A stretch of 39,731 nt of DNA from Actinomycetota bacterium (GTDB lineage: Bacteria > Actinomycetota > Actinomycetes > S36-B12 > CAIYMF01), in contig CANGPO010000018.1 of assembly GCA_947455705.1 (NCBI GenBank), positions 1 through 39,731 on the forward strand. The letters run 5' to 3'. Under the pieces are notes generated by a model, which saw only the letters and a program-made list of their open reading frames with translations, was not told where the DNA came from and did not search any database. This document shows positions 1 to 39,731 of the stretch, in pieces. A program made the translations under genes and the position numbers. Positions within the stretch are counted from its first letter, which is position 1. Each line of letters opens with the position of its first letter.

Positions 1-20
1 CCCGGGGGATCAACCCCGGG
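1..20. terminator. GC-rich hairpin terminator next to tRNA-Pro
   Basis: A perfect 7-bp inverted repeat (CCCGGGG, six-base loop, CCCCGGG) starts at the left edge. On the plus strand it is followed by CTTTTCTATT, a short U-rich tract. On the minus strand it lies 9 bases beyond the CCA end of the tRNA gene, so it probably ends that transcript; the bases that would form its minus-strand U-tract are outside the window. It could serve both directions. Confidence 0.7.
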
Positions 21-29
21 CTTTTCTAT

Positions 30-106
<77 letters not shown>

Positions 107-234
107 CCACGTGCACTACCTGTGGTTTTACCCGCATGCAGCCTGAGCAGATTACCGTAGGAAACCTCGATCGCTGAAACTGACATCACCCATCACCGGT
201 GGAGCGCGATCGACGAACAGGGACGACTGTGAAC

Positions 235-1833
235 TCAGTCGGTCGCAACAGGTTCTGGAACCCCATATCCACCACCGGCCGCACTGATGAAGGAAACCGA
301 ATCACCCTTCTTAAGCCGGAGGTATCCCTTGCCAGGGAGCGTGGTCCACTCCCCCTCCCCAGACCGTCTGATCATGGCCGCACCAGGAGCACCCGAATGC
401 CCGCCATCTCGGCCTCGAGGCGCAAACTCGGACACCGTCTGCTCCACGTAGTACATGCCGTCGGCATCGTCAGCAAGCAGAGTCATATCTCGGCGCATGG
501 CCATTCCGCCTACAAACTTGCCCGAACCCCCTGATCCGTCGACAAGTTCCGTACGGTCGATCCGCCACGGGTACTCCAGTTCGGCAATCTCCGCCGGAAG
601 GATCGCGCAGTTACTGCAGTACGTGTCCAATGCGTGATCCCCATCGGCATCCCTGCGCGCCCCGCCACCACCGCCGAGGATGTCTGCAAGCAATGTGTCC
701 TTACCCCACCGCGAGTCGTGTGCACGAAACACCCACGCTGGGAATGAGACGTGAGCCGCGGCCACATCCTTGCCGGGAATCAACTGACCAAGCGCTTCGA
801 TCATGAGGTCTGAGATCCGTTGCGTGGCTAGATGACGGGCACTTAGGGCCGCCGGGTGAATCGGATTTACCAGTGTGCCCGGCACCGTCACGATGTCGAT
901 GAGGCGTGACAGGCCATCGTTCTGCCGCACGCCCGAGTCGCCGGCGAAGCAACGAACTGCGAAGTAGACACCAGCGGCAGTACTCGCAATCGGAACATTC
1001 ATCCCGCTCTGAACTTGAGGCGACGTTCCCGTGAAGTCCACAGTGAGTCGACCGTCGACAGGAGTGACGGTGACGCGAATTCGAATGGGGTCGGTGCCTT
1101 CGAATCCCGAGTCGTCCATAAATCCTTCAACTGTCACCGATTCAGTCGGCCACGATCGGAACAGTGCCTCCGCACGCCTCTCAGTGTTGTCGAGGAGACG
1201 TTCCATCGCGTCGAGAACCAGCTCGCGCCCATGCCGAGCGCACAGCTCATTCACTCGCTCAATCCCGCGCTTACAAGCGGCCAACTGTGCCCCGAGATCA
1301 CCGATCGTCGAGTGCGGATCACGGACGTTGTGACGGATGATCTCCTCCACTGCGTGGTTACGTCGTCCACGCTCGACGAACTTAATCGCAGGGAAGATGA
1401 CGCCCTCGTGGTAAATCTCGGTCGTTTGCGCGCTTTCGGTGCCAGGGAACGTGCCACCAATGTCGATGTGATGTGCGATCGAGCCGGCGTATCCGACGAG
1501 CACGTCATCGACGTAGATAGGCATGAAGATCTGCAGATCATTCGTGTGCGTACCACCGAGATATGGATTGTTCGTCAGGATCGCATCCCCAGGATCCAAA
1601 GCTCCACCGTGATTTACCAACGCTGCCTTCAGTGCGAATTGCATGAGGCCGAGCTGCGCTGGAATCTGCTCACTGTGAGAAACCATGCGACCTTGGGCGT
1701 CGAACAAACCGCAGTTGAAGTCAAGCATCTCGCGAATAATCGGCGAGAAAGATGATCGATACTCCACAACGGCCATCTCTTCACTAATCGCAAAGAGGGC
1801 ATTGCCCAGGATCTCCTGAGTTACCGCATCCAT
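235..1833 (-). CDS. hyuB: Hydantoinase/oxoprolinase B subunit (HyuB family)
   Basis: This is a 532-residue HyuB-family protein, the usual size for the B subunit of N-methylhydantoinase, 5-oxoprolinase and acetone carboxylase-type enzymes. The family signature is clear: the LTNNPYLGGTHTND stretch near residue 88, GSIAHHIDIGG near 117, and a C-terminal Gly-rich end (SAAGGGYG). Members work with a HyuA partner to open a cyclic amide ring using ATP. The gene starts three bases after the hyuA stop, so the pair is co-transcribed and probably translationally coupled. The family covers hydantoin, N-methylhydantoin, 5-oxoproline and ketone carboxylation, and the sequence alone does not fix the substrate. 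The amidohydrolases nearby favour a cyclic amide. It is the last gene before the tRNA. Confidence 0.9.
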   Translation of the reverse strand: MDAVTQEILGNALFAISEEMAVVEYRSSFSPIIREMLDFNCGLFDAQGRMVSHSEQIPAQLGLMQFALKAALVNHGGALDPGDAILTNNPYLGGTHTNDLQIFMPIYVDDVLVGYAGSIAHHIDIGGTFPGTESAQTTEIYHEGVIFPAIKFVERGRRNHAVEEIIRHNVRDPHSTIGDLGAQLAACKRGIERVNELCARHGRELVLDAMERLLDNTERRAEALFRSWPTESVTVEGFMDDSGFEGTDPIRIRVTVTPVDGRLTVDFTGTSPQVQSGMNVPIASTAAGVYFAVRCFAGDSGVRQNDGLSRLIDIVTVPGTLVNPIHPAALSARHLATQRISDLMIEALGQLIPGKDVAAAHVSFPAWVFRAHDSRWGKDTLLADILGGGGGARRDADGDHALDTYCSNCAILPAEIAELEYPWRIDRTELVDGSGGSGKFVGGMAMRRDMTLLADDADGMYYVEQTVSEFAPRGRDGGHSGAPGAAMIRRSGEGEWTTLPGKGYLRLKKGDSVSFISAAGGGYGVPEPVATD

Positions 1834-1836
1834 AGC

Positions 1837-3918
1837 TCAGCCCACCAACCGCTCGAGAAGCATCGAACCGCCGGGCACCAGACGAGCCGTCCAGTCGGGA
1901 AATACAAGTGTCGTTGTATCTTCCTGTTCGATCACCGCAGGCCCGGACACGGGTTCAACTCCGATTGCACTTCGGTCAAGAATCACGGCGTCCTGCCATT
2001 CACCCCGCATCCAGACGCGTCGCCTCCCCATTGGTTCCGACGGAACCGAAGATCCCGAGCCAAAAACAATGGGTTCCTCAGGCGCGCTCGCAGTGATGCG
2101 CAGTGCCACCAGTTCCATAGGCGTGTCATCGAGTACGTAGTCATATGCCGCGCGATGTCCTTCGATGAAGGCGGACTCGACTTCTCGGATCGCGTCGTCC
2201 TGCAGACGACCGTTAACGTCCACCCGCAATGGGATCGTCAGGCTGTAAGCCTGTCCGCTGTAGCGCATATCAGCGTTGAACGTCAGTGTTCCGAGGTTCT
2301 CGTGGCCACTCTGCGCAAGTAGCTCACGAGCCTTAGCCGCCAACGCGTCCAGTTGCGGCTGTATCTCGTCGTTCGTGAGGTGGGCCGTTGCACGTACCCA
2401 GCTCCGTCCAAGATCGTGACGGACGGCGGTAAGCAGTAAGCCAAGTGCGGCGGTAACTCCTGGAAATGCGGGCACGAGAACCTTGGCCATGTCGAGTTCC
2501 TCCGCCAATGAGCAGCCATGCATAGGCCCTGCTCCACCGAGTGCCACCAAAGTCATGGCTCGTGGGTCGAGACCACGCGCGACGGAAATCATGCGAAGGG
2601 AACTGGCCATGTTCGCATCGGTTACACGGATGATGGCCGTCGCTGCCTCTTCGACCCCGACTCCCATGGGCAAGGCAACGCGTTGACGAACGGCTTCTGC
2701 AGCGGCATCGGGATCCAACTTGAGCTCACCGCCAAGAGTTCGTTGAGCAGTCAATGTGCCCAGCACGACGTGAGCGTCTGTCACCGTGGGCGATTCACCA
2801 CCACGCGCATATGCGGCCGGACCTGGGACGGCTCCGGCACTTTCCGGGCCAACGTGCAACGCTCCGAACGCATCCACGTGTGCGATCGAGCCACCACCTG
2901 CTCCTACACACAGCACATCAACCTGCGGAAGATTTACACGGTGCCCATTTTGTTCACCGGCCCAACGCACATGTGGATCTCCTGCTGTGACGACGGCCAG
3001 ATCGGCAGTAGTTCCGCCCATATCGAAGGTCATCAAGTCGAGTTCACCCGCAACAGCACCTAGCCTCGCCGCTCCGACAACTCCCGCTGCAGGGCCGGAG
3101 GTCACAAGGGATACGGGGAGTTCAGCCGCTGCCTTGGCTGCAGCCAGGCCTCCATTTGACCTCATGAGATGAACTGGAACCTTGACCCCCCGGGTGGCAA
3201 CGGCCGCGGCGAGATCCGTCACATAGGAACCTACGAGTGGAAGCAATGACGCGTTGACGACCGTGGTGCTGGCGCGCAGGAACTCACGAATCTCCGGAGC
3301 AACATCAGAGGAAATCGTCACCGGGATACCCGGTAACTCGCTTGCCAGAATGTCGCGGATGCGCTGCTCATGCGACGGCTGGACGAATGAGAACAGCAGC
3401 ACCACCGCGATTGCCTCCACGCCAGAGGACGCCAGATATCGCGCTGCCTCAATGACGCTCGGCTCATCCAACGGCGTGATTTCCTCACCCTGCGGCCCAA
3501 TCCGACCATCCACTTCGACGCATCGGTCGCGCGGCACAATGGGTTTGGCCTCGGGGGTCCATAAGTCGTAGATGTGCCGACGCTGCTGGGTGCCGATTTC
3601 CAAGATGTCGCGAAATCCGCGGTTTGTGATCAAACCGACCCGTGCCAGCCGATTCTGCACCAGAGCGTTCGTCGCAACGGTCGTTCCATGAGCAAGGAAG
3701 TTGATCTCGTCTAAGCCGCGGCCGGACCGCCCGCTGAGCACCTGCAAACCCGACAGGAAGCCTTCGGAGATGTCTGCTGGCGTCGATTCAACCTTGGCAA
3801 TGTGCAACTGGCCGGTGTCGTCGACGAGGACTGCATCGGTGAACGTGCCACCAACATCAATTCCAACGCGGACCCCGCTGGTGGCCGTATTCGGATCCCC
3901 GTCGCGCTCGTGAGACAT
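1837..3918 (-). CDS. hyuA: Hydantoinase/oxoprolinase A subunit (HyuA family)
   Basis: This 693-residue protein has the HyuA layout. An N-terminal ASKHA-type domain carries VRVGIDVGGTFTDAV (about residues 17-31) and AHGTTVATNAL. A central hydantoinase A domain has TFDMGGTTADLAVV, CVGAGGGSIA and GPESAGAVPGPAAY. A C-terminal domain follows. The DVGGTFTD and DMGGTTAD motifs form the ATP-binding fold in this family. With HyuB it should hydrolyse a cyclic amide with ATP. The ATG at 3918 is preceded by GGAG five bases upstream. Transcription probably starts in the roughly 130-bp divergent region shared with the LuxR-PBP regulator. The two-part element at 4009-4032 lies 91 bp upstream of this start, which suggests control by that regulator. 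Confidence 0.9.
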   Translation of the reverse strand: MSHERDGDPNTATSGVRVGIDVGGTFTDAVLVDDTGQLHIAKVESTPADISEGFLSGLQVLSGRSGRGLDEINFLAHGTTVATNALVQNRLARVGLITNRGFRDILEIGTQQRRHIYDLWTPEAKPIVPRDRCVEVDGRIGPQGEEITPLDEPSVIEAARYLASSGVEAIAVVLLFSFVQPSHEQRIRDILASELPGIPVTISSDVAPEIREFLRASTTVVNASLLPLVGSYVTDLAAAVATRGVKVPVHLMRSNGGLAAAKAAAELPVSLVTSGPAAGVVGAARLGAVAGELDLMTFDMGGTTADLAVVTAGDPHVRWAGEQNGHRVNLPQVDVLCVGAGGGSIAHVDAFGALHVGPESAGAVPGPAAYARGGESPTVTDAHVVLGTLTAQRTLGGELKLDPDAAAEAVRQRVALPMGVGVEEAATAIIRVTDANMASSLRMISVARGLDPRAMTLVALGGAGPMHGCSLAEELDMAKVLVPAFPGVTAALGLLLTAVRHDLGRSWVRATAHLTNDEIQPQLDALAAKARELLAQSGHENLGTLTFNADMRYSGQAYSLTIPLRVDVNGRLQDDAIREVESAFIEGHRAAYDYVLDDTPMELVALRITASAPEEPIVFGSGSSVPSEPMGRRRVWMRGEWQDAVILDRSAIGVEPVSGPAVIEQEDTTTLVFPDWTARLVPGGSMLLERLVG

Positions 3919-4008
3919 GGCTGCTCCGGTGTTTTGGTATCGATTTGGCCATTATGGTGGCATCTATCCGGTCTTACGGGTTCAATTCGACCTCACGGAA
4001 CGTTCAAT

Positions 4009-4032
4009 GTCATGCGTAATTCGACGGACGGG
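4009..4032 (-). promoter_or_regulatory. Candidate operator, copy 1 (hyuA/regulator divergent region)
   Basis: On the plus strand this reads GTCATGCGT, five bases, then GACGGACGG. The same two 9-mers with the same 5-base spacer recur at 10740-10763. This copy lies 91 bp upstream of the hyuA start and ends three bases before the AGGAGG of the regulator gene. It is therefore placed to act on hyuAB from upstream and to control the regulator itself. That the LuxR-PBP protein binds it is an inference. Confidence 0.6.
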
Positions 4033-4051
4033 TTAGGAGGTGATGGGTCTT

Positions 4052-5845
4052 ATGACTCGCGCGAGTTCTGGCCGGTCTTGGGAATGCACCGTCGACGCTC
4101 TGGGCACATCGTCGGGAACCTCCCGAGCAAGATCGGCCCTCCCCCTTGGTTTAGTCGACTACATCACCGCTTTTCTTCTCACAGAGCATGAGCACGTTCA
4201 GTTTCTATGGAGAACAGTCGAGGGCCGGTGGCTGACCGTCCGGCTAGAGCGAGTTGCACAGCCTTCTGGACGTCAATCCCAGGCACATGTTCATTGGGCC
4301 GTAGCAACTCTCCCCGCCGGACTGACGACCAGGGAAATCGATGTCCTCACGCTGGTCTGTCTCGGACTCACCAACATCCAAATTGCCGAACGGCTCGGCA
4401 ACAGCGCGCGAACCGTCTCCACCCAGGTAGAGCGACTACTTGGCAAGTTGGGTCAGCAAAGCAGAGCAGGGCTGGCTGCCATCGCGGTGGACGCTCGGCT
4501 AGTGCGGCTGCCCCTGCCAGGCGGGTCTTTCGACGAGGCAGGTCTGAGCATTGTTGACGTCGAACGAGCAGTCCATGCACGCAGCCGCGCCATCACAACG
4601 ACTAACACAGCGGACCGTCCTGTAACCCACCACCTGAAGGCTTTACGTCCATCCCTGCGTCGCGCACCTTTCCACATCGGCTCTGTACTACCACTTACCG
4701 GCCCGTCGTGGGCCGATGGTCTCGAAGCGCACCGAGGTGCCGAACTCGCGGTCGCACAGATCAACGCCCGAGGTGGCATTGGCGGCCGTCCAGTCGAACA
4801 CGTTGTTGCCAGCGCCGACTTCTTCAACCCGATCGAGGTCGCCAGCGCCTTTAGATCACTCGTCGATCTAGACGTCGACGCGATCATCACCTCCTACGCG
4901 AACGCAGAATGTCCTGAGGTTCTCGACATAGTCGCTGATTTCGGGCAGCCGTTCTTGCACAACGCAACGTATGAGCAACAGGTCGAGATGGTCCGCGAAG
5001 ATCAGAGTCGATTCGGCATGGTGTTTCAGACGTGTCCGTCGGAAATCCATTACGGTTCGGGGTTTATCCGACTCCTCGACGAGCTTCGCGATAGCGGACA
5101 GTGGACACCAACATCGAGCTCTATCGTGGCGCTTGAGTTGGAGACCAATAGCACCCACACCGCCAATGAAGCATTCTTCAGGGCAGCGGAACGATCCGGT
5201 TGGAATGTTGCCGACGTAGCCATCGTTCCCGTTCAGAACCCGGACTGGAGATCGTTGGTCTCCCGCATCACCAACCATGCTCCGGCCGCGGTCATGATCA
5301 CGCACTTCGTTCCTGACGCACTCGTCGACTTCCAACGCGTGTTCAACGAATTCGGCAACGATGCACTCGTGTATGGGGTGTACGGCCCGTCAATCCCCCA
5401 GTACCAAACGGCTGCCAGAGACGCTTCCGAAGGCGTGATCTGGTCGACCGTCACCGGCATGTACGACGATGAGTTCGGACGGGCGTTCCGACGGGACTTC
5501 GAACGCCTTCACGGCACCCCTGCCGGTTGGTCGCAGGCCAGTGCCGCCTACGACCAGGTCAAGTTGCTTTCGGCGGCGTGGGGCTCCACCGGATCTGCGT
5601 CGTCCGCAGAGGTTCAGCAGTACTTGCGAAGCACGGTGTACCGCGGGGTGAACGGTGTTTACTACCTCGGCGGTCCCGGCCAGGCGGCTCTGTCTTACCC
5701 CGACGTCACACCGGACCCGTCAATTGCACAAGCGCATATGGTCTATCAGGTACAAGACGGACGACCACGGGTACTAGGCCCCGCACCTTACGGTGACTTG
5801 AGATCGTTTAAGACACCACCGTGGTTCGGGAAGAACTCCGCTTAA
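4052..5845 (+). CDS. LuxR-type HTH regulator fused to a periplasmic-binding-protein sensor domain
   Basis: This one-chain protein of about 597 residues combines a DNA-binding and a solute-binding domain. Residues 1-90 are an unassigned N-terminal part. A GerE/LuxR helix-turn-helix covers about 91-146 (LTTREIDVL, then NIQIAERLGNSARTVSTQV). From about 207 to the end is a type I PBP domain like LivJ/AmiC/UrtA (FHIGSVLPLTGP, ELAVAQINARGGIGGRPVE). There is no signal peptide or membrane segment, so it should sense its ligand in the cytoplasm. The PBP part resembles the importer's binding protein at 9270-10664 along its length, sharing the INA(R/N)GGIGGR segment, a CPSE/CPTE segment, the YGPS(I/V)P segment and a PPWF ending. 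AGGAGG at 4035-4040 sits 11 bases before the ATG at 4052 but only 2 before the ATG at 4043, so 4052 is preferred. It is divergent from hyuAB and probably regulates the whole block. Confidence 0.88.
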   Translation: MTRASSGRSWECTVDALGTSSGTSRARSALPLGLVDYITAFLLTEHEHVQFLWRTVEGRWLTVRLERVAQPSGRQSQAHVHWAVATLPAGLTTREIDVLTLVCLGLTNIQIAERLGNSARTVSTQVERLLGKLGQQSRAGLAAIAVDARLVRLPLPGGSFDEAGLSIVDVERAVHARSRAITTTNTADRPVTHHLKALRPSLRRAPFHIGSVLPLTGPSWADGLEAHRGAELAVAQINARGGIGGRPVEHVVASADFFNPIEVASAFRSLVDLDVDAIITSYANAECPEVLDIVADFGQPFLHNATYEQQVEMVREDQSRFGMVFQTCPSEIHYGSGFIRLLDELRDSGQWTPTSSSIVALELETNSTHTANEAFFRAAERSGWNVADVAIVPVQNPDWRSLVSRITNHAPAAVMITHFVPDALVDFQRVFNEFGNDALVYGVYGPSIPQYQTAARDASEGVIWSTVTGMYDDEFGRAFRRDFERLHGTPAGWSQASAAYDQVKLLSAAWGSTGSASSAEVQQYLRSTVYRGVNGVYYLGGPGQAALSYPDVTPDPSIAQAHMVYQVQDGRPRVLGPAPYGDLRSFKTPPWFGKNSA

Positions 5846-5869
5846 CCCGCTCGCTCGGCGAGAGCAGCC

Positions 5870-6901
5870 TTATGTTTTTGTTGACGTCGCCGTCGGTTTT
5901 GACTCTTTCGACTCACCCGCGGACATCCAACTATTGAGCCGTCCCATGCGTCCGGCTAGCAGCGGCACGACGCCGCGCGGCATCAAGACCACGATCGCGA
6001 GCAGCACCAACCCCAACAAGATGAGTCGAATCTCAGGCCAATTCTGAAGTTCGGCCTGGACAAGGGTGATGATCGCTGTTCCGATGAGGGGCCCAGTCAG
6101 GGTTCCGAGGCCTCCGACAACCATCATCGTCACGAGCAGCGTCATCTGGCCCAAGCCCATGAGCGACGGTGATACAACGCCGTAGGTGAAGGCATAAAGC
6201 CCACCAGCGATGCCGGCAAAGAACCCGGAAATCCCGAAGGAAAGCAACTGGTACTTGATCGGGCTGACACCTCGCGCTGCTGCCAGCGACGGGTTGTCTC
6301 GAAGGGCCATCAGCCCGGTGCCTAGAGGTGACCGCACAATGAAGTACATCGCGACCAGGGTGATGATGACGAATGCCAGTGCGATCCAGTAGATCAATCT
6401 GTATCGAGCTTGTGGCTCCATGCTTTGAAGCCCGTATCCGTCGAACCCTGAAAGGCCGAACGTGCCTCCGGTGATACCGGTCTTGTCAGCGATGACCAGC
6501 AACCTGACCACCTCGGAAAACCCGAACGTCAGCAGTGAGACATAGATCCCCCGAAGTCGCACGGAGGGGATGGCCAGTACCAGCGAGACGAGAGTTGCCG
6601 CGAATCCGCCGACCACCAACGCGATTGGCCATGGCAAACCGGTATGCAAGGAGACGAGAGCAGCCGCGTAACCACCGATTGCGTAGATCGCCAGCTGACC
6701 AAAGTTCCAGATACCCGAGTATCCCAAAACCAAGTTCCACGACTGGTTCAACACCATCCAGATGAGCGCCAATGTGCAGACGCCTACCCAGTAACTGCTG
6801 TTCAGGATCATCGGCAGTATTGCTGCAAGGACACCAGCAATGGCCAACGGAATCGGTTTTATCTGCGGCCAGCCAAGGGCGCGTAAAGGTACTGACTTCA
6901 T
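5870..6901 (-). CDS. Branched-chain amino acid/amide-type ABC transporter permease, LivM family
   Basis: A 343-residue polytopic inner-membrane protein with roughly nine to ten hydrophobic segments. It has LivM-family features: NLVLGYSGIWNFGQLAIYAIGGY near residue 55, the conserved (S/N)LVLGYSG-FGQ region of this permease class, and a C-terminal VLMPRGVVPLL. It pairs with the LivH-like permease to form the channel of the importer. Its start overlaps the end of the livH-like gene by four bases (ATGA). It is the last gene of the importer operon and ends 25 bp from the convergent regulator gene. The C-terminal tail (SKESKPTATSTKT) is hydrophilic and cytoplasmic by prediction. The name livM reflects family only; the substrate is unknown. 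Confidence 0.9.
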   Translation of the reverse strand: MKSVPLRALGWPQIKPIPLAIAGVLAAILPMILNSSYWVGVCTLALIWMVLNQSWNLVLGYSGIWNFGQLAIYAIGGYAAALVSLHTGLPWPIALVVGGFAATLVSLVLAIPSVRLRGIYVSLLTFGFSEVVRLLVIADKTGITGGTFGLSGFDGYGLQSMEPQARYRLIYWIALAFVIITLVAMYFIVRSPLGTGLMALRDNPSLAAARGVSPIKYQLLSFGISGFFAGIAGGLYAFTYGVVSPSLMGLGQMTLLVTMMVVGGLGTLTGPLIGTAIITLVQAELQNWPEIRLILLGLVLLAIVVLMPRGVVPLLAGRMGRLNSWMSAGESKESKPTATSTKT

Positions 6902-7785
6902 AGTCGGGCCTCCTGTGGCTTGCCCGCGATCCCGTTAGGACGCACAACGAGTACGACCAAAATCACGATGTAGAGAACGGGTAGGGCGAAGGCACTGGAC
7001 CAGAAGATCGCCACTGCAGAGGACAGGAAGCCGATGATGTACGACGCATAAATCGTGCCCTTGACCGAGCCAAGCCCAGCGAAAATGACGACAATGAGTG
7101 CCTGCAAAAGTGGCAGGTCACCAGCATTGGGATACACGAAGTAAAGCGGAGCTAGGAGCACACCCGCTATACCGGCCAACGCGGCAGCAATTCCCATCGT
7201 CACCACATATACGCGACGAGCCGGGATACCCATAAGCCGTGCCGCATCAAGATTCTGCGCAACAGCAGTGATGGCCAGACCGTACCTAGAACGGGAAAGG
7301 AATAGGCCAAGTGCAACCAACGCTCCCACAGCAAGAACGGCCATGATCATCGAGTGGTACGTGATCGAAACTTCGCTGGTGATGTTGATTCCTCCGGGCC
7401 ACAGTGGGTCGAAGGGCTTCTGTCGTGGTCCGTAGATCATCAGGATGATGTTCTGAACGATCGTGGCCACGGCGAAGGTGGTGATGAACGCGGTCATTTC
7501 AAAGTCCACGCCCGGCCGACCCAGAAGAGGCTTAACGGCCATGTAGTAGGTGAGCACCCCGAGCAGGAACGTGACTGCAGCTGCAACCGCAATGCTGATC
7601 CATGGTGAAACCCCGGTTCGGTCTACAACTGTGTAGGCGGCGAAGCCACCGACCATGACCATGACACCTTGCGCCATGTTCAGCACCCGAAGCGTTCCGT
7701 AAACCAGCGTCATCCCAATGGAGATCAGCGCCAAGATTGAACCCTGAACAATGGTGCTCACGAGCGTCTGCAAAATGGCGTTCAC
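6898..7785 (-). CDS. Branched-chain amino acid/amide-type ABC transporter permease, LivH family
   Basis: A 295-residue hydrophobic permease with about eight membrane segments and the LivH hallmarks LISIGMTLVYGTLRVLNMAQG (about residues 20-40) and FAGLGSVKGTIYASYIIGF near the C-terminus. It forms the transmembrane pore with the LivM-like protein. The start overlaps the preceding ATPase gene by four bases and the stop overlaps the next permease gene by four, so all components are translationally coupled. Within the family, close relatives carry leucine/isoleucine/valine, urea or short-chain amides. The neighbouring amide- and hydantoin-type hydrolases favour the latter kind of substrate here, by inference. 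Confidence 0.9.
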   Translation of the reverse strand: MNAILQTLVSTIVQGSILALISIGMTLVYGTLRVLNMAQGVMVMVGGFAAYTVVDRTGVSPWISIAVAAAVTFLLGVLTYYMAVKPLLGRPGVDFEMTAFITTFAVATIVQNIILMIYGPRQKPFDPLWPGGINITSEVSITYHSMIMAVLAVGALVALGLFLSRSRYGLAITAVAQNLDAARLMGIPARRVYVVTMGIAAALAGIAGVLLAPLYFVYPNAGDLPLLQALIVVIFAGLGSVKGTIYASYIIGFLSSAVAIFWSSAFALPVLYIVILVVLVVRPNGIAGKPQEARL

Positions 7786-8498
7786 GACTCACCACCTACA
7801 CCGAGGTAAGTGGCAGTTACAGCGTCATCGTTGAGGACCTCATCGACGCTTCCCTGCAAAACAACAGCACCGTTTTCGATCAATACAACTCGGTCAGCGA
7901 CTTCGCGAACATGCGCGAAGTTCTCTTCGACAAGTAGAACCGTGATTCCGCTCTTTGCAATTGTCGCGATTCGGTCGTAGACCTCGTCAACAAGCACCGG
8001 TGCCAAACCCAGCGACGGTTCATCGATGAGCAGGAGATCGGCTCGCGTCATCAAACCTCTGCCCAAGGCGAGCATGCGTCGCTCTCCCCCAGACAAGGTC
8101 CGTGCCTGCTGCTCCTTACGTTCGAGCAATCGCGGAAAGATCTCATAGACCTGCGCGAGCCGTTCGAGACGCTCAGAACGCGAAGGTAAAACAAATCCCC
8201 CAAGAAGAAGATTCTCCTGAACAGACATATCGGGAAAGAGCATGTCGCCCTGCGGGATTTGTACGAGCCCCTTGCTGACGATGGACTCAGTTGCCTTTCC
8301 ATCGATGCGTTCACCTCGATAGGTGATGGTCCCGCGCTTGAGTGGAAGCAATCCACTTATCGCCCGCAGGAGTGTTGTCTTGCCGTGGCCGTTCGGTCCG
8401 ATGACGACGACGAATTCGCCCTCGTTCACCGTTAGGCTCATGTCTTCGATGACCATGGCGTCGCCATAGCCCACGCGAAGGTTCTTGACCTCAAGCAT
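7782..8498 (-). CDS. ABC transporter ATP-binding protein, LivF family
   Basis: A 238-residue ATPase with Walker A GPNGHGKTT, signature LSGGERRML, Walker B LLLIDEPSLGLAP and the switch His region (LLVEENFAHV). The ending DEVLNDDAVTATYLGVGG is typical of LivF. I place the start at the ATG at 8498, giving MLEVKNLRVGYG, because GAGGAAGG lies about seven bases upstream. A GTG at 8525 would add nine residues without such a site. The gene overlaps the livG-like gene by eight bases and the livH-like gene by four. It powers the importer together with the LivG-like ATPase. Confidence 0.9.
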   Translation of the reverse strand: MLEVKNLRVGYGDAMVIEDMSLTVNEGEFVVVIGPNGHGKTTLLRAISGLLPLKRGTITYRGERIDGKATESIVSKGLVQIPQGDMLFPDMSVQENLLLGGFVLPSRSERLERLAQVYEIFPRLLERKEQQARTLSGGERRMLALGRGLMTRADLLLIDEPSLGLAPVLVDEVYDRIATIAKSGITVLLVEENFAHVREVADRVVLIENGAVVLQGSVDEVLNDDAVTATYLGVGGES

Positions 8499-9282
8499 CT
8501 GGGGCACCTTCCTCGCGATCCCCACGCCGCCCGAGATAGACGCGGACTACCTCTTCGTCACGCAGAACATCAGCAGGGCTGCCCTGGAAGAGGGTCTTGC
8601 CCTGATTCATAATCAACACGCGGTCGGATAGCGCCATCAACGCTCGCATCACATGCTCGATCAGAACAATCGTGATGCCGCGCTCTTTCACCTTCGACAG
8701 CAGCACCATCAATTCGTCCACCTCTGAGGGAGATAGACCGCCGAAGGGCTCATCGAGGAACAACATCCGAGGTTGCGTCGCCAGCGCAGATGCGATCATC
8801 AGGCGCTTCTTGTCGTACACCGGAAGCGGCCCACCGAGTGCCGACGCCTTCTTAGCCAGGCCGACGAAGATCAGCTCTCGTTTCGCACGATCAAGCATGT
8901 CCGCGTCTGTGCGACCTGCGGTAAACCAACTGCGTGGTTGCCCAAACTGGGCACCAACTAACACATTCGCAAGCGCGGTCTGGGAATCAAATACCGATGG
9001 CAACTGGAATGTACGGGAAATGCCGCGGTGGCAAATGTCGTGCACGGTGGCATCCTGAATCGGCTCACCGGCAAACTCGATGACTCCGTCAGTGGCGCTC
9101 GTAATGCCGGTCACAACGTCAAAGAGCGTGGTCTTACCCGCACCATTAGGTCCGGCGATACCGAAGGTCTCACCTTCGAAGACATCAAAATCGACCCCAT
9201 CGACTGCTGCGAGCCCGCCGTATCGTTTAACGACACCACGAGCCCGCAGCAGCGGGGTCGATGTTGTACTTACTTGAACCAC
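8491..9282 (-). CDS. ABC transporter ATP-binding protein, LivG family
   Basis: A 263-residue ATPase with Walker A GPNGAGKTT, a LivG-type RGISRTFQLPSVF segment, Walker B MLFLDEPFGGLSPSE and switch His in LIEHVM. The usual LSGG signature is not preserved: where Liv ATPases have LSYGxQR, this protein reads LPVYDKKRL, which is unusual and worth checking. The GTG start at 9282 overlaps the end of the binding-protein gene by 13 bases, and no other in-frame ATG or GTG lies before the conserved ARGVVKRYGG. It works as a heterodimer with the LivF-like protein. Confidence 0.87.
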   Translation of the reverse strand: MVQVSTTSTPLLRARGVVKRYGGLAAVDGVDFDVFEGETFGIAGPNGAGKTTLFDVVTGITSATDGVIEFAGEPIQDATVHDICHRGISRTFQLPSVFDSQTALANVLVGAQFGQPRSWFTAGRTDADMLDRAKRELIFVGLAKKASALGGPLPVYDKKRLMIASALATQPRMLFLDEPFGGLSPSEVDELMVLLSKVKERGITIVLIEHVMRALMALSDRVLIMNQGKTLFQGSPADVLRDEEVVRVYLGRRGDREEGAPDA

Positions 9283-10664
9283 GGCGGCGACTGGAACTTG
9301 CCCTGTGCGTATGGCTCTGGGAAGACGGCTACCTGCTTACCGTCCTGAATCTGGTAGGTGAGGTGCGGCATCGCCAAGCTCGGATCGTTAACCAGATCCG
9401 GGTACGGCGCAACCGCCAATTCCGTATCAGAAATCCACTTGTACGTACCGGACACACCGCGGTAAATAACTTGCTTCAGCAACTTGTTTACCTGGGTGAA
9501 GTTATAGGGATCGCCAGCCATTGCTGCTGTCTGCGCCCACAACTTGACCATGTCGTATTCGCCACCGGCCTGTGACAGGCCCGCTTCGGAACCGAACTTG
9601 TTCTTGTAGAGGTCGAGGAACGCCTTACCGGTGTCGTCGGGCAGCGTGCCGATCGTGGTTGACCATACAACTCCGTAGCCGGCTTCCTTGGCCAACTGCA
9701 GGTATTCGGGCACCGACGGTCCGTACTGCTGGTACAGCAGCGACTGCGTGGGCGCATCTCGGAACTGCTTGGCAAAGCTCGCCAAGTCACCAGGGATGTA
9801 GTCGGTGACGTAGATCAGGCCGGGTGGGTTGCTACGAATTTTGGTGAGAATCGGTCCCCAGTCAGCGTTGGGAGCAGTCACTTCTTCGTAAACCGGGACG
9901 GTCCAACCAATGGCCTCTACCGACTTCTTGAAAGCCTGAGCGATCGAGATGCTGTAGGGATCGTTACTGGTCACGATTGCGGCCGTGTTCGACGACGGCT
10001 TCCACGAGCCGTCAGCGATCCACGCCTGCATCAGGGGAACGAAGCCCTTGCCGTACCAGACCTCAGTCGGACAGCCCTCGTAAATGTTCGTGATCTTCTT
10101 CTCGGTCACGTAATCAACGTTGGCTTGCAGCGTGTTGAGGTGAAAAACCGGGACACCCGCGTCAGCGTAAACCGGGAACTCGGTTGAGTCATTCGAGCAG
10201 TAGCCCGAGAAGACAGCAGCAACCTTCTCCTGATTGACCAAGCGCTGCGCCACCTGGACGTAGTTTTCAGGCGCAAGATCAGTCACGTCACCGATCACCA
10301 ACGTGAGCTTGCGTCCACCGATGCCGCCATTGGCATTGATCTCGTCAATGGCAAGTTGCTGACCACGAGTCATTTCTTGACCGTCACCCGAGTACGGGCC
10401 GGTGACTGGGCTAACACTTCCGATCTTGATGTCGCTGGTATCAGCAGTGCCGCCACCACCCGTGCCGCCACCGCTGGTACCGGCATCCTTCGGAGCCAGT
10501 AGGTAGCCAAGTCCGCCACCAACAATCAGGCCACCAACTCCGGCCCCGGTCAGACCCCGAACGAAGTCGCGCCGCGACACGTTCGACGCCGCGTTCTGCA
10601 CCTTGCCGTCGATTTCATCGATCGAGTCCTGAATGTCGTTAGTAATGTCATCGTTCTCAGCCAT
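9270..10664 (-). CDS. Type I substrate-binding protein of the importer, with Tat-like export signal
   Basis: A 464-residue extracytoplasmic solute-binding protein of the LivJ/UrtA/AmiC group. After an acidic N-terminus it has a twin-arginine signal, SRRDFVRGLTG (about 30-40), a Gly-rich hydrophobic stretch, and a Gly/Thr linker. The binding domain begins DIKIGSVSPVTGPYSGDG and contains AIDEINANGGIGGRK. The start at 10664 follows GAGGTGAG directly upstream; an earlier in-frame start at 10712 would add 16 residues. It is the first gene of the importer operon. The protein resembles the sensor half of the LuxR-PBP regulator, ending SPPWFK against TPPWFGK there, so the two probably bind the same compound. 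The divergent upstream region carries the second candidate operator. Confidence 0.92.
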   Translation of the reverse strand: MAENDDITNDIQDSIDEIDGKVQNAASNVSRRDFVRGLTGAGVGGLIVGGGLGYLLAPKDAGTSGGGTGGGGTADTSDIKIGSVSPVTGPYSGDGQEMTRGQQLAIDEINANGGIGGRKLTLVIGDVTDLAPENYVQVAQRLVNQEKVAAVFSGYCSNDSTEFPVYADAGVPVFHLNTLQANVDYVTEKKITNIYEGCPTEVWYGKGFVPLMQAWIADGSWKPSSNTAAIVTSNDPYSISIAQAFKKSVEAIGWTVPVYEEVTAPNADWGPILTKIRSNPPGLIYVTDYIPGDLASFAKQFRDAPTQSLLYQQYGPSVPEYLQLAKEAGYGVVWSTTIGTLPDDTGKAFLDLYKNKFGSEAGLSQAGGEYDMVKLWAQTAAMAGDPYNFTQVNKLLKQVIYRGVSGTYKWISDTELAVAPYPDLVNDPSLAMPHLTYQIQDGKQVAVFPEPYAQGKFQSPPWFK

Positions 10665-10739
10665 ACTCACCTCGCTGCTCAAGCCCATTGATCCGCTCTC
10701 AACGGCGGTCACTTGATCTCACCCCACCGCGACTGGCTC

Positions 10740-10763
10740 GTCATGCGTCAAATGACGGACGGT
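10740..10763 (-). promoter_or_regulatory. Candidate operator, copy 2 (importer/deacetylase divergent region)
   Basis: The plus strand reads GTCATGCGT, five bases, GACGGACGG, identical in both 9-mers and in spacing to 4009-4032. It lies 76 bp upstream of the binding-protein start and 89 bp upstream of the divergent deacetylase gene. Within it, CGTCAT (10739-10744) and ATGACG (10752-10757) form an inverted repeat. On the minus strand TTGACG (10751-10746) could be a -35 element overlapping the site, but no good -10 was seen. Binding by the LuxR-PBP regulator is inferred. Confidence 0.6.
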
Positions 10764-10851
10764 TGCCACGTGACCTGCACGGTAGCGTCGCAATCAGGTG
10801 GGCGATAGCGTTCCCCGTGCAATGACGTGATCCCAAGACAAGGGGCAAACA

Positions 10852-11634
10852 ATGTGGCCTGACTCGGCATCCTGCGCAGCGGTGATCAGCTTCGATTTCG
10901 ACGCCGAAGAGGTCTGGATCGGCGAGGATCCGGCAAATGCCGATCGTCCCGGAACCTTGAGTCAGGGCACGTACGGCGCCAAAGTCGCCGTCCCGGCCAT
11001 TCTCGACATGCTCAAGCGGTTGGAGATCACCGCTTCGTTCTTCATTCCGGGTCGCGTCGCCGAACGGCATCCCCAACGCGTCGAGCAGATCATTGCAGCC
11101 GGCCACGAGGTGGGTCATCACGGCTACACCCACACCTCGCCAACCAAGTTAGGCCCCGAGGGCGAGGAAGCAGAATTAGTCAAAGGACTCGAGATTCTTA
11201 CCTCCCTAGGCGCGACAGTCCGCGGATATCGCTCCCCGTCATGGGACTTCAGCCCCTACACCCTTGATCTGCTGGTCAAACATGGATTCACCTACTCGTC
11301 CAATTTGATGGACGACATGAAGCCCTATCGACACCCCAACCATGATGTGGTTGAACTACCGGTTCACTGGACCTTGGACGATGCACCACATTTCTGGTTT
11401 GACGGTGCCTCATGGAACAAGACCATTCGCACCTCGGCTGAAGTGCGAACACTCTGGGCCGAGGAATTCGCTGGATTCCGCAACATGGGAGGTCTATTCA
11501 TGTTGACGATGCATCCCCAGGTGATCGGGCGTCCCGGCCGTCTACTCATGCTCGAGGAGTTTCTTGGCTGGGTGAAATCCCATTCAGATGTTTGGATCGC
11601 GACCGCCGGCGAGGTTGCGGCGGTTACTCCGTGA
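10852..11634 (+). CDS. Polysaccharide-deacetylase-fold hydrolase, possible cyclic amide/imide hydrolase
   Basis: A 260-residue NodB-fold protein without a signal peptide. It has the motifs SFDFDAEE (residues 13-20), GHEVGHHGYTH (about 85-95, zinc-binding His pair) and RGYRSPSWDFS. These match the cytoplasmic PuuE allantoinase/HpPgdA-like branch rather than exported chitin deacetylases. Characterised relatives act on allantoin, cyclic imides or peptidoglycan. With hyuAB and a nitrilase-type amidohydrolase in the same block, hydrolysis of a C-N bond in a cyclic compound is more likely than cell-wall deacetylation; this is inferred from context. AAGGGG lies six bases before the ATG. The stop overlaps the next gene (GTGA), so it heads an operon with two dehydrogenases. 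Confidence 0.82.
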   Translation: MWPDSASCAAVISFDFDAEEVWIGEDPANADRPGTLSQGTYGAKVAVPAILDMLKRLEITASFFIPGRVAERHPQRVEQIIAAGHEVGHHGYTHTSPTKLGPEGEEAELVKGLEILTSLGATVRGYRSPSWDFSPYTLDLLVKHGFTYSSNLMDDMKPYRHPNHDVVELPVHWTLDDAPHFWFDGASWNKTIRTSAEVRTLWAEEFAGFRNMGGLFMLTMHPQVIGRPGRLLMLEEFLGWVKSHSDVWIATAGEVAAVTP

Positions 11635-12401
11635 CCCGTGCCGCCATCGTCACCGGGGCTGCCCGCGGCCTTGGCCACGGCGTAGCGGTCAGGCTTGCCG
11701 CTGATGGTTGGGCGGTAGCACTAGTAGATCAATCCGAGGATGTTGTGTCCAGCGCCGCGGCGTTAGCCGACGGTGCACACGTGGCTCGCGGTTACGTCCT
11801 TGACGTAAGCGACCCGGATGCATGCATCGCCACAGTTGCAACGATTGTCGACGACCTCGGGCCCATTAGTGGGCTGGTCAACAACGCCGGGATCGGCGGA
11901 CCATCGACCCTCGTGCATCTCACCGACCCGGCCGAATTCAAAAGGGTCATCGACGTGAATCTGCTTGGCCCTTTCCACATGGCTCGTGCCGTTGTGCCGC
12001 AAATGCAAAGCGCGGGCCACGGTGGCTCCATCGTCAACATCACGTCCATCCTCGGACAGCAGGGCGAGGCGGGAACCGGCCCTTACAGCGCATCCAAAGG
12101 TGGCCTTGGGCTGCTAGGCCAAACGATGGCCATGGAACTCGCACGCGACTCGATCCGCGTCAATTCGATCGCACCGGGCAACATGCTCACGGTCATGCAC
12201 GAAGAGCATGTCCAGTGGCTAGCTGACACGAAAAACATCAGTTACGACAAAGCCCTGGACGAAGTGCGCGAGTCGATTCCACTCGGCCGCCACGGAACGG
12301 CCGAAGACATTGCCAACACGGTCGCATGGCTGCTCTCGGCTGACTCGTCCTACGTGACGGGCCAGACCATCGGTGTCAATGGTGGCGTGATCCGCACGTG
12401 A
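11631..12401 (+). CDS. Short-chain dehydrogenase/reductase (SDR) 1
   Basis: A 256-residue classical SDR with the nucleotide-binding TGAARGLG motif, NNAGIGG, catalytic Ser in ITSILG and the YSASK motif (Tyr and Lys), ending SYVTGQTIGVNGGV. It should oxidise an alcohol or reduce a carbonyl with NAD(P). I choose the GTG at 11631, which overlaps the deacetylase stop as GTGA and gives the expected N-terminus (TRAAIVTG); an upstream ATG at 11592 would add 13 unrelated residues inside the previous gene. The gene ends with another GTGA overlap into the second SDR. The substrate is unknown. Confidence 0.9.
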   Translation: MTRAAIVTGAARGLGHGVAVRLAADGWAVALVDQSEDVVSSAAALADGAHVARGYVLDVSDPDACIATVATIVDDLGPISGLVNNAGIGGPSTLVHLTDPAEFKRVIDVNLLGPFHMARAVVPQMQSAGHGGSIVNITSILGQQGEAGTGPYSASKGGLGLLGQTMAMELARDSIRVNSIAPGNMLTVMHEEHVQWLADTKNISYDKALDEVRESIPLGRHGTAEDIANTVAWLLSADSSYVTGQTIGVNGGVIRT

Positions 12402-13135
12402 CCACAGGGCCAAGTAATCTCGTCGTCACCGGTGCCGGATCAGGAATCGGTCAGGCCGTCTGCCAACTAGCTCAGGCCGCGGGAGTAAACGTGTTCGGAA
12501 TCGATCGAGACGCGCACGGTCTTGCTCAAACCCAGGCTCAAACCGGTGCGGGTATCGCGGTCTGCGATGTGACGGATGAGGCAGCATTGATCCGAGCAAT
12601 GGATTCAGCTGTGGAGCACTTCGATGGACCACCCGATGCATTGGTCGCCGCTGCCGGTATCTACCGAATCGCCGCCGCGCACGATATCTCTGCCCAGGCG
12701 TTCGCTGATTTGCTCGCTATCAACGTCGTTGGCGCATTCGTATCGGCCCGCGAAGTTGCGACGAGATGTGTCGATGGTGCGTCCATCGTTCTTATCGCGT
12801 CCATGGCCTACGAAGCGGGCGATACAAACGAACCCGCCGCCCATTACACAGCCAGCAAAGGCGCAATCGTCTCTCTGACACGACAACTCGCAGTGGAGTG
12901 GGCAGACCGCGGAATCCGGGTAAACGCGGTGAGTCCCGGGGTAATTCACACACCCATGCTCAGACTCGTAGACAATCCGGTGAAGGCTGCCGCATACCTT
13001 GAATCCGGGGTTCCACTGCATCGATTCGGGACCGCGACCGAAGTTGCGAATGCGTGCATGTTCCTGCTCGGCAGCAGCGCGTCCTACATCACGGGAGTGA
13101 TCCTGCCCGTCGACGGTGGCGCAACCATTTCCTAG
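12398..13135 (+). CDS. Short-chain dehydrogenase/reductase (SDR) 2
   Basis: A 245-residue classical SDR with TGAGSGIG near the N-terminus, AAAGIYR in place of the usual NNAG, Ser in LIASMAYEAG and catalytic YTASKGA, ending SYITGVILPVDGG. The GTG start overlaps the first SDR's stop, so the three genes from 10852 are translationally coupled. Two consecutive SDRs may act on successive intermediates or form a hetero-oligomer. The unusual AAAG in the NNAG position still occurs in functional SDRs. The substrate is unknown. Confidence 0.9.
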   Translation: MTTGPSNLVVTGAGSGIGQAVCQLAQAAGVNVFGIDRDAHGLAQTQAQTGAGIAVCDVTDEAALIRAMDSAVEHFDGPPDALVAAAGIYRIAAAHDISAQAFADLLAINVVGAFVSAREVATRCVDGASIVLIASMAYEAGDTNEPAAHYTASKGAIVSLTRQLAVEWADRGIRVNAVSPGVIHTPMLRLVDNPVKAAAYLESGVPLHRFGTATEVANACMFLLGSSASYITGVILPVDGGATIS

Positions 13136-13190
13136 CCCTTGATCGTCGCTCCGGCCGCGTGTGGCCCTGACTGATTGGTATTGACCGACT

Positions 13191-14210
13191 ATGACTATCG
13201 AACTTGGATACGGGCTCGTAACCTGCCAACGACATCCCGATCACGATGCTGGGTGGCCCGTGCTTTATGCGGAGGCATTGGGGCTGGCTTCGGCGGTCGA
13301 GGATGCGGGATTGGCATCAATTTGGGTAAGTGAGCATCACTTCGTCGGCGATGGACATCTACCGTCACTGCTCCCCCTTTTGGCTGCGATGGCGGCACGG
13401 ACATCACGGATTACCGTTGGTACTGCTCTACTTTTGGCACCTCTCTACGATCCGCTGAGATTGGTTGAAGATGCCAACGTCGTCGATCAAATCAGCGGTG
13501 GACGTCTCGTGCTGGGGCTTGGCTTAGGCTGGCGGGATGAGGAGTTCGAAGCCCTCTCCGTCCCACAAGGAGAGCGAGTACGACGGCTTGTCGAGTTCAT
13601 TCGCATCGCACGACAATCAGCCCTCGACGAACCAATCGACCTGCCCGACGAGCGTGCCCGTCCTTACATCACACCAGACTCAGTGCAACCCGCAGGGGTG
13701 CCGCTGTGGATCGGGGCCTTGGCTGAACCAGCGATCCGTCGCGCTGGTCGCCTGTCCGATGGATTCATGGCAACGGAGGTCACGCCAAGCGAACTTGCTG
13801 AGCAGGTGTCATGGGCCCGCGAAGACTATGCAGCCTCAGGCCGCCAAACCCCGTTCACGATTTCGTTGCACCTGCCGACCCTGTGCCACCAAGACGGGGT
13901 GGACTGGAACACCGCCAAGGATGCTCTCGGTTACCCGAACTGGAAGTACGAAGACATGTACGCCGCTCGCAGTGATTCCGGACCGCTCGGACGTCCCAGC
14001 CAGCTAACGGAGCAGGAAGAGACCCGCCTGCGCGAGACATCCATCGTCGGCACTCCCGCCGAAGTGGCCGACCGGATTCGCGAATACGCAGACGCAGCCG
14101 GCGGCGACCTGCACATGATCGCTCGCTCGTACTTACCGAGCCTGACTGCGCAGGAACGTGCCGATGCTGTACAGGCACTCGGCGCCGTAAACGGACTGCT
14201 GAGCAGCTAA
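13191..14210 (+). CDS. LLM-class flavin-dependent oxidoreductase (luciferase-like monooxygenase)
   Basis: A 339-residue bacterial-luciferase-fold protein. It shows SIWVSEHHF (about 43-51), RITVGTALLLAPLYDP, DQISGGRLVLGLGLGW and VGTPAEVADRI near the C-terminus, all typical of FMN- or F420-dependent enzymes of this family. It probably oxidises an intermediate of the same pathway; RutA, which opens the uracil ring, is a precedent within the fold for attack on a cyclic amide. It follows SDR2 after 55 bp and has no strong ribosome binding site. TATTGA ends seven bases before the ATG, so a leaderless transcript is possible but not shown. It converges with the nitrilase gene 12 bp downstream. Confidence 0.88.
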   Translation: MTIELGYGLVTCQRHPDHDAGWPVLYAEALGLASAVEDAGLASIWVSEHHFVGDGHLPSLLPLLAAMAARTSRITVGTALLLAPLYDPLRLVEDANVVDQISGGRLVLGLGLGWRDEEFEALSVPQGERVRRLVEFIRIARQSALDEPIDLPDERARPYITPDSVQPAGVPLWIGALAEPAIRRAGRLSDGFMATEVTPSELAEQVSWAREDYAASGRQTPFTISLHLPTLCHQDGVDWNTAKDALGYPNWKYEDMYAARSDSGPLGRPSQLTEQEETRLRETSIVGTPAEVADRIREYADAAGGDLHMIARSYLPSLTAQERADAVQALGAVNGLLSS

Positions 14211-14221
14211 TCTTGCGTTGG

Positions 14222-15418
14222 TTATTCGTCTTCCCACATCGTCTTGATGTTGTTCCAGTCTGCATCGGCAGGATCCTGCGATGGCGCGAAGTAGCGACTT
14301 CCTTCGTGCGCAGTGGCCGGCGGTGTCCAACTACCCCGCTCCTGCAGTCGACGGATGTTCGCTCGGTACACCTCGTCCACGTCAGCATGCTGCTTGGGAT
14401 CTTCGTTAAGCCACAGATTGGGCGGATGAATCGACTGCGCATACATGTCGCGGAACAGTTCGGTCCGCAGATCCTTCATCCAGTTCGAGTTCAGGTTCAT
14501 CGCTCGAAATTGGCGTAGCGCCTCAATGTCGATGATTCCGGCGGTGAATGAGTTCGCGCCACCCCGGGCTAGCCCGAGAACATTTCCTTGATAGTCGACG
14601 ACGTGTCCATTGCCACCACCGATGTCATAGGGATGTTCCATCTTTGGATGCACGTACACAGGTCCGACGTTCGGGCACACCATGTAGACGTTATTGAAAT
14701 GAGCATGTGCGCGGTTCTGCAGCAACCAGGTTCCACCGGCGTCGGGGCCAAGTTGCGTCATCGGAACCGCTTCTGACGGACGGTAAATCACCTCTGCCCC
14801 ATTGAACGCAAGTGCCCGAACAGCCTCCGGATACTCGCCGTCTGAGCAGCAGATGGTTCCGATGTTGCCGATGTCGTCGGTACGCAGCACTGGGTAGAAC
14901 GACTCGATGCCATCGCCGAAGAGCTCAACCCAGCGGTCATAGATATCGTGCGGAGTGCACGAGCGCTCACGGCACCAGAGATGATTCTTCGCAGCCTTAT
15001 GGACGATCTCACCCTGTGGTGAAATGACGAACAGCATGTTGAAAAAGCGGTCGGGCATCACCTCGGGCCAGCGGGCCTTGCACTGGACGATGATGTACGT
15101 GTTGTACAACTTCGCTAATGATGCCAACCGTTCCGTCTCGGGCCCAGGAAGGTCGATGAACAGTTCTCGAGCCGCGACGACGTGCGGAATGTCAAAAATC
15201 TCATCGGTGAAGCCGGTAAGCGCACCCTCGGCCAACGCAATCATGCGCACCGGCATGTTGATTCCAATGATGGAAACGGCAGCGTGAATCGCATCTTCGA
15301 TGATGTCGAGGTTGCGATCAATATCCTTGCGCGAACCAATGCCGTGGACGACGGTCGACAGTCCAACCGCCATGTACGGCGCTACCGGCTGCTTCTTCTT
15401 CGGTGTGCGAGTGGCCAT
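14222..15418 (-). CDS. Nitrilase-superfamily carbon-nitrogen hydrolase
   Basis: A 398-residue amidohydrolase with the Glu-Lys-Cys triad visible: Glu in ALAEGALTG, Lys in HKAAKNHLW and Cys in GTICCSDGEYPEA. It is longer than the roughly 280-350 residues common in the superfamily, with an extra C-terminal segment (ANIRRLQERGSW onward). Relatives hydrolyse amides, N-carbamoyl compounds, formamide or nitriles. An N-carbamoyl or amide product of the HyuAB or deacetylase-fold step is a plausible substrate, by inference. The ATG at 15418 is preceded by AGAGGAT about nine bases upstream; starts at 15427 and 15454 are less well supported. It is convergent to the flavin monooxygenase and downstream of der on the same strand. 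Confidence 0.87.
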   Translation of the reverse strand: MATRTPKKKQPVAPYMAVGLSTVVHGIGSRKDIDRNLDIIEDAIHAAVSIIGINMPVRMIALAEGALTGFTDEIFDIPHVVAARELFIDLPGPETERLASLAKLYNTYIIVQCKARWPEVMPDRFFNMLFVISPQGEIVHKAAKNHLWCRERSCTPHDIYDRWVELFGDGIESFYPVLRTDDIGNIGTICCSDGEYPEAVRALAFNGAEVIYRPSEAVPMTQLGPDAGGTWLLQNRAHAHFNNVYMVCPNVGPVYVHPKMEHPYDIGGGNGHVVDYQGNVLGLARGGANSFTAGIIDIEALRQFRAMNLNSNWMKDLRTELFRDMYAQSIHPPNLWLNEDPKQHADVDEVYRANIRRLQERGSWTPPATAHEGSRYFAPSQDPADADWNNIKTMWEDE

Positions 15419-15478
15419 GGGTCGCATCCTCTGACGTCCAGCCCGCAAGGGCAAGTGCGCGCGCCGAAACGATCCTTG

Positions 15479-15506
15479 TTGATCATCGGGGTCACCCGAT
15501 GATCAA
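15479..15506. terminator. Perfect 12-bp hairpin after der
   Basis: TTGATCATCGGG and CCCGATGATCAA form a perfect 12-bp stem around the loop GTCA, 20 bp beyond the der stop. No U-tract follows on either strand (AACAAGGATCG on the minus strand). It could be a U-less hairpin terminator for der, or an operator for the nitrilase gene 61 bp downstream. Confidence 0.55.
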
Positions 15507-15525
15507 CGCTCGCGCACGTCCCTTA

Positions 15526-17106
15526 CTACTTGCGCGACCGTTTCTGCCTTACCCGCAGATTGATCCGAATCGGCGTACCTTCGAAGCCAAACTCCTCACG
15601 GAGTCGACGCTCGATAAAGCGTCGATACCCGGCCTCGAGAAAGCCCGTGGTGAACAGAACAAACGTGGGCGGGCGCGTTCCGGCCTGAGTCGCAAAGAGA
15701 ATTCGTGGTTGACGTCCTCCGCGTAGCGGGTGCGGGTGAGCCGCAACCAATTCCGCCACGAACGCATTCAACTTCGACGTGGGAATGCGTCGATCCCAAT
15801 TACTTAACGCAAGATTTAGAGCCGGAACCAACTTCTCCATGTGGCGGCCAGTGCGAGCACTCACGTTCACGCGAGGCGCCCATGCCACCTGGTGAAGGTC
15901 GCGATCAATCTCGCGCTCGAGATAACGCTGGCGTTCCTCGTCGATGAGATCCCATTTGTTGAAGGCCAATACCAATGCGCGACCAGTTTCAGTGACCAGC
16001 GAAAGAATCCGAGTGTCTTGCTCCGCTAGAGGCTCTTGTGCCTCCAACAGCACCACCGCGACCTCGGCCTTTTCCAGAGCCGATCGCGTACGCAATGACG
16101 CGTAGTACTCATGGCCACTGGCTTCATTCACTCGTTTGCGAATTCCGGCAGTATCAACGAACCGCCACTCTGTCCCGGCGATTTCAATGAGTTCGTCAAC
16201 GGGGTCAACGGTCGTGCCCGCCACCGAATCCACAACGACGCGGCTTTCACCTGCCAACTTATTCAGCAAGCTTGATTTTCCGACGTTGGGTTTGCCCAGT
16301 AGCGCAACCCGCCGAGGCCCTACCTCGGTGTTCCGTCCGGTTCCTTCCAGCGGCAGTGCCGCAACGATGACGTCCAGCAGATCACCTGAGCCTCGACCGT
16401 GCAGCGACGAAACCGCGTATGGCTCACCAAGCCCAAGTGACCACAACATCGCCGCATCAGCATCCGAGCGATTGTCATCAACCTTGTTAGCTACCAAGAT
16501 GACCGGCTTGTTAGTCCGGCGTAGAACCTTAACGACATCCTCATCGGCGTTCGTTGCACCAACCGTTGCATCGAGGACAAATGCGATGACGTCCGCCTCG
16601 TGCATCGCTCGCTCAGCCTGGGCCGTTACCTGAGCCGCCATCCCCTGCGGGTCGCGCTCCCAACCACCGGTGTCCATTAATAGGAAACGTCGACCGGCCC
16701 ATTCAGCTTGGTACGTAACGCGATCGCGGGTTACACCCGGGATGTCTTCGACGACAGCCTCCCGTCGACCAATGATGCGGTTCACCAAGGTCGACTTACC
16801 AACATTCGGCCGACCAACAATGGCTACGAGGGGAAGGAACTCAGGCTCGTCCTCATCGCCACCGCTGAAGTCTGAGGTCTCAAATCCCCATTGACGAAGA
16901 CGTTCGGCTGTTTCCGCGTCGTCATCCCACACCGGCTCGTCGTCATCGTCATCGATCTCCTCAAACTGCGAGAAGTCAACAATCTCGATAACACTGTCAC
17001 CATCCCATGCGGCATCGTCATCTTCAGACAATGTGACCATCTCAATGACGACGCTTTCGTCGAGCTCATCATCGCGACCACTCGGTGGCATCGTTTGATC
17101 CGTCAT
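15526..17106 (-). CDS. der: GTPase Der (EngA), ribosome assembly
   Basis: A tandem-GTPase protein of 526 residues needed for maturation of the large ribosomal subunit. The first G domain has GRPNVGKST at 98-106, DTGGW and NKVD; the second has GKPNVGKSS at 271-279, DTAG and NKWD. A KH-like C-terminal domain follows. It carries an extra N-terminal region of about 90 residues rich in Asp and Glu, including a DDDDDE run, which is absent from E. coli Der; actinobacterial Der proteins often carry such extensions. The start overlaps the cmk stop by four bases (ATGA), the conserved cmk-der arrangement. Confidence 0.97.
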
Positions 17107-17852
17107 GACTGCTCCTTTAGCGCGCCGTGCACAGGTAGTTCACGTGCTGTGATCAACGAGATCACAGCATCAATAACTTGGGCCAGAGTCAATTCCGTGG
17201 CGTCAACCGCAACAGCATCGTCGGCCTGACGAGTCGGAGAGTCCGCACGTGAAGAATCTGCAGCATCCCTGCGGGCAAGATCCGCGGCCATATCGTCAAT
17301 GGACATGGCACTGGCGCGGCCAGCCGCCTGATCCTCCGCGACTCGACGTGCAGCTCTCACGGCCGGATCGGCGTACAACCAGACTTTGAGATCGGCATTC
17401 GGAAGCACAACGGTGCCGATGTCGCGCCCCTCCATCACCACACCGCGTCCGTCACTGACTGCCTGATCGACGGCCTGTCGTTGGCGCGCGACCAACGCTG
17501 CCCTCGTGGCCGGAACCGCTGAAACTGCGGAAACGGCCGCTGTGACCTCCGGTTCGCGAATCTCAGCAGTGACGTCTACATCGCCTACACGTATCGACAC
17601 GCGATTGGGATCCGCCGACCACACTAAAGCAGGAGCTACCTGGGCCGCGCACTCACCAATTGCGTCGGTGTCCGACAGTTCCACACCCTCCTGGAGGACG
17701 GCCCACGTCACGGCGCGATACATCGCACCGGTATCGACATAGTCAAAGTCGAGAAGGCGAGCCACACCCTTGGCTACCGAGGACTTACCCGAGCTCGCAG
17801 GACCGTCAATGGCCAGAACAACCCCCGCCGGGTTCACTGCACTCACGATCAC
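17103..17852 (-). CDS. cmk: Cytidylate kinase
   Basis: It phosphorylates CMP and dCMP with ATP. Visible motifs are the P-loop in [15 protein letters not shown], the NMP-binding [14 protein letters not shown], and [10 protein letters not shown] with RAARR in the lid region. Length is about 249 residues from the GTG at 17852, which is preceded by AGGA with suitable spacing. A TTG at 17870 and a GTG at 17846 are alternatives. It precedes der with a 4-bp overlap. The gap upstream is AT-rich and carries copies of the TTTRTCGAYAAA palindrome. Confidence 0.95.
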
Positions 17853-18045
17853 TCCACTTCCTGACGGCAACGATCACGTGTCGACAATGTGCCGACGATT
17901 CACAAATCTTGGTTAACGAACTCATCTCGCGTCATCAGGGGTGCAGTACACGTCCCTAGCGCATCACAAGACTAGAGGTTCATTGAGTGGATTCACGCAC
18001 GTGGTGAGCGCGCCGTCAGACAGAGGGCTGTCGAACACTTATGTC

Positions 18046-18057
18046 TTTATCGATAAA
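18046..18057. promoter_or_regulatory. TTTRTCGAYAAA palindrome, copy 1
   Basis: A perfect 12-bp palindrome, TTTATCGATAAA, in the cmk/tyrA gap. The identical sequence with flanking C and A recurs at 19744-19755. It is probably a protein-binding site; the protein is unknown. Confidence 0.5.
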
Positions 18058-18103
18058 ACGATCTGATGACTCGACCAATCCGATAGATCCCCATGGCCTA
18101 CTT

Positions 18104-18115
18104 TTTGTCGATAAA
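18104..18115. promoter_or_regulatory. TTTRTCGAYAAA palindrome, copy 2
   Basis: TTTGTCGATAAA in the same gap, 46 bp after copy 1. On the minus strand it reads TTTATCGACAAA and shares the 14-mer TATTTATCGACAAA with the copy at 20014-20025. Confidence 0.5.
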
Positions 18116-18175
18116 TAGCAAAAGAGACAGATATACTTGAAAGATATAACTGCAGGTCAGCCGCCTACCGATCTA

Positions 18176-19270
18176 TCAATAACGCACGTGCCAGCCCTGT
18201 TCGCGCAAACTCAATGCAAGGAGGTCCGCAGCGGATGGCTGCACCTCAAGTTCGACCAATCCAGTCGGCCTACCTTGCGTGTGCTCGATCCGGACGTCTT
18301 CAAGGTTCACACCTGCTACACCAATGTCGGCGAACAACCGTCCCAATTCACCCGGTTGGTCAGCAACCATCACCGGTACCACGGCATATCTCGTGGAGGC
18401 GGACCCGTGCTTACCGGGGACTCGAGAGTATCCCTGGGCGCCGGCGCGAAGACTGTCGGCTAACGAGGCTTGGTTCGGCGGCTGCGCATTCAAGGCATCG
18501 CGAAGCACGATCAACCGCTCGATAAGCCCTGTCACCGACTCGGCCACAGGGCCAGCGTTGCTCGCCAAAATCTCAGACCATAAATCCGCATCGGAAGCAG
18601 CGAGTCGGGTGACATCGCGCAGACCCTGCCCGGACAGCGATACGCCCACATCGTCGAGAGGTGACAGGCCCGCCGCTACCAACGAAGCGACAACCTGTGG
18701 AGTGTGCGACGTGAGGGCGACAGCTCGATCATGCTCCTGCGGGGTGGTGGCAACAACAGTCGACCCGAGGCGAGTAACCAGTTCAGCGATGTCACTTACC
18801 CGAGAGGGATCCGTGGCCGGAGTGGGCGTCAGCGCCCACATGCGATCGACAAACAAATCAGCCCTGGCGGCGGTGGGACCAGACAGTTCTCGACCGGCCA
18901 TGGGGTGCCCGGGAACAAACCGTGACAAATCCGCACCCATACCCTCAATGTCTTGTACAAGTTTAGACTTTGTGCTCACAACGTCACTAATTGTCGCGTT
19001 TACATATGTACTAAGTGAGGTCGTAATGACTTCTGCCGCTTTCAGCGGCGGGACTGCTACAAAAACAACGTCTGGGCCCGATGTTGGAAGATCATCAAGC
19101 TCAGAACTTCCCGCTCCGCGTGCCACAGCGGTGGCCAACGCCCTCGGATCTGCGTCCTGTAGCCACACGCTCTCCCCTCGCTCGGACAATGCAAGTGCGA
19201 TAGATGTGCCGATGAGCCCAGTCCCCACAATCAGGATGGATCGGCCACTCGTTTCAATGCTGCTACTCAT
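18176..19270 (-). CDS. tyrA: Prephenate dehydrogenase with ACT domain
   Basis: A 364-residue enzyme of tyrosine synthesis converting prephenate to 4-hydroxyphenylpyruvate with NAD. The N-terminal Rossmann motif is VGTGLIGTSIA (about 15-25), followed by VVSTKSK, the conserved FVPGHPMAGRE substrate-binding segment and LTSHTPQVVAS. The last 75 or so residues form an ACT domain (VPVMVADQPGELGRLFADIGVAGVN), suggesting feedback control by an amino acid, probably tyrosine. It follows aroH by eight bases, so the pair makes prephenate and then uses it. No prephenate dehydratase is nearby. Confidence 0.95.
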   Translation of the reverse strand: MSSSIETSGRSILIVGTGLIGTSIALALSERGESVWLQDADPRALATAVARGAGSSELDDLPTSGPDVVFVAVPPLKAAEVITTSLSTYVNATISDVVSTKSKLVQDIEGMGADLSRFVPGHPMAGRELSGPTAARADLFVDRMWALTPTPATDPSRVSDIAELVTRLGSTVVATTPQEHDRAVALTSHTPQVVASLVAAGLSPLDDVGVSLSGQGLRDVTRLAASDADLWSEILASNAGPVAESVTGLIERLIVLRDALNAQPPNQASLADSLRAGAQGYSRVPGKHGSASTRYAVVPVMVADQPGELGRLFADIGVAGVNLEDVRIEHTQGRPTGLVELEVQPSAADLLALSLREQGWHVRY

Positions 19271-19278
19271 GGATTGGT

Positions 19279-19641
19279 TTACTGGGCCAGGTCTTGGCGC
19301 AGTACCTCCGCACCACGCAGGTAGACATGTTGGATCTGTGAACGGTCCAGATCTACGTCAACATGGGCAAGTACCCGCACTACCTGGCTCAACGCGCCAG
19401 GTACTGCAATCTCCTGAGCGCAGATGAGCGGAACGTCGCCTAGACCAAGTCCGCGCGCCGCAGCGGCGGGAAACATGCACACCAAATCTGGAGTGGATGT
19501 GAAGAGAATCGAGATCAGCGCATCGGTGCTGAGCCCATTGCGCGAGAGCATCTCGGTGACCAATTCCTCGACAGCTTCGGTCATCTCGACGCAATCATCT
19601 GCCTGCAGGCGCGTAGCACCCCGGACGGCACGAACTGGCAC
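19279..19641 (-). CDS. aroH: Chorismate mutase, AroH type
   Basis: A 120-residue monofunctional chorismate mutase of the Bacillus AroH class, converting chorismate to prephenate. The family pattern is clear: VRAVRGATR at the N-terminus, ILFTSTPDL, FPAAAARGLG and the VPL/CAQEIAVPGAL segment. The GTG at 19641 has AGAAGGGA about eight bases upstream. It sits eight bases before tyrA. Its upstream region has an AT-rich stretch with TATACA/TATATA -10-like hexamers, followed downstream by TTTATCGATAAA, which would fit an operator over the transcription start. AroH is also found beside tyrA, cmk and der in other actinobacteria. Confidence 0.95.
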   Translation of the reverse strand: MPVRAVRGATRLQADDCVEMTEAVEELVTEMLSRNGLSTDALISILFTSTPDLVCMFPAAAARGLGLGDVPLICAQEIAVPGALSQVVRVLAHVDVDLDRSQIQHVYLRGAEVLRQDLAQ

Positions 19642-19743
19642 GGCGATTCCCTTCTTATGGACCTGCTCAGGATAGCGACTGCGGCGGAGTCTGCGTGGAG
19701 CGACTCACCGACCTCTCGCTTGATTCCCAATTCGATAGATTAC

Positions 19744-19755
19744 TTTATCGATAAA
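19744..19755. promoter_or_regulatory. TTTRTCGAYAAA palindrome, copy 3, upstream of aroH
   Basis: A perfect palindrome, TTTATCGATAAA, 103 bp upstream of the aroH start. On the plus strand TCGATAGAT lies three bases before it, the same arrangement as on the minus strand at 22727-22748. On the minus strand it lies just downstream of AT-rich -10-like hexamers. Confidence 0.55.
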
Positions 19756-20013
19756 AGGCTATATATGTATACCTTTAAGAACTCTTATCCCCCGCGCAGC
19801 GCCGGCAAGCTGAACGCGCAGCGACACTCGCGCGATGTTAGTAGACAGGACGCGACAATCCTGTCATCGCTGCCCACGCTTCCTGGGCACGTCGGGGCCA
19901 TCGAACGAAGGTGATCAAGCTGCGAATCCACAGAACCGCGTGTGGCCGTCGCACGGGCGAGCACGCGGCTCCAGCACTCCTCGGGATCGACCGAAGCTCT
20001 TTCCATCGGAGTA

Positions 20014-20025
20014 TTTATCGACAAA
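20014..20025. promoter_or_regulatory. TTTRTCGAYAAA palindrome, copy 4
   Basis: TTTATCGACAAA, followed after three bases by ACCTACC and directly by a perfect 8-bp hairpin repeat at 20032-20051. On the minus strand the extended form is GGTAGGT-AGA-TTTGTCGATAA, close to the copy upstream of scpA. Confidence 0.5.
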
Positions 20026-20204
20026 TCTACCTACCAGGCATTGGCCTGGTATCAGGCTGAGACGTCGTGTCGTCCGTATGTCGATAAGTTGATCAATCTA
20101 CAGTTCATGATCGTGCCGATGAAAAATCGATATAACCATAGGCCGACATTGTCGCCTGAGATACTCGAATATGTTTGTCGACAACTCGCTTAGACGATTA
20201 AACG

Positions 20205-20957
20205 TTAAAGACCCACTGCGGCGTAGAGCTCGCCGACCTCTTGAATCGACAACGTGCGGACCTTGCCCGGGCGCAAATCCCCTAGGCCAATCGGCCCGAC
20301 CTTCACCCGCACAAGCCCCTCCACAGGATGCCCAGCGGCTGCCAAAAGTCGACGCACAATGTGCTTACGACCCTCATGTAAAACCACCTCGACTAAGGCT
20401 CGGCCGGGCGCTGAGGTGACGATCTTGAAGCCGTCAACCCGAACGAACCCGTCGTCGAGTTCGATGCCCTCACGAAGGCGTCTGCCCATATCTCGTTCAA
20501 TGGTGCCCTTCACTTGGGCCAGGTAGGTCTTATCCACCCCGTAGGACGGATGTGCCAGTCGCTGGGCAAGATCACCATCATTGGTCAGCAGTAGGAGGCC
20601 TTCTGTGTCAGCATCCAGCCGGCCGACATGGAACAGGCGCTCGCGACGGCCCTTGAGGTAATCCCCCACACAGGGTCGACCCTTCTCATCGGTCATCGTG
20701 GAATGCACCCCACGGGGTTTATTGAGAGCTAAAACCACATGTCCGGGCGCCGTGGGGATTCGCATCCCATCGACCTTCACGATCTGACGCTTGGGATCCA
20801 CGCGAAGACCCTGCTCGAGCACAATCTGACCATCCACCTCGACGCGACCTTCGTCGATGAGCTCCTCACACGCGCGTCGGCTGCCAACGCCTGCCTGCGC
20901 AAGGACCTTTTGCAGTCGAATTCCGTCTTCTGAATCGTGCATGTTCTGAGGTGTCAT
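20205..20957 (-). CDS. rluB: 23S rRNA pseudouridine synthase, RluB/RsuA family
   Basis: A 250-residue pseudouridine synthase that modifies ribosomal RNA. An S4 RNA-binding domain covers about 13-70 (IRLQKVLAQAGVGSRRACEELI). The catalytic domain has the family's active-site Asp in the GRLDADTEGLLLLTNDGDLA segment, then KTYLAQVKG and EGRKHIVRRLLAAAGHPV. Assignment to RluB (23S) rather than RsuA (16S) rests on conserved context after scpB. The gene begins 13 bp after scpB. The ATG at 20957 has only a weak GAGA upstream; an ATG at 20942 is possible. Confidence 0.93.
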   Translation of the reverse strand: MTPQNMHDSEDGIRLQKVLAQAGVGSRRACEELIDEGRVEVDGQIVLEQGLRVDPKRQIVKVDGMRIPTAPGHVVLALNKPRGVHSTMTDEKGRPCVGDYLKGRRERLFHVGRLDADTEGLLLLTNDGDLAQRLAHPSYGVDKTYLAQVKGTIERDMGRRLREGIELDDGFVRVDGFKIVTSAPGRALVEVVLHEGRKHIVRRLLAAAGHPVEGLVRVKVGPIGLGDLRPGKVRTLSIQEVGELYAAVGL

Positions 20958-20970
20958 TTTTGTCTCGATG

Positions 20971-21678
20971 TCAACTTGAGGTTTGGTCTAGAAAGTCTTC
21001 CAACGTATCTAGATCGGGAAGGTAGTCCATCACAGGGGGTAATTCCTCCAATGATGCGATCCCCAGACGGTCGAGGAAAAGATCCGTCGTCATGTAGAGC
21101 AAGGCACCGCTGCCCGCTTCCTGCCCGGACTCGACAATCAAGCCCCGCGTGGTGAGCGTGCGAATGACGCCGTCCACGCTGACCCCTCGGATGGCTGCGA
21201 TGCGAGAGCGAGCGACCGGCTGGCGGTACGCGATCACGGCCAGCGTCTCTAGAGCAGCCTGCGATAACTTCGATTGCTGCCCATCGCGAACGAACCGCTC
21301 CACAACCTCTGCACAGTCACCGCGGGTGTAGAACCGCCATCCCCCGGCGACCTGACGCAGGTCGAAGCCTCGTCCTGACTCGGTGTAATCGGCGGCGAGC
21401 TCCTCGAGGGTAGCCACCACATCGTCTTGCGGGCATCTGACCAAGGACGCCAATTCAGCAGCCGACATGGGCTGCTCGGTCACAAGCAAGAGCGCCTCGA
21501 GGGCCGCAGCCAAGGTTGGGGCGCCGAGACCGTCCTCGAGGACATCGGACTCGTCGGTGCCATCAGCCTCATCGACGACTGAAGTGGCTTCATCTGCCAT
21601 CTCGTCAATCACTGAATCCCCTTGTGTCTCAAGGGAATTTGCTGGTTTCTCAATCTCGCTGACGTCGTCGTCGCTCAT
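20971..21678 (-). CDS. scpB: Segregation and condensation protein B
   Basis: A 235-residue ScpB (kleisin-associated winged-helix protein) that joins ScpA and SMC in the bacterial condensin. The core from about residue 50 shows LEALLLVTEQPMSAAELA, the conserved GWRFYTRGDCAEVVERFV, LSQAALETLAVIAYRQPVAR and RGVSVDGVIRTLTTRGLI. The first 45 residues form an acidic, low-complexity extension rich in Asp and Glu. The start overlaps scpA by four bases (ATGA), so ScpA and ScpB are made together. Confidence 0.96.
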   Translation of the reverse strand: MSDDDVSEIEKPANSLETQGDSVIDEMADEATSVVDEADGTDESDVLEDGLGAPTLAAALEALLLVTEQPMSAAELASLVRCPQDDVVATLEELAADYTESGRGFDLRQVAGGWRFYTRGDCAEVVERFVRDGQQSKLSQAALETLAVIAYRQPVARSRIAAIRGVSVDGVIRTLTTRGLIVESGQEAGSGALLYMTTDLFLDRLGIASLEELPPVMDYLPDLDTLEDFLDQTSS

Positions 21679-22661
21679 TCGTCCTCCTGAGCTGGCTGTA
21701 TTGCTTCATCTACGTTCCCTGTCCCATCAACCGGTTCAGCTGGGTCGGAATCGCTGATCGTGGCCGCGTCATCTGCCCCGACCGGCACCCCGTCATACTC
21801 CTCGGCTACCAGTTCGACCTCGCCCTCGGCGGGTCCCGTCCACCGGATATGCAGCTCACCAAGCGGTGTCACCTGGTCGAACGCCACCGAACCTTCTCGG
21901 TAGAGCTCCAAGAGGGCTAAGAATCGCGCCACGACGAGCAGCGTCGTATCGCAGTCGGAGACCAGGCTTCGGAAAGTCGCAACTGAATGTCGACGAAGGC
22001 GGTCCACCATGATGGCTGCCTGCTCGCGGACGCTCACTCGGGGTGCATGAACGTGTGAAATCGACACAGTAGCAACGGGTTTGGGCATCAGCGCCCGACC
22101 GGCCAGTTGGGCAAATTGCTCGGGATCTTGAGCGATCACAACCTCAGGAAGCAGCTGGGCAAACTCTGGATCCAAGCCGGCCGTTCTGGGTCGACTACGG
22201 GACCCAACCCGCAAGAGTTGCCCGAGTAGAACCGACACTTCCTTGTACGCCCGATACTGCAGGAGTCGGGCAAACAGCACATCACGTGCTTCAAGAAGCG
22301 CCAGATCTTCCTCGTCCTCAACCTCCCCTGACGGCAACAACCGTGCCGCCTTGAGGTCAAGCAACGTCGCTGCAACGACGAGGAACCCCGATGCTTCGTC
22401 CAAATCCCACTCTTGACCGCGGCTGCGGATGTGGGCAACGAAATCGTCGATGACGGTATGGAGCGCAAGAACCGTGACATCGAGTTTGTGCTTGGCGATC
22501 AGGCTCAACAGGAGATCAAACGGGCCTTCAAACTCGTCCAGCCGCACTGAGAAGGCCGAGGAGCCGATCTCCGTGGGATTTTCCGTGGTCGCCAGATCTA
22601 CGGCCTCTGCGGCCTCCTGGGCGCTCTCAGAAGCCGTTGCACCAGATTCTGCAACGTCCAT
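21675..22661 (-). CDS. scpA: Segregation and condensation protein A (kleisin)
   Basis: ScpA bridges the SMC heads in the chromosome-condensing complex. The conserved N-terminal domain is FEGPFDLLLSLIAKHKLDVT, followed by FLVVAATLLDLKAARLLP; the C-terminal winged helix includes VVARFLALLELYREGSVAFDQ. The protein has about 328 residues from the ATG at 22661, with acidic tails at both ends. A GTG at 22697 would add 12 residues; neither start has a clear ribosome binding site. The upstream gap to the RHH gene is AT-rich and carries the extended palindromic motif at 22727-22748, so scpAB may have its own regulated promoter. Confidence 0.95.
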   Translation of the reverse strand: MDVAESGATASESAQEAAEAVDLATTENPTEIGSSAFSVRLDEFEGPFDLLLSLIAKHKLDVTVLALHTVIDDFVAHIRSRGQEWDLDEASGFLVVAATLLDLKAARLLPSGEVEDEEDLALLEARDVLFARLLQYRAYKEVSVLLGQLLRVGSRSRPRTAGLDPEFAQLLPEVVIAQDPEQFAQLAGRALMPKPVATVSISHVHAPRVSVREQAAIMVDRLRRHSVATFRSLVSDCDTTLLVVARFLALLELYREGSVAFDQVTPLGELHIRWTGPAEGEVELVAEEYDGVPVGADDAATISDSDPAEPVDGTGNVDEAIQPAQEDE

Positions 22662-22726
22662 CACGTCCGAGAACGTACCTGTCCGAGGTGGCCGCACACA
22701 CGATGGGTGCCTTCGACACGCGGAAT

Positions 22727-22748
22727 CATCGACAAATCTATCTATCGA
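22727..22748 (-). promoter_or_regulatory. Extended GATAGAT-TTTRTCGAT motif upstream of scpA
   Basis: On the minus strand this reads TCGATAGAT, three bases, TTTGTCGAT, then GA. The plus strand at 19732-19755 has TCGATAGAT, three bases, TTTATCGAT, AA, and the minus strand at 20017-20035 has a similar GGTAGGT form. It lies about 66 bp upstream of the chosen scpA start, in the gap between the RHH gene and scpA. Confidence 0.5.
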
Positions 22749-22832
22749 TATGCCGTTTAGTTCATTTAAATAGTGCTCTGACCTGCGCTGATGTTAGAAA
22801 CGACTGAATTGCGGCGCGAGACACCGTAACGG

Positions 22833-23297
22833 CTATAAGCCGCGGAGCCGTCTCACCAGAATGCTGTCATCGCCCTTGGAATCAAGATCGGCAATCAACA
22901 TCGCCAGAGCTTCACGAACAATGCGCCCACGATCCACGGCAAGTCCATGCTGCGCGCGAAGAATCAACTTGGCCTGTTCGAGATCGACGAGTTCCTCAGG
23001 CGATACGTAGACGGTGATCTTCTCCTCGTGACGCTCGCGGCCCGACGGACGGCGGTCCCCCGCATTGCGCGGACGACGACGGGTGGCCGGTCGTACTTGA
23101 GTAACCTCGGCGGAGTCGGCGACGAACTCCGCGTCACTTGGTGCGACGGGGGTATGCGCGATCACCGTCGCTGACGCAACTGGGGTGACCGTCGGTGCAT
23201 TCAACGCGGCACCAACCGGTACGGCTGGCTCTGGCTCTGCATCCGATGTCCTACGGAACAGCTCATCTGCTCCCGGCAAACTAGCTCGACGGCTCAT
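22833..23297 (-). CDS. Ribbon-helix-helix-like protein paired with ParA
   Basis: A 154-residue protein. Residues 1-90 are low-complexity (Ala, Pro, Val, then a basic RRRPRNAGDRRPSGRER patch). The C-terminal part has a short beta strand, KITVYVS (93-99), followed by two helices (EELVDLEQAKLILRAQHG and GRIVREALAMLIADL), the pattern of a ribbon-helix-helix DNA-binding domain. It overlaps parA by four bases, so the two are made together. In plasmids, small RHH proteins of the ParG/omega type partner ParA. By analogy this may be the DNA-binding or ATPase-stimulating partner of the adjacent ParA; this is inference. Its site could be the nearby palindromic motif. I know of no named chromosomal homologue. 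Confidence 0.75.
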   Translation of the reverse strand: MSRRASLPGADELFRRTSDAEPEPAVPVGAALNAPTVTPVASATVIAHTPVAPSDAEFVADSAEVTQVRPATRRRPRNAGDRRPSGRERHEEKITVYVSPEELVDLEQAKLILRAQHGLAVDRGRIVREALAMLIADLDSKGDDSILVRRLRGL

Positions 23298-24232
23298 GGT
23301 GCGAGTACCTCCCTGGCGAGCTGACGGTAGGCGGTCGCCCCCGTCGAACTCGAGGCATAGGTCGTGATCGGCTCGCCCGCGACAGTTGTTTCCGGGAACC
23401 GCACGGTTCGGGCGATCACCGTGTGGAAGACCTTGTCATCAAATGCTTCGACAACCCTCGACAGCACCTCACGTCCATGAAGGGTGCGTGAATCGTACAT
23501 CGTTGCGAGAATTCCCTCAACCTCAAGTCGAGGGTTAATCCTTTCCTGTACGCGGTAGATAGTGTCCATCAGGAGCGCAACACCACGCAGAGCGAAGAAC
23601 TCACACTCCAGCGGAATGATCACTCCATCTGCCGCAGCGAGGGCGTTTACTGTAAGCAGGCCCAACGACGGCTGGCAGTCAATCAGGACGACGTCGTACT
23701 CCCCCACGATCGGGGCTAGGACGCGAGCCAACGTCTGCTCACGCGCAACTTCACTGACGAGCTGCACTTCGGCCGCTGACAGGTCAATATTGCCCGGAAG
23801 TAGGTCAAGGCCTGGGACGGCCGTTTTGAGCAGAACCTCGTCGATGCTCACATCACGCTGCATCAGCAGGTTGTAAATCGTGAGGTCGAGTTCATGTGGA
23901 TTCACCCCTAGACCCACCGACAGCGCGCCCTGCGGATCAAAATCCACCAACAGCACCCGACGACCGGTCTCGGCAATCGCAGCGCCCAGATTGATCGTGG
24001 TGGTGGTCTTGCCGACCCCGCCCTTCTGGTTACACAGGGCGATGATGCGCGCGGGACCGTGTTCGGTCACCACAGGTGGCTCGGGGAACTCGACCCTTGG
24101 CCGACCCGTCGCATCAAGATCGACGCTGGTTTCGGCGGCCGGTGCCACGCTCTCGGGAAGCAGTTCGGCCAGCGGCTGCGTGGCCGGCTGCGCCGATAAC
24201 GGCTCAGACGACGTCATTGGCTCTTCAGTCAT
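23294..24232 (-). CDS. parA: ParA-family ATPase (chromosomal orphan ParA)
   Basis: A ParA/Soj-type ATPase of about 312 residues. The deviant Walker A KGGVGKT is at about 70-76, with LVDFDPQGALSVGLG, VLIDCQPSLGLLTVNAL and the C-terminal REVLSRVVEAF region. The first 60 residues are low-complexity. In this xerD-scpAB context it matches the orphan ParA found in actinobacteria (Rv1708 position; PldP-like), separate from the ParAB system near the replication origin. Family members act in chromosome or division-site positioning. The ATG at 24232 is preferred. An ATG at 24322 would add 30 residues but overlaps a -10-like TATGAT (24329-24324), which could be the parA promoter. Confidence 0.9.
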   Translation of the reverse strand: MTEEPMTSSEPLSAQPATQPLAELLPESVAPAAETSVDLDATGRPRVEFPEPPVVTEHGPARIIALCNQKGGVGKTTTTINLGAAIAETGRRVLLVDFDPQGALSVGLGVNPHELDLTIYNLLMQRDVSIDEVLLKTAVPGLDLLPGNIDLSAAEVQLVSEVAREQTLARVLAPIVGEYDVVLIDCQPSLGLLTVNALAAADGVIIPLECEFFALRGVALLMDTIYRVQERINPRLEVEGILATMYDSRTLHGREVLSRVVEAFDDKVFHTVIARTVRFPETTVAGEPITTYASSSTGATAYRQLAREVLAP

Positions 24233-24482
24233 GTCCTGCACCACCAACCCTAGTTTCGGACCTGTCGAATCCGAATGTGATCCGGTTACGACGTTATCGG
24301 CTTCCTTCTGAAAAGTCGACATAATCATAAAAAGACTCATTGCTCTCTCGATAGGGAACCACATCGCCAAGGCGACGATTTGCCACAGTAGAGGGCAAGA
24401 CGGGGTCGTGGCAACCCCACCAGTCACATCCGTACCACAAGAAACATCATGTGCGAGGGCGGATGGAGAGCGTTTGTGCAGG

Positions 24483-25439
24483 TCAGAGGCGTGCGCGTGG
24501 GTGTGCGAGGGCATAAACCTCGCGGAGCTTGTCGACGGTCACCAATGTGTAAATCTGTGTCGTTGTGACCGATGCATGGCCAAGCAGTTCTTGAACCACG
24601 CGAACGTCCGCACCACCGTCGAGTAAGTGGGTGGCAAATGAGTGCCTCATGGTGTGGGGCGAGACCTCGATCCCAATCCCAGATCGTTCGACCGCCTCTG
24701 ATAGCAACACCCAGGCACTTTGTCGGGTGAGTTGCCCCCCGCGTGCATTCAGGAAGAGCGCCCCGCCACTTCGTCCAGATGCTGCCAGGACTGGACGGCC
24801 ACGAACCAGATACGCATCGAGAGCAGCTAACGCCATCCGGCCCACCGGTACAACGCGTTGCTTCCCGCCCTTACCCGAGAGCCGAACAGATGCAGACTCA
24901 ACATCCACGTCGTCCACGGCCAGGCCAATAACCTCTGAGATCCGAGCGCCCGTGCCGTACAGCAGCTCAAGTAGTGCCCGGTCGCGCAACCCTCTCGGGC
25001 CGTCAACGGCAGAGGCCGCCTCCAAAATTGCCTCCACCTCCGACACCGAAATGGCCTTCGGCAGGCGCGTGGTCATCGTGGGTGGACGAACCTCCTTCGC
25101 CGGATCGAAGGTGCTCAAGCCCTCCCGTGCAGCGAATTTGTGGAACCCTCGAACGGCCACGATGCACCGCCCCGACGACGATGCCGCTAATGGCTTATGG
25201 GTGTCATCGCCGGTTCTTAATGCCACCAGGAAGTCGGCCAGAAGGGCATCGTCCACCGACGCTGGATCCGACACTCCCCTGCTCAGGCAAAACTCTTGAT
25301 ACCGGCCCAGATCGCGCCGATACGCCGACAAAGAATTAGCTGCCAACCCTCGTTCCACCGTTAGGTGACTCAGATACAGCGCAATACCGCGCTCGAGGGC
25401 CGTGGCACGTTCCGACACAACCCGCACCCTACCTGACAT
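24483..25439 (-). CDS. xerD: Tyrosine recombinase XerD
   Basis: A 318-residue site-specific recombinase that resolves chromosome dimers at dif with XerC. Catalytic residues are all visible: Arg166 in [12 protein letters not shown], the beta-hairpin Lys in GKGGKQR (about 189-195), His262 and Arg265 in HTMRHSF, His288 in LGHAS and Tyr297 in TTTQIYT. The SAM-like N-terminal domain covers about 15-110. Position next to parA-scpAB is conserved in actinobacteria, supporting XerD rather than a phage integrase. It is separated from parA by 250 bp and follows a hairpin after ald. Confidence 0.93.
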
Positions 25440-25454
25440 AACGAATGAACAAAC

Positions 25455-25499
25455 AAAGGTCCGTCACCGCCACTTAGTGGTGAGCGATGACGGACCTTT
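25455..25499. terminator. Strong hairpin terminator between ald and xerD
   Basis: AAAGGTCCGTCA (25455-25466) pairs perfectly with TGACGGACCTTT (25488-25499), a 12-bp stem; an inner CCACT/AGTGG repeat fills the loop. The stem ends in an A/T run on each side. It lies 25 bp after the ald stop and probably ends the ald transcript, insulating xerD. Confidence 0.8.
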
Positions 25500-25524
25500 G
25501 GTAGGTCACATCCGTGCGCAGAAC

Positions 25525-26643
25525 TTAACCCAGAGCGTCCTGCAGGGAGATAGCAGGCAGATCGGTGAACGCTTCTGCAACCGCCGGATACGTGATCTGG
25601 CCCTGGTGGGTGTTGAGACCAAGGGCTAGTGACTTGTCATCACGGCAGGCCTGCGCCCAGCCCTTGTTGGCCAGCGCAACCGCATAAGGCAGGGTGACAT
25701 TCGTCAACGCGTACGTTGACGTGTTGGGCACCGCGCCCGGCATGTTGGCCACGCAGTAGAACACCGAGTTGTGAACCGTGTACGTCGGATCAGCATGAGT
25801 CGTCGGACGTGAATCCTCGAAACATCCGCCTTGATCGATGGCGATGTCAACAAGTACCGAGCCTGGCTTCATCCGCGAAACCAACTCGTTCGTGATCAGC
25901 TTCGGCGCCTTGGCACCGGGCACCAGAACGGCACCGATCACCATGTCTGCATCCAGACAGGCACGCTCGATCTCATATGCATTCGACGCAATCGTCTGCA
26001 TGTGACCCTGATAGATCGCATCCACATGACGCAAACGCGGAATGTTCAAGTCCAGCAAGAGAACTTCGGCCTGCATGCCAAGTGCGATAGCAGCTGCATT
26101 CTGCCCTGAGACACCGGCACCGAGCACGACAACCTTTGCTGCGTACGTACCAGATACCCCACCCATCAGAACTCCGCGGCCACCATGCGCGCGCATGAGA
26201 GCATGTGCGCCAACCTGCGGTGCGAGACGTCCGGCCACCTCCGACATCGGAGCCAGCAATGGCAACGATCGATCTGGGAGTTCGACCGTCTCGTAGGCAA
26301 TCGACGTGACGCCCTGATTCAGCAACGCCTCGGTGGTTTCCCTCGAGGCGGCTAGGTGCAAGTACGTGAACAGGGTTTGGTCTTTGCGCATGCGGTGGTA
26401 CTCGGACGCAACAGGTTCCTTAACCTTGAGAATGAGATCACCGGTGGCCCACACCTCATCGGCGGTTGCCAAGATGGTGGCACCAGCGGCCACATACTCC
26501 TCATTGGTAATTGATGAGCCGACGCCAGCGTCTGACTCGATGTAGACCTCATGGCCATTACGCACGAGCTCAAAAACACCGGCGGGCGTAATAGCCACGC
26601 GGTACTCGTGGTTCTTTACTTCACTAGGAATTCCGACCTTCAC
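25525..26643 (-). CDS. ald: Alanine dehydrogenase
   Basis: A 372-residue L-alanine dehydrogenase interconverting alanine and pyruvate plus ammonium with NAD. It shows the N-terminal [17 protein letters not shown], catalytic-region Lys in LILKVKEP and His in FTYLHLAAS, the nucleotide-binding [12 protein letters not shown], and [15 protein letters not shown] with the conserved Asp. Length is typical of the family. The GTG at 26643 has AAGGA eight bases upstream. It is a single-gene unit between the NUDIX gene and xerD, with an inverted repeat 90 bp upstream. It may assimilate ammonium released by the catabolic block, but nothing in the sequence links them directly. Confidence 0.96.
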
Positions 26644-26732
26644 AGACGGTCCTTCTCGGGCACACGGCGCGCCATTGCGCCGTTGGTGGTGGCCACCGAT
26701 CGTCGTGGATCTATCAACGACCGGCGATTACA

Positions 26733-26758
26733 CGTACTTACCCTCGGGAGCAAGTACG
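26733..26758. promoter_or_regulatory. Inverted repeat upstream of ald
   Basis: CGTACTT (26733-26739) and AAGTACG (26752-26758) form a perfect 7-bp inverted repeat with a 12-base centre containing CTCGGGAG. It lies 90 bp upstream of the ald start and 22 bp after the NUDIX stop. It may be an operator for an ald regulator, or part of a terminator for the pyrG-NUDIX unit. Confidence 0.4.
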
Positions 26759-26779
26759 ACTCTTACTGAAGAAACTCTA

Positions 26780-27496
26780 CTAGCCACCAAGGGGTGGTTT
26801 GACCGAATCCTGCCTTCGAGCGCGCCCCGTTTGCACAACATGAGCCCGACCCGGCCACGGGTCTAGGGCCGGACGCAGCGAACGCCACCCAGCTTCTCGA
26901 TGAGCCAATGCCGCAAGTGCCCCTACGACCGTTGTCGGGCAGGTGAAATCACCGGCCAGTACCTTTGCGACCACCTGCTCGAGCGGTATCCATACAAGCG
27001 GTAAGTCACGCTCCTCCCCGGAACCTTCCGGTCGACCACCAGGGGCGGGCCGCAGGTTGCGAGCGAGGTACATCCGGATCGTTTCACTTGACCCGCCCGG
27101 ACTCGTCTCAAAGTCGACCAGAGTGTGCCATTCATCGGCAACAAGTCCGGCCTCTTCGACGAGTTCTCGAGCGGCGCCATCACGTGGCGATTCATCAGCC
27201 ATGTCCAGGAGTCCAGCAACCGGTTCCCACAGCATCATTCCCACGGGGTGTCGATACTGACGGATGAGTAAGACTCGATCGTCATCATCGAGGGCCAGCA
27301 CACCGACAGCTCCGGTGTGTACGACGAACTCGCGTCGCACTGTTTGACCGTCACCGAGGTCGACAGAATCACTGCGCACATCCCAGACTGCCCCCGCATA
27401 AAGTGCACGCGACTCAACCACTGACTTGCCAACGGGCGTGTCACGAAGTGATTCAAGCGGTTCAGCCCACGTTGGCTCGATGACGAAAGGCGTCAT
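26780..27496 (-). CDS. NUDIX hydrolase, ADP-ribose pyrophosphatase type
   Basis: A 238-residue NUDIX protein corresponding by position to the Mycobacterium Rv1700 ADP-ribose pyrophosphatase, next to pyrG. The NUDIX box runs from AGLLDMADESPRDGA to ARELVEEAGL. One extra residue separates the Gly and first Glu compared with the consensus, a spacing I believe is shared by this actinobacterial group. A preceding VLLIRQYRHPVG segment is typical of ADP-ribose hydrolases. It starts 10 bp after pyrG. The protein ends in a basic tail (ARRQDSVKPPLGG). Confidence 0.88.
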   Translation of the reverse strand: MTPFVIEPTWAEPLESLRDTPVGKSVVESRALYAGAVWDVRSDSVDLGDGQTVRREFVVHTGAVGVLALDDDDRVLLIRQYRHPVGMMLWEPVAGLLDMADESPRDGAARELVEEAGLVADEWHTLVDFETSPGGSSETIRMYLARNLRPAPGGRPEGSGEERDLPLVWIPLEQVVAKVLAGDFTCPTTVVGALAALAHREAGWRSLRPALDPWPGRAHVVQTGRARRQDSVKPPLGG

Positions 27497-27506
27497 GCGC
27501 TGACGA

Positions 27507-29171
27507 TTACTGCGTCACATCTGCGAGATCGACGACCTGTGATCCACGACGTGCAAGCGCAGCGGCAATGAGACCGCGGAAGAGCGGGTGAGCTTGAGTT
27601 GGACGTGATCGCAATTCGGGATGTGCTTGGGTAGCAACGTAATACGGGTGTACATCACGAGGAAGCTCAACGAATTCAACGAGCCGTCCATCTGGCGACG
27701 TTCCGGAGAAGACCATCCCAGCAGCTTCAAGGGTCGCACGATAATCGTTGTTGACTTCGTAGCGGTGACGGTGACGCTCGTCGACGTATGGCTCCCCATA
27801 CACCTCACGAACCACTGTGCCATCACCGAGTTTGGCCGGATACAAACCGAGCCGCATGGTTCCGCCCATGTCACGTTCACCAGCAACAACATCACGCTGG
27901 TCGGTCATGGTGTGAATAACCGGATGCGGAGTCGCTTCGTCGAACTCAGCCGATCCGGCGCCTTCCAGCCCAGCCATGTTGCGTGAGTACTCGATCACCA
28001 TGCACTGAAGGCCAAGGCACAGCCCTAACGTCGGAATTCCGCGTTCACGAGCAAACTTCAGAGCCGCCAACTTTCCTTCGATCCCTCGCACACCAAATCC
28101 ACCTGGTACGCAGATCGCGTCGACATCGCCGAGCGCTTCTTGTGCACCCTCAGAGGTCAGGCAGTCATCTGAGGTCACCCAACGCAAGTTAACCCGCGCA
28201 TCATTGGCGAAACCACCTGCGCGCAGCGCCTCGGTCACCGAAAGGTACGCGTCGGGAAGATCAACGTACTTACCGACCAGCGCCACCGTTACTTCATGCG
28301 CGGGGTTATGAACACGGCGCAGTAGTTGATCCCAGTCGGTCCAATCGACGTCGCGGAATGGCAGTCCCAGCCTGCGCACTACGTAGGCGTCGAGCCCTTC
28401 TGCGTGAAGAACTTTAGGGATGTCATAGATACTCGGTGCGTCCACCGCAGCGACCACCGCATCGACATCCACGTCACACATCAACGAGATCTTGCGCTTG
28501 ATGTTGACGGGAACTTCACGGTCGGCGCGCAACACGATGGCATCGGGTTGAATACCGATGCTGCGTAGCGCCGCAACTGAGTGCTGCGTTGGCTTGGTCT
28601 TCAATTCGCCTGACGGACCAATGTACGGGAGCAAAGACACATGAAGGAAGAAGACGTTTTCGCGACCAACTTCGTGACGCACCTGACGAACGGCTTCAAG
28701 GAACGGCAGCGACTCAATATCGCCCACAGTTCCGCCCACCTCAGTGATGACGATGTCGACCTCAGGGCCAGCCATCCGACGAACGCGGGATTTGATCTCG
28801 TTGGTGATGTGCGGAATCACCTGCACGGTGTCGCCGAGGTACTCGCCGCGACGCTCTTTAGCGATCACCGTCGAATAGACCTGACCGGTCGTGACGTTCG
28901 CTGAGCCATGCAGATCCACGTCGAGGAATCGCTCGTAGTGACCGATGTCGAGATCGGTTTCCGCCCCATCGTTGGTGACAAAAACCTCGCCATGCTGGAA
29001 GGGGTTCATGGTGCCGGGATCGACGTTGAGGTACGGGTCCAACTTTTGCATTGTGACCCGCAAACCGCGCGACTTCAGCAGGTTGCCTAGGGAGGAGGCC
29101 GTGAGCCCCTTGCCTAGGGAGGAGGCGACTCCTCCGGTGACGAATAGATGCTTTGTCGTCTGCGGCTTCAC
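27507..29171 (-). CDS. pyrG: CTP synthase
   Basis: A 554-residue enzyme making CTP from UTP, ATP and glutamine. The N-terminal synthetase domain has [20 protein letters not shown] (about residues 10-29) and the GGTVGDIES segment. The C-terminal class I glutaminase domain has VPGGFGVRG, the nucleophile Cys in [10 protein letters not shown], and His/Glu in [11 protein letters not shown]. Length and organisation match the family. The start is GTG at 29171. It is followed directly by the NUDIX gene, a conserved actinobacterial pairing. Confidence 0.98.
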
Positions 29172-29241
29172 GGGAGTTCAGATTAACAGTTCATGACCAG
29201 TGATGGGGACGATGGTCCGGCGTGTTGGACACCTTCACCCG

Positions 29242-30174
29242 TCACGTGGCCGCTGGAGTGGCCGTTGGTGTGGCGGGAGTGACTGATGGTGTTGGCGTGC
29301 CTGACGGGGAGGCCGATCCCGTGGGAGACGGGGTCGGGGTCGGCGTCGGGGTCGGCGTAGGAGCTGGCACCGAAGCGATCAGCGCCATCGAAACCGCATG
29401 CACTGCCCTGGCGTAGATCTGTGCCTGCTTGAGGGTCACCTGATGAGGTAACTCCACCGTGATCGCTGCTCCGCGGAAGGTTGCGTTGTACCAACCGGTC
29501 ATCGTTCCGTGACACACACCGTTACAAGGAACGTCCTTGATCGGCAAACCCGTTGTTGCAGAGAGGATATCAACCCAACGGCGTGCCTTTGCTGGGCCGA
29601 GATCTACCGATCGGAAAGCCTGGTGAAGGGAGATGATGACATCGGGCCGAAGATTGTTGAGAAACGCAATGACCGCAATCGTCTCGGGCTCGCTCGATGC
29701 GCGTTTACCGGGGAAATACGTCGCTGAGGTTGTCGCCTTCCACAGATGCGGAAAGTTCCGATTGAGGTCGACATGCCGGGCATTGACCCGAGTGTGGGCC
29801 GCCGATCCGTCCGGGTTCATCGTGCTGATCGTCCACACCTGAACCCCCATGGGGAACCCAAGCCGACGAACCTCGCGGACTACATCCACACCGCGCGGCT
29901 CGTTGCCGTGCATCTGCCCGAGAACCAAGATCACGCTCGTGGAATCTGGTGATCCTTGCCGATGCGCGATGATCGCGCGTCCTGTGACGGTATGGCCGAT
30001 CGTGAGCGTCGCCGGCGCACTATGACGCCACGAGACCACGTCCGCTGTCACGCCCCGCTGCGACGAGGTCGAAGCAATCGTCGGCACCAACCCAGAAGTC
30101 ACCAACCCGGCGGTCAAGGTGGCCACGAGCGCGCACAGTGATAACGACCGATTGGACATTCGGTGCCACGCCAT
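29242..30174 (-). CDS. Exported M14-family (MpaA-like) zinc peptidase with Pro/Thr tail
   Basis: A 310-residue protein with an N-terminal signal sequence (hydrophobic stretch about 11-35). A metallocarboxypeptidase-fold domain shows zinc ligands His89 and Glu92 in GQMHGNEPRG, NRN at 138-140 (substrate Arg and Asn), His184 in ISLHQ, and Glu251 in ITVELP as the likely catalytic Glu. The C-terminal 40 residues are a Pro/Thr/Ser repeat tail (PTPTPTPTPTPSPT), resembling a wall-spanning or glycosylated linker. MpaA-type enzymes cleave muropeptide amide bonds, so a peptidoglycan role is plausible. In Mycobacterium the space between pyrG and recN holds two other genes (Rv1697, Rv1698), which are missing here. 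The start could also be the ATG at 30159. Confidence 0.85.
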   Translation of the reverse strand: MAWHRMSNRSLSLCALVATLTAGLVTSGLVPTIASTSSQRGVTADVVSWRHSAPATLTIGHTVTGRAIIAHRQGSPDSTSVILVLGQMHGNEPRGVDVVREVRRLGFPMGVQVWTISTMNPDGSAAHTRVNARHVDLNRNFPHLWKATTSATYFPGKRASSEPETIAVIAFLNNLRPDVIISLHQAFRSVDLGPAKARRWVDILSATTGLPIKDVPCNGVCHGTMTGWYNATFRGAAITVELPHQVTLKQAQIYARAVHAVSMALIASVPAPTPTPTPTPTPSPTGSASPSGTPTPSVTPATPTATPAAT

Positions 30175-30241
30175 ACCGATGAGCGTACGGCCTCATGCGG
30201 GCGGTGCGCCGCAAATGTCACCCGTGCGCACTGGGCAGCGC

Positions 30242-32032
30242 TTAACGAGCGCTCTTGGCCTTCTTACTCGCCTTAACAACCGCCGGCTTAGCGTCACTGG
30301 CCCGTTCAGCGGCCGCAACATCAAGGAGTTCTTGGGCATGTGCCGCGGCAGAGGCGGACTCGGAGAGCCCGGCCAACATCCGCGCAAGCTCTGTTACCCG
30401 CTCCGTCTCGTTCAGAACCCGAACCCCCGACACGGTGATCTGCCCATCATCAGCCTTTTCCACGACGATATGCCGATCAGCGAACGCGGCCACCTGAGGT
30501 AAATGGGTAACGATCAGCACCTGCGCACTTCGGGCCAGCCTGGAAAGCCGCCGACCGATTTCAACTGCCGCCCGGCCGCCAACGCCGGCGTCGACCTCGT
30601 CAAAAACAAGAGTTGGAACCGGGTCCGTTCCAGCGAACACGACTTCGATCGCCAACATGACTCGAGATAGTTCACCTCCGGACGCTCCCTTGGAGATGGG
30701 ACGAGCCGGTGCGCCATGATGCGGGCTCAGGAGGATTTCGATCTCGTCGATGCCGCTTGGCCCGAAGGCACAGCGACGCCGAACCCCGTCGATCACAACA
30801 TCAAGTCCCTCGGGATGATCTGCATGGCGAAAATCGACGCTTACCTGTGCATTCGGCATCGCTAACTCAGTGAGCTCTTCGGAAACCGCCTGCCCAAAGA
30901 CAACCGCTGCCTCGCGTCGCGCCTGTGACAACGACATCGCGACAGTTGCCACCTGCTCACGCACGTGAAGATGCTCACCACTGAGTTCAACGAGGCGATC
31001 GTCGTCAGTTTCTAACTCGGCCAACCGCACCTGCGCTTGGTCAAACCAGTCGATCACCTCATCGACGGTGGGTGCATATCGTCGAGTGAGCGCGTTCAGG
31101 GCCGCGGTACGTTGTTGACGCGCTTCCAACGAACGCGGATCAGACTCCACCGATGCCACATAAGACGCGAGCTCTGAGGCAATATCAGTGATCAGTGCGA
31201 TCCCCTCGGAAAGCGAATCTGCCAGCCGGCCAAGCTCTTCGTCATGGATGCGCTGCGATTCCAACGCGCGCCGAGCCTCGTCGAGCAGGCTCAGTGCGTC
31301 AGTCTGCGTGACCGACTCGGCTGAACCGCGCAGATACTCGTGAGCACGATCGGCGACCTCCCGAAGCGACTCGGCGTGAGACAAGCGCGCTGTTGCAGCG
31401 ACAAGCTCGTCCCACTCACCTCGAATCGGCGCGACCCCATTGATCTCATCGATTCCCGCTCGTAGCAAATCTGCTTCCCGAGACCGCTCACGAGCTTGAG
31501 AGGTGATCTGTTCGATCTCTCGTTCGATCTCGCGAAGACGTTCGTAGGACGCTCTATACGTCGTGACTAAGTCGGCAATGCGAGCGCCGGCAAATCGATC
31601 GAGCGCAGCCCGTTGACGGCTTGGCGCCAACAATCGACGCTGGTCGTTCTGTCCGTGGACGGCCACAAGTTCATCACTCAACTCAGCCAGGACTGACACT
31701 GGAACAGCGCGTCCCCCGAGGAAGGCTCGACTGCGCCCTTCGCGGGCGACGGTGCGACCAATCAGGATGGCGTCGTCGTCGAGTTCGCCACCAGCCTGCT
31801 CAACACGCGACAGAACCTGGGGCTTGGAATTGACGAAACGGGCATCAACTTCGGCTTTATCACCACGAACAACTGCTGCATCGGCTTTGCCACCAAGAAC
31901 AAGATCCAGGCCCGTCAACACCATTGTCTTACCAGCACCGGTTTCACCTGTGACGACGGTAAATCCCGAGTGGAGCTCTAACGTGGCGTCATCGATGACA
32001 CCAACTCCGCGGATCCTGATCTCTTCAATCAT
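30242..32032 (-). CDS. recN: DNA repair protein RecN
   Basis: A 596-residue SMC-like ATPase used in double-strand-break repair. It shows the N-terminal IRGVGVIDDATLEL and Walker A GETGAGKTMVL (about 30-40), a central coiled-coil region (for example YERLREIEREIEQITSQARERS), the signature GASGGELSRVMLAIE, and Walker B TLVFDEVDAGVGGRAA. The C-terminal tail is Ala/Lys-rich (KPAVVKASKKAKSAR). It overlaps nadK by four bases; the tlyA-nadK-recN order is the standard actinobacterial one. Confidence 0.97.
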   Translation of the reverse strand: MIEEIRIRGVGVIDDATLELHSGFTVVTGETGAGKTMVLTGLDLVLGGKADAAVVRGDKAEVDARFVNSKPQVLSRVEQAGGELDDDAILIGRTVAREGRSRAFLGGRAVPVSVLAELSDELVAVHGQNDQRRLLAPSRQRAALDRFAGARIADLVTTYRASYERLREIEREIEQITSQARERSREADLLRAGIDEINGVAPIRGEWDELVAATARLSHAESLREVADRAHEYLRGSAESVTQTDALSLLDEARRALESQRIHDEELGRLADSLSEGIALITDIASELASYVASVESDPRSLEARQQRTAALNALTRRYAPTVDEVIDWFDQAQVRLAELETDDDRLVELSGEHLHVREQVATVAMSLSQARREAAVVFGQAVSEELTELAMPNAQVSVDFRHADHPEGLDVVIDGVRRRCAFGPSGIDEIEILLSPHHGAPARPISKGASGGELSRVMLAIEVVFAGTDPVPTLVFDEVDAGVGGRAAVEIGRRLSRLARSAQVLIVTHLPQVAAFADRHIVVEKADDGQITVSGVRVLNETERVTELARMLAGLSESASAAAHAQELLDVAAAERASDAKPAVVKASKKAKSAR

Positions 32033-32937
32033 GATGCGCCATCCGCGCGACGACGCTGCCCACCCCAGCCGTCAACGGGCAGTTCAAACTTGGCAACCAG
32101 TCGATCGGTAAATGGCGCACTATGAACGCGAGCAAAGCGCACGGGCTGCGCATGTCTGGTGATCTCGACTCGACAACCCCGATGAAGCTCCACTGACCGT
32201 CGACCGTCACACCACATCACTGCACCCGAAGCGTTCGACGAAAGAACCTCAACTGCGATTGTGCTCGTCGGCGAAACGACGAGGGGACGAGCGAACAAAG
32301 CATGCGCACTGATCGGCACGACGAGCATGGCTTCAACCTCAGGCCATACCACCGGTCCACCTGCCGAAAAGGCGTATGCCGTTGAGCCAGTTGGAGTTGC
32401 AGCGACAACCCCATCACAACCCCAGCGCGACAATGGACGTCCGTCCACCTCAACGAGTACGTCAAGCATGCGCTCACGACTGGCCTTTTCTACCGATGCC
32501 TCATTGAGAGCCCAACTGCGTTCTCGTTCAACACCGTCGACCCGAACAACGACCTCCAAGGTCGTGCGCTCTTCGACCGTCCAACCACGGTCAACGATAG
32601 ACGTCACGACGCTGCGTTTATCGTCGACTTCGGCCTCTGCCAAGAAGCCAACGTGTCCAAGGTTTACGCCCAGCAGTGGCACATCGAACGGGCGAGCAAG
32701 CTCAGCGCTACGTAGAACCGTTCCGTCGCCACCGAGGACAACGACAAGCTCACATCCCCGTGCAGCATCCTGCGGCTCCACGGCCTCGATCCGCGACTCA
32801 CCGAGGCTTTCGGCTTCAGCATGCAGCGCGCATACCTCGATCCCCGCGGCAAAGAGTTCATGCGAGATCTCACGTGCCAACTGAACGGCATCGGCTCGAC
32901 CCACGTGCGTCACGAGCAACACTCGACGTGCGGTCAC
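32029..32937 (-). CDS. nadK: NAD kinase
   Basis: A 302-residue enzyme phosphorylating NAD to NADP. The GGDGT motif is in VVLGGDGTVLRSAE, followed by GVNLGHVGFLAEAE, and the second conserved region is GCDGVVAATPTGSTAYAFSAGGP. Length is normal for actinobacterial NadK. It overlaps tlyA and recN by four bases on each side, so the three are translationally coupled. Confidence 0.97.
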   Translation of the reverse strand: MTARRVLLVTHVGRADAVQLAREISHELFAAGIEVCALHAEAESLGESRIEAVEPQDAARGCELVVVLGGDGTVLRSAELARPFDVPLLGVNLGHVGFLAEAEVDDKRSVVTSIVDRGWTVEERTTLEVVVRVDGVERERSWALNEASVEKASRERMLDVLVEVDGRPLSRWGCDGVVAATPTGSTAYAFSAGGPVVWPEVEAMLVVPISAHALFARPLVVSPTSTIAVEVLSSNASGAVMWCDGRRSVELHRGCRVEITRHAQPVRFARVHSAPFTDRLVAKFELPVDGWGGQRRRADGAS

Positions 32938-33728
32938 TGCGGTCCCTCCTCAATGGCACGGCTCAGATCGGCATCGTTCAGAGAGGATGAACCCCGGCGA
33001 AGATGCAAGAAGTACTCGACGTTCCCGCTCGGGCCAGGTAGCGAGGACGCCACAACGGCTTGCGTTCCAAGTCCGAGTTCGAATGCCACATCAGCGATCC
33101 TACGGACTGCCGCCGACCTCAGCGCGGGATCACGCACAACTCCCCCGGAGCCGACACGCTCTTTCCCCACCTCGAACTGTGGTTTAACCATGAGGGCGAA
33201 GTCCGCATCCGGGGTCGCGACCGATGTTAATGCGGGCAGAACAGTGGCCAACGAGATGAACGATAAGTCTGCCACCACGAGATCCGGTCGATAGGGCAAC
33301 GTCTCGATCACCAGTTCGCGAACATTGGTGCGTTCCATGATCACGACGCGCTCATCGGAACGAATCGGCCATGCGAGCTGTCCATAGCCCACGTCCACGG
33401 CGATAACGCCGGCCACCCCACGCCGGAGAAGTACGTCGCAAAACCCGCCCGTACTGGCACCGGCATCAAGCGCCAAGCGATCGGTCACCTCCAGGCCAAA
33501 CGCATCCAGAGCGCCGATGAGTTTATGTGCCCCCCGGGACACATAGTCCGGCCCGGCATCACCTGCAGCCACGACGATGCTCGCGGAATTGTCTACCTGG
33601 GTCGCGGCTTTCGACGCCACGTTGCCGTTGAGGCGGACGCGACCAGACTCGATGAAGTCCTGCGCCTGCTCGCGAGAGCGAGCCAACCCGCGGTGTACGA
33701 GTTCGGCATCGAGGCGACGGCGAGTCAT
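32934..33728 (-). CDS. tlyA: TlyA family rRNA (cytidine-2'-O)-methyltransferase
   Basis: A 264-residue protein with an N-terminal S4 domain (RRRLDAELVHRGLARSREQA) and an FtsJ-like methyltransferase domain (LALDAGASTGGFCDVLL, VAVDVGYGQLAW, VADLSFISL, MVKPQFEVG). In Mycobacterium, TlyA methylates 16S and 23S rRNA and is needed for capreomycin sensitivity. I use the ATG at 33728, which gives the canonical MTRRRLDAEL start. An ATG at 33821 would add 31 atypical residues within the preceding gene. It overlaps nadK by four bases. Confidence 0.94.
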   Translation of the reverse strand: MTRRRLDAELVHRGLARSREQAQDFIESGRVRLNGNVASKAATQVDNSASIVVAAGDAGPDYVSRGAHKLIGALDAFGLEVTDRLALDAGASTGGFCDVLLRRGVAGVIAVDVGYGQLAWPIRSDERVVIMERTNVRELVIETLPYRPDLVVADLSFISLATVLPALTSVATPDADFALMVKPQFEVGKERVGSGGVVRDPALRSAAVRRIADVAFELGLGTQAVVASSLPGPSGNVEYFLHLRRGSSSLNDADLSRAIEEGPQ

Positions 33729-33747
33729 TCTGGTGGGTACTACACGC

Positions 33748-34221
33748 TCAGCGTTGGTCTGCGTCGGCCAGCGCGTCTTGAAGACGTCGATGAACGTCGT
33801 CGTAGACGGCCGCATGATCACTCGTCGGGAGGTCCACCAACTCTGTTAGGCGAGCGGTCGCGGCATCAACGCGAGCATCACCCGTTGCAGGAATATCGCG
33901 TGCATGGATAAAGGCATCACGTGGAGACATGGCCAGTGGGAGCGATTCCGCAGTCACAACAGGGCGGACCGATGCTCCACCGTCATTCACTGCGTTGATA
34001 GCCGCATCAAGATCTGCGTCGATGTCGATATCTGGGTCGGAATCTGCCCCGGCCGACTCGTCAAACTCGTCCACAACCTGAGTGTCTGTGTCCTCAAGCG
34101 CATCGCTATCAACGTCGCCGTCATAGCTCGAATCTGACTCAATAACTGAGGTTCCGTGCTCCGCATCGACCTCGTCACCGGCACGCTGTGATGAGGTGTC
34201 CTGGCCCGAAAAGTACGTCAC
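33748..34221 (-). CDS. Acidic small protein upstream of tlyA, function unknown
   Basis: A 157-residue protein. Residues 1-80 are very acidic and low-complexity, rich in Asp, with DSDPDIDIDADLDA. The conserved-looking C-terminal part, DARVDAATARLTELVDLPTSDHA then VYDDVHRRLQDALAD, resembles the short actinobacterial proteins encoded just before tlyA (the Rv1693 position). Function is unknown. It overlaps the phasin-like gene by four bases and ends 19 bp before tlyA. Translation in this frame is supported by the tight spacing on both sides. Confidence 0.75.
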   Translation of the reverse strand: MTYFSGQDTSSQRAGDEVDAEHGTSVIESDSSYDGDVDSDALEDTDTQVVDEFDESAGADSDPDIDIDADLDAAINAVNDGGASVRPVVTAESLPLAMSPRDAFIHARDIPATGDARVDAATARLTELVDLPTSDHAAVYDDVHRRLQDALADADQR

Positions 34222-34865
34222 TGCATTTCCTCAAGATTCTCAGTTCCCGGTTTGACGTAAGGAATCTTCCGCTTCACCGGCGCGGAATCTTCCACGGCAT
34301 CCTGCGTCTTCGCGACGATCTCTTCCACCACCTCGCTCACCGAGGACTCAGCTTCGTGCACCTCAGCAGACACAGCGTCGGCGAGATCGCTAACCGCGGC
34401 AACAACGTCCTCGACCTTGGAATCATCGACAGTGCCGTCATTGACGAGTTCTTCAACCTTCGACTGCGCCTGACTCACCGATGGAGTGGCAACCGCTGTG
34501 CGCATATCGGCAATCTGGTTCTCAAGACGAGCAATGTGACGGCGCACGGCTGCGAGTTCTTCTTCACGGACAAACCCCATCCGGCCGGCGCTTCGATCTA
34601 CCTCGGTGCGAATAAGGCCTGTGAGAAGTTCGCGATTCTGCTTGCTGGTTTCCAGAAGTTCATCGGCCAGTTCCTGTACCGACGTAGCCGCGGTCTTGGC
34701 CGCGTCAACAGCCTGTTCTTTGCCAGGGACATCCGGAACTGCATCGGTGTTGAGCAGAGCCATGCCCTGAGTGACCAGCGACTGAGCTGCTTCTTGGGCA
34801 CGCTTGACGGTCACCTCGGTAAGACCCGTGGCAAGTTCGACATATCCCTTGATTGCATCCAGCAC
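34218..34865 (-). CDS. Phasin-like helical protein
   Basis: A 215-residue, almost wholly alpha-helical protein. The first 130 residues (GYVELATGLTEVTVKRAQEAAQSLV, ADELLETSKQNRELLTGLI, EELAAVRRHIARLENQIADMR) form amphipathic and coiled-coil helices like those of polyhydroxyalkanoate-granule phasin-type proteins. The remainder is acidic, with a short basic end (VKRKIPYVKPG). No PHA genes are present, so a granule role is uncertain. It heads the operon running to recN and is divergent from the SCP2 gene across a 162-bp gap. Confidence 0.7.
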   Translation of the reverse strand: MLDAIKGYVELATGLTEVTVKRAQEAAQSLVTQGMALLNTDAVPDVPGKEQAVDAAKTAATSVQELADELLETSKQNRELLTGLIRTEVDRSAGRMGFVREEELAAVRRHIARLENQIADMRTAVATPSVSQAQSKVEELVNDGTVDDSKVEDVVAAVSDLADAVSAEVHEAESSVSEVVEEIVAKTQDAVEDSAPVKRKIPYVKPGTENLEEMQ

Positions 34866-35027
34866 TGCACTTCCTCCTGCTCAATCGACGTCCCCGCAGG
34901 GCCGCCATAATGTCAGCGAACTAAGACCAAACTATCGCGATCACCGCGTACGTGCAGACGCACCGCCCACCTCACCGGTGATTATCTTCAACTGCGATAG
35001 CGTCGAGGTCGTTGTCGAGGAGGGCAG

Positions 35028-35372
35028 ATGGGAACCAAAGCACAGGTTGAGGCGGCAGTTGATCGACTTTCCCAGGCTGCATCTGATCTTGACGACCAAA
35101 CTCGGGCACGCATTCCAGACCGCTCAGTGTCGGTGCATGTACTCGATCTTGATACTGCATATTCCGGTCAGTTTTCCGGTGGTCGGCTTACTGACGTGGT
35201 CGAGATCAACCCCGAGTTAGCAACAAACGCAACATTCCGACTGAGCTGTTCCTCGGACGATTTCATCGCCTTGATCGATGGTGAGCTCAACTTCGGCTCG
35301 GCCTGGGCAAGTGGTCGCATCCGGATCAGCGCTGGTTGGCGAGACTTACTCGAGCTTCGAAAGCTGATCTAA
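35028..35372 (+). CDS. SCP2 sterol-binding-domain protein
   Basis: A 114-residue single-domain protein. The SCP2 fold is suggested by ATFRLSCSSDDFIALIDGELNFGSAWASGRIRI, the conserved region of the domain, which binds lipids in a hydrophobic tunnel. The ATG has GAGGAGG five bases upstream. It is the only plus-strand gene in this stretch, and converges with the HAD phosphatase, sharing a hairpin that contains both stop codons. The specific ligand is unknown. Confidence 0.85.
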   Translation: MGTKAQVEAAVDRLSQAASDLDDQTRARIPDRSVSVHVLDLDTAYSGQFSGGRLTDVVEINPELATNATFRLSCSSDDFIALIDGELNFGSAWASGRIRISAGWRDLLELRKLI

Positions 35373-35392
35373 CTCACGACGCACGTGAGTTA
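35370..35392. terminator. Shared hairpin terminator containing both stop codons
   Basis: TAACTCACG and CGTGAGTTA form a perfect 9-bp stem around ACGCA. The first three bases are the stop codon of the SCP2 gene and the last three, read on the minus strand, the stop codon of the HAD gene. It is probably a bidirectional terminator, although the U-tracts are weak. Confidence 0.65.
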
Positions 35393-36352
35393 CTCGGCTA
35401 ACTGTGCGCCGACGAGGGCTTGAAGGCTGCCAAGGTCGAGCCCAGCCAGAGGATCGTGGCCACTATCGCTGCGTTGCCACGCCGTCGCGACCGCGGCCAG
35501 CAACGGCGACAAGGATGACGGCGCCGGATCAGTTGTGATGCGGGCAAACTCTGCTGGTGCGAAAAGTCCTCGCAGATCAGGTGTGACGAACGTAGGTCGA
35601 CGATGAGGAGCCGCCAGAACCAGATCTCGTACGGATGTAACTCCGGTCATGACCAGCAGCGAGTCAATACCGGTGTTGAACGCAGCCTCGATGTCGGTAT
35701 CGAGACGGTCGCCGATCATCAGTGGACGCTCAGCACCTACTCGCTCAATCGACTCGTTCACCAACGGCGCGAATGGTTTGCCGGCAACGATCGGCTCACA
35801 TCCGGTAGCAGCCACGACGGCCGCGACCAGCGTTCCGTTACCTGGTGCGATTCCTCGCGGAGTCGGAAAACTCTTATCGGGATTAGTCGCCACAAAGAGT
35901 GCACCCGCGTGCACTGCGTAGGACGCCTCGGCCAAGTCCTTCCAGCCGACGTCCGCCCCGTAGCCCATCATCACCGCGGCCGGTGTTGGCTCGGCAGAAT
36001 CCACTGGGACCAAACCCCGCTCGGCGAGCGCCAAACGAACCCCGGGTCCACCGATCGCCAAGACGGTACTGCCGGCGGGCAGTCGCTGTGAGAGCACGTG
36101 CGCAGCGGCCTGCGACGCGTTCACCACATCCTGATGAGAGGCGCTAATACCCAATTCGCACAAATGCTCTGCAACCACCTCCGGCGGACGAGACGCATTG
36201 TTCGTAACAAAGGCAATGCTGACTCCACCGCTGCGCGCGCGTCCGATCGCGGACGCGGCATGCGCAACGGCGTGTGGACCCACATAGACGACCCCATCGA
36301 GATCAAGTAATAGTGCGTCGTAGTCAGCGATAAGCATCGCATCTTCGGTCAT
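35390..36352 (-). CDS. HAD-IIA (NagD-like) phosphatase
   Basis: A 320-residue HAD-superfamily phosphatase. Motif I is LLLDLDGVVYVG, motif II TNNAS, and the C-terminal region has PLMIGDRLDTDIEAAFNTGIDSLLVMTGV. It belongs to the NagD/p-nitrophenylphosphatase group; the Mycobacterium counterpart in this position (Rv1692) has been studied as a glycerol-3-phosphate phosphatase, so a phospholipid-recycling role is possible. The start overlaps the upstream TPR gene by four bases (ATGA). Confidence 0.88.
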   Translation of the reverse strand: MTEDAMLIADYDALLLDLDGVVYVGPHAVAHAASAIGRARSGGVSIAFVTNNASRPPEVVAEHLCELGISASHQDVVNASQAAAHVLSQRLPAGSTVLAIGGPGVRLALAERGLVPVDSAEPTPAAVMMGYGADVGWKDLAEASYAVHAGALFVATNPDKSFPTPRGIAPGNGTLVAAVVAATGCEPIVAGKPFAPLVNESIERVGAERPLMIGDRLDTDIEAAFNTGIDSLLVMTGVTSVRDLVLAAPHRRPTFVTPDLRGLFAPAEFARITTDPAPSSLSPLLAAVATAWQRSDSGHDPLAGLDLGSLQALVGAQLAE

Positions 36353-36870
36353 GGCGTCATGGGCGGGAATTCAGCCGACTCATCGGGGCTACCAATCGGT
36401 GACAGGCCCGCTTCCTCGCGGGCAGACAGGGTCGCGCGAACCTGCCTCAGTGCACGCCCATAGGCGGCTCGGTCCGGTCGCATCGCAGCGGCCACCGCCA
36501 AATGCTCTGCAGCATCTGGGAATTGACGCATCCGCCACAGCGAGAGCCCCAACCCGAAGTGTGCGTAATCATCGTCCGGTGCCATGTCGACGATGGCCCG
36601 AAACTCTCTGGCCGAATCCTCGAATCGACGCGAATCGTAATAAGCGCGGGCCAGCGCTTCGCGAATGCTGTGTGCCTGAGGTTCAGCACGAGCAGCCCAC
36701 GTCAATAATTCAGCTGCCGCCGCAGAGTTGCCTTGATCTAACAAGTCAGAGCCACGCCGGAACCAGTCATATGGTTCGCCCGCGGGAGGAGTCAGATCAC
36801 CCCATTCGGGCTGGGCGAGCGATCCACTCGCAGGGTCCTGATTATCAGCAGGTGAGGCATCGTCGATCAC
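36349..36870 (-). CDS. TPR-repeat protein
   Basis: A 173-residue protein with three tetratricopeptide-like helical repeats at about 37-140 (YDWFRRGSDLLDQGNSAAA, IREALARAYYDSRRFEDSA, HFGLGLSLWRMRQFPDAAEHL), flanked by acidic/Pro-rich ends. TPR proteins mediate protein contacts; the partner is unknown. It corresponds in position to the Rv1691 TPR protein of Mycobacterium and is coupled to the HAD phosphatase. Confidence 0.82.
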   Translation of the reverse strand: MIDDASPADNQDPASGSLAQPEWGDLTPPAGEPYDWFRRGSDLLDQGNSAAAAELLTWAARAEPQAHSIREALARAYYDSRRFEDSAREFRAIVDMAPDDDYAHFGLGLSLWRMRQFPDAAEHLAVAAAMRPDRAAYGRALRQVRATLSAREEAGLSPIGSPDESAEFPPMTP

Positions 36871-36901
36871 CGCACTATCGTCGCATGATCAGCCCCCTGA
36901 T

Positions 36902-37243
36902 TCACAAAACCTTGGTCAGCGAATGCACCTCGACTTCGTAGCGCGAGATCAGCGCTCCCCCTGATCTGAAGAATCGACGACGTAAAGCGCCTTCAATATC
37001 GAGGTGAATCCCGGGGCTCAATTTCAATACCTTGCGTCGCAGCGCCGCCGAAAGCGCAACGCAATCGATGGTGTCGGACGACTTGCCGTCCCGCCCACGT
37101 TGCGCACGATCCACAATCACCCGAAAAGTGACGGTCGCCTCGCCTGTAACTAGGTTACGTTCAGCAACGCCCTCACCAAGTCGACCTCGCAGCACAATCT
37201 GATTCATGCAATCCTGCGTAACAACGTTCGATGTCGTCGTCAT
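36902..37243 (-). CDS. SSB-like OB-fold protein
   Basis: A 113-residue protein resembling the OB-fold core of single-stranded-DNA-binding proteins: MNQIVLRGRLGEGV, TFRVIVDRAQRG and DTIDCVALSAALRRKVLKLSPG. It lacks the acidic C-terminal tail of the replicative Ssb, so it is probably an accessory paralogue. The ATG at 37243 has GGAGG five bases upstream and is preferred; an ATG at 37255 overlaps that ribosome binding site. It is divergent from the metallo-beta-lactamase-fold gene. Confidence 0.82.
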   Translation of the reverse strand: MTTTSNVVTQDCMNQIVLRGRLGEGVAERNLVTGEATVTFRVIVDRAQRGRDGKSSDTIDCVALSAALRRKVLKLSPGIHLDIEGALRRRFFRSGGALISRYEVEVHSLTKVL

Positions 37244-37306
37244 CACTTCCTCCATGCAGACCGGTCGAATAGGACTCGGACCGGCAGCAACGTTATAGAA
37301 CCGCAC

Positions 37307-37323
37307 AACCACCCGAGGTGGTT
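37307..37323. promoter_or_regulatory. Operator-like inverted repeat between divergent genes
   Basis: AACCACC (37307-37313), CGA, GGTGGTT (37317-37323) is a perfect 7-bp inverted repeat. TAGGCT at 37325-37330 is a plausible actinobacterial -10 for the metallo-hydrolase gene. On the minus strand TATAAC (37297-37292) is a plausible -10 for the SSB-like gene. The repeat lies beside both, so a single regulator could control both genes. Confidence 0.5.
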
Positions 37324-37372
37324 CTAGGCTGAATGCACTGGCGACCCAGACCTGTGTGATCGGAGCCCGATT

Positions 37373-38350
37373 GTGGACGACCTGCAGACGATGCCCCATG
37401 GGGACGAACGCCCGGATCCGGTAGATCTCGGCGACGATGTCTGGCTCATTGACACGCGCATGGGTGGTTACACGGGGATCACTGCCGGCTACCTCATCCG
37501 CGGAGAAAAGCCTGCTCTGGTTGAAACCGGCGCAGCAACATCTGCCGCGGAGGTCGTCGAGGTTCTTGCAGATTTAGGTGTTGGCGCAAACGACCTCGCC
37601 ACCATCGTTGTCACTCATATTCACCTTGATCATGCAGGCGGTGTCGGCGACCTCGCTGCCGCATTTCCGCTCGCCGAGGTTGTCGTCCATGAGGCCGGCG
37701 CTCGACATCTTGCAGATCCATCACGCCTTATGGCAAGCGCAGCAAGGGTTTTCGGCGATGTACTTGACACGCTCTTCGGTCAACTTCGGCCAACTGATGC
37801 CCAGCGAATCCGCGTGCTTGAGGACGGTTCTCAGATAGATCTCGGTGGTGGAAGATCTCTCGAATCATTCGACTCACCGGGACACGCGCGACATCACGTG
37901 GGATTACTCGATTCACTCTCCGGTGATCTCTATACGGGTGATGCCGCGGGAGTGTGGACCCCCGAGACCCAGGATCTCCGGCCGGCCACTCCCCCGCCTG
38001 AGTTCGACCTAGATACCGCGATCAGATCCCTCGATCGAATGCGTGAACGACAGGCGCGCCGGTTGCTCTTCTCGCACTTTGGTCCGGTAACCGACGTCGA
38101 TCTGACTCTTGATCGGTCTGTTGAAGAACTAAGACTTTGGGTGGAACTTGTCCGGGAAGCCCGGCTCGATGCACTCGATCTCGATCACGCCGTACAACGC
38201 GTGAAGGAGCGGACCGCAGATAGATATGCGGTCCGCTCCCATCCCGAGATCGAACACAAACTAGAGGTTCTTTCGAGCACCGAAGCCGACGTTGCTGGCA
38301 TCTGGCGTTGGCTCGATGCTCAGTCAGAGCTCGAGGCCTCAGGATCGTGA
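37373..38350 (+). CDS. Metallo-beta-lactamase-fold hydrolase
   Basis: A 325-residue MBL-fold metallohydrolase. Zinc motif HxHxDH is in THIHLDHAGG (about 82-91); later ligands are His in DSPGHARHH, Asp in YTGDAAGV and His in LFSHFGPV. Such enzymes include glyoxalase II, lactonases and thioesterases; the substrate is not identifiable. The GTG start at 37373 lies 43 bases after a -10-like TAGGCT. Its 3' end overlaps the convergent TPR gene by 31 bp. Confidence 0.88.
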   Translation: MDDLQTMPHGDERPDPVDLGDDVWLIDTRMGGYTGITAGYLIRGEKPALVETGAATSAAEVVEVLADLGVGANDLATIVVTHIHLDHAGGVGDLAAAFPLAEVVVHEAGARHLADPSRLMASAARVFGDVLDTLFGQLRPTDAQRIRVLEDGSQIDLGGGRSLESFDSPGHARHHVGLLDSLSGDLYTGDAAGVWTPETQDLRPATPPPEFDLDTAIRSLDRMRERQARRLLFSHFGPVTDVDLTLDRSVEELRLWVELVREARLDALDLDHAVQRVKERTADRYAVRSHPEIEHKLEVLSSTEADVAGIWRWLDAQSELEASGS

Positions 38351-39731
38351 TGCGTACGCGATTCGAGCGCAGCTCGTGCAGCTGTGACCGCCGCAATCGC
38401 TTCTGCCGCAGCACGTTCCAACGCTAAGGCTTCGGCTTCTAGCTTCTCGAGCAGAGCATCTGCTTCCGACAACGCAGATGATTCGACGTCCTCTAGATCG
38501 GCGATGATGTCGGTAACTTCGTCGTCTTCATCGTCGAAGTCTTCCTCTTCTTCATCATCGTCATCATCGAAGTCCTCGTCGTCTTCGTCGTCCTCGTCGA
38601 CGAGTTCATCGTCGACGACCACCGTGACGCCGTCCTCATCGTGGGTGATCACGAGGTCAACCTCGACGTCGTCATCGTCACCTTCAACGAGGTCAACCCA
38701 CACCAACCCGTCCATCTCAGCTAGGCGTTCGGCCGCTTCGGTCTCGTCCATCGCATCAACCTCTGATGCTTTGGTAAACCATTCACGAGCCTCATCGGTA
38801 CGTCCAGCCTCGAGCAAAGTATCGGCGTAAGCGAACTTGATACGTGCCGACCACGACGTGACCTCATCGCTTGAGAGCTCTGGGCACGTCAGAGTAACGA
38901 GTGCAGCATCGATTTGACCTAGGTCACGGCGCGCACCAGAGGCAACGATGCGAAGTTCAATTCGCCCCTCTCGGTCGAGCCGGTCTGCCTCAGGTGCGCC
39001 GGCCATAGTGATGGCGCGTTCTGGACGACCCAGGCCCCGCTCACAATCGGCCATAACCGGCCAATAGGCGTCAGAACCAGAAATACGACGAGCAGCGCGG
39101 AACTGGGCAAGGGCATCGGCGTAATGTCCTGCGGCATAAGCAGAAACACCTGCAGCCTCGCGAACGACGGCCAAACGGCCACCGCGGCTCACCGCAGCCT
39201 TGGCATGCTCCCAAGCTAGTTCAGGGTTGTCGCCGAGTGTGCGCTCGGCCATCACCAGATGGCGTGACACCAACGTGGCAGCCTCAAGCGACAGGGTTCG
39301 AAGATCACCACGAATCGACTGATCTAGTTCACTACCGGTGACATCATCTGGGATCGCCGGACCCGTCGGACGAGCTGGTCGATTCATGCGTCCCTGAGAT
39401 GGGCGACGATCGTCACGATAACCACCGCGATCATCGCGGTAGCCGCCACGATCGTTGCGACGGCCGGCTGCGGCTCCCGCACCAGCGGCGGCGCCGTACC
39501 CACGATTGGGTCGGTCGCCACGATCGGGTCGATCACCATAGGAACGCTGGGGACGATCACCCTGCGGACGATCACCATAAGAACGCTGAGGACGATCACC
39601 GTACGGACGGTCGCCACGATCGGGACGGTCACCTTGGGGCCGGTCACCATAAGAGCGCTGGGGACGATCACCCTGCGGACGATCACCATAGGAACGCTGG
39701 GGACGATCACCCTGCGGACGATCACCATAAG
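38320..39731 (-). CDS. TPR protein with R/G/D-rich repeats and acidic tail (5' end outside window)
   Basis: The gene is open to the right edge, so its start lies outside; 469 codons are visible. It begins with repeats of the form YGDRPQGDRPQRS (about 39499-39731), then a Gly/Ala stretch and GYRDDRGGYRDDRR, like an RGG-type disordered RNA-binding region. From the ATG codon at 39387 onward come TPR-like helices (AVVREAAGVSAYAAGHYADALAQFRAA, FAYADTLLEAGRTDEAREWF). Then follows an acidic run of mostly Asp and Glu, and a C-terminal Ala-rich helix. A start at 39387 is possible but would leave the in-frame repeats unexplained. Similar R/D/G-repeat TPR proteins exist in other actinobacteria near tyrS. 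Function is unknown; RNA binding or phase separation is inference. Confidence 0.75.
   Translation of the reverse strand, partial: YGDRPQGDRPQRSYGDRPQGDRPQRSYGDRPQGDRPDRGDRPYGDRPQRSYGDRPQGDRPQRSYGDRPDRGDRPNRGYGAAAGAGAAAGRRNDRGGYRDDRGGYRDDRRPSQGRMNRPARPTGPAIPDDVTGSELDQSIRGDLRTLSLEAATLVSRHLVMAERTLGDNPELAWEHAKAAVSRGGRLAVVREAAGVSAYAAGHYADALAQFRAARRISGSDAYWPVMADCERGLGRPERAITMAGAPEADRLDREGRIELRIVASGARRDLGQIDAALVTLTCPELSSDEVTSWSARIKFAYADTLLEAGRTDEAREWFTKASEVDAMDETEAAERLAEMDGLVWVDLVEGDDDDVEVDLVITHDEDGVTVVVDDELVDEDDEDDEDFDDDDDEEEEDFDDEDDEVTDIIADLEDVESSALSEADALLEKLEAEALALERAAAEAIAAVTAARAALESRTHHDPEASSSD
39499..39731 (-). repeat. 39-bp coding tandem repeats (YGDRPQGDRPQRS units)
   Basis: On the plus strand, units such as CGATCACCCTGCGGA, CGATCACCATA and GAACGCTG recur with slight variants through 39499-39731. 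In the minus reading frame of the TPR gene each 39-bp unit encodes YGDRPQGDRPQRS or variants (YGDRPDRGDRP). The other two frames also stay largely open in part, creating spurious frames. The array continues past the window. Confidence 0.8.

Follow-up and report, generated by a model that had tools for sequence, protein, structure and literature searches.

The window, that is, the whole stretch of 39,731 nucleotides that was analysed, contains a gene for a LuxR-PBP regulator (4052..5845, plus strand), in which a GerE helix-turn-helix (HTH) is followed by a Peripla_BP_6 sensor and in the sequence of which no export signal is seen. On one side of it lie hyuA (1837..3918, minus strand), encoding an alpha subunit like that of ATP-dependent hydantoinases, oxoprolinases and caprolactamases, and hyuB (235..1833, minus strand), encoding the beta subunit. 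On the other side, an importer operon of the branched-chain amino-acid/urea type is found, with the gene of the binding protein (9270..10664, minus strand) as its first gene, followed by those of the ATPases and permeases (5870..9282, minus strand). The binding protein has a Tat-like leader (RRDFVRG) and a Peripla_BP_6 domain, and is 34% identical to the sensor of the regulator. Beyond it, genes on the plus strand encode a PuuE-like hydrolase of the polysaccharide-deacetylase fold, two SDRs and a luciferase-like monooxygenase (LLM) (10852..14210). A carbon-nitrogen hydrolase gene is situated at 14222-15454, between the LLM gene and der; a search of the corresponding stretches from two congeners gave no homologue of it. 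At the contig end (39480-39727), there is a degenerate tandem repeat, made up of numerous direct-repeat copies that overlap, which may lie in coding sequence.

The regulator is a single fused protein. Its GerE domain (PF00196, 3.6e-12) is also present in six further homologues, and its profile matches the NarL, DevR and VraR chains. Pfam scans give only GerE and PBP domains, with no receiver domain, no autoinducer-binding domain and no ANTAR match. The PBP domain is preceded by about 90 residues and the HTH and, judged by eye, the protein does not look like an exported one. Of the solved sequences, that of 3h5l, a putative binding protein for branched-chain amino acids, is closest to the sensor. 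With respect to the enzymes, HyuA scores 522 bits to CapA, which is below the equivalog cut-off. The combination of HyuAB, the PuuE-like hydrolase, the LLM and, in several relatives, a carbon-nitrogen hydrolase suggests that the substrate of the cluster belongs to the cyclic amides, imides or ureides. Carbon-nitrogen hydrolase genes similar to that of the window accompany LuxR-PBP genes in Paenarthrobacter, Agrobacterium and the actinomycetes G221 and G327.

A sequence-only reading of this DNA had drawn attention to a two-part, 23-bp element in front of hyuA and of the importer operon, and had proposed it as the operator of the regulator. Two exact copies of GTCATGCGT-N5-GACGGACGG are indeed present in the plus strand, at 4009-4031 and 10740-10762, with all 18 fixed bases identical and both copies intergenic. 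The distances given to the start codons, 91 bp for hyuA (ATG 3918) and 76 bp for the binding-protein gene (ATG 10664, with GAGGTGAG ahead of it), are also correct, and copy A does end just 5' of the ribosome binding site of the regulator, AGGAGGTGAT; the best start of the regulator gene is ATG 4052 rather than GTG 4040. The assertion that a chance match in 40 kb is very unlikely is somewhat overstated. In 60 Markov resamples, in which two common exact 9-mers with an equal gap of 0-15 were counted per window, 0.03 such matches are expected for a gap of 5, and about 0.28 per window for any gap in that range. Taken alone, the 23-bp repeat is weak evidence, being only moderately unlikely by chance; it owes its significance to its conservation between species.

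The description as a two-part direct motif has to be corrected as well. The element consists of an imperfect inverted repeat of 20 bp, with consensus CATNCGTCA-N2-TGACGNATG, the centre of which falls inside the supposed 5-bp spacer. Its inner part has the 7-2-7 layout that is typical of NarL/LuxR-type proteins; as a sequence pattern, TSCGTCA-N2-TGACGSA, with inverted heptamers 2 bp apart, is exact at site B and at sites in three distant genomes (f55) described below. Predicted operator B (10742..10761), CATGCGTCA-AA-TGACGGACG, has 1 mismatch to the consensus and faces both the importer operon (minus strand) and the deacetylase operon (plus strand), the latter of which is a predicted target. 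Site A is degenerate (3-4 mismatches): predicted operator A (4011..4030, minus strand) reads CATGCGTAA-TT-CGACGGACG, has 3 mismatches to the consensus and turns its activating side towards hyuA, its predicted target.

The element is not widespread in its own genome: a search of all 2.98 Mb (154 contigs) gives no exact copy beyond the two. Seven WhiB-family matches in this genome mark its owner as an actinobacterium. The core GTSRNWTKACGCATGAC is found at 0-1 mismatch only at the two sites; at 2 mismatches, 17 sites are found versus 14 for a reversed-pattern control. The next-best match to the element (2 mismatches, contig C5) lies in the fliR/flhB coding overlap and was dismissed as chance. 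Two low-mismatch sites in congeners were also set aside: that in G010 (1 mismatch) is located at the end of sucD in a genome without the cluster, and that in G011 is away from the cluster homologues.

Within the genus, the regulator is found in only 2 of the 10 other genomes (G013 and G015; 67-71% identity). Both have the whole syntenic cluster, in the order hyuBA, regulator, permeases, ATPases and binding protein, followed by deacetylase, SDR, SDR and LLM, and both elements stand at equivalent places in them. In gapless alignments of the three species, 17 of 21 columns are identical in element A versus 23 of 139 in its flanks; for element B, these values are 19 of 21 and 11 of 139. The element is thus conserved where the regulator is conserved, and this extends to the f55 genomes and to a scan of the phylum.

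Profile searches revealed full-length regulator homologues (GerE and Peripla_BP_6) in three f55 genomes of another class (G588, G527 and G608; 45% identity), and also in a few large-genome actinomycetes (G221, G327 and G438). Between the two classes, the regulators are 45-49% identical and the importer binding proteins 49-54%. The PBP domain of the regulators is only 32-38% identical to the importer binding proteins, within as well as across genomes; this lower identity indicates that sensor and receptor are old paralogues that have stayed together. The three f55 genomes have an equal gene set in a different order. Their gap between the regulator and binding-protein genes contains a perfect palindrome, CATCCGTCA-AA-TGACGGATG, and the element of the window is, on sequence comparison, the same object. 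Further perfect or near-perfect copies precede the deacetylase operon and, in G608, also hyuA; the hyuA gene of G588 is preceded by a degenerate version. G608 has exactly three exact sites in its genome, and these are the ones before pbp, the deacetylase operon and hyuA. The cluster of this genome is split over contigs C56 and C165, and the operator before hyuA helps to join them. In the f55 clusters, a gene resembling acyl-CoA:6-APA acyltransferase (AAT, PF03417) lies between sdr2 and llm, and a reading frame of similar size has the same place in G013 (L090:3122-4282, L092:6084-7253; L059:16489-17616); there is no room for such a gene at this place in the window.

Among 396 genomes of the phylum, ten sites with at most one mismatch to the consensus occur in six genomes: eight are cluster operators in four regulator-bearing genomes, and two are isolated, in genomes without the regulator. 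Of the genomes that carry the regulator, 4 of 4 thus have such sites, versus 2 of 392 of the others (Fisher 1.5e-8), it being understood that site and whole cluster co-occur as a block and that the counts are not independent, the f55 genomes being relatives of one another.

The association extends to plasmids. On the Paenarthrobacter plasmid pYJND-2 (NZ_CP053551.1), which came from a protein search and is out of sample, CATTCGTCATTTGACGTATG has 0 mismatches to the consensus and is the only palindrome with 8-bp arms between the LuxR-PBP gene and the divergent carbon-nitrogen hydrolase/deacetylase genes. In an Agrobacterium plasmid relative (CP115909.1), a different palindrome of equal size, CATACGCATTAACGCGTATG, precedes the carbon-nitrogen hydrolase/deacetylase genes (L108:9840-9859). 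Its outer arms match and its inner bases are changed, possibly a shift in specificity that is tied to a divergent recognition helix. In G221 and G327, only a variant palindrome, CGTCGGTCA-N2-TGACCGACG, is present, without a recognisable -10; a search for more members of the G221 family gave none further, and no operator was found in the gap between the regulator gene and hyuA of G438. Plasmid pPAN2 of Paracoccus pantotrophus has, beside hyuAB, a LuxR-PBP-like reading frame in pieces (L110:10001-11614), which is probably a decaying copy. Distant LuxR-HTH matches from named genomes were rejected: the one inspected (L034) is a large ATPase-type LuxR protein without a PBP domain. The public records of the Paenarthrobacter and Agrobacterium plasmids label the LuxR-PBP genes (L109:11658-13415 in NZ_CP053551.1 and L108:11983-13731 in CP115909.1) as "ABC transporter substrate-binding protein". 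This transport-protein label on the regulators is probably a systematic misannotation.

The sites also have a regular position with respect to putative promoters. A -10-like hexamer is found 29 or 30 nt from the palindrome centre in 17 of 19 catabolic directions, 11 of them with a canonical TAnnnT, and in 0 of 12 regulator or other directions, the -10 pattern having been set post hoc, after the sites had been viewed. The two failures are the G221 and G327 sites. In the window, the putative -10 hexamers are TCGAAT for hyuA (3985..3990, minus strand; 29 nt from the centre of A), TGAGAT for the importer (10716..10721, minus strand; 29 nt from the centre of B) and TAGCGT for the deacetylase operon (10783..10788, plus strand; 30 nt from the centre of B). 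Their counterparts are TCGAAT, TGGGAT and TACCGT in G015 and TGGAAT, TGAGAT and TAGCGT in G013. In the f55 genomes, the hexamers are TACGGT, TAGGGT and TAATGT for pbp, TACGGT, TATCGT and TATCCT for the deacetylase operon, and TATCGT and TAGCGT for hyuA. Those of hyuA and pbp in the genus (TSGAAT and TGRGAT) are weaker, without A at position 2. The Paenarthrobacter plasmid, which is outside the count of 19, has CATAGT at 29 nt on the catabolic side and GATACT at 28 nt on the regulator side.

When the -10 is taken as -12 to -7, the operator is centred at -42.5 or -43.5. On its simplest reading, this spacing fits an activator site that is centred near -42.5 and adjoins the -35. NarL of E. coli sits at -38 to -47 of yeaR, and NarL-type proteins bind 7-2-7 sites (PMC4549865). 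With a -10 on both sides, site B is expected to drive expression in both directions, that of the importer on one side and that of the deacetylase-SDR-LLM operon on the other. The latter operon had been included in the regulon only as a perhaps; its inclusion now gains support from a correctly spaced TAnnnT hexamer across B from the importer, conserved in three species, and from the three distant genomes, in which it has a palindrome of its own. The regulator had been included with similar reserve, and here direct self-activation is unsupported, as in none of six genomes does a -10 stand at the activating distance. Self-repression through site A is a speculative alternative.

Sequence comparison thus supports the earlier proposal: very probably, the LuxR-PBP regulator has its operator in this element, with hyuAB and the importer in the local regulon, whatever the sign of the regulation. 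That it serves for activation as well is likely, at a lower degree of confidence. An origin in chance or recent duplication, without any regulatory role, might be argued from the rate at which two 9-mers with a freely chosen gap recur in a window; it is already refuted by the retention of the element at homologous places in three species with diverged flanks and by its presence in another class, and its probability is negligible. Only slightly more credit can be given to an RNA element, that is, a hairpin, terminator or riboswitch in leader transcripts. The palindrome could fold as a hairpin if transcribed; however, the inferred -10 boxes come after it, which places it outside the predicted catabolic transcripts, so that only the transcript of the regulator could include it.

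It could also be imagined that an unlinked transcription factor other than LuxR-PBP, serving the same pathway, uses the element as its operator, in keeping with the lack of a consensus site in the LuxR-PBP relatives G438, G221 and G327. This is improbable, since no DNA-binding gene other than LuxR-PBP was recognised in the cluster, the sites accompany that gene from class to class and also on a plasmid, and half-sites arranged as 7-2-7 suit its HTH class. Less remote, and still unlikely, is a repressor operator, with the apo regulator blocking the promoters and the ligand releasing it. The fusion of a PBP-type sensor to an HTH recalls the LacI-type repressors, which act in this manner, and the site lies next to the -35 region or overlaps with it. 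Against such repression, the centre lies 29-30 nt upstream of the -10, which is the activating position of NarL at yeaR and napF (PMC4549865), and not over -10/+1; furthermore, the hyuA and pbp promoters of the genus look weak, as is expected where an activator is needed.

Under activation by LuxR-PBP, the ligand of the cytosolic PBP domain would be a cyclic amide or ureide that has been imported, or a product close to it, and the liganded regulator would occupy the palindrome in dimeric form, with its centre near -42.5/-43.5, and recruit RNA polymerase to weak promoters in class II fashion. Site A would thereby activate hyuAB, and site B the importer and the deacetylase-SDR-LLM operon divergently. 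More speculatively, regulator bound at A, directly before its own ribosome binding site, could limit its own synthesis. As the sensor is a paralogue of the receptor of the importer, the compound that is taken up, or one near to it, is expected to be the inducer, and the ligand of either protein would point to the substrate of the pathway. Given the ligand, biosensors for cyclic amides could be built with the operator as a part. A two-copy motif has led to predictions of the operator, the regulon and the promoter geometry that go with an architecture of LuxR HTH and Leu/Ile/Val-type PBP. On balance, it seems fairly probable that LuxR-PBP regulators govern entire catabolic clusters by way of a single conserved 20-bp operator, situated around -42.5 and in one copy bidirectional for two divergent operons, in at least two classes of Actinomycetota, with the architecture also present on a Pseudomonadota plasmid. 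In the open-licence literature searched, no earlier description of the LuxR-PBP fusion family was found.

Several known systems share elements of this arrangement. E. coli XylR and the LacI-type regulators are one-component proteins in which, as in LuxR-PBP, an HTH is fused with a sensor of the type I PBP fold; they combine an AraC- or LacI-type HTH with a sugar-binding PBP, whereas here a LuxR HTH is joined to the Leu/Ile/Val-amide class (Peripla_BP_6). AmiC is a cytosolic protein of the Peripla_BP_6 class that senses amides for a catabolic operon, and LuxR-PBP has weak sequence similarity to its chain. However, AmiC and the RNA-binding antiterminator that it restrains (AmiR) are separate proteins, while here sensor and DNA-binding domain form one chain. 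The lux box of LuxR, a 20-bp inverted repeat centred near -42.5, is used by an ambidextrous, class II activator. Size, symmetry and predicted position are alike here, but the operator sequence is different and the regulator lacks an autoinducer-binding domain. With the CapAB cluster of Pseudomonas jessenii (PMC6061476), hyuAB shares the family of ATP-dependent lactam/hydantoin hydrolases; the neighbouring enzymes differ, and a match in substrate is not implied. Finally, the NarL/FixJ proteins at 7-2-7 sites, such as E. coli NarL at yeaR and napF (PMC4549865), have in common with LuxR-PBP the GerE HTH and, as far as the predicted operator goes, inverted heptamers with 2 bp between them at a place just before the -35. 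In contrast to them, LuxR-PBP is without a receiver domain and has a C-terminal PBP domain as its sensor, and its predicted half-site is CGTCA instead of the NarL heptamer, in a palindrome that extends to 9-2-9.
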